Assembly (NCBI RefSeq): GCF_004341885.1
Contig: NZ_SLVX01000002.1
Span: 434,001-498,000 of the forward strand
Length of the DNA: 64,000 nucleotides
DNA from: Shinella granuli
Lineage (GTDB): Bacteria; Pseudomonadota; Alphaproteobacteria; Rhizobiales; Rhizobiaceae
Direction: 5' to 3'
The position numbers and the translations under genes were made by a program. The notes below the pieces were generated by a model, which was given only the letters and a program-made list of their open reading frames with translations, made no database searches and had not been told where the DNA came from. Shown here piece after piece: positions 1 to 64,000 of the stretch. Every line of letters begins with the position of its first letter. Position 1 is the stretch's first letter.

Positions 1-542
1 TTTCGGGCGTCATGGTGCGCGGCTCGGGTGCGGCCTGGGACCTGCGCCGCTCGCAGCCCTACGAGTGCTATTCCGACCTCGACTTCGACATCCCGATCGG
101 CAAGAACGGCGACTGCTACGACCGTTACGTCATCCGCATGATCGAGATGCGCGAAGCGGCGAAGATCATGCGCCAGTGCGTCGACCGCCTGCTCGGCGAT
201 GCCAAGGTCGGCCCGGTCTCCTCGATCGACGGCAAGATGGTGCCGCCGAAGCGCGGCCAGATGAAGCGCTCGATGGAAGCGCTCATCCACCATTTCAAGC
301 TCTACACCGAAGGCTACCACGTGCCGGCCGGCGAGGTGTATGCGGCCGTCGAGGCGCCGAAGGGTGAGTTCGGCGTCTACGTCGTCGCCGACGGCACCAA
401 CAAGCCGTATCGCTGCAAGATCCGCGCCCCGGGTTACGCCCACCTGCAGGCGATGGATTTCATCTGTCGCGGCCACCAGCTCGCCGATGTCTCGGCGATC
501 CTCGGCTCGCTCGACATCGTGTTCGGCGAGGTCGATCGCTGA
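1..542 (+). CDS. nuoD: NADH-quinone oxidoreductase subunit D (3' part)
   Basis: This is the C-terminal part of the 49-kDa subunit of proton-pumping NADH:quinone oxidoreductase (complex I). It sits in the peripheral arm and helps form the quinone site next to NuoB. The frame is open from the window edge (first full codon at position 3) and gives about 179 residues. They include the conserved segments [14 protein letters not shown] and [14 protein letters not shown], and the terminus [11 protein letters not shown], which is the normal end of the family. The start lies outside the window. The stop codon shares its last base with the ATG of the next small gene, so translation is probably coupled. 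It is first in the visible nuo operon. Confidence 0.97.
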
Positions 543-784
543 TGCCGAACGTTGCCCTTGCCACGCTGATCCTCTTGGGGACCGCCGCTGCCGCCAACGC
601 GCAGCAGGAGGTGCAGATCGGTGCGTCCGGCACCACCATGGGTGCACTGGCGAGCCAGGGCTACGAGATCAAGGCGGCGGCGCCGAACGGCAGCCGCTAC
701 GTCGTATTCATGCAGAAAGACACGTCGGCCTACGCCTGCGAATTCGTCAACACGACGCAAACGCAGTGCCGGCAGATCAATTGA
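542..784 (+). CDS. small exported protein encoded between nuoD and nuoE
   Basis: This 80-residue protein begins on an ATG whose A is the last base of the nuoD stop. Residues 1-20 look like a signal peptide (hydrophobic [14 protein letters not shown] followed by a cleavable AxA site). The mature part is about 60 residues, polar, with two cysteines (one in YACEF, one in TQCRQ) that could form a disulfide in the periplasm. I do not recognise a named domain. Its place between nuoD and nuoE suggests co-expression with complex I, but complex I subunits D and E are cytoplasmic-side, so a direct structural role is not obvious. A role in envelope quality control or assembly is only a guess. Confidence 0.75.
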
Positions 785-800
785 GACAAGGCGTTACAGA

Positions 801-1937
801 ATGTCCGTTCGTCGACTAGCCGATGACAATGTCCAGCCCGCCAGCTTCGCCTTCACCAAGGAGAACGCGGCCTGGGCCAAGGCAACGATCAACAAGTATC
901 CGAAGGGCCGCCAGCAGTCGGCGGTCATCCCGCTTCTGATGCGGGCGCAGGAGCAGGACGGCTGGGTCACCAAGGCGGCGATCGAATCCGTCGCCGACAT
1001 GCTCGGCATGGCCTATATCCGCGTGCTCGAGGTCGCGACCTTCTACACCCAGTTCCAGCTGCTGCCGGTCGGTACGCGCGCCCATGTCCAGGTCTGCGGC
1101 ACGACGCCCTGCATGCTGCGCGGCGCGGAAGACCTGATCAATGTCTGCAAGAAGCGCATCCATCCCGAGCCCTTCCATCTCAATGAGACGGGCACGCTCT
1201 CCTGGGAAGAGGTCGAGTGTCAGGGCGCCTGCGTCAACGCGCCGATGATCATGATCTTCAAGGACAGCTATGAGGACCTGACAGCGACGCAGCTCGAGCA
1301 CATCATCGACCGTTTCGATGCCGGCAAGGGCGCCGACATCACGCCCGGCCCGCAGGTCGACCGCATCTTCTCCGCCCCGGTCGGCGGCCTCACCAGCCTC
1401 AACGAGCCGGAAGCAGTCGCGAAGAAGGCGCCGGCCCGTGCCCGGAAGACCGAGGAGGAGAGCGTCAGCGTTCCCCCGTCGAATGCCGCAAAGCCGAAGA
1501 CGGATGCCGTCGAGACCGATCCCAAGCTGAAGACGCCGGCGACCGCCAAGGCCGAAGCGGCCGCCAACACCAAGGTGACCGGCGACACGCGCGCCGAAGG
1601 CGGCGATGACGCCGCCAAGCAGCCGATCGCGGCCGCTACCGGCAAGCCGTCGCTGGAAGACAAGAACCGTCCGGCCGGCATCGCCCGCCCGCAAACGCCC
1701 GACGACCTGAAGCTCATCTCCGGCGTCGGCCCGAAGATCGAGGGCATTCTCCACGAGCTCGGCATCTTCACTTTCGCGCAGGTCGCGGCCTGGAAGAAGG
1801 CGGAGCGCGAATGGGTCGATTCCTATCTGAATTTTAAGGGCCGCATCGAGCGCGACGACTGGGTCAAGCAGGCCAAGGCGCTCGCCAAGGGCGGCGAAGC
1901 GGAATACATCCGCGTCTTCGGCAAGAAGCCGCGGTAA
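801..1937 (+). CDS. nuoE: NADH-quinone oxidoreductase subunit E with C-terminal HhH domain
   Basis: This is the 24-kDa subunit of the NADH dehydrogenase module, which carries the N1a [2Fe-2S] cluster. The four cluster cysteines are C99, C104, C140 and C144, in the family pattern CxxxxC and CxxxC. The protein has 378 residues, roughly twice the length of enteric NuoE. After about residue 165 comes a low-complexity Ala/Lys/Pro linker, and residues ~305-378 form a helix-hairpin-helix domain with the motif [15 protein letters not shown]. The same domain recurs in the gene between nuoF and nuoG. The ATG at 801 was chosen because the family homology starts there; the reading frame is open further upstream. 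Confidence 0.97.
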
Positions 1938-1948
1938 AGGGGTGAATC

Positions 1949-3253
1949 ATGCTTAAGGACCAGGATCGCATCTTCACCAACATCTACGGCACCAAGGACA
2001 AGTCGCTGAAGGGCGCCATGGCCCGCGGCCATTGGGACGGCACCAAGCAGCTGCTCGAAAAGGGCCGTGACTGGATCGTCAACGAGGTCAAGGCCTCGGG
2101 CCTGCGCGGCCGCGGCGGCGCCGGCTTCCCGACCGGCCTTAAGTGGTCCTTCATGCCGAAGGAATCCGACGGCCGTCCGCACTATCTCGTCGTCAACGCC
2201 GACGAATCCGAGCCCGGCACCTGCAAGGACCGCGATATCCTGCGCCACGATCCGCACACGCTGATCGAAGGCTGCGTCGTCGCCTCCTTCGCCATGGGCG
2301 CGAACGCCGCCTATATCTATGTGCGCGGCGAGTTCATCCGCGAGCGCGAGGCGCTGCAGGCGGCGATCGACGAGTGCTACGACGCCGGCCTTCTCGGCAA
2401 GAACAACAAGCTCGGCTATGATATCGACATCTATGTCCACCACGGCGCCGGCGCCTATATCTGCGGGGAAGAGACCGCGCTGCTCGAAAGCCTGGAAGGC
2501 AAGAAGGGCCAGCCGCGCCTGAAGCCGCCGTTCCCGGCGAATATGGGCCTCTATGGCTGCCCGACGACGGTCAACAACGTCGAATCGATCGCCGTGACGC
2601 CGACCATCCTGCGCCGCGGCGCGAGCTGGTTCTCCTCGTTCGGCCGCCCGAACAATGTCGGCACCAAGCTGTTCATGATGTCCGGCCACGTCAATCGTCC
2701 CTGCACGGTCGAGGAGGCCATGGGCATCTCCTTCAAGGAAATGGTCGAAAAGCACGGCGGCGGCATCCGCGGCGGCTGGGACAACCTGCTTGCCGTCATC
2801 CCCGGCGGCGCATCCTGCCCGGTCGTCAAGGCCGAGGACATGATGAACGTGACGCTCGACTTCGACGGCCTGCGCGAGGTGAAATCCTCCTTCGGCACCG
2901 GCGGCATGATCATCATGGACCGCTCGACCGACATCATCAAGGCGATCTGGCGCATCTCGGCCTTCTTCAAGCACGAGAGCTGCGGCCAGTGCACGCCGTG
3001 CCGCGAAGGTACCGGCTGGATGATGCGCGTCATGGAGCGCATGGTGCGGGGCAATGCGCAGAAGCGCGAAATCGACATGCTGTTCGACGTGACGAAGCAG
3101 ATCGAAGGCCACACGATCTGCGCGCTCGGCGATGCGGCGGCCTGGCCGATCCAGGGCCTCATCCGCAATTTCCGCCCGGAAATCGAAGCACGCATCGACC
3201 AGTACACGGCCAACGCCATGGCGCATGGCGCCGTGCTCGAAGCAGCGGAGTAA
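1949..3253 (+). CDS. nuoF: NADH-quinone oxidoreductase subunit F
   Basis: This is the 51-kDa flavoprotein of complex I. It binds NADH and FMN and holds the N3 [4Fe-4S] cluster. It has 434 residues, normal for the family. The glycine-rich nucleotide motif [10 protein letters not shown] is at residues 54-63, and the second one, [16 protein letters not shown], lies near 170-185. The cluster ligands are C345, C348 and C351 in [11 protein letters not shown], with C391 in HTICALGD. It starts 11 bases after the nuoE stop behind an AAGGGG ribosome binding site. It forms the electron-input module together with NuoE and NuoG. Confidence 0.98.
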
Positions 3254-3257
3254 GGTG

Positions 3258-3905
3258 ATGAAGACGCCGGCAGGACAGGATGCGAATGCAACCAGGGTTC
3301 AGCCGGCGGAAGCCGGCGGGAGCGATCCTTTCGGGCTCGCGCCCTGGCTGAGAACGATGCCGGACGTGCCACTGCACCCGCTGATGGCCCATCCGGTGGC
3401 GGCGATGGCCGCGACGACCGCGATCGGCTTGGGCATTGCGGGCCAGATGGCCGGTGCGATGCTGGGCCTGATGCAGAGCGCGGCGGAGCGGGCCAAGGTG
3501 GCGCTGGACGAGGCCGCGGAGGCGAAAGCGCAGCCGCAGCCGGTGGAGCCGGTCAAGGCGAAGCCGGTGCTGACCGTGGTGCCGAAGGCGGAAAAGCCCG
3601 CCGTGGCGAAGACGGTGACGGTGGCGCGCGAGAAAAGTGCGACGCCGAAGACGGCGGAGGCCAGGCCGGTGCGCAAGGCTCCGGCGGCAAGGACCGCAAA
3701 GGCCGACGACCTGAAAGCGATTTCGGGCATCGGGCCGAAGCTGGAGCAGGTGCTGAACGGCATGGGCTTCCGACGCTATGCCGACATCGCGGGCCTGAAG
3801 CCCGCCGATGTCGCAAGGATCGAAGCCGAACTCGGTTTCGCAGGGCGCATCGCCCGCGATGGCTGGGTGGAGCAGGCAAGGGCGCTGGCGAAGGGCAGGG
3901 GCTGA
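3258..3905 (+). CDS. membrane-anchored HhH-domain protein between nuoF and nuoG
   Basis: This 215-residue protein starts 4 bases after the nuoF stop. Residues ~45-70 are a hydrophobic Ala/Gly/Met-rich segment that could be a membrane helix. A Lys/Ala/Pro-rich linker follows at ~80-145. Residues ~148-213 form a helix-hairpin-helix domain (DDLKAISGIGPKLEQVL) closely similar to the tail of NuoE, including the ending GRIARDGWVEQARALAKG. It resembles COG3743 ('flap endonuclease-1-like 5' DNA nuclease'). That name rests on the HhH fold only, and no nuclease active site is visible. Similar genes occur at this place in rhizobial nuo operons as far as I recall. Its function is unknown; a complex I assembly or tethering role is inference. 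Confidence 0.85.
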   Translation: MKTPAGQDANATRVQPAEAGGSDPFGLAPWLRTMPDVPLHPLMAHPVAAMAATTAIGLGIAGQMAGAMLGLMQSAAERAKVALDEAAEAKAQPQPVEPVKAKPVLTVVPKAEKPAVAKTVTVAREKSATPKTAEARPVRKAPAARTAKADDLKAISGIGPKLEQVLNGMGFRRYADIAGLKPADVARIEAELGFAGRIARDGWVEQARALAKGRG

Positions 3906-3985
3906 GACCCCGCCGGAACCGGCAGATGGAACAAGGCCGAAGGGACGGGACCCGGACCTGAGGCTGGACAGAATGGCGCTGGCGA

Positions 3986-4006
3986 GACGCGGGGTTTTCC
4001 CGCGTC
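3986..4006 (+). other. hairpin upstream of nuoG
   Basis: A perfect 8-bp inverted repeat (GACGCGGG, loop GTTTT, CCCGCGTC) ends 17 bases before the nuoG ATG, inside the 118-base gap after the HhH gene. No T-run follows, so it is not a terminator. It could be an mRNA processing or stability element between operon segments. Confidence 0.5.
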
Positions 4007-4023
4007 AAAAGCGGGATTGAGAT

Positions 4024-6102
4024 ATGGCAAAGCTGAAAGTCGACGGAAAAGAAATCGAAGTCCCGGATCACTTCACGCTGCTTCAGGCGTGCGAGGAGGC
4101 CGGCGCCGAGGTTCCGCGCTTCTGTTTCCACGAGCGGCTGTCGGTTGCCGGCAACTGCCGCATGTGCCTCGTCGAGGTGAAGGGCGGCCCGCCGAAGCCG
4201 GCGGCCTCCTGCGCCATGGGCGTACGGGACCTGCGTCCCGGCCCGAACGGCGAGCCGCCGGAAGTCTTCACGACCACGCCGATGGTCAAGAAGGCGCGCG
4301 AAGGCGTGATGGAGTTCCTGCTCATCAACCACCCGCTGGATTGCCCGATCTGCGACCAGGGCGGCGAATGCGACCTGCAGGACCAGGCGATGGCCTTCGG
4401 CATCGACTCGTCGCGCTACGCGGAGAACAAGCGCGCGGTCGAGGACAAGTATATCGGTCCGCTCGTCAAGACGATCATGAACCGCTGCATTCACTGCACG
4501 CGCTGCGTCCGCTTCACGACGGAAGTGGCCGGAATCACCGAGCTCGGCCTCATCGGCCGCGGCGAGGATGCCGAGATCACCACCTATCTCGAACAGGCGA
4601 TGACCTCGGAGTTGCAGGGCAACGTGGTCGACCTCTGCCCGGTCGGCGCGCTGACCTCCAAGCCCTTCGCCTTCACGGCCCGCCCGTGGGAGCTGAGCAA
4701 GACCGAATCGATCGACGTCATGGACGCCGTCGGCTCGGCCATCCGCGTCGATACCCGCGGCCGCGAGGTGATGCGCATCCTGCCGCGCGTCAACGAGGAG
4801 ATCAACGAGGAGTGGATCTCCGACAAGACCCGCTTCATCTGGGACGGCCTGAAGACCCAGCGCCTCGACCGCCCCTATGTCCGCAAGGACGGCCGCCTGC
4901 AGCCCGCAAGCTGGGCCGAGGCCTTCGGCGCCATCAAGGCTGCCGTCGCCGGCAAGCCGGGCGAGCGCATCGGTGCGATAGCCGGCGACCTCGCCTCGGT
5001 CGAGGAGATCTACGCGCTGCGCGAACTCATGACCGCCCTCGGCTCCGTCAATGTCGACTGCCGCCAGGACGGTTCGGTGCTCGACCCGTCGCTCGGCCGC
5101 GCCAGCTACCTGTTCAACCCGACCATCGAAGGCATCGAGCAGGCCGATGCGCTGCTCATCGTCGGCGCCAATCCGCGCCTTGAAGCCGCCGTGCTCAACG
5201 CCCGCATCCGCAAGCGCTGGCGCATGGACAACTTCCCGATCGGCGTGATCGGCGTCGAGGGCGAGCTGCGCTACGGCTACGAGTATCTCGGCGCCGGCAC
5301 GGACACGCTCTCCGGCCTCCTCGACGGTTCCGTCAAGTTCGCCGCCAAGCTGAAGAAGGCCGAACGCCCGATGATCATCATCGGCCAGGGCGCGCTGTCG
5401 CGTCCTGACGGCCTCGCCGTCCTCTCGGCCGTCTCCGCGCTGGCGGAGAAGGTCGGCGCGGTGAAGGCGGACTGGAACGGCCTTGCCGTCCTCCACACCG
5501 CAGCCGCGCGTGTCGGAGGCCTCGACCTCGGCTTCGTGCCGGGCGAGGGGGGCAAGACGGCGGCCGACATGCTCACCGGCACCGACGTGCTCTTCCTGCT
5601 CGGCGCCGACGAGATGGATTTTTCGAAGAAGACCGCCTTCACGGTCTATATCGGCTCGCACGGCGACAATGCGGCGCATGTCGCCGACGTCATCCTGCCG
5701 GGCGCGACCTATACCGAGAAGTCGGGCACCTGGGTCAACACCGAAGGCCGCGTCCAGATGGGCAACCGCGCCGGCTTCGCGCCGGGCGACGCCCGCGAGG
5801 ACTGGGCGATCCTGCGCGCGCTGTCCGACGTGCTCGGCAAGAAGCTGCCCTTCGATTCGCTCGTCCAGTTGCGCGCGAAGCTCTACGAGGCGCACCCGCA
5901 TTTCGCTGCGATCGACGAGATTGCTGCGGGTGAAATCGCCGATCTTTCCGCGCTTGCGAAAAAAGGCGGGACGATGGCGAATTCCGGGTTTGCGTCTCCG
6001 ATCAAAGACTTCTATTTGACGAACCCGATAGCGCGCGCCTCCGCGGTCATGGCCGAGTGCTCGGCGCTTGCCCGCAACAATTTCAAAGCCGCGGCGGAAT
6101 GA
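4024..6102 (+). CDS. nuoG: NADH-quinone oxidoreductase subunit G
   Basis: This is the 75-kDa subunit, which carries the electron wire of the NADH dehydrogenase module. It has 692 residues, the alphaproteobacterial/mitochondrial length rather than the ~900 of E. coli. The N-terminal ferredoxin-type [2Fe-2S] ligands are C34, C45, C48 and C62. Next comes the [18 protein letters not shown] segment (N5-type) and then [12 protein letters not shown] plus a downstream LCPVGAL (N4). The rest is a degenerate molybdopterin-oxidoreductase domain with no cofactor role. It follows the HhH gene after 118 bases that contain a hairpin. Confidence 0.98.
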
Positions 6103-6122
6103 GCGCGAAGGAATAGACGGTA

Positions 6123-7169
6123 ATGGACGCTTTCATTTCGACCTATGTCTGGCCCGGCGTGATCATGGTGGCGCAGTCGTTGCTGCTCCTGGTCGCGCTC
6201 CTGGTCTTCATCGCCTACGTGCTTCTCGCAGACCGCAAGATCTGGGCGGCCGTGCAGCTTCGCCGCGGCCCGAACGTCGTCGGCCCCTGGGGTCTCTTCC
6301 AGTCCTTCGCCGACCTCCTGAAGTTCGTCTTCAAGGAGCCGGTCATCCCGGCGACGGCCAACAAGGTGATCTTCCTGCTCGCGCCGCTCGTCTCCGTGAC
6401 GCTGGCGCTCGCCACCTGGGCGGTCGTGCCGCTGAACGACGGCTGGGTGATCGCCAACATCAATGTCGGCATCCTCTACATCTTCGCGATCTCCTCGCTC
6501 GAAGTCTACGGCATCATCATGGGCGGCTGGGCTTCGAACTCGAAGTACCCGTTCCTCGGCGCGCTGCGCTCCGCCGCGCAGATGGTCTCCTATGAAGTCT
6601 CCATCGGTTTCGTCATCGTCACCGTGCTGCTCTGCGTCGGCTCGCTGAATCTGACGGATATCGTCAATTCGCAGCGCGACGGCCTCGGCACGATGATCGG
6701 CCTGCCAGGTTCTTTCCTCGACTGGCACTGGCTGGCGCTGTTCCCGATGTTCGTGGTGTTCTTCATCTCGGCGCTGGCCGAGACGAACCGCCCGCCCTTC
6801 GACCTTCCGGAAGCCGAATCCGAACTCGTCGCCGGCTTCATGGTCGAATACGGCTCTACCCCGTACATGATGTTCATGCTCGGTGAATATGCCGCCATCT
6901 GCCTGATGTGCGCGCTGACCACGATCCTCTTCCTCGGCGGCTGGTTGCCCCCGGTCGACGTCTGGTTCCTCAACTGGGTCCCGGGCATCATCTGGTTCGT
7001 CTTGAAGGCGTCCTTCGTCTTCTTCATGTTCGCGATGGTGAAGGCCTTCGTGCCGCGCTACCGCTACGACCAGCTCATGCGTCTCGGCTGGAAGGTCTTC
7101 CTGCCGATCTCGCTCGCCATGGTCGTCATCGTTGCATTCGTGCTGAAGCTCACGGGCTGGTCCGCATGA
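6123..7169 (+). CDS. nuoH: NADH-quinone oxidoreductase subunit H
   Basis: This is the ND1-type membrane subunit that connects the peripheral arm to the membrane arm and helps form the quinone tunnel. It has 348 residues with about eight hydrophobic helices. Diagnostic segments are [24 protein letters not shown] near residue 35 and the acidic loop [23 protein letters not shown] near 220-240, which lines the quinone entry. It begins 20 bases after nuoG and is followed 33 bases later by nuoI. Confidence 0.98.
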
Positions 7170-7202
7170 CCGCCCGCGATTTCAGCAGCATTGGAGCTTG
7201 AA

Positions 7203-7694
7203 ATGGCTAGTCTTTCGCAAGCCGTAAATTCGCTGTTCCTCAAGGAATTCGTCGGCGCGTTCTTCCTGTCGATGCGCTACTTCTTCCGTCCGAAGGCGAC
7301 GGTGAACTATCCCTTCGAAAAGGGCCCGGTCTCCCCGCGCTTCCGCGGCGAGCATGCGCTGCGCCGCTATCCGAACGGCGAGGAACGCTGCATCGCCTGC
7401 AAGCTGTGCGAAGCCATCTGTCCGGCTCAGGCCATCACCATCGAGGCCGGCCCCCGCCGCAACGACGGCACGCGCCGCACGGTGCGTTACGATATCGACA
7501 TGGTGAAGTGCATCTATTGCGGCTTCTGCCAAGAGGCCTGCCCGGTCGACGCCATCGTCGAGGGCCCGAACTTCGAGTTCTCGACGGAAACGCGCGAAGA
7601 ACTCTACTACGACAAGCAGAAGCTGCTCGAGAACGGCGATCGCTGGGAGCGGGAAATCGCCCGCAACATCGCTATGGATTCGCCTTACCGCTGA
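7203..7694 (+). CDS. nuoI: NADH-quinone oxidoreductase subunit I
   Basis: This is the TYKY-type ferredoxin subunit with two [4Fe-4S] clusters (N6a and N6b) that pass electrons towards NuoB. It has 163 residues. The cluster motifs are [12 protein letters not shown] and [12 protein letters not shown], each CxxCxxCxxxCP. The ATG at 7203 is preferred over an in-frame TTG at 7191, because the family begins MASL and a GGAG element (7193-7196) sits at the right distance before it. A 103-base gap with a strong hairpin separates it from nuoJ. Confidence 0.98.
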
Positions 7695-7720
7695 TTTCGG
7701 GCGGAAGGCATAACGAACGT

Positions 7721-7750
7721 GAAGTGCCTGACGAGCGGTCGTCAGGCTTC
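7721..7750 (+). other. hairpin in the nuoI-nuoJ gap
   Basis: GCCTGACGA (7726-7734) pairs perfectly with TCGTCAGGC (7739-7747) around the loop GCGG, and GAA/TTC extends the stem past a small bulge. There is no T-run, so this is not an intrinsic terminator. It lies at the junction between the last peripheral-arm gene and the all-membrane-arm genes nuoJKLMN, a place where a stability element could set separate expression levels. Confidence 0.5.
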
Positions 7751-7797
7751 GACGGGGCAGGGGGAACCTTCTCCGGGGAAGACGAAAAGGCACCAAA

Positions 7798-8412
7798 ATG
7801 GGTCTGCAGGCTCTATTCTTCTATCTGTTCGCCTTCGTGGCGGTGGCGTCCGCCTTCATGGTGATCGCGTCCAGGAACCCGGTCTATTCCGTGCTGTTCC
7901 TGATCCTCACCTTCTTCAATTCGGCGGGCCTCTTCCTCCTGACGGGCGCCGAGTTCCTGGCGATGATCCTGCTGGTCGTCTATGTCGGCGCGGTCGCGGT
8001 CCTCTTCCTCTTCGTCGTCATGATGCTCGACATCGATTTCGCCGAACTGAGGGCAGGTGCACTGGAATATGCGCCGGTCGGCGCGCTGATCGGCCTGATC
8101 CTCGCGATCGAGCTCGTGGTCGTCGTCGGCGGCTCGACGCTCTCGCCGGAAATCGCCAGCAATGCCGCGATGCCGATCCCGCCGGCCGCCGAGCGCCAGA
8201 ACACGGCCGCCCTCGGCGACGTGCTCTATACGCATTACGCCTATTTCTTCCAGATTGCCGGCCTCGTGCTGCTCGTCGCCATGATCGGCGCGATCGTGCT
8301 GACGCTGCGCCACAAGCCGCATATCAAGCGCCAGGATATCCCGACCCAAGTCGCCCGCACGCCGGAGACCGCCGTCGAGATCGTCAAGGTGAAGCCCGGG
8401 CAGGGCATCTGA
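7798..8412 (+). CDS. nuoJ: NADH-quinone oxidoreductase subunit J
   Basis: This is the ND6-type membrane subunit of complex I, with 204 residues and five predicted helices. The family core is FLAMILLVVYVGAVAVLFLFVVMMLDIDF around residues 55-85; in known structures this helix carries the pi-bulge that couples quinone reduction to proton pumping. The C-terminal tail is hydrophilic (KRQDIPTQVARTPETAVEIVK). It is preceded by AAAAGG and followed 27 bases later by nuoK. Confidence 0.97.
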   Translation: MGLQALFFYLFAFVAVASAFMVIASRNPVYSVLFLILTFFNSAGLFLLTGAEFLAMILLVVYVGAVAVLFLFVVMMLDIDFAELRAGALEYAPVGALIGLILAIELVVVVGGSTLSPEIASNAAMPIPPAAERQNTAALGDVLYTHYAYFFQIAGLVLLVAMIGAIVLTLRHKPHIKRQDIPTQVARTPETAVEIVKVKPGQGI

Positions 8413-8439
8413 GGCAGCGCGAGACCAAGGAAAAGCATC

Positions 8440-8748
8440 ATGGAAATCGGTATTTCCCACTACCTCACCGTCAGCGCCATCCTCTTCACCCTCGGCGTCT
8501 TCGGCATCTTCCTGAACCGGAAGAACGTCATCGTCATCCTGATGTCGATCGAACTCATCCTGCTGTCGGTCAACATCAACATGGTCGCATTCTCGCACTT
8601 CCTGAACGACATCGTCGGCCAGGTCTTCGCGCTGTTCATTCTGACCGTCGCGGCTGCGGAAGCGGCCATCGGTCTTGCAATTCTCGTCGTCTTCTACCGC
8701 AACCGCGGTTCGATCGCCGTCGAAGACGTCAATATGATGAAGGGCTGA
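8440..8748 (+). CDS. nuoK: NADH-quinone oxidoreductase subunit K
   Basis: This is the ND4L-type membrane subunit of complex I, with 102 residues and three helices. The acidic residues needed for proton transfer are visible in [14 protein letters not shown] (second helix) and [13 protein letters not shown] (third helix). Its length and ending (VNMMKG) are standard for the family. It lies tightly between nuoJ and nuoL, with 7 bases to nuoL. Confidence 0.98.
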
Positions 8749-8755
8749 TCGGGTC

Positions 8756-10753
8756 ATGGATACCATCATCAAGGCAATCGTCTTCCTTCCGCTGATCGGC
8801 TTCCTGATCGCCGGGCTCAGCGGCAATGCCATCGGCGCCAAGGCGTCCGAATATGTCACGTCCGGCTTCATGATCATCGCGGCCGTGCTGTCGTGGATCG
8901 TCTTCTTCGACGTCGCCATGGGCGAGACGGAGATGGTCAAGGTCAGCGTGCTGCGCTGGATCCAGTCCGGCGGCCTGGATGTCGAATGGGCGTTCCGCGT
9001 CGATACGCTGACGGCCGTCATGCTCGTCGTCGTCAACTCGGTCTCGACGCTCGTGCACGTCTATTCGATCGGCTACATGCATCATGACCCGCATCGGCCG
9101 CGCTTCTTCGCCTACCTGTCGCTCTTCACCTTCGCCATGCTCATGCTGGTGACGTCGGACAACCTCCTGCAGATGTTCTTCGGCTGGGAAGGCGTGGGCC
9201 TTGCGTCCTACCTCCTCATCGGTTTCTGGTACAAGAAGCCGTCGGCCTGCGCCGCCGCCATGAAGGCCTTCATCGTCAACCGCGTCGGCGACTTCGGCTT
9301 CATCCTCGGCATTTCCAGCGTGTTCGTGCTCTTCGGCTCGATCAACCTGGAGACGATCTTCGCAACGGCCGCGACCTATCTGCCGGCCGAGGGCGCCGCG
9401 GATGCCGCCGACCCGGTCATCACGCTGTTCGGCATGACGCTCGACAAGTCGCATGCGCTGACCGCCACCTGCCTCCTGCTCTTCATGGGCGCGATGGGCA
9501 AGTCGGCGCAGTTCCTGCTGCACACCTGGCTGCCGGACGCCATGGAAGGCCCGACCCCGGTTTCGGCGCTCATCCATGCCGCGACCATGGTCACCGCCGG
9601 CGTCTTCCTCGTCGCCCGCATGTCGCCGATCTTCGAACTGTCGCATGACGCCCTCGTGGTCGTGACGCTCGTCGGCGCCATCACCGCCTTCTTCGCGGCG
9701 ACCGTCGGCCTCGTGCAGAACGACATCAAGCGCGTCATCGCCTATTCGACCTGCTCGCAGCTCGGCTACATGTTCGTCGCGCTCGGCATCGGCGCCTATG
9801 GCGCGGCGATCTTCCACCTGTTCACGCACGCCTTCTTCAAGGCGCTGCTGTTCCTCGGCGCCGGCTCCGTGATCCATGCCGTCGACGGCGAGCAGGACAT
9901 GCGCCACATGGGCGGCCTTCGCAAGCATATCCCGATCACCTTCTGGATGATGACGATCGGCACGCTGGCGCTGACCGGCGTCGGCATTCCGGGCACCGTC
10001 ATCGGCTTTGCCGGCTTCTTCTCGAAGGATGCGATCATCGAATCGGCTTTCGCCTCGCACAGCCCGGTTGCCGGCTTCGCCTTCGTGCTCCTGGTCGTCG
10101 CCGCGCTGTTCACCAGCTTCTACTCCTGGCGCCTGGCCTTCATGACCTTCTTCGGCAAGCCGCGCGCCTCGGCCGACGTCATGCATCATGTGCATGAATC
10201 GCCGTCCGTCATGCTGGTGCCGCTTTATCTGCTGGCCGCCGGTGCGGTGGTCGCAGGCGTGGTCTTCGTCGAATATTTCTACGGCCACCATTACGACGAA
10301 TTCTGGCAGGGCGCGCTCTTCACGCTTCCCGAAAACCACCTCGTGCACGAGTTCCACAACGTGCCGCTGTGGGTGAAGTGGAGCCCGTTCGCGGCCATGG
10401 CCATCGGCTTCGTCACCGCCTGGTACATGTACATCCGTTCGCCGGAAACGCCGAAATACCTCGCCGAGCAGCATCGCGGCCTCTACCAGTTCCTGCTCAA
10501 CAAGTGGTACTTCGACGAACTGTACGACTTCATCTTCGTCCGTCCCGCCATGTGGATCGGCAAGTTCCTCTGGAAGAAGGGTGACGGCGCCGTCATCGAC
10601 GGCCTCGGCCCGAACGGTGTCGCCGCCCGCGTCGTGGACGTCACGGATCGCGTCGTCCGCCTCCAGACCGGTTACCTCTATCACTACGCATTCGCGATGC
10701 TGCTCGGTATTGCAGCACTCGTCACCTGGATGATGCTCGGGAGCTCCCTCTGA
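8756..10753 (+). CDS. nuoL: NADH-quinone oxidoreductase subunit L
   Basis: This is the ND5-type antiporter-like subunit at the tip of the membrane arm, with 665 residues. The proton-antiporter core contains [23 protein letters not shown] (key Glu near residue 144) and the conserved [21 protein letters not shown] block (near 258-280). The C-terminal part forms the long lateral helix and a final transmembrane segment. Its stop TGA shares one base with the nuoM ATG. Confidence 0.98.
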
Positions 10754-12264
10754 TGACCGATTGGCCCATTCTTTCAGCGGTCACCTTCCTCCCGCTCGTC
10801 GGCGTGGCGCTTCTGCTGCTGACCCGCGAGGACAGCCCCTACGGCCGCCGCAACATCCTGAACGTCTCGCTTTTGACGACGGTCTTCACCTTCGTGCTCT
10901 CGCTCTTCATCTGGATCGGCTTCGACAATGCGAATCCCGGCTTCCAGATGGTCGAGAAGGCCGAATGGCTCGGCACCGGCATTTCCTACCATCTCGGCGT
11001 CGACGGCATCTCCATGCTGTTCGTCATCCTGTCGACCTTCCTGATGCCGTTCTGCGTGCTGGCAAGCTGGCATTCGGTCGAAAAGCGCCTGCGCGAATAC
11101 ATGATCGCCTTCCTGCTGCTGGAAGTGTTCATGGTCGGCGTCTTCGTCTCGCTCGACATCGTGCTCTTCTACGTCTTCTTCGAAGCCGGCCTCATCCCGA
11201 TGTTCATCATCATCGGCGTGTGGGGCGGCAAGGATCGCGTCTACGCCTCCTACAAGTTCTTCCTCTATACCCTGCTCGGCTCGGTGTTGATGCTGCTCGC
11301 CATCATGGCGATGTACTGGCAGGCCGGCACGACCGACATCACGGAACTGCTCGCCTACAACTTCCCGGCCCACATGCAGACCTGGCTGTGGCTCGCCTTC
11401 TTCGCCTCCTTCGCGGTGAAGATGCCGATGTGGCCGGTGCACACCTGGCTTCCGGACGCCCACGTCCAGGCGCCGACGGCAGGCTCGGTCATCCTGGCCG
11501 GCGTGCTCTTGAAGCTCGGCGGCTACGGTTTCATCCGCTTCTCGCTCGCCATGTTCCCGCTGGCGTCGGACTATTTCGCGCCCTTCGTCTTCGCCCTGTC
11601 GGTCATCGCCATCATCTACACCTCGCTGGTGGCGCTGATGCAGGACGACATCAAGAAGCTGATCGCCTATTCGTCGGTCGCCCATATGGGCTACGTCACC
11701 ATGGGCATCTTCGCGGCGAATGTGCAGGGCCTGCAGGGTGCCATCTTTCAGATGCTCTCGCACGGCATCGTCTCGGGCGCGCTCTTCCTGTGCGTCGGCG
11801 TCGTCTATGACCGGCTGCACACCCGCGAGATCGCGGCCTATGGCGGCCTCGTCAACAACATGCCGAAATACGCCGTCGCCTTCATGATCTTCACCATGGC
11901 GAATGTCGGCCTTCCGGGCACGTCGGGCTTCGTCGGCGAGTTCATGACGCTGATCGGCGTCTTCCGCGCCAACACCTGGGTCGCGCTCTTCGCCACCACG
12001 GGCGTCATCCTCTCGGCCGCCTACGCGCTCTGGCTCTACCGCCGGGTGATCTTCGGTGCGCTGGAGAAGGAAAGCCTGAAGGCGCTGCTCGACCTCGATG
12101 TGCGCGAGAAGCTGCTGCTCTACCCGCTCCTGATCCTCACGATCTTCTACGGTGTCTATCCGGCGCCGGTATTCGATGCGACGGCGGCTTCGGTCGACGC
12201 GCTGCTCAATAACTACTCCGCGGCTCTGCAGGCGGCGCAATCCGTTGCGCTTTCGGCGAACTGA
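10753..12264 (+). CDS. nuoM: NADH-quinone oxidoreductase subunit M
   Basis: This is the ND4-type antiporter-like proton-pumping subunit, with 503 residues and about fourteen helices. Recognisable parts are [20 protein letters not shown] (channel Glu near residue 144), [20 protein letters not shown] and the discontinuous helix region [18 protein letters not shown]. Its ATG overlaps the nuoL stop by one base, which indicates translational coupling. The spacing to nuoN is 17 bases. Confidence 0.98.
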
Positions 12265-12281
12265 CGACGGGACTCGAAGAC

Positions 12282-13724
12282 ATGACCGCTGATACGATCC
12301 TTGCCAGCCTTCAACTCTCGACCCCCGAGATCATTCTTGCCGTCGGCGCCCTGGTCCTTCTGATGATCGGCGTGTTCTCCGGCGAGCGCTCGGGCACGAC
12401 CGTCACCGGGCTCGCCGTCGCGCTGCTCATCATCTCCGGCCTCTGGCTGGTTCTCGCCACGGGCGAGGGCCAGGCCTATGGCGGCGCCTTCGTCTCCGAT
12501 CCCTTCGCCAAGTTCATGAAGGTGCTGGCGCTGATCGGCTCGATCACCGCCATGGTGATGACGGTCGGCCACGCCCGCTCGGAGCAGCTCGATCGCTTCG
12601 AGTTCCCGGTCCTCATCGTGCTGTCGACGCTCGGCATGCTGCTGATGATCTCCGCCAACAGCCTTCTGTCGCTCTATCTTGCGCTGGAACTCCAGTCGCT
12701 GGCGCTCTACGTCGTCGCCGCGATCAACCGCGAGAGCCTGCGCTCGACGGAAGCGGGTCTCAAATATTTCGTGCTCGGCGCGCTGTCCTCGGGCATGCTG
12801 CTCTACGGCATGTCGCTGGTCTACGGCTTCACCGGCCATATCGGCTTCCAGGAGATCGCCGCCGCGCTGACGGCCGAGGGCCGCTCGCTCGGCCTCGTCT
12901 TCGGCCTGGTCTTCATCCTCGCCGGCCTTGCCTTCAAGATCTCGGCCGTGCCGTTTCACATGTGGACGCCGGACGTCTATGAAGGCGCGCCGACCCCGGT
13001 CACGGCCTTCTTCGCCGCCGCGCCGAAGGTCGCCGCCATGGCCATGCTGGTGCGCATCGTCATCGATGCCTTCGAGCCCGTCGTCGCCGACTGGCAGCAG
13101 GTCATCGTCTTCATCTCGATCGCCTCCATGCTGCTCGGCGCGTTTGCCGCCATCGGCCAGCGCAACATCAAGCGCCTGATGGCCTATTCCTCTATCGGCC
13201 ATATGGGCTATGCGCTGGTCGGCCTTGCCGCCGGCTCCATGGCGGGCGTGCGCGGCGTCGCGCTCTACATGCTCATCTACATGGTCATGACGCTCGGCAC
13301 CTTCGCCATCATCCTCGCCATGCGCCGCAAGGAAGGCGGCAATGTCGAGGACATCAACGACCTCGCCGGCCTCTCCTCGACCAATCCGTTCATGGCGACC
13401 GTGCTGACGATCCTGATGTTCTCGCTTGCCGGCATCCCGCCGATGGCAGGCTTCTTCGCAAAATACTTCGTGTTCATGGCGGCCATCGAGGCGCATCTCT
13501 ATGCGCTCGCCATCATCGGCGTGCTCGCCTCGGTCGTCGGCGCCTACTACTACCTGCGCATCATCAAGGTGATGTGGTTCGACGAGCCGACGGGTGAGTT
13601 CGCCCGCACCGCCGGCGAACTGAAGCTGGTCTTCGGTCTCTCCGGCCTGTTCGTCGTCGGCTATGTGCTGATCGGCGGGCCGATCGGCGCGGCTGCCGAA
13701 GCCGCCGCCCGGACCTTCTTTTGA
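12282..13724 (+). CDS. nuoN: NADH-quinone oxidoreductase subunit N
   Basis: This is the ND2-type antiporter-like subunit of complex I, with 480 residues and the full bacterial complement of helices. Typical segments are [20 protein letters not shown] (channel Glu), [25 protein letters not shown] and [20 protein letters not shown]. It is the last nuo gene; its stop overlaps a TTG that may start birA, so the transcript probably continues. Confidence 0.98.
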
Positions 13725-14488
13725 GCGGGTCCGGCACGCACCGCCGGATGTCGCTCGACGACTTCCGGCACGAGGCGCTCGCCGATGTGGGCTCGACCAA
13801 TACGGAATGCCTGGAGCGCGCCCGAAAGGGCGCGCTTTCCGGTCTCTGGATCACGGCGGAGCGGCAGACGGGCGGGCGCGGCCGGCGCGGGCGGGCGTGG
13901 TTTTCCGAACCGGGCAACCTCTATGCTTCGCTCCTCCTGATCGACCCGGCGCCGATGGACCGGCTCGGCTCCCTGCCGCTTGCCGTCGCCGTCGCGGTGC
14001 AGGACGCGGTGCGCCGCATCATGCCGCTCGATGCGCCCGACGTGCTGATCAAGTGGCCGAACGACATCCTCGTCGACCGCCGCAAGGTCTGCGGCATCCT
14101 GATCGAAGGCGAGACGCTTCCCGATGGCCGCCATGCGCTGGTCATCGGCTGCGGCATCAATGTCTCGGTGGCGCCCGATGCCGGGCTCTATCCCGTCGCG
14201 ACGCTGCGTGATTTCGGTGCGTCCGCTTCCCCTGAGGAATTGTTCGCCTATCTCTTCCAGTCGATGGCGCAAACGCTGTCGCTGTGGGACGGCGGACACG
14301 GGATTTCGGCCATCATGGAGCGCTGGAAAAGGGTGGCGGGGGGCATCGGGGAAAACATCACGGTCAACCTTCCCGATCGTTCTATTTCCGGGCGCTTTTC
14401 CGGAATTGATGATACAGGTCTCCTGAAACTGGAGACGGATGACGGCGGCACGCGGTTGATCGCGGCCGGCGACGTGTTTTTTGGATAG
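13721..14488 (+). CDS. birA: biotin--[acetyl-CoA-carboxylase] ligase
   Basis: The enzyme activates biotin with ATP and attaches it to the biotin carboxyl carrier protein; the likely target in this window is AccB. It has 255 residues from the TTG at 13721, or 246 from the ATG at 13748. Both are in frame, and neither has a clear ribosome binding site. The TTG overlaps the nuoN stop by 3 bases, which favours coupling. The biotinoyl-AMP motif [20 protein letters not shown] and the catalytic segment [20 protein letters not shown] are present. There is no N-terminal helix-turn-helix, so it is a monofunctional ligase and not a repressor like E. coli BirA. Confidence 0.93.
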
Positions 14489-14503
14489 GAATTTTAGAAG
14501 CCG

Positions 14504-16171
14504 ATGGCAAAAGAAGACGAACTGGTATTCCTGCCGCTTGGCGGCGTCGGCGAAATCGGCATGAACCTGGCGCTCTACGGCTACGGCCCGAGGAAGAACC
14601 GCCAGTGGATCATGGTCGATTGCGGCGTCACCTTCCCGGGGCCGGACCTGCCGGGGGTCGACCTCGTGCTGCCCGATATCCGCTTCCTCGCCAAGGAGCG
14701 CGAGAACCTCAAGGGCATCATCATCACCCATGCGCATGAGGACCATTACGGCGCTCTGAACGAGCTGTGGCCCGGCCTCAACGTGCCGGTCTATGCCTCG
14801 CCCTTCACCGCCGGCATGCTGGAGGCCAAGCGCGACTACGAGAAGAGCCGCACCGAAATCCCCGTGACGATCTTCAAGCAGGGCGACCGCATCAATGTCG
14901 GCCCGTTCGAGATCGAGGCGATCGGCGTCAACCACTCCATTCCCGAGCCGATGTCGCTGGCGATCAAGACGCCGCTCGGCACCGTCGTCCATACCGGCGA
15001 CTGGAAGATCGATCTCGACCCGTCGCTCGGCCCGCTGACCGACGAGACGCGTTTCCGCAAGCTCGGCGACGAGGGCGTGCTGGCGCTGATCTGCGACAGC
15101 ACGAACGCGTTGCGCGACGGCGTTTCGCCCTCCGAGCGCGAGGTGTCGGAAAGCCTCACCAGGATCATCGAGGCCGCCGAGGGCCGGGTGGGCATCACGA
15201 CCTTCTCCTCGAATGTCGGCCGCATCCGCTCCATCGCCCAGGCCGCGGAGGCCGCCGGCCGCGAGGTGCTGTTGCTCGGCAGCTCCATGAAGCGCGTGAC
15301 GGACGTTGCGCGCGACATCGGTCTGATGGAGGGCCTGAAACCGTTCATCGCGGAAGACGAGTTCGGCTATATCCCGCGCGACAAGGTCGTCGTCATCCTG
15401 ACCGGCAGCCAGGGCGAGCCGCGGGCCGCGCTCGCCAAGATCGCCCGCGACGAGATGCGCAACGTCGCCTTCACCGACGGCGACACGATCATCTTCTCCT
15501 CGCGCGCCATCCCGGGCAACGAGAAGGCGATCAACGATATCAAGAACGGCCTGGTCGAGCAGGGCATCAACGTCATCACCGACAGCGAAGCGCTGGTGCA
15601 CGTTTCCGGCCACCCGCGCCGCCACGAATTGCAGCAGATGTACGGCTGGACGCGCCCGAGGATGGTCGTGCCCGTGCATGGCGAGGCCACCCATCTCACC
15701 GCCCATGCCGAGCTTGCCGAACAGTCCGGCATCGCCGAGGTGCCGCGTGTGCGCAACGGCGATATCCTGAAGCTGGCGCCGGGCGAGCCCGAGGTGATCG
15801 ACCAGGCCCCCTTCGGCCGCATCTTCAAGGACGGCAACCTCATCGGCGACTATGACGAGATGGGCATCGGCGACCGCCGCAAGCTCGCCTTCGTCGGCCA
15901 TGTCGCCGTCAGCGTCCTGCTCGACAGCCGCTACGATTTCCAGGGCGACCCCGAAGTGGAGCCCTTCGGCCTGCCGCAGTTCGACGACGAGGGCGAGGAC
16001 ATGGGCGATACGCTCTATGACGCCGTGCTCGGCGCCGTCGAGAGCATACCGCGCGCGCGCCGCAAGGATCTGGAGATGGTGCGCGAGGCCGTGCGCCGCG
16101 CCGTGCGCTCCACCGCGAACGAGATCTGGGGCAAGAAGCCCGTCGTCACCGTCTTCCTGACGAAGGTCTGA
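14504..16171 (+). CDS. rnj: ribonuclease J
   Basis: This is a metallo-beta-lactamase/beta-CASP ribonuclease with endonuclease and 5'-3' exonuclease activity, used in rRNA maturation and mRNA turnover. It has 555 residues. The zinc motif HAHEDH is at residues 76-81, LGGVGEIGMN at 12-21, and the beta-CASP signature VSGHPRRHELQQMYGWTRP near 365-385. The C-terminal domain ends normally (GKKPVVTVFLTKV). It starts 15 bases after birA and probably belongs to the same transcript. RNase J next to birA and nuo is a usual rhizobial order. The window also carries rnr and the end of rne. Confidence 0.97.
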   Translation: MAKEDELVFLPLGGVGEIGMNLALYGYGPRKNRQWIMVDCGVTFPGPDLPGVDLVLPDIRFLAKERENLKGIIITHAHEDHYGALNELWPGLNVPVYASPFTAGMLEAKRDYEKSRTEIPVTIFKQGDRINVGPFEIEAIGVNHSIPEPMSLAIKTPLGTVVHTGDWKIDLDPSLGPLTDETRFRKLGDEGVLALICDSTNALRDGVSPSEREVSESLTRIIEAAEGRVGITTFSSNVGRIRSIAQAAEAAGREVLLLGSSMKRVTDVARDIGLMEGLKPFIAEDEFGYIPRDKVVVILTGSQGEPRAALAKIARDEMRNVAFTDGDTIIFSSRAIPGNEKAINDIKNGLVEQGINVITDSEALVHVSGHPRRHELQQMYGWTRPRMVVPVHGEATHLTAHAELAEQSGIAEVPRVRNGDILKLAPGEPEVIDQAPFGRIFKDGNLIGDYDEMGIGDRRKLAFVGHVAVSVLLDSRYDFQGDPEVEPFGLPQFDDEGEDMGDTLYDAVLGAVESIPRARRKDLEMVREAVRRAVRSTANEIWGKKPVVTVFLTKV

Positions 16172-16318
16172 GAAGACGGCCGCGGACCGTTCGTCCCGCC
16201 GCCCACGCGGCGGGGGAGCGGGGCTCGTCGGACGGGTGTGACAGCACGCCGCCCTCGCGCCGTTTGAACTTCGCCCGCGACGAGCGTAAAAGTCCCGCTG
16301 TCGCACGAGAGGCCGTCC

Positions 16319-16588
16319 ATGCAGATCTTTTCCTACTTCGCCGTCTACTTCATCGTCTGGTGGATGACGCTTTTCGCCGTTCTGCCCTTCGGGCTGAAGA
16401 CGCAGGCCGAGGCGGAGGAGGTGGTGCCCGGCACGGTGGAAAGCGCGCCGGCGCGCTTCCGTGGCGGCCGCGTGGTGCTGATAACCACGATCGTCTCCGC
16501 CATCATCTATGGCATCTGGTATGTCCTGTCGGTGCGCCTCGGCTACGGCATCGATTCCATCCCGCAATTCATGCCGGATTTCAAATAG
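16319..16588 (+). CDS. DUF1467 family membrane protein
   Basis: This 89-residue protein has two transmembrane helices (about residues 3-25 and 55-78) joined by an acidic loop. The sequence begins MQIFSYFAVYFIVWWMTLFA and contains AVLPFGLKTQAE, the mark of the DUF1467 family of alphaproteobacteria. Its function is unknown. It is the neighbour of the proS-side intergenic region in rhizobia, and the 718 bases after it hold an sRNA on the opposite strand. No terminator is visible right after its stop. Confidence 0.9.
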   Translation: MQIFSYFAVYFIVWWMTLFAVLPFGLKTQAEAEEVVPGTVESAPARFRGGRVVLITTIVSAIIYGIWYVLSVRLGYGIDSIPQFMPDFK

Positions 16589-16861
16589 GCGCCTGCCACA
16601 AAGGTTAACGCGCCATTCAGCGCCGCAGGCAAGCCATTCCATCTCTTCCGGGCCGCGCTGGAAAAGTCTTCCCCTGGCCCTACCTCCCATTTCCCTCGAA
16701 AGAGCCGGTGGAACTGCCGCGCTGACGTCGAGTCACGCGCTCTCGGAGGGTTTTGCATTACGTTGGGTGAGGCGGAGTGTCGCGGAGACCGCGCGGTGTG
16801 CGTCTTTGACGCATGGACCTGGCGAGCAAATTTGCTAGAGGGGGAGGCGTTGCGGGCAAAA

Positions 16862-16894
16862 AGCAAAAAAAAACAAGGCTGAAAGCCTTGTTTT
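16862..16894 (-). terminator. intrinsic terminator of the alpha-r9-like sRNA
   Basis: On the minus strand an 11-bp perfect stem with the three-base loop TTC is followed by nine T residues. On the plus strand the same palindrome has only four T, so the minus strand is the main user. Confidence 0.85.
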
Positions 16895-17016
16895 ACAGGT
16901 ATCGCGTGATCTTTATCCGTTGTGCGGTGGCAGCGTCTGCGCGCGCCAAAGATCTGATCCTCCCAAGACTTGACCGCGAAAATGGCAAGAATTTGCACTT
17001 CCTGCCTGTTTTGTGG
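16862..17016 (-). ncRNA. trans-acting small RNA, alpha-r9 (Smr9C)-like
   Basis: Reading the minus strand, a promoter-like pair GATGAC (17045-17050) and CTAGTT (17022-17027) is separated by exactly 17 bases. It is followed about 150 nt later by a perfect 11-bp hairpin (16870-16880 with 16884-16894) and a run of nine T, a textbook intrinsic terminator. In between lies a second hairpin (GGCAGGAA pairing with TTCTTGCC, about 16979-17003). There is no convincing ORF. The size, the strand opposite to the flanking genes, the 17-base promoter spacing and the location between a DUF1467 gene and proS match what I remember of Sinorhizobium Smr9C, founder of the alpha-r9 family. The family name is from memory; the RNA gene itself is seen in the sequence. 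Confidence 0.75.
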
Positions 17017-17093
17017 CTAGAAACTAGCCCAAACGTTAGGCGTTGTCATCCGCTTTTTTTGCATTTTTGCTACAGTGGAATAAAATTTTTCCA

Positions 17094-17122
17094 TTGACAA
17101 GGCGCGCGCAATTTCTGTTATT
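17094..17122 (+). promoter_or_regulatory. putative sigma-70 promoter of proS
   Basis: TTGACA at 17094-17099 is followed after 16-17 bases by TGTTAT/GTTATT (17116-17122). It lies at the AT-rich end of the 718-base gene-free region, about 185 bases before the proS start, and 40 bases beyond the oppositely directed sRNA promoter. Confidence 0.5.
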
Positions 17123-17306
17123 GGCGGCCCCTTTTTTCTGCCACATTTCATCGGGCCGCGCAGGCGGTGGACAGCGCATCGAGTCGGCACCCCGCCGCGG
17201 CCTGCTGGGTTTCCTTCCTGTGGCGAAGCGTTTATGAACGCATCAAAATCAACGTCATTTTGCCCGATTCCCGAAATAGGGCGGATCAGTCACTCCGGAA
17301 CCCGAT

Positions 17307-18635
17307 ATGCGCCTTTCCCGCTTCTTCCTGCCTATCCTCAAGGAAAACCCCAAGGAGGCCGAGATCGTCTCCCACCGGCTCATGCTGCGTGCGGGCATGA
17401 TCAAGCAGCAGTCCCAGGGCATCTACACCTGGCTGCCGCTCGGCAAGCGCGTGCTCGACAAGGTGAACGCCATCATCCGCGAGGAGCAGAACCGCTCCGG
17501 CGCCGTCGAGCTTCTGATGCCGACGCTGCAGTCCGCCGAACTCTGGCAGGAAAGCGGCCGTTACGACGCGTATGGCAAGGAGATGCTGCGCATCAAGGAC
17601 CGGCAGGAGCGTCCGATGCTCTACGGCCCCACCAACGAGGAGATGATCACCGACGTCTTCCGCTCGTTCGTGAAATCCTACAAGGACCTGCCGCTCAACC
17701 TCTACCATATCCAGCTGAAGTTCCGTGACGAGATCCGCCCGCGCTTCGGCACAATGCGCTCGCGCGAATTCCTGATGAAGGACGCCTATTCCTTCGATCT
17801 CGACCGCGAGGGCGCCGAGCATGCCTATAACCGCATGTTCGCAGCGTATCTGCGCACCTTCTCGCGCATGGGCCTGCGCGCCATTCCGATGCGTGCCGAC
17901 ACCGGCCCGATCGGCGGCAATCTCAGCCACGAATTCATCATCCTCGCCGATACCGGCGAGTCGGAAGTCTTCTGCCACAAGGACTTCCTGAACTTCGACG
18001 TCCCCGGCGAAGACACCAACTTCGAGGACGTCGCGGGCCTCAAGGCGATCTTCGACAAGTGGACCTCGCGCTACGCCGCGACCTCGGAAATGCACGACGC
18101 CCCCGCCTTCGAGGCGATCGCGGAAGGCGAGCGCCTGTCCGCCCGCGGCATCGAGGTCGGCCACATCTTCTATTTCGGCACGAAATATTCCGAAGCCATG
18201 GGCGCCAAGGTGCAGGGTCCCGACGGCAAGGAGCATACCGTGCATATGGGCTCCTACGGCATCGGCCCGACGCGCCTCGTGCCGGCGATCATCGAAGCCT
18301 CGCATGACGAGAACGGCATCATCTGGCCGAAGGCCGTCGCGCCCTTCGAGGCGATCGTCATCAACATGAAATCGGGCGACGCCGCCTGCGACGCGGCCTG
18401 CGAACAGATCTACGGCGCGCTGCTGAAGGCCGGCATCGACGTGCTCTACGACGACAAGGACGAGCGCGCCGGCGCGAAGTTCGCGACCGCCGACCTCATC
18501 GGCGCGCCGGTGCAGGTCATCGCGGGTCCGCGCGGCATCGCGAATGGCGAGGTCGAGATCAAGGACCGCAAGACCGGCGAGCGCGAGACGCTGACCATCG
18601 AGGCGGCGATCAACCGCCTGACATCCGGCAACTGA
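17307..18635 (+). CDS. proS: prolyl-tRNA synthetase
   Basis: The enzyme charges tRNA-Pro. It has 442 residues, the short alphaproteobacterial form without the editing insertion found in E. coli ProRS (572). Class II motifs are clear: the [12 protein letters not shown] region near residue 112, [22 protein letters not shown] (motif 2) near 140-160, and [16 protein letters not shown] (motif 3). An anticodon-binding domain ends the protein. The ATG at 17307 is the family start ([19 protein letters not shown]). It is followed 33 bases later by the lol genes. Confidence 0.97.
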
Positions 18636-18668
18636 TGCCCGCAGGCGCAGGCGGCAACGGGAGGAACC

Positions 18669-19976
18669 ATGGCTGACGCAGCGAACGGTGCATCTGCAAC
18701 CGGGGCGCAGGCCTTCAACAAGAACCGCCCGTTCTCCGCCTTCGAGCGGATGGTCGCCTGGCGCTACCTGCGCTCCCGGCGCAAGGAAGCCTTCATCTCG
18801 GTGATTGCCGGCTTCTCCTTCATCGGCATCATGCTGGGCGTCGCGACGCTCATCATCGTCATGGCCGTCATGAACGGGTTCCGCACCGAGCTGATCTCGC
18901 GCATCCTCGGCATCAACGGCCACATGATCGTCCAGCCGATCGATACGCCGCTGAACAACTACTCCCAGCTTGCCGAGCGCCTGTCGGCGGTTCCGGGTGT
19001 GACCATGGCGATCCCGCTCGTCGAGGGCCAGACGCTCGCCTCCGGCACGGCGGGCGCCGGCACCGGCGCGCTGGTGCGCGGCGTGCGCGCCGACGACCTT
19101 GCCAAGATGAAGGCCGTCTCCGACAATATCAAGGAAGGCGACCTCGTCGGGTTCGCCTCCGGCAGCGGCGTTGCCATCGGCTCGCGCATGGCCGAACAGC
19201 TCGGCCTCAGCGCCGGCGGCCAGATCACGCTCGTCGCGCCGGAAGGGGACGTGACGCCGCTCGGCGTCAATCCGCGCGTGAAGACCTACACGGTCTCCGC
19301 CATCTTCGAGATCGGCATGTCGGAATATGACGCGTCGATCATCTACATGCCGCTCGAAGAGGCGCAGCTCTATTTCAACGCCGAAGGCATCGTGCAGTCG
19401 ATCGAGCTCTTCGTCGCCAATCCCGATGATGTCGACAATCTGCGCCAGCCGATCGAGGCGGCGGCTGAACGGCAGATCTTCATCACCGACTGGCGCCAGC
19501 GCAACCGCACCTTCTTCTCGGCCCTGCAGGTCGAGCGCAACGTCATGTTCATGATCCTGACGCTGATCGTGCTCGTCGCCGCGCTCAACATCATCTCCGG
19601 CCTCATCATGCTGGTGAAGGACAAGGGCAGCGACATCGCGATCCTGCGCACCATGGGGGCGACGTCCGGCGCGATCATGCGCATCTTCTTCATGACGGGC
19701 GCGGCGATCGGCACGGTGGGCACCTTCGCGGGCGTCCTGCTCGGCGTCGTCGTCTGCCTCAATGTCGAATCGATCCGTCAGTTCTTCTCCTGGATCTCGG
19801 GCACGACGCTGTTCAATCCGGAACTCTATTTCCTCAGCCAACTGCCGGCCGACATGAATGCCGGCGAGACGGTCTCGGTCATCGTCATGGCGCTGGCGCT
19901 CTCCTTCCTCGCGACGATCTTCCCCGCCTGGCGTGCCTCCAAGCTCGATCCGGTCCAGGCCCTGCGGTACGAATAG
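18669..19976 (+). CDS. lolC: lipoprotein-releasing ABC transporter permease LolC/LolE
   Basis: This is the inner-membrane permease of the Lol system, which releases outer-membrane lipoproteins from the inner membrane to the carrier LolA. It has 435 residues. Structure: a cytoplasmic N-terminus with the conserved FERMVAWRYLRSRRKEAFISVI, one helix (about 40-62), a large periplasmic domain, then three helices (about 290-420) and the FtsX-type ending WRASKLDPVQALRYE. Only one permease gene is present, so it probably works as a homodimer with LolD. Naming it LolC rather than LolE is conventional. Confidence 0.95.
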   Translation: MADAANGASATGAQAFNKNRPFSAFERMVAWRYLRSRRKEAFISVIAGFSFIGIMLGVATLIIVMAVMNGFRTELISRILGINGHMIVQPIDTPLNNYSQLAERLSAVPGVTMAIPLVEGQTLASGTAGAGTGALVRGVRADDLAKMKAVSDNIKEGDLVGFASGSGVAIGSRMAEQLGLSAGGQITLVAPEGDVTPLGVNPRVKTYTVSAIFEIGMSEYDASIIYMPLEEAQLYFNAEGIVQSIELFVANPDDVDNLRQPIEAAAERQIFITDWRQRNRTFFSALQVERNVMFMILTLIVLVAALNIISGLIMLVKDKGSDIAILRTMGATSGAIMRIFFMTGAAIGTVGTFAGVLLGVVVCLNVESIRQFFSWISGTTLFNPELYFLSQLPADMNAGETVSVIVMALALSFLATIFPAWRASKLDPVQALRYE

Positions 19977-19985
19977 GATAAACGC

Positions 19986-20672
19986 ATGAATGCGCGCGTC
20001 GCTCTGGAACTGAAGGGTATCGAACGGCACTACGGCCAGGGCGAGACCCTGCTGTCGATCCTGAAAGGGGCCGACTTCACGCTGAAGAGCGGCGAGACGG
20101 TCGCGCTCGTCGCGCCCTCAGGCACCGGCAAGTCGACGCTGCTGCACATCGCCGGCCTTCTGGAAAAGCCCGATGCCGGCGAGGTTTTCGTCAACGGCCA
20201 TTCCTGCGCGAGGCTGCCCGACGACCAGCGCACCGCAATCCGCCGCGGCGAGATCGGCTTCGTCTACCAGTTCCATCACCTCCTGCCGGAATTCAGCGCG
20301 CTGGAGAACATCATGATGCCGCAGCTCATCGGCGGCCTTTCCAAGGCGGAGGCGCGCGAGCGCGCGGCCCAATTGCTCGACTATATGCGCATCGGCCACC
20401 GCGCCGACCACCGGCCGTCGGAACTCTCCGGCGGCGAGCAGCAGCGCGTCGCCATCGCCCGGGCCGTCGCCAATGCGCCGCTCCTGCTTCTCGCCGACGA
20501 GCCGACCGGCAACCTCGATCCGGAGACCGCCGGCTACGTCTTCGAGGCGCTGGAAGCGCTCGCCCGCCAGTCCGGCCTTGCCGCGCTCATCGCCACCCAC
20601 AACCACGAGCTCGCCGGCCTGATGGATCGCCGCGTGACGATCGAGGACGGCCTCGTGCGCGAGCTTGCCTAA
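19986..20672 (+). CDS. lolD: lipoprotein-releasing ABC transporter ATP-binding protein
   Basis: This is the ATPase of the lipoprotein release system. It has 228 residues. Walker A is APSGTGKST at 43-51, the ABC signature is [14 protein letters not shown], Walker B is [13 protein letters not shown], and the switch His is in ATHNHEL. It begins 9 bases after the permease gene. A rhizobial dispersed repeat lies directly after its stop. Confidence 0.97.
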
Positions 20673-20755
20673 AGAGCAAGTGCGAAGCGGTTTTGCGTCC
20701 GGAATTGCGTTGAAATAAAGGGGTGGAGCGTCTTCGCGATTCGCGGAAACGCTCT
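20673..20755 (+). repeat. rhizobial dispersed palindromic repeat, copy 1
   Basis: The segment AGTGCGAAGCGGTTTTGCGT, then GGAATTGCGTTGAAA and a GAGCG..CGCTC hairpin, matches the copies at 56731-56830 and, more weakly, 55589-55650. The element fills the whole gap between lolD and the next minus-strand gene and could form the 3' end of both convergent transcripts. Confidence 0.75.
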
Positions 20756-21335
20756 AGTTGTCCAGCCCGCAGATCGAGCGCGCAATCTCGTCCTTCCAGT
20801 CCTTCAGCAGCACGAACTGCGCCTTGCCGCTGATCGGCTGGCCAAGCGCCTTGCCCTTGCCGGTCAGCACGTTGAGGTCGCATTCGCTTCCCCCGTCCGG
20901 GTTGAGCGTATCGTAGGACGAGAAGGTATAGCCTGCGACGATGAAATCGAAATTGCGGTAGGCGACGGTCAGCGTCTGGCGCCAGCGGTCCCGGCCGATC
21001 GATTCGTTCTTCGTCACCAGCGTGAAGGAACCGTTGGAAAGCGCCGCCAGCTCCGGCTCCTGGCCGGCCATGATGGGCAGGCTGCCCCAAACGGAGTTCG
21101 GCAGGGAAAGCGCCAGCGCCAGCCGGCCTTCCTCCGGTTTGGCGAGATAGACATAAAGCCCGCTGTTTTCGCCGCTGTCCTCGTCCGCCGTCGCGACGAT
21201 GGCAAGATCCGCCGTGCCGTCCTTGTTCCAGTCGCCGCTCGCCATCGCCATGATGCGCTCGGCCGGAAAGTCCGCAGCCCCCGCCGCAGCGGGCAGGGCG
21301 GCAGACAGCAGAAGGGCGGCAATCAACGACTTCAT
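20754..21335 (-). CDS. exported FG-GAP/VCBS-like protein
   Basis: This is a 193-residue protein with a signal peptide (residues 1-20, ending AAAGAA). A calcium-binding type motif GDWNKDGTADLAIV follows at about 34-47, as in FG-GAP beta-propeller repeats, but only one such repeat is clear. One pair of cysteines (SECDLN, SICGLDN) lies in the second half. The ATG at 21335 has a strong GGAGG upstream on the minus strand; the frame is open much further but without homology. Its stop lies in the dispersed repeat after lolD. It probably acts in the periplasm; the substrate is unknown. Confidence 0.8.
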   Translation of the reverse strand: MKSLIAALLLSAALPAAAGAADFPAERIMAMASGDWNKDGTADLAIVATADEDSGENSGLYVYLAKPEEGRLALALSLPNSVWGSLPIMAGQEPELAALSNGSFTLVTKNESIGRDRWRQTLTVAYRNFDFIVAGYTFSSYDTLNPDGGSECDLNVLTGKGKALGQPISGKAQFVLLKDWKDEIARSICGLDN

Positions 21336-21409
21336 CTTTTTTCCTCCGTTTGATCGAGGCGACCTTATTGCGCCCGGCCGCGCCGGTCCAGAGGGCCTGT
21401 GGAAAGCGG

Positions 21410-21438
21410 TTGACATGAGAACAAAAATTGAACAAAAT
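21410..21438 (+). promoter_or_regulatory. LexA-controlled promoter (SOS box) of the 28-residue peptide gene
   Basis: The direct repeat GAAC-N7-GAAC (21419-21433) is the alphaproteobacterial LexA box (GTTC-N7-GTTC on the other strand). A weaker third copy, AAAC, follows with the same spacing. The box lies between TTGACA (21410-21415) and CAAAAT (21433-21438), 17 bases apart, so LexA would block the polymerase. The same box precedes dinB in this window, an established SOS gene. Confidence 0.8.
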
Positions 21439-21465
21439 GGAAACATAAAAGGAAAGGGAGCCACA

Positions 21466-21552
21466 ATGACCGATTTTCTTCGTGATCTTGCTGCATTCAC
21501 CTCCATGGCCATGTTCGTCGCCAGCTTCTCCGTCATCCTCTTCGGCATCTGA
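21466..21552 (+). CDS. 28-residue single-span membrane peptide, SOS-regulated
   Basis: The ORF begins at an ATG placed 5 bases after the strong ribosome binding site GGAAAGGGAG and encodes 28 residues. Residues 1-8 are polar and charged (MTDFLRDL). Residues 9-28 are one hydrophobic helix, rich in Ala, Phe, Met and Val and ending FGI. With a LexA box in its promoter it resembles in design, not in recognised sequence, Caulobacter SidA, a 29-residue inner-membrane peptide made during the SOS response that blocks division through FtsW/FtsN. It stands 122 bases before dnaE with no clear terminator between. Coding status is supported by the promoter, RBS and membrane profile; the function is inference. 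Confidence 0.7.
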   Translation: MTDFLRDLAAFTSMAMFVASFSVILFGI

Positions 21553-21674
21553 CAGGATCGCCTCCGTCCGGCGGGCGCCGCATGCGTGGAAAGCGGGTGC
21601 AACGCCAAGAACGGTCTGGACGGGAGGGGTGCGAATCCGCTTAAGCTTCCGGCCTTGATCGGAAGGACGATGCC

Positions 21675-25172
<3,498 letters not shown>

Positions 25173-25175
25173 GGC

Positions 25176-25574
25176 TTATGCGGCCGCCGGCACGCGGGCG
25201 ACGACCTTGATCTCGAAGTCGAAACCGGCGAGCCAGTTGACGCCGATCGCGGTCCAGTTCGGATAGGGGCGCGTGTCGAAGATTTCCTGCTTGACGGCCA
25301 GGATCGTGCCGAACTGGTTTTCGGGATCGGTGTGGAAGGACGTCACGTCGATGATGTCGTCGAAGGTGCAGCCCGCTGCCGCGAGCGTCGCTTTGAGATT
25401 CTGGAAGGCGAGGCGCACCTGCTGCTCGAAATCGGGCTCCGGCGTGCCGTCGGCACGGCTGCCGACCTGGCCGGAGACGAACACGAGGTCACCGGATTTG
25501 ATCGCGGCCGAATAGCCGTGCTCGTCGTAGAGGGCGTGTCTGTCCGCCGGAAAAATCGCTTCGCGCTGGGTCAT
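25176..25574 (-). CDS. RidA/YjgF family protein
   Basis: This is a 132-residue member of the Rid family, whose best-known members hydrolyse reactive enamine/imine intermediates of PLP enzymes. The segments SGDLVFVSGQVG near residue 30 and ATLAAAGCTFDDIIDVTSF near 65-85 are typical. The arginine that marks true RidA enzymes near the C-terminus is not clearly placed, and the protein may belong to another Rid subgroup. The ATG at 25574 is preferred to an in-frame TTG at 25592. It is divergent from a tetR gene with two palindromic operators between them, so it is probably the regulated target. Its stop is 3 bases from that of dnaE (convergent). Confidence 0.9.
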   Translation of the reverse strand: MTQREAIFPADRHALYDEHGYSAAIKSGDLVFVSGQVGSRADGTPEPDFEQQVRLAFQNLKATLAAAGCTFDDIIDVTSFHTDPENQFGTILAVKQEIFDTRPYPNWTAIGVNWLAGFDFEIKVVARVPAAA

Positions 25575-25639
25575 GGCTGATCTCTCTTTCAAGGGTGGAA
25601 GGGGCCGGGGAGGCCAGGATGCTTCACAACGATCATGAT

Positions 25640-25662
25640 TTAATATACGTTGCGTATATGAA
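25640..25662. promoter_or_regulatory. TetR-type operator 1
   Basis: The inverted repeat ATATACG-TTG-CGTATAT (25643-25659) has matching outer TT/AA pairs (one mismatch inside). It is placed on the ridA side of the divergent intergenic region. It shares half-site ATATACG and a 3-base centre with operator 2; the centres are 51 bp apart, close to five helical turns. Confidence 0.85.
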
Positions 25663-25690
25663 ATTGGGTGTGCGAAGCCGTGATGTCAAG

Positions 25691-25713
25691 TTCATATACG
25701 TCCCGTATATGAA
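25691..25713. promoter_or_regulatory. TetR-type operator 2
   Basis: A perfect inverted repeat with ten-base arms (left arm TTCATATACG, centre TCC) ends 17 bases before the GTG start of tetR. It overlaps the probable tetR promoter, so autorepression is likely. Confidence 0.88.
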
Positions 25714-25730
25714 AAAATGAGGATGAAAGC

Positions 25731-26321
25731 GTGAATCGACGCATCGCGATGATGGAGGAAAACCGGATCAAGCTGATCGGCGCGGCGCGCAAGGCCTTCG
25801 GCAGGAAGGGATACGCGGCCGCCTCCATGGACGACCTGACCGCCGATGTGGGGCTGACGCGCGGCGCGCTCTACAATATTTTTGGCGACAAGCGCGGTCT
25901 TCTCGCGGCGGTCGTGCATCAGATCGACACGGAGATGGCCGTGCGCGCCAAGCAGATCGGCGCTTGCGCCGGAGACGATTGGAACGGCCTCCTGGCGGAA
26001 GGGGCGGCCTATATCGAAATGTCCCTCGACCCCGAGGTGCAGCGCATCGTCCTGCTCGATGGACCCGCCGTGCTGGGAGACCCCTCGCAATGGCCGAGCC
26101 AGAGCAACTGCCTGCAGGTCACGCAGGCGAAGGTGGAACGGCTCATTGCCGAAGGAATGCTCAAGCAGGTGGATGCCGAGGCCGCCGCCCGGCTCCTCAG
26201 CAGCATGGCGTTCAACGCTGCGCTCTGGATCGCGGCGAGCGACGATCCGAAGGGCGTCTTGCCGAAGGCGATCGAGGTGTTCCAGGCGCTTGCGACGGGC
26301 CTCCTCGCCCGGCCGGCCTGA
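25731..26321 (+). CDS. TetR family transcriptional regulator
   Basis: This is a 196-residue repressor. The helix-turn-helix is at about residues 30-50 (ASMDDLTADVGLTRGALYNIFGDK), preceded by AARKAFGRKGY, and the C-terminal part is a helical ligand domain. The GTG at 25731 is chosen as start because GAGG lies at a suitable distance; an ATG at 25749 is the alternative. It is divergent from ridA with two shared palindromes, so it most likely represses itself and ridA. The inducer is unknown. Its 3' end faces the L,D-transpeptidase gene across a GC-rich hairpin. Confidence 0.93.
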   Translation: MNRRIAMMEENRIKLIGAARKAFGRKGYAAASMDDLTADVGLTRGALYNIFGDKRGLLAAVVHQIDTEMAVRAKQIGACAGDDWNGLLAEGAAYIEMSLDPEVQRIVLLDGPAVLGDPSQWPSQSNCLQVTQAKVERLIAEGMLKQVDAEAAARLLSSMAFNAALWIAASDDPKGVLPKAIEVFQALATGLLARPA

Positions 26322-26373
26322 CGGGGCGTGCGCGATTTCTGCTGCGGTGTTTCGGCAAGGGACGCAACGAAAC

Positions 26374-26403
26374 GGGCCGCCGCGCCGGAAGCGCGGGCGG
26401 CCC
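26374..26403. terminator. GC-rich hairpin between convergent tetR and L,D-transpeptidase genes
   Basis: The arms at 26374-26385 and 26391-26403 (GGGCCGCC..GGGCGGCCC with one bulge, five-base loop) form a very stable stem. The T-run is poor on both strands (GTTTCGTTG on the minus side), so it is a probable bidirectional barrier, not a perfect intrinsic terminator. Confidence 0.6.
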
Positions 26404-26427
26404 TGATGTCATGTCAAACGTCTCCCG

Positions 26428-27738
26428 TCAGTTGACGACGGAGACCGACGACGTCTTCTTCTTTGACTTCTTGCCGCCCTGCACGATCCCGGCATCCGCC
26501 TTCTGCACCTTGCGCGTCACGGTGATGAAGTCCGTGCCGTTGCCGGTCTCCGGGCCAAGGCCGGTGTCGGAGATGGAAAGGGAGGCGCCTTCGCCCAGCA
26601 GGCCGGAAATGCGCAGGCGCATGTCCTCCGGGATATCGAGGCGGTCGAGGGTCCTCGTGAGCGCGTCGGGGGCGGCGGCATCGGCTTCGACGGTGATGCC
26701 GAGACGCTTCATCGTCGCCTGCGAGAGCTGGTTGTCCATGCTCACGCCGTACCATTCCGCCTTGCCCTTGTCGGCATCGACCTCGCGGGCGAGCAGGAAA
26801 TGCGTGCCGAGGGCGATCTCCGGGTTGCGGATGGTGATCGGCATTTCGAGCACGGGCTTGAACTTCTGCCGAACGAGGATCTGCCCGTTCGGCGGCACGC
26901 CCTTGCCGGCCTTGGCATAGACGGCGGCGATAAGCTCCGGCGAGATCATGCCATCCTCCGTCAGGCCTTCGGCGTGCTGGAAGGCGCGGATGGCGGTCAC
27001 GGTCTGCTTGCCGTGCAGGCCGTCCGGGATGCCGGCGTCATGGCCGAGCGCGGTCAGCAGGGTCTGCAGGTCGATCAGCATCTCGCGCTCGCCGCGGCGG
27101 GTGATGAGGATGCGGATCGGGTCCTGCTCGGTCTTCTGCACGACGGGCGGAACGATCTCCGGCTTGGGATCGGTCATCGCCACTTCGACGCTCCTGTCGC
27201 CGGCCTCGATCAGGGCGGGACGCAGGCCCGCATCCGACAAGAGCGGCGTATCCGGCACGACGACGACAGGCTTGAACAGCGCGGCATGCACGATGTGCTG
27301 CGGGGCGATCTCGCGGTCGGTGATGAGGACGTGGCCGCCGCGTCGCGTCGTGCCGAACAGGCGTTTTGCAAAATCGTTCGGCAGGCGCACGCAGCCGTGC
27401 GAGGCAGGGTAGGAGGGCACGCTGTTGGAGGCGTGCAGCGCGATGCCTGACCAGGTCAGCCGTTGCATGAAGGGCATCGGTGCGCTGTCATAGAGATTGG
27501 AAAAATGCGTGCGTTTCTTCTCGAGGATCGAGAAGATGCCGGTCGGCGTCGAATGCCCCGCCTTGCCGGTGGAGACGCGCGAGGTGGCAACCACCACGCC
27601 GCCATCATAGACCTTCAATTCCTGCAGGTCCTTCGACACCATGATCTGAAGTGGACCTTCGAGCGTGCCGCCGAGCGCCGTGGCGCAGCTCAGCATCAGG
27701 CCCACTATGCTCATGCCGGTAACGAGGCGAAACGTCAT
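26428..27738 (-). CDS. L,D-transpeptidase (YkuD) with peptidoglycan-binding domain
   Basis: The enzyme makes 3-3 cross-links in peptidoglycan or attaches proteins to it; L,D-transpeptidases are prominent in rhizobial polar growth. It has 436 residues from the ATG at 27738; an ATG three codons upstream (27747) is also possible. An N-terminal signal sequence (about 1-24) contains one Cys but only a weak lipobox. The YkuD domain spans ~28-150 with the catalytic motif ASHGCVRLP, Cys116 and His114. A PG_binding_1-like domain lies at about 225-285 (LLTALGHDAGIPDGLHGKQT). It is convergent with tetR. Confidence 0.92.
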   Translation of the reverse strand: MTFRLVTGMSIVGLMLSCATALGGTLEGPLQIMVSKDLQELKVYDGGVVVATSRVSTGKAGHSTPTGIFSILEKKRTHFSNLYDSAPMPFMQRLTWSGIALHASNSVPSYPASHGCVRLPNDFAKRLFGTTRRGGHVLITDREIAPQHIVHAALFKPVVVVPDTPLLSDAGLRPALIEAGDRSVEVAMTDPKPEIVPPVVQKTEQDPIRILITRRGEREMLIDLQTLLTALGHDAGIPDGLHGKQTVTAIRAFQHAEGLTEDGMISPELIAAVYAKAGKGVPPNGQILVRQKFKPVLEMPITIRNPEIALGTHFLLAREVDADKGKAEWYGVSMDNQLSQATMKRLGITVEADAAAPDALTRTLDRLDIPEDMRLRISGLLGEGASLSISDTGLGPETGNGTDFITVTRKVQKADAGIVQGGKKSKKKTSSVSVVN

Positions 27739-27869
27739 GTGACCCATCCGTACGCAATACAAACCGGCGAGAAGCGTAGTGCATCCGGTTTAAGGAAGGC
27801 TTGATGCACGCAGACGATCCCCCGATCCGTGCCATCCCGATGCAGTCAAGAACGCCGGCCTGCCGGGAT

Positions 27870-29219
27870 TTATTCGGAAGGACCGTCGATTTTCCCGGCG
27901 GTCTTGAATGTCAACTTTTCGTGAAAACGCGCGGGGCCGGATTTGCCGAACGTGTAACCGGTCTCCACGCTCGCCTTGCCGAACTTGTCGCGCAGTGTGT
28001 TCATCGCCGCCTCCGCCGCGGCGCGGCGGGCGGCGGCGGGATCGACGAGATCCGGCGGGTCGGCGCGGCCGGGATCGGCAAGGTCGCTGACGCCGATCCC
28101 GATCAGCCGGTACTTGGTGCCGTCCACCTCCTTGCGCAGGAGTTCCATGCCGGTGCGGAAGATGCGGTCGGCCAGCATGGTCGGGTCTTCGAGCTTGCGG
28201 TTGCGCGTGCGGCCCTTGAAATCGGCCGTCTTCAGCTTGAGCACGACCGTGTGGCCGGCAATGCCCGACTTGCGCAGGCGCGTGGCCACCTTCTCGCTGA
28301 GGCGGCGCAGGTGCGCCACCAGTTCGTCATAGCTTGAAATGTCGTCGAAGAAGGTGGTTTCGGCCGAGACGCTCTTGGCCGGGTCGTTGGGCTGCACCTC
28401 GCGGTCGTCCTGCCCGCGCGAAAGGTTGAAGAGCCGCTTGCCCATCACGCCGTAGCGGCGCATCAGGTCGGTTTCCTCCATGGTCTGGAGCTGGCCGACG
28501 GTGCGGATGCCGTCGCGCTCCAGCGTCTCGGCAAAGGCCTTGCCGACGCCCCAGATAAGGCGCACCGGCTTGTCGCGCAGGAAGCCGAGCGCCTCGGCTT
28601 CGCCGATGATGGAAAAGCCGCGCGGCTTGTTGAGGTCCGAGGCCACCTTGGCGAGGAACTTGCAATAGGAAAGGCCGATCGAGATGGTGATGCCGACCTC
28701 CTTCTCGACGCGCTGGGCGAAGCGGGCCAGCACGCGGGCGGGCGGATCGTGGTGCAGGCGCTCCGTGCCCTTCAGTTCCAGGAAGGCTTCGTCGATGGAA
28801 AGCGGCTGCACCAGCGGCGTCAGCTCCTGCATCATCGTGCGCACCTGGCGGCCCACGGCGACGTATTTCTCCATGTTCGGACTGATGACGACCGCGTTGG
28901 GGCAGGCCTCCAGCGCCTTGAACATCGGCATGGCCGAGCGCACGCCGTGAATGCGCGCGACATAGCAGGCGGTGGAAACGACGCCGCGCTTTCCGCCGCC
29001 GATGATGACCGGCTTGTCGGCGAGATCAGGATTGTCGCGCTTCTCGATCGCGGCATAGAAGGCGTCGCAGTCGATATGGGCGAGTGTCAGGCCGTAGAGC
29101 TCGTCGTGATAGACGAGGCGGGGGCTGCCACAGGCGCGGCAACGGCGCAGGTTGGCCGCCTGCCCGGCAAGGCAGTCGCGGCAGAAGCCCGGAAAACGCG
29201 TGTCGGCGATGCTCATCAT
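27870..29219 (-). CDS. dinB: DNA polymerase IV with N-terminal zinc-ribbon-like segment
   Basis: This is a Y-family translesion polymerase of the SOS response. It has 449 residues. Before the polymerase core there is an extension with two CxxC pairs, C13/C16 and C27/C30 (FCRDC, CRAC), which looks like a small zinc ribbon. The core starts at [13 protein letters not shown] (metal-binding D50) and includes SIDEAFLEL and the little-finger domain. The ATG at 29219 is used; the frame is open to a TTG at 29228, but that TTG is inside the LexA box. The polymerase lacks an obvious clamp-binding pentapeptide at its very end. Confidence 0.95.
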
Positions 29220-29222
29220 ATG

Positions 29223-29272
29223 GAACAAATATTGAACATCGCGACATTACTGCTTAAGTTCACGAGTCTCAA
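29223..29272 (-). promoter_or_regulatory. dinB promoter with LexA (SOS) box
   Basis: On the minus strand TTGAGA (29267-29272) and TAATGT (29244-29249) are 17 bases apart. GTTC-N7-GTTC follows at 29223-29237, so the LexA box covers roughly +1 to +15. It ends 4 bases before the dinB ATG, leaving no room for a normal ribosome binding site. Confidence 0.85.
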
Positions 29273-29339
29273 TAGTCGCGGGAGGTGATTGCATGACGAC
29301 GCACAGGCAGGCGCGCGGCGATCCTCGCGAATCGTCCGT

Positions 29340-29639
29340 TCAGAAATCGTCGCTGCCATACGGCCCGGAGAGGATGGCATGGGCGCGCACCACCGCCTCC
29401 GGCGTGACGCCCGTCGCCGCGCTGAAGGCGAGAAGCGTCGGCTCGTGGTCCATCAGGAAGCCGACGACGCCGGCGAGGAAGCCGGGATCGTCGACGGCAT
29501 TGCGCACCTCGGTGGGCGCGACGCCGGTGAGCGAGAGGAAACGCGAGAGCAATTCCGGTTCGCCGGCAAGCCAGCCGAGGATGGCGACGGCGGTCGCTTC
29601 CGCATCGGCGACCGCGGGTGTATCTTTTTGGCTTTTCAT
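29340..29639 (-). CDS. DUF3572 family protein
   Basis: This 99-residue helical protein is the usual neighbour of divK in rhizobia. It contains [19 protein letters not shown] and [18 protein letters not shown], the marks of DUF3572, an alphaproteobacterial family without known function. It has no signal peptide or membrane span, so it is probably cytoplasmic. It is divergent from divK, with 141 bases between the two starts. Confidence 0.88.
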
Positions 29640-29780
29640 CGTTTTCCCTCGGGAAATTTACCTTTTAATCAACCAAATCGCGCTAACGTTGCTGCGGACA
29701 GGCTGGGTGATTTCGGCTTTGCCGCAACTTATCGATCCCCCGGAAGGTTGCAAGGCCGGCGAGAGGAACAGGGACGCACG

Positions 29781-30152
29781 ATGCCCAAGCAGGTGATGAT
29801 TGTCGAGGACAACGAGCTCAACATGAAGCTCTTCCGGGATCTCATCGAGGCGTCCGGCTATACGACCATCCAGACAAGGAATGGTATGGAAGCCCTTGAT
29901 CTCGCCCGCAAATATCGGCCGGACCTGATCCTGATGGACATCCAGCTTCCCGAGGTCTCGGGCCTCGAGGTCACCAAGTGGCTGAAGGAGGACGACGAGC
30001 TTCATGTCATCCCGGTGATCGCGGTGACGGCCTTCGCGATGAAGGGCGACGAGGAGCGAATCCGCCAGGGCGGCTGCGAGGCCTATGTCTCCAAGCCGAT
30101 CTCCGTTCCGAAATTCATCGAGACCATAAAAACCTATCTCGGCGACGCATGA
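29781..30152 (+). CDS. divK: single-domain response regulator DivK
   Basis: DivK is an essential cell-cycle and polarity regulator of alphaproteobacteria. It is phosphorylated by DivJ and dephosphorylated by PleC, and it acts on DivL and so on the CckA-CtrA pathway. It has 123 residues, a receiver domain only. The phospho-acceptor is D53 in [13 protein letters not shown], the acidic pair is in IVEDNELN, the switch Thr is in AVTAFAMKG, and the Lys is in SKPIS. It is followed 16 bases later by pleD, the conserved arrangement. Confidence 0.97.
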
Positions 30153-30168
30153 GGCGAAGGTCAGGGCC

Positions 30169-31536
30169 ATGACAGCACGCATTCTCGTCGTCGACGACAT
30201 TCCGGCCAATGTGAAGCTGCTCGAGGCGCGGCTGCTTGCGGAATATTTCGACGTGCTGACGGCCGAGAACGGCTATGATGCGCTCGCCATGTGCGAGCGC
30301 ACCCAGGTCGACCTGATCCTGCTCGACATCATGATGCCCGGCATTGATGGGTTCGAGGTCTGCGAGCGGCTGAAGGCCAATCCGCGCACGGCCCATATCC
30401 CGGTCGTGATGGTGACGGCGCTCGACCAGCCCTCCGACCGCGTGCGCGGCCTCAAGGCCGGCGCCGACGATTTTCTCACCAAGCCGGTCAACGACCTGCA
30501 GCTCATGTCGCGGGTGAAGAGCCTCGTGCGGCTGAAGACGCTGACGGACGAGCTGCGCATGCGCGCGGCCACCGCCCGCGCCATTTCCCTGGAGGAGGGG
30601 CTGGACGGCACGCTCGGCGACGAGCCGGGCGATATCCTCCTCGTCGATGGCCGCGCCAGCTCGCAGGAGCGCATCATCCGCGCGCTGAAGCCGATCGCCG
30701 AGGTCACCTCCATGTCGGACCCGCAGGCCGCGCTCTTCCAGGCGGCCGAGAGCAATTTCGAGCTGGTGATCGTCAACGCCAATTTCGACGACTACGATCC
30801 GCTGCGCCTGTGTTCGCAACTCCGTTCGCTGGAGCGCACGCGCTTCCTGCCGATCCTGCTGATCGCCGAGCAGGGCGACGACGACATGGTGGTGCGCGCG
30901 CTCGATCTCGGCGTGACGGACTACCTGATGCGGCCGGTCGACCCGAACGAGCTGATTGCCCGCAGCCTGACCCAGATCCGCCGCAAGCGCTGCAACGACC
31001 GCCTGCGCGCCAGCGTGCGCCAGACGATCGAGCTGGCCGTGACGGACGGCCTGACGGGGCTGCACAACCGCCGCTACCTCGACAACCACATGAAGCTCCT
31101 GATCGACCGCGCCACGGCGCGCGGCCGGCCGCTGTCGGTCTGCATTACCGACATAGACCGTTTCAAGCTGGTCAACGATACCCATGGCCACGATGCCGGC
31201 GATGCCGTGCTGCGTGAATTCGCCAACCGCGTGCGCGCGGCCGTGCGCGGTGCCGATCTCGCCTGCCGTTACGGTGGGGAGGAGTTCGTCCTGGTCATGC
31301 CGGATACCTCGGCCGAGATGGCGGCAGGCGTGGCGGAACGCCTTCGCGCGATCGTCGAGCGCGAGCCGTTCCGCGTGCCCGGCACGGATGTCTTCCTGCC
31401 CGTCACCGCTTCGCTCGGCCTTGCCAGCATGCTGCCGGCAGGGGACAGTCCGGACGCGCTGCTGAAGCGCGCCGACACGGCGCTCTACGAGGCGAAGCGT
31501 TCGGGCCGCAACCGCGTGGTGGCTGCCGCCGCCTGA
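30169..31536 (+). CDS. pleD: diguanylate cyclase response regulator PleD
   Basis: PleD makes cyclic di-GMP at the cell pole after phosphorylation. It has 455 residues in the order receiver (phospho-acceptor D53 in LLDIMMPGIDG), a second degenerate receiver (about 155-270), then a GGDEF domain. The active site is GGEEF at 369-373. Five residues upstream the inhibitory I-site RGAD (360-363) is intact, so product feedback is expected. It is cotranscribed with divK. It is the last protein gene before a 684-base gene-free region. Confidence 0.97.
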   Translation: MTARILVVDDIPANVKLLEARLLAEYFDVLTAENGYDALAMCERTQVDLILLDIMMPGIDGFEVCERLKANPRTAHIPVVMVTALDQPSDRVRGLKAGADDFLTKPVNDLQLMSRVKSLVRLKTLTDELRMRAATARAISLEEGLDGTLGDEPGDILLVDGRASSQERIIRALKPIAEVTSMSDPQAALFQAAESNFELVIVNANFDDYDPLRLCSQLRSLERTRFLPILLIAEQGDDDMVVRALDLGVTDYLMRPVDPNELIARSLTQIRRKRCNDRLRASVRQTIELAVTDGLTGLHNRRYLDNHMKLLIDRATARGRPLSVCITDIDRFKLVNDTHGHDAGDAVLREFANRVRAAVRGADLACRYGGEEFVLVMPDTSAEMAAGVAERLRAIVEREPFRVPGTDVFLPVTASLGLASMLPAGDSPDALLKRADTALYEAKRSGRNRVVAAAA

Positions 31537-31582
31537 GTCGGCCGGCTGGTGATGAAATTGTCCACAGGCCGGATTTTATTTT

Positions 31583-31612
31583 GGGCATTTGCCTCGAAAA
31601 TCGGGCATTTGC
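31583..31612. repeat. direct repeat GGGCATTTGC
   Basis: Two exact copies (31583-31592 and 31603-31612) start 20 bases apart, two helical turns, just after pleD. Related GGGCAT words recur at about 31664 and 31815. This could be a protein-binding site; no regulator is known to me. Confidence 0.5.
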
Positions 31613-31660
31613 TCCCGGTTGTCTGCCGACCTCAGACACGGGTCTGAACAGCCCCTAGAA

Positions 31661-31689
31661 TTGGGGCATGTGGTGAAATCTGGCTATAA
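31661..31689 (+). promoter_or_regulatory. putative sigma-70 promoter in the pleD-rpmG gap
   Basis: TTGGGG (31661-31666), 17 bases, then CTATAA (31684-31689). It faces the structured region and the terminator at 32093-32124 and is the best promoter I can see for that transcript. Confidence 0.45.
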
Positions 31690-31939
31690 ATCATACTATT
31701 CAGGTTTAGCAAACCTTATCAACAGGTTGTGTTGCGCGCGATCTATCGGAGTGCCGACGGGGGAATTTGCCACGGTTGTAGGGTGCTCGCGCAGCAGTTG
31801 AGAGGTTGTGAAGCGGGCATTGTTGTGATCCATAACGGAACCGCCGCTCAATGGCACAACTGTCCCTGCCGCGGTTAACTATGAGACAAGGCGGCGGCGG
31901 GCGAGCGTTAAGAATTCGTTGATTTTTTTTCTTTTTCGG

Positions 31940-32124
31940 GCGATGCTCAACTCATGGGCGGCAAACAAGCCCGCACAACCGGTTACCCCATGATGCTAGG
32001 TCCGCCGCATCTCCTGGGTCGTGGGGTCGGTCGGTCAGCTACGACAAATACGGAATCCTCGTGCCGTCGTCGTGTCTGGCCGACCCCCGTTCAACGCCGC
32101 TCCCTTCCAGGGAGCGGCGTTTTT
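31940..32124 (+). ncRNA. structured non-coding RNA between pleD and rpmG
   Basis: The 684 bases between pleD and rpmG hold no credible ORF. They end, on the plus strand, in a perfect intrinsic terminator that cannot serve pleD well (over 550 bases away) or rpmG (other strand). Upstream of the terminator GGGGTCGGTC (32023-32032) pairs over its full length with GGCCGACCCC (32078-32087), enclosing ACGAC/GTCGT. A rival pairing CCCCA (31986-31990) with TGGGG (32022-32026) would exclude the first. The 5' end is not certain: the core begins near 31940, and the promoter at 31661 would give about 430 nt. The family is not recognised. Confidence 0.55.
32093..32124 (+). terminator. intrinsic terminator of the pleD-rpmG ncRNA
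   Basis: A 12-bp perfect stem (AACGCCGCTCCC, loop TTCCA, then its complement) ends in five to six T on the plus strand. The minus strand has no T-run. Confidence 0.9.
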
Positions 32125-32156
32125 GATTCGGGGTGCGTCAGGCCGCAGGTTGTCCG

Positions 32157-32197
32157 GCCAAAGGAAAAGGCGCCGGACGTTTCCGTCCAGCGCCTTT
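32157..32197 (-). terminator. rpmG terminator
   Basis: On the minus strand AAAGGCGC-TGGACG pairs with CGTCC-GGCGCCTTTT around a GAAA tetraloop with one mismatch, followed by TTTTCCTTT. It lies 24 bases after the rpmG stop and faces the ncRNA terminator. Confidence 0.85.
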
Positions 32198-32220
32198 GCG
32201 AACCGAAGTGGCTCCCAAGA

Positions 32221-32388
32221 TTACTTGATCTTGGTTTCCTTGAATTCGACGTGCTTCTTGACGACCGGGTCATACTTCGTCTTGGTCATCTTTTCCGTCA
32301 TCGTACGGCTGTTCTTCGTGGTCACGTAGAAGAAACCGGTGTCGGCCGTCGACAGCAGCTTGATCTTGATGGTGGTAGCCTTGGCCAT
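32221..32388 (-). CDS. rpmG: 50S ribosomal protein L33
   Basis: This is the small basic protein L33 of the large ribosomal subunit. It has 55 residues, starting [20 protein letters not shown] and ending EFKETKIK. The zinc-binding cysteines of the C+ type are absent, which is usual for the single rpmG of alphaproteobacteria. It has its own terminator. It is separated from the MFS gene downstream in the plus direction by 93 bases. Confidence 0.97.
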
Positions 32389-32481
32389 GGTCGTCCTGCC
32401 TTTATGAAAAACGAAGCCGCGGACAGCCAGTCTGCTCCACGGCTTAAATCTGGGCGGAAACTACAAATCGCGCCCGAAAAG

Positions 32482-33666
32482 TCAACCCCGTTTCGGCCGG
32501 AAAACCATCCTGGCGAGAGAAAGTACGAGGTAAAACCCGAAGAAGGCGACGATCGCCCAGGCAAAACCGTCATTGCCGGAAACGTCCATCGCCGCGCCGA
32601 TCGCCTGCGGACCGACGACGGTGCCGACGGCATAGCAGAAGATGAAGGCGGCGTTCGCCGCCGCAAGATCCGCGCCGACGAGGCGCGAGCCGAGATGGCT
32701 GAGGCCGACCGTATAGAGACCGGCGACGCAGCCGCCCCACAGGAGCAGCACGGTCGCCATCAGCACCCAGCTATGCGAGATGAGCGGCAGGCAGAAGGCG
32801 CCGACGAGGCCGATGACGGCCATGATCGTCAGCAGGCGCCTGCGGTCCTTCATGCGGTCGGAGAGCATGCCGAGCGGGATCTGGAACGCCATGTTGCCGA
32901 TGCCCATGACGGTGAGCAGCAGGGCCGCCTGCGGCTCGCTGAAGCCGGCCCGCGTCGCATAGATCGGAAAGAGCGAGAGGCCGCCGACTTCCACCGCGCC
33001 GAAGATGAAGACCGCCGCCGTCGCCGTCGGCACGAGAAGGATGTAGCGCATGAAATGCAGCTCCGGCTTCTCGTCGATATCGGGGCTTTCGCCGCGGGCG
33101 ATGAAGATGGGAACGGCGGCCAGGAGGATGATGGCGGCGCCCACCGCGAAGGGCAGCACGCCGTCGCTGCCGAGCAGCGAGAAGAGCAGGGGACCGGTGG
33201 CGAAGCCGAGCGAGAGGACCGTGGCGTAGATGCCGAGCACCAGGCCGCGCCGCCGGGGCGGGGCGGCGGCGTTGATCCAGAATTCGGAGAGGATGAACAG
33301 CGTGGTGATCGCGCCATGGAAGACGAGGCGGAGGGGGAACCACAGCAGGAAATTCTGGATGTAGTAGAAGCCGAGACCGCTGACGGCCGCCAGCAGGATG
33401 GCGGCGAGCATGGTCGTCGAGGTGCCCCAGGCATGGGCAAGGCGCGTGGTGAAGGGCGCGGCAACCATGGCGGCGAGGCCGGCCATGGCGGAATTGATGC
33501 CGATCATCGTGGAGGAAATGCCGCGCTTCTCCATGATGATGGAGAGCAGCGGAAGGCCGAGGCCGATGGCGATGCCGACGGCGGAAATGGCGGCGACGGC
33601 TGCAATGAGGGATCGCCAGTGGATGCTCTCCACCGGGCCGGAGGTGCCGGATTGCGGCTGCGTCAT
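32482..33666 (-). CDS. MFS transporter
   Basis: This is a major facilitator superfamily permease of the inner membrane, with 394 residues and about twelve helices. The loop between helices 2 and 3 has the degenerate form TRLAHAWGTSTT, and the loop between 8 and 9 has GMLSDRMKDRRRLL, matching the family motif A. Overall it resembles the YcaD-like group. The substrate is not known. The ATG at 33666 is chosen because hydrophobic sequence and homology begin shortly after; the longer open frame runs into the preceding gene. It lies 13 bases after the NUDIX gene on the same strand. Confidence 0.9.
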   Translation of the reverse strand: MTQPQSGTSGPVESIHWRSLIAAVAAISAVGIAIGLGLPLLSIIMEKRGISSTMIGINSAMAGLAAMVAAPFTTRLAHAWGTSTTMLAAILLAAVSGLGFYYIQNFLLWFPLRLVFHGAITTLFILSEFWINAAAPPRRRGLVLGIYATVLSLGFATGPLLFSLLGSDGVLPFAVGAAIILLAAVPIFIARGESPDIDEKPELHFMRYILLVPTATAAVFIFGAVEVGGLSLFPIYATRAGFSEPQAALLLTVMGIGNMAFQIPLGMLSDRMKDRRRLLTIMAVIGLVGAFCLPLISHSWVLMATVLLLWGGCVAGLYTVGLSHLGSRLVGADLAAANAAFIFCYAVGTVVGPQAIGAAMDVSGNDGFAWAIVAFFGFYLVLSLARMVFRPKRG

Positions 33667-33679
33667 ATGCGATCGGTCC

Positions 33680-34342
33680 TCAAAGAAGGTCCCGAAGGAA
33701 GCGCCCGCGCCGGGTGTGGTACAGCGGTGCGGCTCTTCCGAAGGGCAGAGACTTGTCTTCCTGAAGGCTTTTTTGAAGCTCTTCAAGGATCAATACGGTT
33801 ATGTCGGGCATCTCGATGCCCCCGCGATCAAAAATATCCACCCAGCGCACATCTTCCAGTTCATGGCTCGCCGTCGCGCCGGCGGGGTCGATGCCCGCCT
33901 CGTCGGCAAAGAGCGTGAAGAAGCGCGTGTCGAACCGCCGGACCATGCCGGCCGGCGTGATGGCGCGGGCAAGGAAACGCAGGTTCGAGAGGTCGGGACG
34001 GAAGGGCAGGACGTTCTGCGCCGCGGCATCGAGCGGCGCGCCGACGGAAATGCCGGCTTCCTCGTAGAGTTCCCGCAGCGCCGCGACGCCGAGCGCGCGC
34101 AGGCGCGAATCGGAACAGCGCGTGCCGCTGCGCAGCGCCAGCCGCTCGCAGGCCAGCGGGTTCAACGGATTGGAGACGGGAACGAGGCGGTCCGCCGCAT
34201 CGCGCCGGCCGCCGGGAAAGACATAGACATCAGGCATGAAGACATGCCTGCTGCTGCGCCGGCCGACGAGCACTCGCATGCGCTCGCCCGACCGGTCGAG
34301 AAGCAGGATCGAGGCCGCATCGACAGGTCGGACGGGTGTCAT
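33680..34342 (-). CDS. NUDIX hydrolase (NUDT19-like)
   Basis: This 220-residue hydrolase acts on nucleoside-diphosphate-linked compounds. The NUDIX box is split: FPGGRRDAADR near residue 45 is followed by an insertion of about 40 residues before AALRELYEEAGI. That is the arrangement of the NUDT7/NUDT19-type enzymes, which often act on CoA derivatives. The exact substrate cannot be read. Its ATG overlaps the DUF983 stop by four bases (ATGA), so the two are coupled. Confidence 0.88.
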   Translation of the reverse strand: MTPVRPVDAASILLLDRSGERMRVLVGRRSSRHVFMPDVYVFPGGRRDAADRLVPVSNPLNPLACERLALRSGTRCSDSRLRALGVAALRELYEEAGISVGAPLDAAAQNVLPFRPDLSNLRFLARAITPAGMVRRFDTRFFTLFADEAGIDPAGATASHELEDVRWVDIFDRGGIEMPDITVLILEELQKSLQEDKSLPFGRAAPLYHTRRGRFLRDLL

Positions 34343-34815
34343 GCCGTCCGGTCGCCGTAGGCGGCGGTCGTTTCCGCTTCCGTCTCTTCCGGCTTGTCGC
34401 CGAAGCCGTGCATCTTCAACGCCCATTGCAGGCCGATGGCGCCGCCCTTGATGGGCTGGAGCAGAAGAAGCGACAGGATGACGGTGATCGGCGCCCAGAT
34501 GGCGAGATGCTGCCAGGTGGTGAGCGGCCAGACAAGGTCCGTCGCCATGTAGCCGCCGAGCACGACATGGCCGACGATGGTGATGACGAGATAGGGCGGC
34601 AGGTCGTCGGCGCGCTGGGGCGTATAGTCCTCGCCGCAGGCCGCGCAGTTTTCCACGGGCTTGACGAAGGACTTGAACAGGCGGCCGGAGCCGCAGGCGG
34701 GGCAGCGGTTCAGCATGCCGCGCTTGATGGCGCGGCCGAGCGGGCGCTCCGCCGGCCGGGCGGCCGGGCTGTCGCCGAAATGCTGCGTGCTGCCGGTGGT
34801 CTCGTTCGCCTGCAT
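34339..34815 (-). CDS. DUF983 family zinc-ribbon membrane protein
   Basis: This 158-residue protein has two CxxC pairs (NRCPACGSG, NCAACGEDY) forming a zinc ribbon, then two transmembrane helices (about 80-100 and 108-128), as in DUF983. The ATG at 34815 is preferred because AAGGACAGGAC lies upstream; an ATG at 34851 is also in frame. Its function is unknown. In rhizobia it commonly sits between rnr and a NUDIX gene, as here. Confidence 0.9.
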   Translation of the reverse strand: MQANETTGSTQHFGDSPAARPAERPLGRAIKRGMLNRCPACGSGRLFKSFVKPVENCAACGEDYTPQRADDLPPYLVITIVGHVVLGGYMATDLVWPLTTWQHLAIWAPITVILSLLLLQPIKGGAIGLQWALKMHGFGDKPEETEAETTAAYGDRTA

Positions 34816-34883
34816 GTCCTGTCCTTCCCGCCGGTGCCGGGCACCGGCCATCTGTCTTCGCGCGGGGGCGGGCGCGATACCGT

Positions 34884-37235
34884 TCAGCGTCTGCCGCGGG
34901 GCGGGCGCGTGCCCGGCTGGTGACGCGGCGCGCTGCCCCTGCGCCGGCCCGACTTGTGGAAGGAGCGCACCGCCGTCGGCATCTTGCGTCCCTCGCTGAT
35001 CATGTCGAACCGGAGCGAACCGGCCAGCGGCACCGCTTCTGCGAGTTTGACACGCACCGCATCGCCGAGGCGATAGCCGAGCCCGGTCTTTTCGCCGGAC
35101 AGCGCCTGATGCGCCTCGTCATAGATGTAGTAGTCGCGTCCGAGCATAGATATAGGCACGAAACCATCGGCACCATACTCCGGCAGGGTGACAAAAAGTC
35201 CCGCCTTGGTCACGCCGGAAACGCGCCCGTCGAACTCCTCGCCGATGCGTCCGGCCAGGTGATGGGCAATCAGCCGGTCGACCGTGTCGCGCTCGGCCGC
35301 CATGGCGCGGCGCTCGAAGGTCGAGATCTCGGCCGCGATATCGTCGAGCGTGGCTTCCTCGTCCGGCGTGATGCCGCCTTCGCCAAGCCCGAGCGAGCCC
35401 ACCAGCGCCCGGTGCACGATGAGGTCCGCATAGCGGCGGATCGGCGAGGTGAAATGGGCGTATTTCATGAGGTTCAGGCCGAAATGGCCGATATTGTCCG
35501 GACTGTAGATCGCCTGGCTCTGCGAGCGCAGCACCATCTCGCTCACCATCTGCTCGAACGGCTTGTCCTTGGCCTTCGCAAGCACGCCGTTGAAATGGTT
35601 GGAGCGCATGTTGCCGCCCTTGACCAGCGAGATGTCGAGCGTCTGCAGGAACTCGCGCAGCACCTCCTGCTTGGCGAGCGAGGGCGCGTCGTGCACGCGG
35701 TAGACCAGGACCTGCCTCTTCTTCTCCAGCGTCTCGGCGGCCGCGACGTTGGCCTGGATCATCATCTCCTCGATGAGCTTGTGCGCATCGAGCCGCGGCG
35801 GCACGAAGACCCGGTCGACGGTGCCGTCCTCCTTCAGGAGGATCTTGCGTTCCGGCATGTCGAGTTCGAGCGGCTGGCGACGGTTCCGGCCGACCGTCAT
35901 GATGCGGTAGGCGTTCCACAGCGGCTTGAGGATCGTCTCCAGGATCGGTCCGGTCTTGTCGTCGGGCGCGCCGTCTATTGCCGCCTGGGCCTGCTGGTAG
36001 GAGAGCTTTGCCGCGCTCTTCATCATGATGCGATGGAAGGTGTGGCTTGCCTTGCGGCCTTCATGCGAGAAGGCCATGCGCACCGCGAGCGCCGGTCGGT
36101 CGACGCCTTCCTTCAGCGAGCAGAGGTCGTTGGAGATGCGTTCCGGCAGCATGGGCACGACGCGGTCCGGGAAATAGACCGAGTTGCCGCGCTTCAGCGC
36201 CTCGCGGTCGAGCGCGGATTTCGGCCGCACGTAATAGCTGACATCGGCGATGGCGACGGTGACAATCACGCCGCCGGGATTGTCGGGAGAGGGGTCGGGC
36301 TCGGCGAAGACGGCGTCGTCATGGTCCTTGGCGTCGGCCGGGTCGATGGTGATGAGCGGCAGGCTGCGCCAGTCCTCGCGGTGTGCCATGGTCGCAGGCC
36401 CTGCGGCTTCCGCTTCGCGGATCACCGCGTCGGGGAAGATATAGGGGATGCCGTGGGAATGGATGGCGATCATCGAGATCGCCTTTTCCGAGGCGACCGA
36501 GCCGATCACGCCCTTGATCTGCGCGCGCGGCAGGCCGTAGCGGCCCATGCGCACGACATCGATCTCCACGAGGTCGCCGTCCGTGGCGCCCGCCGTGAAC
36601 TCCGCATCGACCTCCATCTCCTCGCCGCGCCGGTCGATCGGCATGATGCGCCCGCCGCCGCCCGCCATGGCGCGAAACACGCCCATGCCGGAATTCTTCT
36701 TCTTGTCGAGCACCTTGATGACCCGCCCGGTATAGGCCGGCCCGCCGCGTTCCTTCGCCGGGAAGATCTTCGCCAGCACCCGGTCGCCGAGCCCGGCGAC
36801 GGGAGCCTTGTCCTTGCGCAGGCCGGCCGACTGGCGGATCAGCACGGCGGGCGCGACGCCCGCATCGTCGAGCCATTCGGCCGGGCGGCCGATCAGTTCG
36901 CCGTCGATATCGCGCGTCGTGATATCGAGAACGGTGACGGGGGGGAGGGCTCCGGGGCGGACCAGCGACTTGCGGCGCTTTTCCAGTAACCCGTCCTCCT
37001 CGAAGGATTTCAGCAGCGCCTTCAGCTCGACACGCGCTTCGCCCTTCAGGCCGAAGGCCTTGGCGATCTCGCGCTTCGAGGCCTGTTCCGGATTGTCGGC
37101 GATGAAGCGCAGCAGCACGTCGCGCGGCGGGATGACGCCGTGGATGATCGGGATATTGTCTATCGGCGGCACGTCACGGCCCGCGCGGCCGGGCCGCGTG
37201 GATCGTCCTGCCCGGCTGCGTGGTTCTCTCGTCAT
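34884..37235 (-). CDS. rnr: ribonuclease R
   Basis: This is a 3'-5' exoribonuclease that degrades structured RNA. It has 783 residues. Order: N-terminal winged-helix (about 30-90), cold-shock-like domains, the RNB catalytic domain with TIDPADAKDHDDAVFAE near residue 280, an S1 domain (RIGEEFDGRVSGVTKAGLFVTL near 640), and an Arg-rich tail (GRRRGSAPRHQPG). The ATG at 37235 is 4 bases after the topA stop, so the two are coupled. An upstream open stretch overlapping topA is not used. Confidence 0.97.
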   Translation of the reverse strand: MTREPRSRAGRSTRPGRAGRDVPPIDNIPIIHGVIPPRDVLLRFIADNPEQASKREIAKAFGLKGEARVELKALLKSFEEDGLLEKRRKSLVRPGALPPVTVLDITTRDIDGELIGRPAEWLDDAGVAPAVLIRQSAGLRKDKAPVAGLGDRVLAKIFPAKERGGPAYTGRVIKVLDKKKNSGMGVFRAMAGGGGRIMPIDRRGEEMEVDAEFTAGATDGDLVEIDVVRMGRYGLPRAQIKGVIGSVASEKAISMIAIHSHGIPYIFPDAVIREAEAAGPATMAHREDWRSLPLITIDPADAKDHDDAVFAEPDPSPDNPGGVIVTVAIADVSYYVRPKSALDREALKRGNSVYFPDRVVPMLPERISNDLCSLKEGVDRPALAVRMAFSHEGRKASHTFHRIMMKSAAKLSYQQAQAAIDGAPDDKTGPILETILKPLWNAYRIMTVGRNRRQPLELDMPERKILLKEDGTVDRVFVPPRLDAHKLIEEMMIQANVAAAETLEKKRQVLVYRVHDAPSLAKQEVLREFLQTLDISLVKGGNMRSNHFNGVLAKAKDKPFEQMVSEMVLRSQSQAIYSPDNIGHFGLNLMKYAHFTSPIRRYADLIVHRALVGSLGLGEGGITPDEEATLDDIAAEISTFERRAMAAERDTVDRLIAHHLAGRIGEEFDGRVSGVTKAGLFVTLPEYGADGFVPISMLGRDYYIYDEAHQALSGEKTGLGYRLGDAVRVKLAEAVPLAGSLRFDMISEGRKMPTAVRSFHKSGRRRGSAPRHQPGTRPPRGRR

Positions 37236-37239
37236 GCCG

Positions 37240-39888
37240 TCAGGCCTTCTTTGCCTTGGTTGCGGTCTTGGCCTTGGGCGCTGCCTTCGGCTTTGCGGCC
37301 TTGGCATCGTCGGACTTCGCCGCCTTGGTGGTCTTCGTCGCCTTGGCCTTGCCCTTGGCGGGCGTCTTGCCGGCCTTGTCGGCGATCAGCACGAGCGCCT
37401 CCTCCAGCGTGACGCTGTCGGCGGCCTTGCCCTTGGGCAATGTTGCGTTGACCTTGCCCCAGTTGACATAGGGGCCGTACTTGCCGTCGCGCACCGTGAT
37501 GGGGCCGCCGTCCGGATGGTCGCCGAGCGTCTTCAGTGCGGCGGGCGTGCCCCGCGCGCGGCCGCCGGGACCCTTCGCCTGCTTGTCGGCGATCACGGCA
37601 ACGGCGCGGTTGAGGCCGATCGAGAAGACGTCCTCGACGCTTTCGAGATTGGCATAGCCGCCGTCATGCAGCAGGAACGGGCCGTAGCGGCCGATGCCAG
37701 CGGAGATCATCTTGCCGGTTTCCGGGTGCTGGCCGATGTCGCGCGGCAGCGAGAGCAGGGCGAGCGCCTTCTCGTGGTCGATGCTTGCCGGCGTCCAGCC
37801 CTTCGGCAGGCTGGCGCGCTTGGCTTCCTTGCCGTCGCCGCGCTGCACATAGGGCCCGAAGCGGCCGGTGCGCAGCGTGATCTCCTCGCCGGTATGCGGG
37901 TCCTTGCCGAGGTTCTGCGGCTCGTTGGAGCCATTCGCCTCCGCATCCGAGCCATTGTCGGCGGAAAGCTGGCGGGTGTAGTTGCAGTCCGGATAGTTCG
38001 AGCAGCCGACGAAGGCGCCGAACTTGCCGAGCTTCAGCGAAAGCTTGCCGGTACCGCAGACCTGGCAGATGCGCGGGTCGCTGCCATCCTCGCGCTTGGG
38101 GAAGACGAGCGGGGCCAGTTCCTCGTTCAGCGCGTCGAGCACGTTGGTGACGCGCAGTTCCTTGGTGTCCTCGATCTGCGCGAAAAAATCCTTCCAGAAA
38201 TCGCGGAGGACCTGCTTCCAGTCGAGCTCGCCGGCCGAGATCTTGTCGAGCTTTTCTTCCAGATCCGCCGTGAAATCGTATTCGACATAGCGGGTGAAGA
38301 AGCTTTCGAGGAAGGCCGTGACGAGGCGGCCCTTGGCTTCCGGGATCAGCTTGCGCTTGTCGATGATGATGTATTCGCGGTCGCGCAGCGTGGCGAGCGT
38401 CGCGGCATAGGTCGACGGGCGGCCGATGCCGAGCTCTTCCATCTTCTTGATCAGCGAGGCTTCGGAATAACGCGGCGGCGGCTCGGTGAAGTGCTGGCTG
38501 GCATTCACCTTCTGCTTGGCGAGCTTTTCCTGCGCGTTGATTTCGGGCAGGCGGCCGTCGTCGTCCCCGTCGTCCGGTTGCTCGCCGTCTTCCTTCTGGT
38601 CGGTATAGGCGGCGATGAAGCCGTCGAAGCGGATGACCGAGCCGGTGGCGCGCAGGCCCGCCTTGCGCCCGCCATTGTCCGCCTCGATCTCGACCGTCGT
38701 GCGCTCGATTTCGGCCGAGGCCATCTGGCTGGCGATGCCGCGCTTCCAGACGAGATCGTAGAGCTTAAGCTGGTCCGGATCGAGATAGCGCTTCACCTGG
38801 TCGGGCGTGCGGTCGAAGGAGGTCGGGCGGATCGCCTCGTGGGCCTCCTGCGCGTTCTTCGCCTTGGTGGAGTAGAGGCGGGGTTTTTCGGGCACGTAGC
38901 GCGCGCCGAACTGTTCGGCGACGGCGCGGCGTGCGGCGTCGATCGCCTCCGGCGCCATCTGCACGCCGTCGGTACGCATATAGGTGATGAGACCGACCGT
39001 CTCGCCGCCGATGTCGATGCCCTCATAGAGCTTCTGCGCCACCTGCATGGTACGCGATGCCGAGAAGCCGAGCTTGGAGGAGGCGGCCTGCTGCAGGGTC
39101 GAGGTGGTGAAGGGCGGTGCCGGGTTGCGCTTGGTGGGCTTGGCCTCGACGCTCTCGACGCGATAGGTCGCGCCGTCGAGCAGCGTCTTGAGGCGGTTCG
39201 CCTCCTCGCCATTGCCGATCGACCGCGCCTGCAGGCGTTTGCCTTCTGCCGAGACGAGGCGCGCCTCGAACTCGTCGCCGCGCGGCGTCTTCAAGAGGGC
39301 GGAGAGGTTCCAGTATTCTTCCGAGACGAAACGCTCGATTTCCGCTTCCCGGTCGCAGACGAGGCGGAGCGCCACCGACTGCACGCGGCCGGCCGAGCGG
39401 GCGCCCGGCAGCTTGCGCCAGAGAACCGGCGAGAGATTGAAACCGACGAGATAGTCGAGCGCGCGGCGGGCGAGATAGGCGTCGACCAGCGCGATATCGA
39501 TGTCGCGCGGGTTGCGCATGGCATCGAGCACGGCCGCCTTGGTGATGGCGTTGAAGACGACGCGCTTGACCGGCTTGTCGCCGATGACGCGCTTCTTCTT
39601 CAGGACGTCCAGCACGTGCCAGGAGATGGCTTCCCCTTCGCGATCCGGGTCGGTCGCAAGAATGAGGCCGTCGGAGGATTTCACGGCGTCGGCGATATCC
39701 TTCATGCGCTTGGCCGAAGCGCTGTCGACTTCCCAGGACATTTCGAAATCCTCGTCCGGGCGCACGGAGCCGTCCTTGGCGGGCAGGTCGCGCACATGGC
39801 CGAAGGAGGCAAGCACCTTGTAGCCGGGGCCGAGATACTTGTTGATCGTCTTGGCCTTGGCAGGCGATTCCACAACTACAACATTCAT
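37240..39888 (-). CDS. topA: DNA topoisomerase I
   Basis: This is a type IA topoisomerase that relaxes negative supercoils. It has 882 residues. The Toprim domain starts MNVVVVESPAKAKTI with DPDREGEAISWH, and the catalytic Tyr is in GLITYMRTDG. One clear four-cysteine zinc ribbon (CQVCGTGKLSLKLGKFG..CSNYPDC) and several C-terminal repeats (GRFGPYVQRGDG, GRYGPFLLHDGG, GKYGPYVNWGK) follow, and the protein ends in a Lys/Ala-rich tail. The ATG at 39888 suits the AGAGA element better than the ATG two codons upstream. It probably forms a transcript with rnr. Confidence 0.97.
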   Translation of the reverse strand: MNVVVVESPAKAKTINKYLGPGYKVLASFGHVRDLPAKDGSVRPDEDFEMSWEVDSASAKRMKDIADAVKSSDGLILATDPDREGEAISWHVLDVLKKKRVIGDKPVKRVVFNAITKAAVLDAMRNPRDIDIALVDAYLARRALDYLVGFNLSPVLWRKLPGARSAGRVQSVALRLVCDREAEIERFVSEEYWNLSALLKTPRGDEFEARLVSAEGKRLQARSIGNGEEANRLKTLLDGATYRVESVEAKPTKRNPAPPFTTSTLQQAASSKLGFSASRTMQVAQKLYEGIDIGGETVGLITYMRTDGVQMAPEAIDAARRAVAEQFGARYVPEKPRLYSTKAKNAQEAHEAIRPTSFDRTPDQVKRYLDPDQLKLYDLVWKRGIASQMASAEIERTTVEIEADNGGRKAGLRATGSVIRFDGFIAAYTDQKEDGEQPDDGDDDGRLPEINAQEKLAKQKVNASQHFTEPPPRYSEASLIKKMEELGIGRPSTYAATLATLRDREYIIIDKRKLIPEAKGRLVTAFLESFFTRYVEYDFTADLEEKLDKISAGELDWKQVLRDFWKDFFAQIEDTKELRVTNVLDALNEELAPLVFPKREDGSDPRICQVCGTGKLSLKLGKFGAFVGCSNYPDCNYTRQLSADNGSDAEANGSNEPQNLGKDPHTGEEITLRTGRFGPYVQRGDGKEAKRASLPKGWTPASIDHEKALALLSLPRDIGQHPETGKMISAGIGRYGPFLLHDGGYANLESVEDVFSIGLNRAVAVIADKQAKGPGGRARGTPAALKTLGDHPDGGPITVRDGKYGPYVNWGKVNATLPKGKAADSVTLEEALVLIADKAGKTPAKGKAKATKTTKAAKSDDAKAAKPKAAPKAKTATKAKKA

Positions 39889-40026
39889 CGTCATTTCTCT
39901 GATACCGGACGCCGCGCCCTGGGATGCGCGGCAAAACGGGCGCCTTGCGCCGGAAAGTCGTGTCTCGACATGAACAGACAAAGCGTTCCGGTCAAGAGGC
40001 AGGGGTGAAATTAGTGGGATGCAACG

Positions 40027-40083
40027 AGATACAACCATTGCGAGATTAATCAGAGATTGCAATTATGAATAATCGTTGTATCT
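40027..40083. promoter_or_regulatory. long inverted repeat upstream of topA
   Basis: AGATACAAC (40027-40035) and GTTGTATCT (40075-40083) are perfect inverted copies 39 bases apart, in an AT-rich island. A plus-strand promoter-like pair TTGCGA-N17-AATTAT lies between the arms. It is located between topA (minus) and a small plus-strand gene, so a regulator bound at both arms could control both. Confidence 0.5.
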
Positions 40084-40146
40084 TTCCCTGGGTATAGGAA
40101 TTGCAACCTGACGGTGATTCTTAAACGTAGGTGCAACGGAAGCGCT

Positions 40147-40401
40147 ATGAACCCGAAACCAGCCAAGTCCGCCCTCCCGCCACACACCACAGAGGAAAAC
40201 CTTGCCTACACCCGGCAGATGCTGGGCGAGCTGCGCACGGTCGTGAAAAACGAAGGCGCCGACATGCTGGGCTATCTGATCGAGATGGCCTATGTCGAGG
40301 CAGGCGACATCCTGACCGGCCTCAGGCCGCTTTCAGTCCGGGGTCATCGAGACCCGGCCATCGGCATGCCGCTGAAGCCGGCCGGCAAGATCAAGTTCTA
40401 G
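40147..40401 (+). CDS. small conserved protein, 3' end overlapping dprA
   Basis: This 84-residue protein has the core EENLAYTRQMLGELRTVV..ADMLGYLIEMAYVEAGDIL, a short helical sequence I recall in many rhizobial small hypothetical proteins. It has no signal peptide or span. The last ~23 residues (from about RPLSVRG) are encoded antisense to the 3' end of dprA and do not look like the core. The stop codon may have been lost and the frame extended. Its function is unknown. Confidence 0.7.
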   Translation: MNPKPAKSALPPHTTEENLAYTRQMLGELRTVVKNEGADMLGYLIEMAYVEAGDILTGLRPLSVRGHRDPAIGMPLKPAGKIKF

Positions 40402-41484
40402 GAGAACGAGATAGACGGTCGCGGCGGCGATGCCGGTATAGCGGATGATCTCGTCGATTTCGGCCGGCACCTGGCTCAAGGCGTCCGTTATGCGCGCCCG
40501 TTCGCCATCGCCTGGGGGAAGCCGCAGGGCGGGCGGTGTGTCCTCGGCGGGTTCGTCGGCGCCGGGGCGGGGGGTGAAAAGGTCGGGCTCGGATAGCGGG
40601 CGCAGGCTTTCCAGGACATCCTCGGGCGTGGTGGTGATCGTCGCGCCGTCCTTGAGAAGACCGTTCGTGCCTTCGCAGCGCGGATCGAGCGGCGAGCCGG
40701 GCACGGCGAAGACCAGCCGGCCGAAATCCGCCGCGTTGCGCGCGGTGATCAGCGAGCCGGAGCGCACCGCCGCCTCCACCACCACCAGGCCGAGCGACAT
40801 GCCGGCGATCAGCCGGTTGCGGCGGGGAAAGTCCCGGGCGCGCGGCTCCCAGCCGAAGGGCATTTCGCTGATGGCGAGGCCTTGCCCTTCGGTGATTTCT
40901 GCAAGCAGGCCGATGTTTTCCGGCGGATAGGGTTTGTCGAGCCCGCCCGCCATGGCCGCGACCGTACCGGTGTCGAGGCTGGCGCGATGGGCGGCCGTAT
41001 CGATGCCGCGGGCAAGGCCCGAGATGATGGTATAGCCCGCCCGCCCGATCTCGCGTGCAAGCAGGCCGGCGAATTTCGTGCCCGACAGGGACGCGTTGCG
41101 TGCGCCGACGATGCCAACGGCCGGTGCCGCCGCGACGGCCCGGTTGCCCTTGACGGCCAAGAGCGGCGGCGCGCCGTCGATCTGCCGCAGGAGGAAGGGA
41201 TAGTCGGGTTCGCCGATGCCGACGAAGGCGGCACCGTGCCGGTCGGCGATGTCGAGTTCGCGCTCGGCCTCGGCCCGGCTGGCGACGCGGATGGCGCGCG
41301 AGGCGCCGCCGCGACGGGAAAGCTCCGGCAGCATCTCCAGCGCCGTCTCGGCGCTGCCGAAGTGATTAATGAGCTCGCGGAAGGTGACCGGCCCGACATT
41401 GTCGCTGCGGATGAGGCGCAGCCAGGCGATCCTCTGTCGTTCCGTCAGCGCAATGCCCCGTGTCCTTGCGCCGCGCTCGTCCAT
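40333..41484 (-). CDS. dprA: DNA processing protein DprA
   Basis: DprA binds incoming single-stranded DNA during transformation and loads RecA. It has 383 residues. A SAM-like N-terminal domain (TERQRIAWLRLIRSDNVGPVTFRELINHFG) is followed by the Rossmann DNA-binding domain (AVGIVGARNASLSGTKFAGL, YTIISGLARGIDTAAH) and a C-terminal winged helix (EIDEIIRYTGI). The ATG at 41484 is 2 bases after the plsY stop. Its 3' end overlaps the small plus-strand gene by 69 bases. Confidence 0.95.
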   Translation of the reverse strand: MDERGARTRGIALTERQRIAWLRLIRSDNVGPVTFRELINHFGSAETALEMLPELSRRGGASRAIRVASRAEAERELDIADRHGAAFVGIGEPDYPFLLRQIDGAPPLLAVKGNRAVAAAPAVGIVGARNASLSGTKFAGLLAREIGRAGYTIISGLARGIDTAAHRASLDTGTVAAMAGGLDKPYPPENIGLLAEITEGQGLAISEMPFGWEPRARDFPRRNRLIAGMSLGLVVVEAAVRSGSLITARNAADFGRLVFAVPGSPLDPRCEGTNGLLKDGATITTTPEDVLESLRPLSEPDLFTPRPGADEPAEDTPPALRLPPGDGERARITDALSQVPAEIDEIIRYTGIAAATVYLVLLELDLAGRLQRHADGRVSMTPD

Positions 41485-41486
41485 CT

Positions 41487-42101
41487 CTATCCCTTGCTGC
41501 CGATCTTGCTTTCCGTGCCGTTCAGGAGGCGGCTGATATTGGCGCTGTGCTTCCACCAGGTGATGAGCGTGAGCAGCAGGAAGAGCACCGCCACCTTCTC
41601 GTGACCGAGAAACCACAATACAACCGGTGATACGGCGGTTGCAACCAGGGCCGAAAGGGACGAATAGCGCGTCAGATAGGCAAGGCCGATCCAGACGGCG
41701 GCGAAGACGGCGAGCATGACAGGCACGAGGCCGAGCAGCAGGCCGACATAGGTCGCGACCCCCTTGCCGCCCTTGAAGCCGAGCCAGACGGGAAAGAGAT
41801 GGCCGAGGAAGGCGGCAAGGCCCGCCGCAAGGCCGGCATCGAGCCCCCAGCGTGAAGCGATGGCGGTGGCTGCCGTGCCCTTGAGGGCGTCGAGCAGCAG
41901 GGTCGCCGCGGCAAGCTTCCTGTTGCCGGTGCGCAGCACGTTCGTCGCGCCGATATTGCCGGAGCCGATCTGGCGCACGTCGCCGAGCCCGGCCATGCGG
42001 GTGAGGATCAGGCCGAAGGGGATGGAGCCGAGGAGATAGCCGAAGGCGAGGGCGGCGAGCGTCGGCAGGGCGCCGAGCTGCCAGGTGAAGATGTCGGACA
42101 C
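41487..42101 (-). CDS. plsY: glycerol-3-phosphate acyltransferase PlsY
   Basis: PlsY transfers the acyl group from acyl-phosphate to glycerol-3-phosphate, the first step of phospholipid synthesis, in the inner membrane. It has 204 residues and five helices. The active-site motifs are [34 protein letters not shown] and a third near the C-terminus. The GTG at 42101 ([10 protein letters not shown]) is chosen: it gives the family length and has GGGGGA upstream. The open frame continues upstream through a palindromic repeat and is not real there. Confidence 0.93.
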
Positions 42102-42134
42102 GTCAGTTCCCCCGTTCCAATGTCTGCATGCGGG

Positions 42135-42169
42135 GCGTGGATCCTCGGGCTCGACCCGAGGATCCACGC
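42135..42169. repeat. REP-like palindrome between plsY and pyrX
   Basis: Fifteen-base perfect arms (GCGTGGATCCTCGGG and its complement) with a five-base loop. The core ATCCTCGGG..CCCGAGGAT is shared with the two elements at 57371-57510. Confidence 0.85.
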
Positions 42170-42192
42170 TCTCCGCCGGTCCGACGTCCCGT

Positions 42193-43485
42193 TCAGTCCA
42201 GCGAATACACCCGTTTGCCGGCAACATAGGTGCTAATCGCGCGTCCCGTAAAGCGGGCATCTTCGAAGGGCGTGTTCTTCGAGCGCGAGACGAAGCGGTC
42301 CTTGGTGGCAAGCCAGGGCTCGTCGGGATCGATCAGCACGATGTCGGCGCGCGCGCCGGGCGAAAGCGTGCCGGCATCGAGGCCGAAGATCTGCGCCGGC
42401 CGCGTCGAGAGCGCATCGAGGAGCCGCATCAGCGGAACCTCGCCGCTGTGGTGCAGCCTGAGCGCCGCCGCCAGCATGGTCTCGAGGCCGATCGCACCGT
42501 CGGCGGCGTCCGCGAAGGGCAGGCGCTTGGTGTCGACGTCCTGCGGGTCGTGCGAGGAGACGATGATGTCGATCTCGCCGCGGGCGAGCGCGTCGACCAT
42601 CGCCTTGCGGTCGTCCTCGCCGCGCAGCGGCGGGGAGAGCTTGAAGAAGGTGCGGTATTCGCCGATGTCGTTCTCGTTCAGCGTCAGGTGGTTGATCGAG
42701 ATGCCGCAGGTGACGTCTGCACCGCGTTCCTTCGCGATCTTCACCGCTTCGGCCGATTCCGGCACGGAGATCTGCGCCGCATGGTACTTGCCGCGCGTCA
42801 GGCCGGCGATGCGCAGGTCCCGTTCGAGCGGGATCAGTTCGGCCTCGCGCGGGCTGCCGGAAAGGCCGAGCCAGCTTGCGAGCAACCCCTCGTTCATCAC
42901 GCCGCCGGCGCCGAGATACTTGTCGCGGGTTTCGAGCGCGATGACGCTGCCGAATTCGCGGGCATAGGTCATGGCCCGGCGCAGCACCTGCGCATTGTGC
43001 ATCGGGTTGCGGCCATTGGTGAAGGCGACGGCGCCGGCATCCTTCAGGAGGCCGAATTCGGTCATCTCCTCGCCGGCAAGCCCCTTGGTGAGGGCCGCGG
43101 CCGGGTGGATGTTGACGATCGCCTTGTCGCGCGCGTTCTTCAGCACGAATTCGACGAGCGCGATGTCGTCGATGACGGGATCGGTGTCCGGCATGGTGAT
43201 GAAGGTGGTGACGCCGCCGGCCGCCGCGGCGCGGGAGGCCGATTCGATCGTCTCGCGGTGCTCGGCGCCGGGCTCGCCGACGAAGACGCGGGCATCGACC
43301 AGGCCGGGGGCGGCGATGAGGCCGCGGCCGTCGACGAGCTCGGCGCCTTCGGGTGCGCCCTGGTTCTGCGCGCCGCTGCCGATGGCGGCGATCCTGCCGT
43401 TCTCGATGACGATGGAGCCGTTTTCATCCACGTTGCGCGAGGGGTCCAGGATGCGGAGGTTCTTCAGGACGGTGGTGCGGGTCAT
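42193..43485 (-). CDS. pyrX: non-catalytic dihydroorotase homologue
   Basis: This 430-residue amidohydrolase-fold protein is encoded directly after pyrB. In active dihydroorotases the metal site starts with VDxHxHxREPG. Here residues 63-73 read [11 protein letters not shown], so both histidines and the substrate Arg are gone. The second His region reads SINHLTL and the catalytic Asp region reads SSHDPQD, also without the usual ligands. It matches the inactive PyrC' of Pseudomonas-type aspartate transcarbamoylase complexes, where it is needed for PyrB assembly. Its ATG overlaps the pyrB stop by four bases. An active dihydroorotase is expected elsewhere in the genome. Confidence 0.93.
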
Positions 43486-44423
43486 GCGCGGACACCCTGG
43501 TTCTGCGAAACGAGAAGCGTTTCCATCACGGCCATGCGGACGGCGACGCCCATCTCGACCTGCTGCTCGATGACGCTCTGCGGCCCGTCGGCGATCTCGG
43601 AGGCGATCTCCACGCCGCGGTTCATCGGCCCGGGATGCATGACGAGCGCATCCTCCTTCGCCGCCTTCAGCTTTTCCGCATCGAGCCCGTAATAGTGGAA
43701 ATATTCGCGCACCGAGGGCACGAAGGCGCCGGACATGCGCTCGCGCTGCAGGCGCAGCATCATTACCACATCGGCATCCTTCAGGCCTTCCGCCATGGAA
43801 TGGTAGACCTCCGCCCCCATGTCGGCGATGCCGGAGGGAAGCAGCGTTGCAGGCGCCACGACGCGCACGCGCGCGCCCATGGCGTTGAGCAGCAGGATGT
43901 TCGAGCGGGCGACGCGCGAATGCAGCACGTCGCCGCAGATCGCGACGATGATGCGCGAGAGCTTGCCCTTGGCGCGGCGGATGGTCAGCGCGTCGAGCAG
44001 GGCCTGGGTCGGGTGCTCGTGCTGGCCGTCGCCGGCATTGACCACCGAGCAGGAGACCTTCTGCGCGAGAAGCGCGGCGGCACCGGCGGAGGAATGGCGC
44101 ACGACCAGCACGTCCGGGTGCATGGCGTTCAGCGTCATCGCCGTGTCGATCAGCGTCTCGCCCTTCTTCACAGAGGAATTGCCGACCGACATGTTCATCA
44201 CGTCGGCGCCGAGGCGTTTGCCGGCAAGCTCGAAGGAGGATTGCGTGCGCGTGGAGGCTTCGAAGAACAGGTTGATCTGTGTCAGGCCCCGAAGGGTCGA
44301 CGTTTTCTTCTCCCGCTGCCGGGAGATTTTCACCGCCTCGTCGGCGCGGTCGAGCAGGTGGGTGATCTCCTGCTCGGTCAGGCCCTTGATGCCGAGAAGG
44401 TGGCGATGCGGAAAGAAGTCCAT
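43482..44423 (-). CDS. pyrB: aspartate carbamoyltransferase catalytic subunit
   Basis: PyrB joins carbamoyl phosphate and aspartate in pyrimidine synthesis. It has 313 residues. The carbamoyl-phosphate motif [13 protein letters not shown] is at 53-65 (STRT 57-60), the [11 protein letters not shown] loop follows at about 135, and [12 protein letters not shown] is near the C-terminus. No pyrI regulatory gene is present. Instead the inactive pyrX is translationally coupled to it, which fits the class A dodecameric ATCase. The reading frame upstream of 44423 is open for another 2.6 kb but is only a shadow of genes on the plus strand. Confidence 0.97.
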
Positions 44424-44594
44424 GAAACTCCGCCTCAACTGTCGTGGATACGCGGGGTCTATAGAGTGTCGGTTCCCCCGCGGCAAGGCGAAGCGGCGGC
44501 GAGCCCGCGCATTCCCACGCTTTTGTGAAGCCGAGCGCGTCGGCAGCCGCAAGGCCCCGTTTCGCCCCGCCGCGACTTGGGCTAGAACCCGCTC

Positions 44595-46247
44595 ATGACT
44601 CGCGACAAGACGACCGAACAGAAACTCGCCGATCTCAACCAGCCGCCGCTCTGGTCGGGCATCAATGCCTATCGCTCCGACCCGCTGCTGGTCGATGCCA
44701 CCGACGTCATGCCGAAGAGCCTGCGCGACGAGTTCGACGCGATCGGCCGCTACGTGACCTCGCCGGAGGCGCAGGAACTCGCCCGCATGGCGAACGAGGG
44801 CGTGCCGCAATTGCGCACGCATGGCCCGCGCGGCGAGCGCCTCGACGTCGTCGACTACCATCCCGCCTGGCACGCGCTGATGCGCCGCTCCATGGCGAGC
44901 GGCCTGCATTCCTCGCTGTGGGAGAACGTGCCGGACGAGAAGGGCAGGGCGCACAAGGCGCGCGCCGTGCGCTTCTACCTCACCGCCCAGCTCGAATGCG
45001 GCCATCTCTGCCCATTGACGATGACCAGCGCCTCGGTCGCCGCCCTTTCCGTCTCGCCGCAGGTGCAGCGCGAATGGGGCCGAAAAATCCTGTCGCGCAA
45101 GTATGACAGCACCAACAAGCCCGCCATGCAGAAGAGCGCCGTCACCATCGGCATGGGCATGACGGAAAAGCAGGGCGGCACGGATGTGCGCGCCAACACC
45201 TCCACCGCCGAGCGCGTCGGCGAGGGCATCTACCGGCTCTCCGGCCACAAGTGGTTCATGTCGGCGCCGATGAGCGACGGTTTCGTCATGCTCGCCCAGA
45301 CCCGCGAGGGGGTCGGCTGCTTCCTCGTGCCGCGCCTGCTGGAGGACGGCTCCAGCAACGGCCTGCGCTTCCAGCGCCTGAAGGACAAGGTCGGCAATCG
45401 CTCCAACGCCTCGTCCGAGGTCGAGTTCTCGGAAACCTTCGGCTTCCTGCTCGGCACGCCCGATGCCGGCATCCGCACCATCCTCGACATGGTGACGCTG
45501 ACGCGGCTCGACTGCGCGCTGGCCTCCTCCGGCATCATGCGCGCCTCGCTCGCAGAGGCCGTGCACCACACGCGCGGCCGCAGCGTCTTCGGCAAGCCGC
45601 TGGTCGCCCAGCCGATCATGACGCGCGTGCTCGCCGACATGGCGCTCGACGTCGCGGCCGCGACCGCGCTCTCCCTGCGCCTGGCGGAGGCCTTCGACAA
45701 GGCGCGCGACAGCGCCGAGGACGCCGCCTATGCCCGCATCATGACGCCGGTGACGAAATACTGGTGCTGCAAGATCGCGCCCGCCCTCATCTACGAGGCG
45801 ATGGAATGCATCGGCGGCAGCGGCTATGTCGAGGAGCGGCCGATCGCGCGGCATTACCGCGAGGCGCCGGTCAATGCGATCTGGGAGGGCTCGGGCAATG
45901 TCATGGCGCTCGACCTGATGCGCGTCATCGGCCGGGGCAGGGACCTGTTCGAGATGCTGTTCGCCGGGCTTGCCCGCGATCTCGGCCCGGCCGGCAAGAA
46001 GACGGTCGACGTGCTGCGCGCGGCGCTGTCGCTCTGCGAGCGTGACGAGGGGGCGGCCCGCATGCTGGTCGAGCAACTGGCGCTTGCCGCCGCCGCGGCC
46101 GAGCTCTACCGTGCCGGTGCCGGCCGCATAGCCGATGCCTTCCTCGAAACGCGCCTCGCTTCGGGCTGGCGCTCGACCTACGGCATGCTCGATTCGCGCT
46201 TCGATTCGGCCTATATCGTCGACCTGCTCTATCCGCCGGCAAGGTAG
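44595..46247 (+). CDS. aidB: AidB-like acyl-CoA dehydrogenase family protein
   Basis: This 550-residue flavoprotein has the length and N-terminal extension of E. coli AidB (541), the alkylation-response protein that binds DNA and may protect it. The acyl-CoA dehydrogenase fold shows [17 protein letters not shown] (flavin loop) near 190-205 and [31 protein letters not shown] (C-terminal flavin and active-site region). Whether it acts on DNA damage or on an acyl-CoA cannot be decided here. It is divergent from pyrB. Its 3' end overlaps the AEC transporter gene by 19 bases (convergent). Confidence 0.85.
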
Positions 46248-47164
46248 GCGGTCGTCGCCAGCACGACGGGGATCGTGAAGAACGAGGCGATGGTCTGCAG
46301 CGTGGCGACGGCGGCATAGAGCGGCGCGTCGCCGCCCATCTGCTTGGCCAGCACATAGCCGTTCATGGCCGTCGGTACGCTCGCCCCCATGGCGATCGTC
46401 AGCAGCGGCTCGCCGCGCATGCCGAGCGCATAGGCGGCCGCCGTCATGACCAGCGGCATGAACACGAGCTTCAATGCGACCGGCAGCAACGCCAGCGGCC
46501 GGGGTTTCAGCGCATCGGCGAGCTTCAGCCCGGCGCCGACCATGATCAGGCCGAGGCTGAGCGAGGTGTCGGCGACGAGTTCCGTCGCCTGCATCAGCGG
46601 CGCGTAGATCGGGATTTCCAAGAGGTTGATCGCAACGCCGAGCACCGAGCCGATGATCATCGGGTTGGTGACGATTTTCTGTGCGAACGTCCTGAGGCTG
46701 CGCGTGCCGCCGCCGAACCAGACGAGAACGGCGATATTGTAGAAATTGAGGGGAATGATGATCAGCGTCGCCACGAGCGCGACGAGGGCAAGGCTGTCCG
46801 CGCCGTAGAGTTTTTCGCCGATCGCCAGCGCGATGAAGGCGTTCCAGCGTGTCGAGGTCTGGAAAACGGAGGTGAACGACGCGCCCGGAACCTGCGCGGC
46901 GCGAAAAAGCGGCCAGGCGAGGGCCAGGAGCGCCGCGATGAGCGTCACGGAGCCGATGGAGCCGAGCGCCACGCTGCCGGCGGCGATGCCGGAGAATTCC
47001 GCCTTGGCGAGCGTCGTGAAGAGCAGGCAGGGGAACAGCACGAAGAAGCCGAGCTGCTCGAGCCCGTTCCACATGTCGCGGTCGATCAGCCGCCAGCGCT
47101 TGAGGAAGACCCCCAGCACGACGAGCAGGAAGACGGGAAGGATGCTTTCGAAGATGGCGAGCAT
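46229..47164 (-). CDS. AEC (auxin efflux carrier) family transporter
   Basis: This 311-residue inner-membrane transporter has about ten helices. Family marks are [16 protein letters not shown] at the N-terminus, [35 protein letters not shown] in the middle and [24 protein letters not shown] near the C-terminus. Bacterial members carry malonate, malate or unknown anions; the substrate is not readable. The ATG at 47164 gives the family start. There is no operon partner on the same strand. Confidence 0.9.
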
Positions 47165-47345
47165 GGCAACCGGGCGGGCGAGGGATGGTCGCTGCTCATT
47201 CCACGCCTTGCGCGGGCTTGCAAGGCTCACCTCCGACGGGACCCGTGTGGAAATTAACCTTAATGACGGGTTTGCGTTGCGCGAACAGGGTTAACGGGTG
47301 AAGGTGCCGTTTACCTGGTGTTAACCATGTGAGCGAGTGCAGCCT

Positions 47346-47504
47346 ATGGCCAGAACGGCCCGGATTTCGGTCATGACGACCCTGTTTTGTTTCGTGGCGG
47401 TGGATATCGTCGTTCCGCTTCTCGTCATCGCCGCGGGCGTGGCGGTCAGCGAGATCGTCTTTGCGGCCGGCGACCTTCTCGCACCGAAGAGGAGGGCGGC
47501 ATGA
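47346..47504 (+). CDS. small membrane protein (52 residues)
   Basis: The ORF starts at ATG 47346 and ends in ATGA shared with the next gene's start, so the two are translationally coupled. The product has one hydrophobic span (about residues 10-45, including CFVAVDIVVPLLVIAAGVAVSEIV) and a basic tail (APKRRAA). I do not recognise a family. Coupling to the downstream DUF6105-like gene is the main support. Confidence 0.65.
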   Translation: MARTARISVMTTLFCFVAVDIVVPLLVIAAGVAVSEIVFAAGDLLAPKRRAA

Positions 47505-47827
47505 AGTGGTTCCTGATTCTCTGGGCCGGCCCCATTGCGCTGCTCGGAAGCTGGTACGGGCTTTCCTATTACGACATGAGCTTCGGCTTCTTCATGCTGA
47601 CGCGCGATGCGCATGACCTGGTGTTCCAGATCTACGGCCATATCCTCGGCATCCCGCCGGAGGACCTGCCGCCGCTGGTGCTGCGCGCCATCATCGTCGA
47701 CAGCTTCCTCGTGCTCGGCATCATCGCCTTCCGGCGCCGCAGGAAGATTGCCGCCTGGTGGCAGGCCCGCCGTCAGTCCGCGCCCGCCGCCCTTGCCAGC
47801 GACGAGAGCCTGTCCAGCGCGCCCTGA
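47501..47827 (+). CDS. DUF6105-like membrane protein
   Basis: This 108-residue protein has two membrane segments ([22 protein letters not shown] at 1-22 and [19 protein letters not shown] at ~74-92) and a cytoplasmic C-terminus. The pattern matches a rhizobial family I know as DUF6105; the name is from memory. Its last 18 codons (ending [10 protein letters not shown]) are antisense to the 3' end of ruvX, a 55-base convergent overlap. Its function is unknown. Confidence 0.8.
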
Positions 47828-48258
47828 AGGATGAAGGAGGCGGCGGCCGAATCAATGCGTTCGGCCCGCTTCTTGCGCGACACGTCCATCTCGATCAGCG
47901 TGCGCTCCGCCGCCACCGTCGACAGCCGCTCGTCCCAGAAGACGAAGGGAATGTCGGTCTTGTCGGCCATGGAGCGCACGAAGGCGCGCGTCGCCTGGAC
48001 GCGCGGCCCGGCGCTGCCGTCCATGTTCATCGGCAGGCCGATGACGAAGGCGGCGACCTTCTCCTTCGCCGCGAAGGCCAGCAGCACCTCGGCATCCTGG
48101 GTGAACTTCACGCGCTTGAGCACCGGCCGCGGCGTCGCCAGCCTCCGGCCAAGATCGGAGACCGAAAGCCCGATGGTCTTGGTGCCGAGGTCTAGGCCGG
48201 CGATCGGCTGGCCGGGCGCGAGCGTTGCGGCCAGTTCTTCCAGTGTCAGCGTTGCCAT
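47773..48258 (-). CDS. ruvX: Holliday junction resolvase-like YqgF/RuvX
   Basis: This RNase H-fold nuclease processes the 5' end of pre-16S rRNA (YqgF) and is related to RuvC. It has 161 residues. The catalytic Asp is D23 in [31 protein letters not shown] and [17 protein letters not shown] supply the other conserved residues. The ATG at 48258 is chosen; the frame is open further upstream in the phnA-like gene. It lies 11 bases after the PhnA-like gene on the same strand. Confidence 0.95.
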
Positions 48259-48269
48259 GACGGCCCCTC

Positions 48270-48566
48270 TCAGCGCTTGCGCACGAATTCCGTGCGCAGG
48301 ACCAGCCCCTTGATCGTCTCGTGCCGGCAGTCGATCTCGTCCGGATTGTCGGTGAGGCGGATCGACTTGATCACCGTGCCCTGCTTCAGCGTCTGGCCGG
48401 CGCCCTTCACCTTCAGGTCCTTGATGAGCACGACCGAATCGCCATCGGCAAGCACGGTGCCGCTGGCATCGCGCACCTGGTTTCGGGCCGCCTTCTCCGC
48501 GGCGATTTCGGATGCCGGCCGCCATTCGCCGGTCGCCTCGTCATAGATATAGTCGTCGTCGCTCAT
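48270..48566 (-). CDS. PhnA-like (YjdM) protein without the zinc ribbon
   Basis: This 98-residue protein has the C-terminal PhnA domain: [42 protein letters not shown] and the ending [11 protein letters not shown]. The N-terminal CxxC..CxxC zinc ribbon of E. coli YjdM is replaced by an acidic segment ([16 protein letters not shown]). The family was once linked to phosphonate use, but that link is doubtful. The ATG at 48566 has AAGGAGC upstream and is better than the ATG at 48581. It is probably cotranscribed with ruvX. Confidence 0.88.
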
Positions 48567-48683
48567 GGCGGCTCCTTGCATGTTGCTCCATCTTCAAGGC
48601 CACGCTTATAACGATCCGGCGATGGATGGAAACGGCCTTCGCCGGTTCTATATTGCGCCAAGGATCCAAACGGGAGAACAAGC

Positions 48684-49388
48684 ATGAAAATCACCTGGCT
48701 CGGCCACTCCGCCTTCCGGATCGAAACGGCGAAAGCCAGGATCCTGATCGATCCGTTCTTTACCGGCAATCCCGCCTTCGACGAGGCGACCCGCAAGGAC
48801 GCGGTGGCGGGCCTTACCCATATCCTGCTGACCCACGGTCATGGCGACCATGTCGGCGACACGATCGGGATCGCGAAGGAGACCGGCGCGACCGTGCTCG
48901 CCAATGCGGACCTTGCGGCCTGGCTCGGCGCCAAGGGCGTGGAAAAGGTCGACATGGGCAATACCGGCGGCACCGTGCATTTCGACGGTTTCTCGACCAC
49001 CTTCGTCAATGCGCTGCATTCCTCCGCGCAGATCACCGAGGACGGCGTCTCCCATTCGCTCGGCAATGCCAACGGCCTTGTCCTGCATTTCGAGGACGAG
49101 CCGACGCTCTATCACATGGGCGACACCGACATCTTTTCCGACATGGCACTGGTCAACGAGCTGCACCAGCCGGAAATCGGCCTCGTGCCGATCGGCGACC
49201 GCTTCACCATGGGCGGTGCCGTCGCCGCGCTCGCCTGCCAGCGCTTCTTCACGTTCGACACGGTCATCCCCTGCCATTACGGCTCCTTCGGCCTGCTGGC
49301 GCCGACGGCCGATCTTTTCGTCAAGGCGATGGACGGCGCTTCGGCGAAGATCGAGGTGCCGGGCGTCGGCAGCGTGGTCTCGCGCTGA
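48684..49388 (+). CDS. UPF0173 metal-dependent hydrolase
   Basis: This is a 234-residue metallo-beta-lactamase-fold hydrolase. The metal motif HGHGDH is at 51-56, GHSAFRIET at 7-15, and [12 protein letters not shown] and IPCHYGSFG supply further ligands. It is typical of the UPF0173 family (COG2220), whose substrate is unknown. It is 104 bases upstream of gatC and on the same strand, as in other rhizobia. Confidence 0.93.
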
Positions 49389-49492
49389 GCGGCCGGAAAA
49401 CGGGCGAGGGGGCGTGGAAGGGGCCATTCCCCCGTTGCGCCCCTTGGGCTTGGTCAGTATAGCGGGTAGAAATTTCTGAGCGGAGACCACTC

Positions 49493-49780
49493 ATGTCCGT
49501 AGATCTAGCCACCGTGAAGCGCGTCGCGCGCCTTGCCCGCATCGCCGTCAGCGAGGAAGAGGCAAACCGCATGACCGGCGAGCTGAACGGTATCCTCGGC
49601 TTTGTCGAGCAACTGTCCGAAGTCGATGTTAGCGGCGTCGAGCCGATGACCTCCGTCACGCCGATGGAGATGAAGAAGCGCGAGGACGTCGTCAACGACG
49701 GCAACAAGGCGGACGATATCGTCGCCAATGCGCCGGCCTCCGACCGCAACTTCTTCCAGGTCCCGAAGGTCGTCGAGTAA
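49493..49780 (+). CDS. gatC: Asp/Glu-tRNA amidotransferase subunit C
   Basis: This is the small subunit of GatCAB, which turns Glu-tRNA-Gln (and Asp-tRNA-Asn) into the correctly amidated form. It has 95 residues. It starts [23 protein letters not shown] and has the ending [14 protein letters not shown]; GatC wraps around GatA and contacts GatB. It is 47 bases before gatA. gatB is 4.3 kb away, beyond several unrelated genes. Confidence 0.96.
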
Positions 49781-49827
49781 CGTCCTCTTCGTCGCCCGAG
49801 CCGTCCGAATCCGAAAGTAGCCTTCCC

Positions 49828-51309
49828 ATGACCGATCTGACCCGCCTGACCATTGCCGAAGCCCGCGAAAAGCTCGGCGCCAAGGAGATCACCGCCGTCG
49901 AGCTGACGGACGCCTATCTTGGCGCGATCGAGGCGGCGAACCCTGTCATCAACGCCTATGTTACCGTGACGCCGGACAAGGCGCGCGACATGGCGAAGGC
50001 TTCCGACACCCGCATCGCAGCCGGCAGGGCCGGCGCGCTGGAGGGCATCCCCCTTGGCATCAAGGACCTGTTCGCGACCGAGGGCGTGCACACCCAGGCC
50101 TGCAGCCACATCCTCGACAGCTTTCGCCCGAAATACGAATCGACCGTCACCCAGAACCTCTGGAACGACGGCGCCGTCATGCTCGGCAAATTGAACATGG
50201 ACGAGTTCGCCATGGGCTCCTCCAACGAGAGTTCCTATTACGGCGCGGTCAAGAACCCGTGGCGCGCCACCGGCTCCAATGCCGATCTGGTGCCGGGTGG
50301 CTCGTCCGGCGGCTCGGCGGCGGCCGTCGCCGCGTTCCTGTGCGCCGGCGCCACGGCGACGGATACCGGTGGCTCCATCCGCCAGCCCGCCGCCTTCACG
50401 GGCACCGTCGGCATCAAGCCGACCTATGGCCGCTGCTCGCGCTGGGGCATCGTCGCCTTCGCCTCCTCGCTCGACCAGGCCGGCCCCATCGCCCGCGACG
50501 TGCGCGATGCGGCGATCCTGCTGAAATCCATGGCGAGCGTCGATGCCAAGGACACCACCTCCGTCGACCTGCCGGTGCCGGATTACGAAGCCGCGCTCGG
50601 CCAGTCGCTGAAGGGCATGCGCATCGGCATTCCGCGCGAATACCGCGTCGAAGGCATGCCCGAGGAGATCGAGGCGCTCTGGCAGCAGGGCATCGCCTGG
50701 CTGAAGGAGGCCGGCGCCGAGGTCGTCGACATTTCCCTGCCGCACACGAAATACGCGCTGCCGGCCTATTACATCGTCGCGCCCGCCGAAGCCTCGTCGA
50801 ACCTTGCCCGCTATGACGGCGTGCGCTACGGCCTGCGCGTCGACGGCAAGGACATCGTCGACATGTATGAGAAGACCCGCGCGGCCGGCTTCGGCCAAGA
50901 GGTCAAGCGCCGCATCATGATCGGCACCTATGTGCTGTCGGCCGGCTACTACGACGCCTACTACCTCCAGGCGCAGAAGGTCCGCACGCTGATCAAGCGC
51001 GACTTCGAGCTCGCCTTCAATGCCGGCGTCGACGCGATCCTGACCCCCGCCACGCCGTCCTCCGCCTTCGGCATCGCCGACGAGGAACTCGCATCCGATC
51101 CGGTCAAGATGTACCTGCAGGACATCTTCACCGTCACGGTGAACATGGCGGGCCTGCCGGGCCTGTCCGTGCCCGCCGGCCTCGATCACAAGGGCCTGCC
51201 CCTCAGCCTCCAGCTCATCGGCAAGCCCTTCGAGGAGGACGTCCTCTTCAAGACCGCGCATGTCATCGAAAAGGCCGCCGGCCGCTTCACGCCGGCCAAG
51301 TGGTGGTAA
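49828..51309 (+). CDS. gatA: Asp/Glu-tRNA amidotransferase subunit A
   Basis: This is the glutaminase subunit of GatCAB. It frees ammonia from glutamine and sends it to GatB. It has 493 residues and the amidase-signature fold. The catalytic Lys is K79 in [10 protein letters not shown], and the Ser pair is in [13 protein letters not shown] and [15 protein letters not shown]. It follows gatC. A palindromic repeat lies just after its stop. Confidence 0.97.
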
Positions 51310-51331
51310 GGGGCGGATAGCCTCAAAGCTG

Positions 51332-51373
51332 TTCTTCCGTCATGCCGGATCACGTCCGGGCATGACGGAAGAA
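51332..51373. repeat. inverted repeat after gatA
   Basis: Fifteen-base perfect arms (left TTCTTCCGTCATGCC, 51332-51346; right 51359-51373) flank CCGGA..TCCGG, giving a long stem with one bulge. It resembles REP-type elements and could end the gatCA transcript; there is no T-run. Confidence 0.75.
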
Positions 51374-51511
51374 AGGTGGGGGCGCCGCCTTTGGACGCCG
51401 ATTTCACCGCCGCATTTTCCAATCCCTCCCATCATCCCCGTGGATAGCCTTTCGTTTCCCTCGCCAAGTCTCTCGGGCAGTGCTTTCATGGCACCGGAAA
51501 GGGCTGGCCGC

Positions 51512-52024
51512 ATGATCGCCATTCGCAATGCCCGTGAGGATGACGTTCCCGCTCTCGTCGAAATCGGCGTTCGAGCCTGGGAACAGGCCGTCGTCGGCGT
51601 CGCCGACCTCCAGGTGCGGCGCGACTATGCCCGCAATGCCTTCCAGCAGTTCCTCGGCCGTCACTGGCTTCGGGTCAGCGTCGCGGAAGCCGATGGCCGG
51701 CCGGCCGGCTGGGCCTCGCGCGAGGCGCTGGACGACGAGATCAGCGACCTCTGGATCGATCCGCCGCAGCAGAACAAGGGCCTCGGCTCCGCCCTGCTCG
51801 CGGCCATGGAAGCCGAGATCGTCGCGGCGGGCTTCGAGGCGGCGCGCCTCCAGACCCATGCCCGCAACACGGCGGCCGTGGGTTTCTTCCAGAAGCACGG
51901 CTACAGCGTGAACTGGCTGTCCATCGACTATTCCGAGCGCCTCGACCGCGACGTCGAATCGGTCGGCCTGCGCCGGCAGTTCGTCGCGGACGAACCGGTC
52001 GGCTACGGGCCAGGCGTGTTCTGA
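51512..52024 (+). CDS. GNAT family N-acetyltransferase
   Basis: This 170-residue acetyltransferase begins MIAIRNAREDDVPALVEIGVRAWE. The acetyl-CoA loop is DLWIDPPQQNKGLGSALLAAME near 90-110 (Q/R-x-x-G-x-G/A type), and motif B is in ARNTAAVGFFQKHGYSV. The ATG at 51512 has GGAAAGGG upstream; an ATG at 51488 is also in frame. The substrate is unknown. It is convergent with a yjhX toxin-family gene 34 bases away. In E. coli the YjhX partner YjhQ is also a GNAT protein. Confidence 0.9.
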   Translation: MIAIRNAREDDVPALVEIGVRAWEQAVVGVADLQVRRDYARNAFQQFLGRHWLRVSVAEADGRPAGWASREALDDEISDLWIDPPQQNKGLGSALLAAMEAEIVAAGFEAARLQTHARNTAAVGFFQKHGYSVNWLSIDYSERLDRDVESVGLRRQFVADEPVGYGPGVF

Positions 52025-52058
52025 GGGGAGGCGGGCATTCGCCGCGCCTCCCGCCGGT

Positions 52059-52316
52059 TCACTGGTTGTCCTGCTGGGAGCGTACGAGCTCCAGGCCGCG
52101 TTGCGTGATGCGATAGGGCCTACCACCGGAGGAGGCGATGCACCGCCGGCGTTTCAGTTTGCGAAAGAGGTCGATGTCGAGGCCGCTTGCCCGCCAGCCG
52201 TCCCGCGTGATGCAGGCGACCGTCATGATCTTCCGGTTGTCGTCTTTTTCGATATCGATCCTGCCGCCCTGGGCGAGCAGGTGGAGAATGCGCTGTTCGG
52301 CGCGCGAAATGTCCAT
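52059..52316 (-). CDS. yjhX: YjhX family (UPF0386) protein
   Basis: This 85-residue protein aligns by eye with E. coli YjhX over its length: MDISRAEQRILHLLAQGGRI at the start, DLFRKLKRRRCIASSGGRPYRIT in the middle and ELVRSQQDN at the end. YjhX is described as the toxin of the YjhX-YjhQ pair and looks like a winged-helix protein. A rhizobial copy could instead be a housekeeping DNA-binding protein. No classical antitoxin gene adjoins it on the same strand; the nearest GNAT gene is convergent. Confidence 0.85.
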   Translation of the reverse strand: MDISRAEQRILHLLAQGGRIDIEKDDNRKIMTVACITRDGWRASGLDIDLFRKLKRRRCIASSGGRPYRITQRGLELVRSQQDNQ

Positions 52317-52509
52317 TGTCTTGAGAATCCGTCCGGCGTTCGGATGAACGCGAAAAAACGTTCCGCCACCCGAAAGGTGGCAGGGCTCATCGTTTTTCCA
52401 GACCCTGCGCGCACGCTGTGGCGGGCAGGGTCCTCAGCAGGCCTCAGACGAATTGGACATCAAGACTCCATTTGCGGATGCTCCGAAATAGCCGGGACAT
52501 CCGCAAAGG

Positions 52510-53412
52510 TCAATGCGCCGGCCAGATCAGGGAGTGATGCAGGAAGACGGCGGTCTTCACCCCGCTGGCCGCGGCAAGCGAGATGTTCGCCGGCCCGAGC
52601 GCGATGTCTCCGGCCGCATAGAGGCCGGGCAGGGAGGTCTGACCCATGTCGTCGGTGTGGAGGATGTTGCCGATCGGCGTCTCCTTCAGCGTCAGGCCGC
52701 GCTCGGCCGGAATGGCGCTCCGCACCTGCGCCTCCGGCATCACGAAGAGCGCCTTGACCAGGGTCGGGATGCCCGGCCCGGTCTCGACGGACAGCATGCC
52801 GTCCGGCCCGTCGGCGATGGCGGTGACGCGGCCCGGCCGGAGCTTCACATTGCGCTCGGCGAGCACGGCAAGGGCCGCATCGTCCGGCTCCGGCGCCATG
52901 TTGGTGAAGAGCGTGACATTGCCCCAGTCGGCGACCACCGCCGCAAAGCGCGCCGCCTCGGCGGTGCGCGCCAGGACGCCGACCGGGCCGCCGCCGACCT
53001 CGTAGCCATGGCAATAGGGGCAATGCAGCACGGTCTTGCCCCACCGTTCGGCAAGGCCGGGGATCGCCGGCAACTGGTCCTCGAAGCCGGTGGCAAGCAG
53101 CACGCGGCGCGCCTCGATCCGCCCGCCGTCGCCGGTGGCGACGGAGAAGGCGTCCTTCTCGCCCTCCAGCCGCTCGGCCGGCACGTCGCGGAAGGTGACG
53201 GTCCCGTAGGCGGCAAGCTGCCGGCGGGCATCGGCGAGGATGTCGCGGCCCGGCCGGCCGTCCTGGGCAAGGAAGCCGTGCGAACGGGCGGCGAAGCGGT
53301 TGCGCGGCTCGCCGGTGTCGAGAACGGTGATGCGGCGGCGGGCGCGGGCGAGCTGCAGGGCGGCGGAAAGGCCGGCAAAGCCCCCGCCGATGATGATGGC
53401 ATCTTCGGTCAT
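52510..53412 (-). CDS. thioredoxin reductase-like NAD(P)/FAD oxidoreductase
   Basis: This 300-residue flavoprotein has an N-terminal FAD motif IIIGGGFAGLSAALQLAR, an active disulfide CPYC at 131-134, an NADP-binding half in the middle and a C-terminal FAD contact LPGLYAAGDIALGPAN. The NADP motif (GGGPVGVLARTAEAARFA) is less glycine-regular than in TrxB, so the true substrate may be a small disulfide or another thiol protein. It lies 86 bases downstream of an Rrf2-type regulator on the same strand, probably in one operon. Confidence 0.9.
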   Translation of the reverse strand: MTEDAIIIGGGFAGLSAALQLARARRRITVLDTGEPRNRFAARSHGFLAQDGRPGRDILADARRQLAAYGTVTFRDVPAERLEGEKDAFSVATGDGGRIEARRVLLATGFEDQLPAIPGLAERWGKTVLHCPYCHGYEVGGGPVGVLARTAEAARFAAVVADWGNVTLFTNMAPEPDDAALAVLAERNVKLRPGRVTAIADGPDGMLSVETGPGIPTLVKALFVMPEAQVRSAIPAERGLTLKETPIGNILHTDDMGQTSLPGLYAAGDIALGPANISLAAASGVKTAVFLHHSLIWPAH

Positions 53413-53498
53413 GGTTCATCCTTTCTGTGGAACATGCGGCATCGCGCGCCCGAGGGGTCTCGGTCGTTCGATGCAGGGTATCGGCAGGGCGTTCCCGC

Positions 53499-53942
53499 TT
53501 AGCCGGTATCGGCCCGGCAGCGTTTCGCCGCCACCCGGAAATCGGCGGCGAGGTCGGCGAGCGTCGTGCCGGCGAAGCGCGCCATCAGCATCGCCTCGGC
53601 ATCCTTCAGCGCCTCGCCGATCACCCGGTTGACGGATTGCTCGACAACGCAGCCCGGCATTTCCGTCGCCGGGCCGATCTGGAAGACGATCGGCTCGCCG
53701 AGCGCGTTGTAGATGTCGAGCAGCGAGATGTCGGCGAGCGGCCGGGCAAAATGCCAGCCGCCGCCATGGCCGCGGCCGGACTGCACGATGCCGGCCTCGC
53801 GAAGGCCGGCCATGGTGCGCCGGACGACGACGGCGTTGGTGTCGAGGCAGAGCGCAAGGTCGTCCGAGGTCATCGGCGCCTCGCGCTCGGCCATGTGCAT
53901 GAGGGCGTGGAGCACGGCGGAAAGGCGGCTGTTTCTTTTCAT
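53499..53942 (-). CDS. Rrf2 family transcriptional regulator
   Basis: This 147-residue regulator has a winged helix (about 5-65, with [33 protein letters not shown]) and the Rrf2 dimer helix. The three-cysteine cluster of IscR/NsrR is missing. Only C98 stands in the normal cluster loop ([11 protein letters not shown]), with C32 and C142 elsewhere. It is therefore more likely a thiol-based sensor than an Fe-S protein. A GTAAC-N7-GTTAC palindrome touches its start codon, which suggests autoregulation and control of the oxidoreductase gene after it. Confidence 0.92.
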
Positions 53943-53959
53943 GTAACAATAATAGTTAC
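53943..53959. promoter_or_regulatory. putative Rrf2 operator
   Basis: The perfect inverted repeat GTAAC-N7-GTTAC, with an AT-only centre, is directly adjacent to the ATG of the Rrf2 gene, on the upstream side. Confidence 0.75.
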
Positions 53960-54085
53960 GAATCGTTCCGCCTGTCAACCGGCGGCCGGGGGGAAGAGGG
54001 GCCGGATATGCGGCAAAGCCTTGCACCGGCCGGCCATATGTTCTACCGAGGCAGGCAAATCCGAGGCTTTCGCAAAGAGCATCCC

Positions 54086-55588
54086 ATGACCATCGTCGAC
54101 GTCCGCACCCCCGATCCGAAACGCTTGATCCCCGGCGCCACCGGCGACTGGGAGGTCATCATCGGCATGGAGGTGCACGCCCAGGTCCTCTCCAATTCCA
54201 AGCTGTTCTCCGGCGCCTCCACCGAATTCGGCAAGGCGCCGAACGCCAACGTCTCGCTCGTCGATGCAGCCATGCCGGGCATGCTGCCGGTCATCAACGA
54301 GGAATGCGTCAGGCAGGCCGTGCGCACCGGCCTCGGCCTGAAGGCGCAGATCAACCACCGCTCGATCTTCGACCGCAAGAACTACTTTTATCCGGACCTG
54401 CCGCAGGGCTACCAGATCTCCCAGTTCAAGGACCCGATCGTCGGCGAGGGCAAGATCACGATCTCGCTCGGGCCCGACCGCCAGGGCAACTTTGAAGACA
54501 TCGAGATCGGCATCGAGCGCCTGCATCTGGAGCAGGATGCCGGCAAGTCGATGCACGACCAGCATCCGACCATGTCCTATGTCGACCTCAACCGTTCGGG
54601 CGTCGCGCTGATGGAGATCGTCTCCAAGCCGGACATGCGCTCGTCCGACGAGGCCAAGGCCTACATGACGAAGCTGCGCTCCATCGTGCGCTATCTCGGC
54701 ACCTGCGACGGCAATATGGACGAGGGCTCCATGCGCGCCGACGTCAACGTCTCCGTGCGCCGTCCGGGCGAGCCCTTCGGCACGCGCTGCGAGATCAAGA
54801 ACGTCAACTCCATCCGCTTCATCGGCCAGGCGATCGAATACGAAGCCCGCCGCCAGATCGGCATCCTGGAGGACGGCGGCACCATCGACCAGGAAACCCG
54901 CCTCTTCGATCCCGGCAAGGGCGAGACGCGCTCCATGCGCTCGAAGGAAGACGCGCACGACTACCGCTATTTCCCCGATCCGGACCTCCTGCCGCTGGAA
55001 TTCGACAACGAGTTCGTCGGCAAGCTGCTCGCCGGCCTGCCGGAACTGCCCGACGACAAGAAGATCCGCTTCGTCAAGGATTTGGGCCTGTCCGTCTACG
55101 ACGCCTCGGTGCTCGTCTCGGAAAAGGCGATCGCCGACTACTACGAGGCCGTGGCCGCCGGCCGCGACGGCAAGATTGCCGCCAACTGGGTCATCAACGA
55201 CCTGCTGGGCGCCTTGAACAAAGCCGGCAAGGCCATTGAAGAGACTCCGGTTTCACCCGGACAGCTTGGGCAGATCATCGATCTCATCAAGGACGGAACG
55301 ATTTCCGGCAAGATCGCCAAGGACCTCTTCGAGATCGTCTGGAACGAGGGCGGCAACCCGGCCGAGATCGTCGAGGCGCGCGGCCTGAAGCAGGTGACGG
55401 ATACCGGCGCCATCGAGAAGGCCGTCGACGAGATCATCGCCGCCAATCCGGACCAGGTCGAGAAGGTGAAGGCCAAGCCCACGCTTGCCGGCTGGTTCGT
55501 CGGCCAGGTGATGAAGGCGACCGGCGGCAAGGCCAACCCGCAGGCGGTGCAGGCCCTCGTCAAGGCCAAGCTCGGCATCGAGGACTGA
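54086..55588 (+). CDS. gatB: Asp/Glu-tRNA amidotransferase subunit B
   Basis: This is the kinase/transamidase subunit of GatCAB. It phosphorylates the carboxyl group of misacylated tRNA and accepts ammonia from GatA. It has 500 residues. The family core is [23 protein letters not shown] near 25-47, [13 protein letters not shown], the zinc-loop region and [12 protein letters not shown]; the C-terminal helical YqeY-like tail ends [11 protein letters not shown]. The ATG at 54086 with AAAGAG upstream is chosen; the open frame starts earlier without homology. Confidence 0.97.
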
Positions 55589-55650
55589 CGCGATTCCAGG
55601 AAAGGTGTGAAGCGGTTTTCCGTCCGGAATCGCTTCGAAACAAAGGAATT
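55589..55650 (+). repeat. rhizobial dispersed repeat, copy 2 (short)
   Basis: CGATTCCAGGAAAGGTGTGA, AGCGGTTTTCCGTCCGGAAT and CGAAACAAAGGA resemble the copies at 20673 and 56731 without the terminal hairpin. The element supplies the AAGGA ribosome binding site of the next gene. Confidence 0.7.
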
Positions 55651-55654
55651 TTCC

Positions 55655-56155
55655 ATGTTCTTCGTCCGCACGGCCTCCGAGCGCGATCTGGCGAAGGTCA
55701 GCGCGCTCCTGGCCGAGACGTGGCACGCCACCTATGACGCGCTTTACGGCGCCGACAAGGTGAGCGAGATCACCGCGCGCTGGCATGCCGTGCCCGCGCT
55801 GAAGGCCCGGCTGGAGCGCAAGGACAGCGAGTTCGTCGTCGCCGACAACGGCAGGGAGCTTGCCGGCATGGGGTATGCGGCCATGGCGAAGGACCGGCCG
55901 AAGGTGGCGTTCCTGCATCAGCTCTACGTGCTGCCGCGCTACCAGCGCCAGGGCATCGGCCGCGACATGTTCGCCGAGCTCGAGACCTGCTTCCCGGATG
56001 CCAGCACCATGCTCCTGGAGGTCGATCCGCGCAACGAGGCGGCGGTTGCCTTCTACCAGGCGCACGGCTTTGCCAAGGTGGGCGAGGCGCAGCATACGGC
56101 GGACGCCGTCTCCGGCGTGCCGCTTGATGTCTACGAGAAGCCGCTCGGCGGCTGA
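55655..56155 (+). CDS. GNAT family N-acetyltransferase
   Basis: This 166-residue acetyltransferase starts MFFVRTASERDLAKVSALLAETWHATYDALYG. Its acetyl-CoA motif is LYVLPRYQRQGIGRDMFAELE near 88-108, and motif B is NEAAVAFYQAHGFAKVGEAQ. The ATG at 55655 is chosen; an in-frame GTG at 55607 lies inside the dispersed repeat and would add repeat-derived residues. The substrate is unknown; the family resembles RimI-like/small-molecule acetylases. Confidence 0.92.
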   Translation: MFFVRTASERDLAKVSALLAETWHATYDALYGADKVSEITARWHAVPALKARLERKDSEFVVADNGRELAGMGYAAMAKDRPKVAFLHQLYVLPRYQRQGIGRDMFAELETCFPDASTMLLEVDPRNEAAVAFYQAHGFAKVGEAQHTADAVSGVPLDVYEKPLGG

Positions 56156-56308
56156 CCCGCGGCGAAAAGCCGGGGGCGAAGGGGCGGGAATCGCTGGACA
56201 TTCCGGTGGTCTCGCGCCATAAGCGAAAGAAAGATCGCCCGCTTTCCGCGGGCGGCCCAACAGTCTCGGGCCGCGCTTCCGGCACGGCCCTGCCAAGGAC
56301 GCCAGCCC

Positions 56309-56704
56309 ATGAACCTTCTCAAGCAGATTTTCACCTGGTGGAACGGTCAGACGATCGGCACCCGCTTTCACACCTGGCGCTTCGGCACCCGGGTCGGCCA
56401 GGACGAATTCGGCAATGTCTATTACCAGGGCGGCAAGGATTCCGAAGGCCGCACGCGCCGCTGGGTGATCTACAACGGTTATGCCGAAGCCTCGGCCATT
56501 CCCGCGGGCTGGCATGGCTGGATGCACCACCGCACCGACGTTTCCCCGGCCGACGAGACGTACCAGGCCCGCGAGTGGGAAAAGCCGCACCGCCAGAACC
56601 CGACCGGCACCGCCCAGGCCTACCGCCCGCCGGGTTCGCTTGCCGCCGCCGGCGAGCGCCCGCGCGTGACGGGCGACTACGACGCCTGGACTCCGGGCAA
56701 CTGA
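56309..56704 (+). CDS. complex I supernumerary subunit NDUFA12 (B17.2) homologue
   Basis: This 131-residue protein matches the 17.2-kDa accessory subunit found in mitochondrial and alphaproteobacterial complex I. Marks are GTRVGQDEFGNVYYQGG, RRWVIYNGYAEASAIPAGWHGWMHH and a proline-rich C-terminus. In known structures it lies on the peripheral arm near NuoI and NuoG. The gene is 43 kb from the nuo operon, so its expression must be matched separately. A dispersed repeat follows its stop. Confidence 0.93.
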   Translation: MNLLKQIFTWWNGQTIGTRFHTWRFGTRVGQDEFGNVYYQGGKDSEGRTRRWVIYNGYAEASAIPAGWHGWMHHRTDVSPADETYQAREWEKPHRQNPTGTAQAYRPPGSLAAAGERPRVTGDYDAWTPGN

Positions 56705-56730
56705 TACCGATTTGGCCACATTTCGCCGCT

Positions 56731-56830
56731 AGAGCAATTCCAGCAAAAGTGCGTAGCGGTTTTGCGTCGGGAATTGCGTTAAAACAATGAGTTAGAGCAT
56801 TTCCGCTTTTCGGGGAAAAGCGGAAATGCT
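56731..56830 (+). repeat. rhizobial dispersed palindromic repeat, copy 3 (complete)
   Basis: The longest copy: AGAGCAATTCCAGC, AAAGTGCGTAGCGGTTTTGC, GGAATTGCGTTAAAAC, then a hairpin in which AGCATTTCCGCTTTT pairs with AAAAGCGGAAATGCT (loop CGGGG). It separates the NDUFA12 gene from the DUF2155 gene. Confidence 0.85.
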
Positions 56831-56882
56831 TCAGCTCCAAGCGACCGGCGAACGCCGGGGCGGTTCGCAGGAGATGGCATTC

Positions 56883-57338
56883 ATGACATCAGGGTTTTTC
56901 TCGGCAAACGCCCGATGGCGGTTCCTTGTCGCCGCGCTTGCCGTGGCCGCCGCGGGCGCCGGGCTGATGCCCGTGGCCGCCGAGGCCGCCCGCATCGAGA
57001 ACCCGGTCGCCGTCTTCTCCGGCATCGACAAGATCACCGGCCGCATCACCAATTTCGACGTCTATATCGGCGAGACCGTGCAGTTCGGCGCGCTCCAGGT
57101 GACCCCGAAGGTCTGCTACAGCCGGGACGACACCGAGGCGCAGAAGGTGACCTCCTTCGTCGAGGTCGACGAGATCACGCTCGACCGCAAGATCCGCCGC
57201 ATCTTCACCGGCTGGATGTTCGCCGACAGCCCCGGCCTCAACGCCGTCGAGCACGCCGTCTATGACGTCTGGCTGACCGAGTGCAAGGCAAAGTCCGACG
57301 TGCCGCCGCCGGAAGATTCCCAGGCGAAGGCGCAGTAA
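56883..57338 (+). CDS. DUF2155 exported protein
   Basis: This 151-residue protein has a signal peptide (about 1-33, hydrophobic FLVAALAVAAAGAGLMPVAAEAA). The DUF2155 core includes ARIENPVAVFSGIDKITGRITNFDVYIGE, VCYSRDDTEA and IFTGWMFADSPGLNAVEHAVYDVWLTEC, with two cysteines that may pair. The ATG at 56883 is 9 bases after AGGAG; the ATG at 56874 is too close to it. The family (COG4765) is alphaproteobacterial, periplasmic and of unknown function. Confidence 0.92.
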   Translation: MTSGFFSANARWRFLVAALAVAAAGAGLMPVAAEAARIENPVAVFSGIDKITGRITNFDVYIGETVQFGALQVTPKVCYSRDDTEAQKVTSFVEVDEITLDRKIRRIFTGWMFADSPGLNAVEHAVYDVWLTECKAKSDVPPPEDSQAKAQ

Positions 57339-57370
57339 GGCGCTTTCCACGAACGTTGCGTCTGCGGCTG

Positions 57371-57399
57371 TGGATCCTCGGGTCAAGCCCGAGGATGAC
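57371..57399. repeat. REP-like palindrome, copy in first orientation
   Basis: ATCCTCGGG-TCAAG-CCCGAGGAT (57374-57396) inside a TGG..GAC frame. It is the inverse of the element at 57481, 85 bases away, so the two form an inverted pair (REPIN-like). Confidence 0.8.
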
Positions 57400-57480
57400 G
57401 GAGGGAGGGGCGCGGAAAGATAAAGAAACGCTTCCGCATGCCGCACCATTCGATAGTCTTCGAGACAATGCCTCCGCGCT

Positions 57481-57510
57481 GTCATCCTCGGGCTTGACCC
57501 GAGGACCCAC
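57481..57510. repeat. REP-like palindrome, copy in inverse orientation
   Basis: TCCTCGGG-CTTGA-CCCGAGGA (57485-57505) in a GTCA..CCCAC frame. With the element at 57371 it fills the space between the DUF2155 gene and the convergent aat gene. Confidence 0.8.
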
Positions 57511-57531
57511 GACCCACGGCACGCCTTTTCG

Positions 57532-58146
57532 TCAAAACGGCAGATGCGGCGAGGCCAAGGCGTTCGCCAGCATGTCCTCATACTCGATTTTCGGCACATC
57601 GATCGCGCCGAACGACTTCAGGTGCTCGGTGGTGAACTGCGTGTCGAGCAGCCGGAAGCCGCGCGCCTTCAGCCGTTCGACGAGATACACGAGACAGATC
57701 TTCGACGCATCCGTGCGCCGCGAGAACATGCTCTCGCCGAAGAAGGCGGCACCGAGCGAGACGCCGTAGAGGCCGCCGACGAGGTTTTCCCCCTCCCAGG
57801 CTTCGACCGAATGGGCGTGGCCCATGCGGTGCAGCGTGCCGTAGAGCGACCTGATCTTGGCGTTGATCCAGGTCGACGGCCGATCCGGCGCAGCCGCCGC
57901 GCAAGACGCGAGCACGGCGTCGAAGGCGGTGTCGAAGCGGATGTCGAAGGGCTTCTTGCGGATCGTCTTGGCGAGGCTGCGCGAGACGTGGAACTCATCG
58001 AGCGGGATGACGCCCCGCATGTCCGGCTCGACCCAGAACAGCTCCGGGTCGTCGGCCGAATCGGCCATCGGGAAGAGCCCGATGGAATAGGCGCGCAGAA
58101 GCAGGTCCGGGGTGATTTCCGGGTGCCGGCTGCGTCGCCCTGCCAT
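57532..58146 (-). CDS. aat: leucyl/phenylalanyl-tRNA--protein transferase
   Basis: The enzyme adds Leu or Phe to proteins with N-terminal Lys/Arg, marking them for ClpS/ClpAP degradation. It has 204 residues. Family marks are [31 protein letters not shown] and the active-site region [36 protein letters not shown], with [15 protein letters not shown]. It is 12 bases after accC on the same strand and ends the minus-strand cluster dsbA-aroQ-accB-accC-aat. Confidence 0.97.
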
Positions 58147-58158
58147 GACCGACGCCCC

Positions 58159-59505
58159 TCAGGCGTCGGTTTTGCTGGCCAGATAATTCTCCAGCCAGTG
58201 GATGTCGTAGTCGCCGTTGGCGATGTCCTGGTTGCCGATCAGGTCCTGGAAGAGCGGCAGTGTCGTCTTGATGCCGTCGATGACGAATTCGTCCAGCACG
58301 CGGCGCAGGCGCATCATGCATTCGACGCGGGTGCGGCCGTGCACGATGAGCTTGCCGATCAGGCTGTCGTAGTAGGGCGGGATTTTATAGCCCTGATAGG
58401 CGCCCGAATCGACGCGCACGCCAAGGCCGCCCGGCGCATGGAAATGCGTGATCGTGCCCGGCGAGGGAACGAAGGTGCGCGGGTCCTCCGCATTGATGCG
58501 GCACTCGATGGCATGGCCGGAAAAGACGATGTCTTCCTGGCTGACCGAAAGGCCGGCGCCGGAGGCGACGCGGATCTGCTCGTGCACGAGGTCGATGCCG
58601 GTGATCGCCTCGGTGATCGGGTGCTCCACCTGCAGGCGGGTGTTCATCTCGATGAAGTAGAACTCGCCGTTCTCGTAGAGGAACTCGATCGTGCCGGCGC
58701 CGCGGTATTTCAGCTTCTTCATGGCATCGGCGCAGACCTGGCCGATCTTCATGCGCTGTTCCACATTGAGGGCGGGGGAGTTGGCCTCTTCCCAGACCTT
58801 CTGGTGGCGGCGCTGCAGCGAGCAGTCGCGCTCGCCGAGATGCACGGCATTGCCCATGCCGTCGCCGACGACCTGGATTTCGATATGGCGCGGCTTGCCG
58901 AGATACTTTTCCATGTAGACGGCGTCGTTGCCGAAGGCGGCGAGCGCCTCGGAGCGGGCCGTGGAGACGGCTTCTTCAAGGTCCACCTCGGACTTGGCGA
59001 CCTTCATGCCGCGGCCGCCGCCGCCGGCGGTGGCCTTGATGAGCACGGGAAAGCCGATCTTGCGGGCGACTTCCAGGGCGTTCTCCGGCTTCACCTCGCC
59101 GTCGGAGCCGGGAACGACGGGGATGCCGAGTTCCTGCGCCGTCTGCTTGGCGGTGATCTTGTCGCCCATGATGCGGATGTGCTCCGCCGTCGGGCCGATG
59201 AAGGTGATGCCGTGCGCGTCGAGGATTTCCGCGAACTTGGCGTTTTCCGAGAGGAAGCCGTAGCCCGGATGCACGGCGTCGGCGCCGGTGATCTCGCAGG
59301 CCGCGACGATCTGGTGGATGTTCAGATAGCTCTCGCGCGACGGGGGCGGGCCGATGCACACGCTCTCGTCGGCGAGGCGCACATGCATGGCGTCGGCATC
59401 TGCCGTCGAATGCACGGCGACCGTGGCGATGCCGAGCTCCTTGCAGGCCCGAAGGACCCGAAGGGCGATTTCGCCGCGGTTGGCAATGAGGACTTTGGAG
59501 ATCAT
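58159..59505 (-). CDS. accC: acetyl-CoA carboxylase biotin carboxylase subunit
   Basis: The enzyme carboxylates biotin on AccB with ATP and bicarbonate in the first step of fatty acid synthesis. It has 448 residues. The N-terminal domain starts [25 protein letters not shown], the ATP-grasp glycine loop is [12 protein letters not shown], and the catalytic part contains [24 protein letters not shown]. It lies 10 bases after accB. Confidence 0.98.
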
Positions 59506-59515
59506 GGGGGCCGCC

Positions 59516-59977
59516 TTATTCGATGACGATCAGCGGTTCGCCGTATTCGACGGGGCTTGCATCCGAGACGAGGATTTCGGTGACCTTGCCGGAGCGCGGC
59601 GCCGGAATCTGGTTCATCGTCTTCATGGCTTCGATGATGAGGATGGTCTGGCCTTCCTTGACGCTCGCGCCGACCTCGATGAAGGGGCGGGCGCCCGGGG
59701 CGGGCGAGAGATAGGCCGTGCCGACCATCGGCGCCGTGACGGCGTTCTTGTTGCTGCGCGCATCGGCGACCGGAGCGGCGACGACGGCAGCCGGTGCGGC
59801 GAAGGCCGGAGCGGGCGCGGCGATCGGCGCCTGGACGAATTGCGGCGTGCCGGCGCGCGAGACGCGGATGCGCAGGTCGTCCTGCTCCACTTCGATCTCG
59901 GTGAGGTCCGTCTCGTTGAGGATGTTGGCGAGATCGCGGATGAGCGCCTGATCGATGCCGTGTTTCTTGTCAGCCAT
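59516..59977 (-). CDS. accB: acetyl-CoA carboxylase biotin carboxyl carrier protein
   Basis: This is the carrier that holds biotin in acetyl-CoA carboxylase. It has 153 residues: an N-terminal dimer/contact part (1-45), an Ala/Pro linker (about 46-75) and the biotinyl domain (76-153). The biotinylated residue is K119 in EAMKTMN (the usual form is EAMKMMN or EAMKLMN). It is expected to be the substrate of the BirA ligase encoded at 13.7 kb. The ATG at 59977 was chosen; the open frame upstream runs into the aroQ gap. Confidence 0.97.
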
Positions 59978-59999
59978 GGAAATGAGCCTCTTGTTTTTC

Positions 60000-60437
60000 T
60001 TATTTCGTGATGGACGAAAGCGCGTGAAGCGCAAGGATATAGCTGTGCGCGCCGAAACCGCAGATGACGCCCTTGACGGCGGGTGCGATCATCGACGTGT
60101 GGCGGAATTCTTCGCGGGCATGCACATTGGAAAGGTGCAGTTCGACCACCGGGATCTTGATGGCGCGGATGGCGTCGTGCAGGGCGATCGATGTGTGGGT
60201 ATAGGCACCGGCGTTGATGGCGATGCCGGCGGCGGTGTCGCCGCCTTCGTGGATCCAGTCGACCAGGTCGCCTTCATGGTTGGACTGGCGGAACTCGACG
60301 GCAAAGCCCAGCCTCTCGCCCTCCGCCTTGCAGAGCGCCTCGATGTCCGCAAGCGTATGCCCGCCATAGATGCCGGGTTCGCGTTTGCCGAGGGCGTTCA
60401 GGTTGGGACCGTTGAGCACGAACAGGGTGGAAGCCAT
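60000..60437 (-). CDS. aroQ: type II 3-dehydroquinate dehydratase
   Basis: The enzyme converts 3-dehydroquinate to 3-dehydroshikimate in the shikimate pathway. It has 145 residues. Motifs are VLNGPNLNALGKREPGIYG (active-site Arg and Tyr), QSNHEGDLVDWIHE, NAGAYTHTSIALHDAI and the catalytic His in VELHLSNVHAREEFRH. It lies 22 bases upstream of accB, an order seen in many bacteria. Confidence 0.98.
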   Translation of the reverse strand: MASTLFVLNGPNLNALGKREPGIYGGHTLADIEALCKAEGERLGFAVEFRQSNHEGDLVDWIHEGGDTAAGIAINAGAYTHTSIALHDAIRAIKIPVVELHLSNVHAREEFRHTSMIAPAVKGVICGFGAHSYILALHALSSITK

Positions 60438-60493
60438 TCACAATTCCGCATGCTGGAAAGACAAGTACCTATAGACCGGCGGTTTCCACAGGG

Positions 60494-60516
60494 AAAGCCC
60501 CAAGGGCAGGGGCTTT
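60494..60516 (-). terminator. hairpin between dsbA and aroQ
   Basis: Eight-bp perfect arms AAAGCCCC and GGGGCTTT with a seven-base loop. On the minus strand it ends in TTTCCC, so it is a weak intrinsic terminator or attenuator after the dsbA gene. Confidence 0.5.
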
Positions 60517-60588
60517 GCCGGTCAAAGGAGGCAATGTCCACAAGCAGCAACGGCTGAACACGGCCAGCATGGCAGGAAGATGGCGGTT

Positions 60589-61347
60589 TCAGCAGGTCGC
60601 CTTGCCGCAGGCCCTCACATTGGCGATCTTTTCGCGAAGATCGTCCGCGCCCACCGCGCCGAACACCATCTCCTGGCCGAGCACGTAGGAGGGCGTGCCG
60701 GTGATGCCGAGTTCGTTGGCCAGCGAATAGGCCTCGCGCACCGCGCCGTCATGCGGCTTGTCGGCCATGGTCTTGCGGACATCCGCCTCGGCAAGGCCCA
60801 TCGTTGCGGCAAGCGCGATGGCGCTTTCCTCCGTTGCACGCCCCTCGTTGCCAAGCAGCGCGCGGTGGAATTCGCCGTATTTTTCCGGCGCGAGGTCACG
60901 CACGGCGGCGCTCACCTTGTGGGCGGCGAGCGAATCGGGGCCGAGGATCGGCAGTTCCTTCAGCACGAAGCGGACGTTGCTGTCCTCTTTCAGGATCTCG
61001 TCCATGTCGGAGAGCGCGCGCTTGCAGTAGCCGCAATTGTAGTCGAAGAACTCGACGATGGTGACGTCGCCCTTCGGGTTGCCGAGCGCGATGTCGTAGG
61101 GCGAGGAGAAGATCGCCTTCTCGTTGTCGGTGATGGCGGACTGGGCCTTCGCCTGCTGCTGCGCTTCCTGCTTCTTCTGCAGGGCTTCCTGCACGTCCAG
61201 CAGGATCTCCGGGTTCTCGACGAGGTATTCCTTGATGAACTCGCCGATTTCCTTCTTCTGCGCATCGTCGAGGGCAAGGGCGGGCAGGGGGGCTGCGACC
61301 GAAAGGGTAAGGGCTACGGTGGCCGCGAGCTTCGTCTTGAATGTCAT
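60589..61347 (-). CDS. DsbA family thiol:disulfide protein
   Basis: This 252-residue periplasmic thioredoxin-fold protein has a signal peptide (about 1-26) and an N-terminal helical segment rich in Gln/Lys (QEALQKKQEAQQQAKAQ) that may mediate dimerisation. The active site is CGYC at 105-108, and the cis-Pro is in GTPSYVLGQ. Two more cysteines stand at the extreme C-terminus (ACGKATC). The domain order resembles ScsC/Com1-like oligomeric disulfide proteins more than monomeric DsbA. The ATG at 61347 has AGGAAAG upstream. Confidence 0.92.
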   Translation of the reverse strand: MTFKTKLAATVALTLSVAAPLPALALDDAQKKEIGEFIKEYLVENPEILLDVQEALQKKQEAQQQAKAQSAITDNEKAIFSSPYDIALGNPKGDVTIVEFFDYNCGYCKRALSDMDEILKEDSNVRFVLKELPILGPDSLAAHKVSAAVRDLAPEKYGEFHRALLGNEGRATEESAIALAATMGLAEADVRKTMADKPHDGAVREAYSLANELGITGTPSYVLGQEMVFGAVGADDLREKIANVRACGKATC

Positions 61348-61553
61348 GTCTTTCCTGTCCTCGTCGTGATGCGCCGGAGAAGTGCCATTGGCGGCCCTGC
61401 ACGTCAATGCGGGCCGCGGCGCCTTCAACGACCTTATGGCCGGGCAGGCGCAAACGATAGGGTAAAAACGGCGGATTTTCGGCTCTCGCGGGATTGTGAA
61501 GGCGGGCATCTTGCGGCAGGAAGACGCGACCCGAAGAACCGGAAGGCAGTCTC

Positions 61554-62705
61554 ATGAAACTCTCCCGCCGCGGCGCCGTCGAACCCTTTCACGCCATGGA
61601 TGTGCTGGCCGAGGCGACGAAGCGCCGTGCCGCCGGCCGGCCGGTGATCTCCATGGCCGTCGGCCAGCCCGTGCATCCCGCGCCGGAGGCGGCGCGAGAG
61701 GCGGCCCGCCGCGCGCTCGACGTCGGCCGCATCGGCTATACGGATGCGCTCGGCCTGCTTTCGCTGCGCCGCGCCATTTCCGATTTTTACCGGCGCCATC
61801 ACGGCGTTTCCGTCGATCCGGGCCGAATCGCCATCACGACGGGCTCGTCGGCCGGCTTCAACCTCGCTTTCCTGGCGCTGTTCGATGCCGGCGACCGCGT
61901 CGCCATCGCGCGGCCCGGCTACCCCGCCTATCGCAACATCCTCGCCGCGCTCGGCATCGAGACGGTGGAGATAGAGGTAAACGCGGAGAACGGCTTCACG
62001 CTGACGCCGGCAGCGCTGGAAGCGGCCGCCGCCGCCCATGGCCGCATCGATGGCGTGCTGCTCGCCAGCCCCGCCAATCCGACCGGCACGGTAACCGGCC
62101 GCGCCAACCTTTCCGCGCTCTCTGCCTATTGCCGGGACAACGGCATCGCCTTCATCTCGGACGAGATCTATCACGGCCTCACCTTCGTCGGCGAAGAGGC
62201 GACGGCGCTGGAATTCGGCGAGGAGGCGGTCATCATCAACTCCTTCTCGAAATACTATTGCATGACGGGCTGGCGCATCGGCTGGATGGTGCTGCCGGAA
62301 GCGCTGGTGCGCCCGGTCGAGCGTATCGCGCAGAGCCTCTACATCTCCGCACCGGAGCTTTCGCAGATCGCGGCGGAGGCCGCGCTGGGGGCGGAGGCGG
62401 AACTCAACGTCTATCGCGACGCCTACCGGGAGAACCGCGACTTCCTGGTGAAGCGCCTGCCGGAAATCGGCTTTGCCGTCGCCTCGCCGATGGACGGTGC
62501 CTTCTACGCCTATGTGGATGTCAGCCGCTTCACCAATGACAGCATGGCCTTCGCCCGCCGCATGCTGGCGGAGACCGATGTCGCGGCGACGCCCGGCGCC
62601 GATTTCGATCCGCAGGACGGGCATCATACGATGCGCTTCTCCTATGCCGGATCCTTCGAGGAGATGAGCGAGGCGGTCGACCGCCTCGCGCGCTGGCTCG
62701 CCTGA
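61554..62705 (+). CDS. class I PLP-dependent aminotransferase
   Basis: This is a 383-residue fold-type I aminotransferase. The PLP lysine is K233 in SFSKYYCMTGWRIGW, the Asn/Asp/Tyr contacts are in SPANPTGTV and SDEIYHGLTF, and the substrate-carboxylate Arg is in HHTMRFSYAG. It belongs to the AspC/alanine-type group; the amino donor cannot be fixed. It is divergent from dsbA and convergent with the SDR gene. A CCGTTTC..GAAACGG hairpin (62722-62750) follows its stop. Confidence 0.92.
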   Translation: MKLSRRGAVEPFHAMDVLAEATKRRAAGRPVISMAVGQPVHPAPEAAREAARRALDVGRIGYTDALGLLSLRRAISDFYRRHHGVSVDPGRIAITTGSSAGFNLAFLALFDAGDRVAIARPGYPAYRNILAALGIETVEIEVNAENGFTLTPAALEAAAAAHGRIDGVLLASPANPTGTVTGRANLSALSAYCRDNGIAFISDEIYHGLTFVGEEATALEFGEEAVIINSFSKYYCMTGWRIGWMVLPEALVRPVERIAQSLYISAPELSQIAAEAALGAEAELNVYRDAYRENRDFLVKRLPEIGFAVASPMDGAFYAYVDVSRFTNDSMAFARRMLAETDVAATPGADFDPQDGHHTMRFSYAGSFEEMSEAVDRLARWLA

Positions 62706-62787
62706 AGCGGGAAAAATGATGCCGTTTCAGGCGCTTGTGGCGCGAAACGGAATCACTCCCGCAAGGCCCTGATTCCCCCTGTGAGCC

Positions 62788-63552
62788 TCAGACCCGGTTG
62801 ATCGACACGCCGCCGTCGACGAGCATCGCCGTGCCGGTCGTGAAGCTGGAGGCATCCGAGCAGAGGAAGAGCGCCGCCTGGGCAATCTCCTCCGGCGCGG
62901 CGATGCGCTTGAAGGCATTGAGGCCGGCGATGAAATCGCGGGCCTCCGGCGTGTTCGCCACCTCCCGCCCCATCGGCGTGTCCGTCGCGCCCGGCAGCAG
63001 CGCATTCACGCGGATGCCCTTGCGCCCGTATTCCGAGGCCAGCACCTGCACGAGGCCGACAAGGCCGGATTTCGAGGCGGCATAGGCGGCAAGCCCCGGA
63101 AAACCCGCCGTGTAGCCGACGAAGGTCGAGGTGAAGACGAGGCTGCCGCCACCCCGCGCCTCCAGAGCCGGCAGCTGGTACTTGGCGGCAAGGAAGCCGC
63201 TGGTCAGGTTGACGGCGACGACGTTCTGCCATTCGGCAAGCGAAAGGCCGGTGAGAGGACCGACCGGGCCTGTCGTGCCCGCATTGTTGAAGGCGATGTC
63301 GAGGCCGCCGAATTCGGCCTGCGCCGCGTCGACCAGCGCCTTGTGGTGCGCCTCCTCGCTCACGTCGCCCGGCACCGCAATGGCGGCGCCACCTGCCGCG
63401 CGGATGTCGCTGGCGAGCTCTTCGAGCTGCCCGCGCCTGCGGGCGGACAGCACGAGCCTTGCGCCCTGCCGGGCAAAGAGAAGCGCGGCGGCGCGGCCGA
63501 TACCGGAACTGGCGCCGGCGATGATGGCGATCTTGTTGTCGAGACGGGGCAT
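62788..63552 (-). CDS. short-chain dehydrogenase/reductase
   Basis: This is a 254-residue classical SDR oxidoreductase. The nucleotide loop GASSGIG is at 13-19, NAG follows in FNNAGTTGPVG, the catalytic Ser is in FTSTF, and the YxxxK motif is in AYAASKSGLVG. The Arg-rich SARRRGQLEEL after beta-2 suggests NADP preference. The substrate is unknown. The ATG at 63552 gives the family start; the longer open frame is not used. Confidence 0.92.
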   Translation of the reverse strand: MPRLDNKIAIIAGASSGIGRAAALLFARQGARLVLSARRRGQLEELASDIRAAGGAAIAVPGDVSEEAHHKALVDAAQAEFGGLDIAFNNAGTTGPVGPLTGLSLAEWQNVVAVNLTSGFLAAKYQLPALEARGGGSLVFTSTFVGYTAGFPGLAAYAASKSGLVGLVQVLASEYGRKGIRVNALLPGATDTPMGREVANTPEARDFIAGLNAFKRIAAPEEIAQAALFLCSDASSFTTGTAMLVDGGVSINRV

Positions 63553-63632
63553 GGAATTCTCCCTTGCTGGTTTCCTGCGGCCCGGATGTCGCAGAAGGGA
63601 GCGGCGGGAACCACCCGATTCCCGCGAACGAA

Positions 63633-63660
63633 AAAAGACCCGGACGATGCCGGGTCTTTT
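63633..63660. terminator. bidirectional terminator after rne
   Basis: Eleven-bp perfect arms (AAAAGACCCGG and CCGGGTCTTTT, loop ACGATG). On the minus strand six T follow, so it ends the rne transcript; on the plus strand four T follow. Confidence 0.9.
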
Positions 63661-63683
63661 GATTTTCTGGATGCAGGCGGTTC

Positions 63684-64000
63684 TTAGAAGAAGCCGCGGC
63701 GCTGCCACCAGCCGCCCTTCTTGGGCTTTTCCGCTTCCTCGGCCGGCGCCGCTTCCTTCGCCGTCGAGGATTTCACCACCGGCTCGGAGGCGATCTTGGA
63801 GAGATCACGGTTGGCGCGCACGGGCTTGGCCGGCTCCTGGAGATCGGCGGCGGCCACTTCGACTTCCGGCTCGGCCGGCGTCGCCTCTTCGACGGGGGCC
63901 GCGGCGACCGGCTGGGCCTCGATCTCGCTGCGGGCAGCCTCGTCGGTGGCGACCTCTTCGGCGGCCTTGGCACGGCTGCGGCGGGCACGCTTCGGCTTGG
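63684..64000 (-). CDS. rne: ribonuclease E (3' end)
   Basis: Only the last 105 residues are in the window. They are a low-complexity Ala/Glu/Pro/Arg region (KRARRSRAKAAEEV, PAEPEVEVAAADL) and the ending KKGGWWQRRGFF, which I recognise as the conserved end of rhizobial RNase E. This part is the non-catalytic scaffold of the degradosome. The catalytic half lies beyond the window edge. The stop is 24 bases before the terminator stem. Confidence 0.85.
   Translation of the reverse strand, partial: KPKRARRSRAKAAEEVATDEAARSEIEAQPVAAAPVEEATPAEPEVEVAAADLQEPAKPVRANRDLSKIASEPVVKSSTAKEAAPAEEAEKPKKGGWWQRRGFF

Follow-up and report, generated by a model that had tools for sequence, protein, structure and literature searches.

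The 64,000-nucleotide stretch of Shinella granuli DNA analysed here (hereafter the window) carries, directly before the gene of the replicative DNA polymerase, a 28-codon open reading frame that probably encodes a member of the SidA family: a peptide that would be repressed by LexA, induced by DNA damage and able to halt cell division by way of the FtsW/FtsI/FtsN complex. The frame (21466..21552, plus strand; MTDFLRDLAAFTSMAMFVASFSVILFGI plus stop) is a real gene under purifying selection, and its product, a rhizobial SidA-like peptide, combines an R6-D7 pair with a hydrophobic stretch from residue 9 to residue 28. SidA itself is described as a 29-residue, SOS-induced division inhibitor of the inner membrane that interacts with FtsW (PMC4211646). 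The Shinella peptide is most likely its rhizobial ortholog rather than an analogue, because in the family of Caulobacter a boxed ORF of about 29 residues holds the same slot and aligns with the rhizobial peptides without gaps. An earlier note on this DNA had proposed a SidA analogue of unrelated sequence; the likeness to SidA stands, whereas the lack of sequence relationship does not, given the gapless alignment, the shared slot and a profile comparison by hhalign at E 6e-6. Its guess that the peptide serves as an SOS division inhibitor is well supported by sequence comparison.

Expression of the frame would be driven by a sigma-70-like promoter, TTGACA-N17-CAAAAT (21410..21438, plus strand; -35 element TTGACA at 21410-21415, -10 element CAAAAT at 21433-21438, spacer 17 nt), which matches 10 of 12 consensus letters and is the only such site in a consensus scan of both strands of 21200-21900, where shuffled sequences lead one to expect 0.1. 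Within the spacer, and abutting the -10 element, lies a LexA-type operator of the form GAAC-N7-GAAC (GAACAAAAATTGAAC, 21419..21433, plus strand), overlapped by a second, degenerate box, GAAC-N7-AAAC (21430..21444, plus strand), so that half-sites stand in tandem with an 11-nt period. The weaker third half-site that keeps this period, AAAC at 21441-21444, went unmentioned in the earlier note; AAAC is also the most frequent third half-site in relatives (63 of 106 loci). Translation would be served by a Shine-Dalgarno-like sequence, AGGAAAGGGAG (21450..21460, plus strand), with a similar sequence in 21 Shinella loci, and the leader of about 20 nt is predicted to hold no excess structure (z 0.74). 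Box, promoter, strong ribosome site and 28-codon frame had all been noticed on first reading, and all were placed correctly.

The Caulobacter LexA consensus, given as GTTC-N7-GTTC (PMC4211646), is complementary to GAAC-N7-GAAC. The bare pattern is common, with 147 matches genome-wide against 86 for the reversed pattern and four in the window against 1.54 expected (5 of 100 shuffles gave at least four), and it therefore counts as evidence only together with its context. That context includes an exact box that starts 63 nt ahead of this genome's lexA ORF (locus L157, box 1090-1104, ATG 1153; lexA identified by TIGR00498) and another, GAACAAATATTGAAC, at 29223-29237 in the window itself, at the start of the minus-strand gene dinB for DNA polymerase IV. 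Among 29 other boxes read, out of the 147 in the genome, just one has a hydrophobic ORF of 24-36 aa lying 15-100 nt behind it, and no such ORF was found behind the three other boxes of the window. The boxes of lexA and dinB, the rarity of box and ORF in combination, and the conservation of box, length and frame raise the present box above chance. As in a SidA gene, then, the promoter at the Shinella locus contains an apparent LexA operator.

Residues 9-28 of the peptide, with a mean Kyte-Doolittle value of 1.99, probably form one membrane helix, so that the length (28 aa) and probable single-helix architecture resemble those of SidA, and the earlier description of a hydrophobic micro-peptide behind a LexA box (21419-21433) holds good, the helix being inferred from the sequence. 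Selection on the frame is evident: JC dN/dS is 0.218 in 21 Shinella sequences and 0.216 in 48 close loci, and within the genus pN/pS is 0.25, against a mean of 0.97 and a minimum of 0.35 in 200 column-shuffled controls. With dN/dS at about 0.22, and thus below 1, the check on frame conservation in relatives that had been proposed for this candidate was passed clearly. Searches of Pfam and NCBIfam assigned the peptide to none of their families at E <= 1, and a search of Rfam returned a single match, far under its gathering score.

All 21 Shinella genomes searched encode the frame, and its 28 codons, counted from the common start, are kept in 48 of 48 close loci (L001-L048; at L038 the scoring rule chose a start four codons earlier than the common one), 46 of which have the exact box (exceptions L014 and L025). 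Across the family, 106 of 122 loci with the peptide carry an exact box no farther than 150 nt from the start codon (103 of 117 without the five duplicate fetches L034/L049, L030/L050, L033/L052, L054/L083 and L055/L084), rising to 117 of 122 when at most one mismatch is allowed. Counted by genome, 98 of the 199 in the family sample gave a match at E <= 10; 96 of them were fetched (G133 and G153 were left out), and 90 have peptide and box with at most one mismatch, six (G204, G094, G079, G046, G145, G215) failing on these terms. The 101 sequence-negative genomes of the family were represented by 60 in which dnaE was sought and 50 in which the region upstream of it was read (at L375 this region was short): an exact box with a short hydrophobic ORF is present in 14, and the combination of exact box and ORF before dnaE is absent from the other 36.

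At the level of the order, a profile search with the cut-off E <= 1 matched 169 of 397 genomes, many weakly, and from the loci fetched 18 peptides of 30-36 residues were taken, with an exact box in 16, one mismatch in one and no box in one (L066). Peptides scoring below 13 were dropped, both in the family (L094, L132, L133) and in the order (L062, L073, L074, L155, L156). The class sample comprised 49 of the 173 genomes with a dnaE match other than G000, chosen by score and genome size; in 13 of these 49 loci dnaE is preceded, on its own strand, by an exact box and a short hydrophobic ORF, one of the 13 (L162) belonging to Shinella's own order, and a further box on the dnaE strand and four on the opposite strand are all without such an ORF. 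When DnaE served as the query, the arrangement was found in 26 of 46 named loci, some of which lie outside Alphaproteobacteria; the 26 include Rhizomicrobium electricum, Parvibaculum sedimenti and a Phenylobacterium MAG.

The gene that follows, dnaE (21675..25172, plus strand), encodes replicative DNA polymerase III alpha and begins 122 nt past the peptide ORF, with no terminator-like site found between the two. The common upstream neighbour is lolD (19986..20672, plus strand; TIGR02211 as best match, under its cut-off), itself preceded by lolC/E (18669-19976; lolCE model TIGR02212, above cut-off). A small FG-GAP-like protein gene (20754..21338, minus strand; below cut-off) diverges from the peptide promoter in the window, and in 35 of 148 loci such a gene separates lolD from that promoter. 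Placement directly before dnaE, as first described, is borne out by the gene order of the window, and in 128 of 148 loci with the peptide (duplicates included) dnaE falls inside the 1.5 kb fetched. The remaining 20 peptide-like loci, without dnaE in 1.5 kb, divide into 13 that are boxed and seven that are unboxed look-alikes or doubtful; ten of the 13 adjoin lolD (L112, L119, L120, L137, L140-L145), and three (L134, L135, L139) have neither lolD nor dnaE in the 1.5 kb fetched. At two further loci (L236, L237) the box lies about 1.2 kb from dnaE. Judged by eye from the Shinella alignment, the segment at 21590-21670, between ORF and dnaE, appears well conserved; it could contain a separate promoter for dnaE or a leader structure.

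The Phenylobacterium locus pointed to its family, the Caulobacteraceae, in which 50 of 80 genomes were searched, picked mostly for a size of at least 3.5 Mb and in a few cases for a peptide match or for having none, and 47 loci were read. Of the 47, 25 show dnaE preceded by an exact box and a hydrophobic ORF, and 22 lack this combination. The boxed ORFs encode 29 residues in 23 of 25 cases, 30 in one and 31 in one, several having longer in-frame starts and all lengths being those given by the start codon that holds the peptides in their common register. In the plasmid collection no match to a Caulobacteraceae peptide was found.

That C. crescentus SidA occupies this slot is suggested by its length, locus tags and neighbours rather than read from its sequence. 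The tag of sidA is CCNA_02004 (PMC10769358), whilst dnaE and lexA were numbered CC1926 and CC1902 (PMC1839093); lexA being CCNA_01979 (PMC11535069), the two numberings differ by 77 there, which would make dnaE CCNA_02003, and CCNA_02005 is listed as an inosine-uridine nucleoside hydrolase (PMC3667746). The tags of recN, CC1983 and ccna_02062, are offset by 79, as would follow from intervening genes that the older numbering lacks. The order in C. crescentus would thus be dnaE - sidA - hydrolase, and two of the Caulobacteraceae loci (L318, L321) match it, with a hydrolase gene (PF01156, E ~1e-78) whose orientation is away from the 29-aa ORF; eight of ten Caulobacteraceae upstream neighbours scanned are other genes or belong to no family, and are not this hydrolase. 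SidA and the Shinella peptide therefore appear alike in size (29 and 28 residues), hydrophobicity, LexA control and, by tags and by the two matching loci, in their slot before dnaE, which on the Caulobacter side is our reading of the gene numbering. The two differ in that the rhizobial locus has other neighbours (lolCD and the FG-GAP gene).

Comparison of the peptides themselves was based on an alignment of 37 rhizobial sequences and one of 24 from the Caulobacteraceae slot. Aligned by hhalign, the two gave a probability of 85% with E 6.2e-6 (for a single comparison) and 42% identity over 19 columns, with Met1 on Met1 and without gaps. The observed ungapped profile score, for which the best shift was 0 (22 peptides of 29 residues), was reached by 7 of 20000 column permutations, and by 37 of 20000 when permutation was kept within the charged N-part or the helix. 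With the Caulobacteraceae HMM, 32 of 37 rhizobial peptides, the window's included, beat all 200 of their own shuffles, as did 8 of 18 order-level peptides; the window peptide scored 9.4 bits, against a 99.9th percentile of 8.9 and a best score of 14.4 among 14000 decoys. The reverse test was weaker: with the rhizobial HMM, 4 of 24 Caulobacteraceae peptides beat all 200 own shuffles and 15 of 24 were outscored by at most three, the peptides of L318 and L321 being outscored by 23 and 42 of 200. All 18 order-level peptides beat their own shuffles with the rhizobial HMM, scores that are partly circular because these peptides were mostly found by the rhizobial profile. At class level, three of 15 peptides beat all 200 shuffles with the rhizobial HMM (L239, L242, L171) and three of 15 with the Caulobacteraceae HMM (L239, L179, L171); for the remaining class-level peptides the support is that of place, box, size and hydrophobicity.

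A common pattern runs through both groups: a basic residue 6 (R, K or H, and in rhizobia Q too), D/E7, A/S10, F/L11, S/A13, F17 and V18. W19 and C22 are prevalent in the Caulobacteraceae peptides and absent from the rhizobial ones, and residue 3 is often basic in the former whereas rhizobia have D or E there. Helical periodicity of conservation was marginal, being reached by 249 of 5000 permutations in Rhizobiaceae and 1049 of 5000 in Caulobacteraceae, and an argument from a conserved helical face was set aside for that reason. Homology to the Caulobacteraceae peptides of the slot is thus favoured by hhalign, by permutation and by the forward HMM, and less strongly by the reverse.

In Sinorhizobium meliloti Ak57 the stretch from lolD to dnaE carries MADFVRDLAAFASMSLFIVSISVIALGL and an operator of two exact overlapping boxes, and the 28-aa frame is the only sense ORF of at least 20 aa wholly between promoter and dnaE. 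The suggestion that a gene of this size escapes annotation is in keeping with the PLSDB gene table of Ak57, incomplete by its own description, which has no feature and hence no CDS over the ORF. A translated novel small ORF of S. meliloti 2011, sORF25, is located in the 5'-UTR of dnaE1 (PMC10117765) and is likely to be this same gene. The account given there differs from ours in treating it as a possible upstream ORF (uORF), such roles being considered for some 5'-UTR small ORFs with sORF25 singled out among them (PMC10117765); neither 'SOS' nor 'LexA' occurs in the main text of that paper. One further record, CP090106.1 (L435), is titled S. meliloti plasmid pSymB; it carries proS, lol genes and dnaE, and so appears to be a mislabelled main chromosome.

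Small damage-induced membrane proteins that inhibit a late step of division are described from several other bacteria, namely YneA of Bacillus, SosA of Staphylococcus and ChiZ of Mycobacterium (PMC13396833), to which the Shinella peptide is likened by description. YneA, like SidA, interacts with FtsW, but a LysM domain is part of YneA and of ChiZ, and SosA has an extended region (PMC13396833). Caulobacter DidA is likewise a small, damage-induced membrane inhibitor of division, but it has 71 residues, is SOS-independent and activated by DriD, and interacts with FtsN.

TisB is a further peptide whose size fits that of the Shinella peptide, and size, single hydrophobic helix and LexA control would all suit an SOS toxin of the TisB/DinQ kind, causing membrane depolarisation and dormancy rather than inhibiting the divisome. 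Both of these E. coli peptides are LexA-controlled membrane peptides, DinQ having 27 residues and depolarising the membrane, but they depend on mRNA processing and are restrained by antisense RNA (PMC3567139), whereas the Shinella frame has a leader of some 20 nt with a strong ribosome site. A type I toxin would have an antisense RNA partner and a long structured leader, and prediction points to neither here, the consensus scan of 21200-21900 having found no antisense promoter-like site; sequence and place, moreover, fit the SidA slot, so we regard a toxin of this kind as very unlikely. It is worth weighing alongside it a leader ORF that controls dnaE in cis, with a peptide that has no job of its own. 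The 122 nt to dnaE without a terminator-like site, the age of the association with dnaE and the position of sORF25 in the dnaE1 5'-UTR (PMC10117765) would all accord with this. A leader ORF should, however, always lie upstream of the gene that it regulates, and the 13 boxed loci whose fetched 1.5 kb contain no dnaE count against a pure leader role, although dnaE may lie farther on in these, as do the two loci with the box about 1.2 kb away. Nor does a leader require amino-acid constraint on a hydrophobic stretch (dN/dS 0.22), and the unit has a LexA-type promoter of its own; we consider this explanation very unlikely.

Short hydrophobic peptides easily look alike, and many of the Caulobacteraceae peptides score weakly with the rhizobial HMM, as they might if the Shinella product were an SOS membrane micro-peptide without descent from SidA, acting on division or on something else. 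Against this stand the same slot and operator, the nearly equal length and the gapless register, together with the Parvibaculum peptide (L239), which beats all its own shuffles with both profiles, and we judge such independent origin highly improbable.

If the peptide is indeed a SidA ortholog, its mode of action can be sketched. During normal growth LexA would sit on the operator in the spacer, touching the -10 element, and block the promoter, as the operator and the boxes of lexA and dinB suggest. Upon DNA damage RecA would lead to cleavage of LexA and the promoter would fire. The resulting mRNA, with its leader of about 20 nt and strong ribosome site, should be translated at once into the 28-residue, one-helix membrane peptide; the leader being short and without unusual structure, the peptide would be expected to appear immediately on derepression. 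By homology to SidA, it would then act on the FtsW/FtsI/FtsN complex of septal wall synthesis and delay division until LexA is restored. The peptide transcript may also continue into dnaE, since no terminator-like site precedes that gene.

One Caulobacter paper counts sidA with the division inhibitors that have no relation to their counterparts in other bacteria (PMC4211646), and among the literature matches listed none reports SidA in rhizobia or a rhizobial SOS division inhibitor. The SidA kind most likely extends beyond Caulobacter into the rhizobia and, judged at least by place and operator, into other orders of the class as well. We would go further only tentatively: SidA may possibly be an ancestral alphaproteobacterial SOS brake on division, fixed next to the replicative polymerase in an arrangement by which LexA would free the peptide and extra dnaE on one transcript, with some prophages of the group carrying LexA-free relatives that perhaps stop division of the host. 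Should the Shinella peptide be SidA, the damage checkpoint on division of many plant symbionts and their relatives would become testable through one short ORF per genome, natural sequence variation could be used to map the way in which FtsW is blocked by a helix of 28 residues, and the translated small ORF before S. meliloti dnaE1 would probably gain a function. The case also illustrates how annotation can overlook genes this small.

Finally, look-alike peptides (e.g. MRDLLHDIASF...) occur without an exact box or a nearby dnaE at L116, L122, L130 and L131, and also at L111 and L124. In the phage collection no match was found to the window peptide, nor to the one look-alike copy searched. Two of the look-alikes (L116, L122) lie near phage exonuclease families and one (L131) near a weak terminase match, and these peptides may be prophage-borne relatives. 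Four genomes with a look-alike (G097, G036, G207, G181) carry a boxed copy too.
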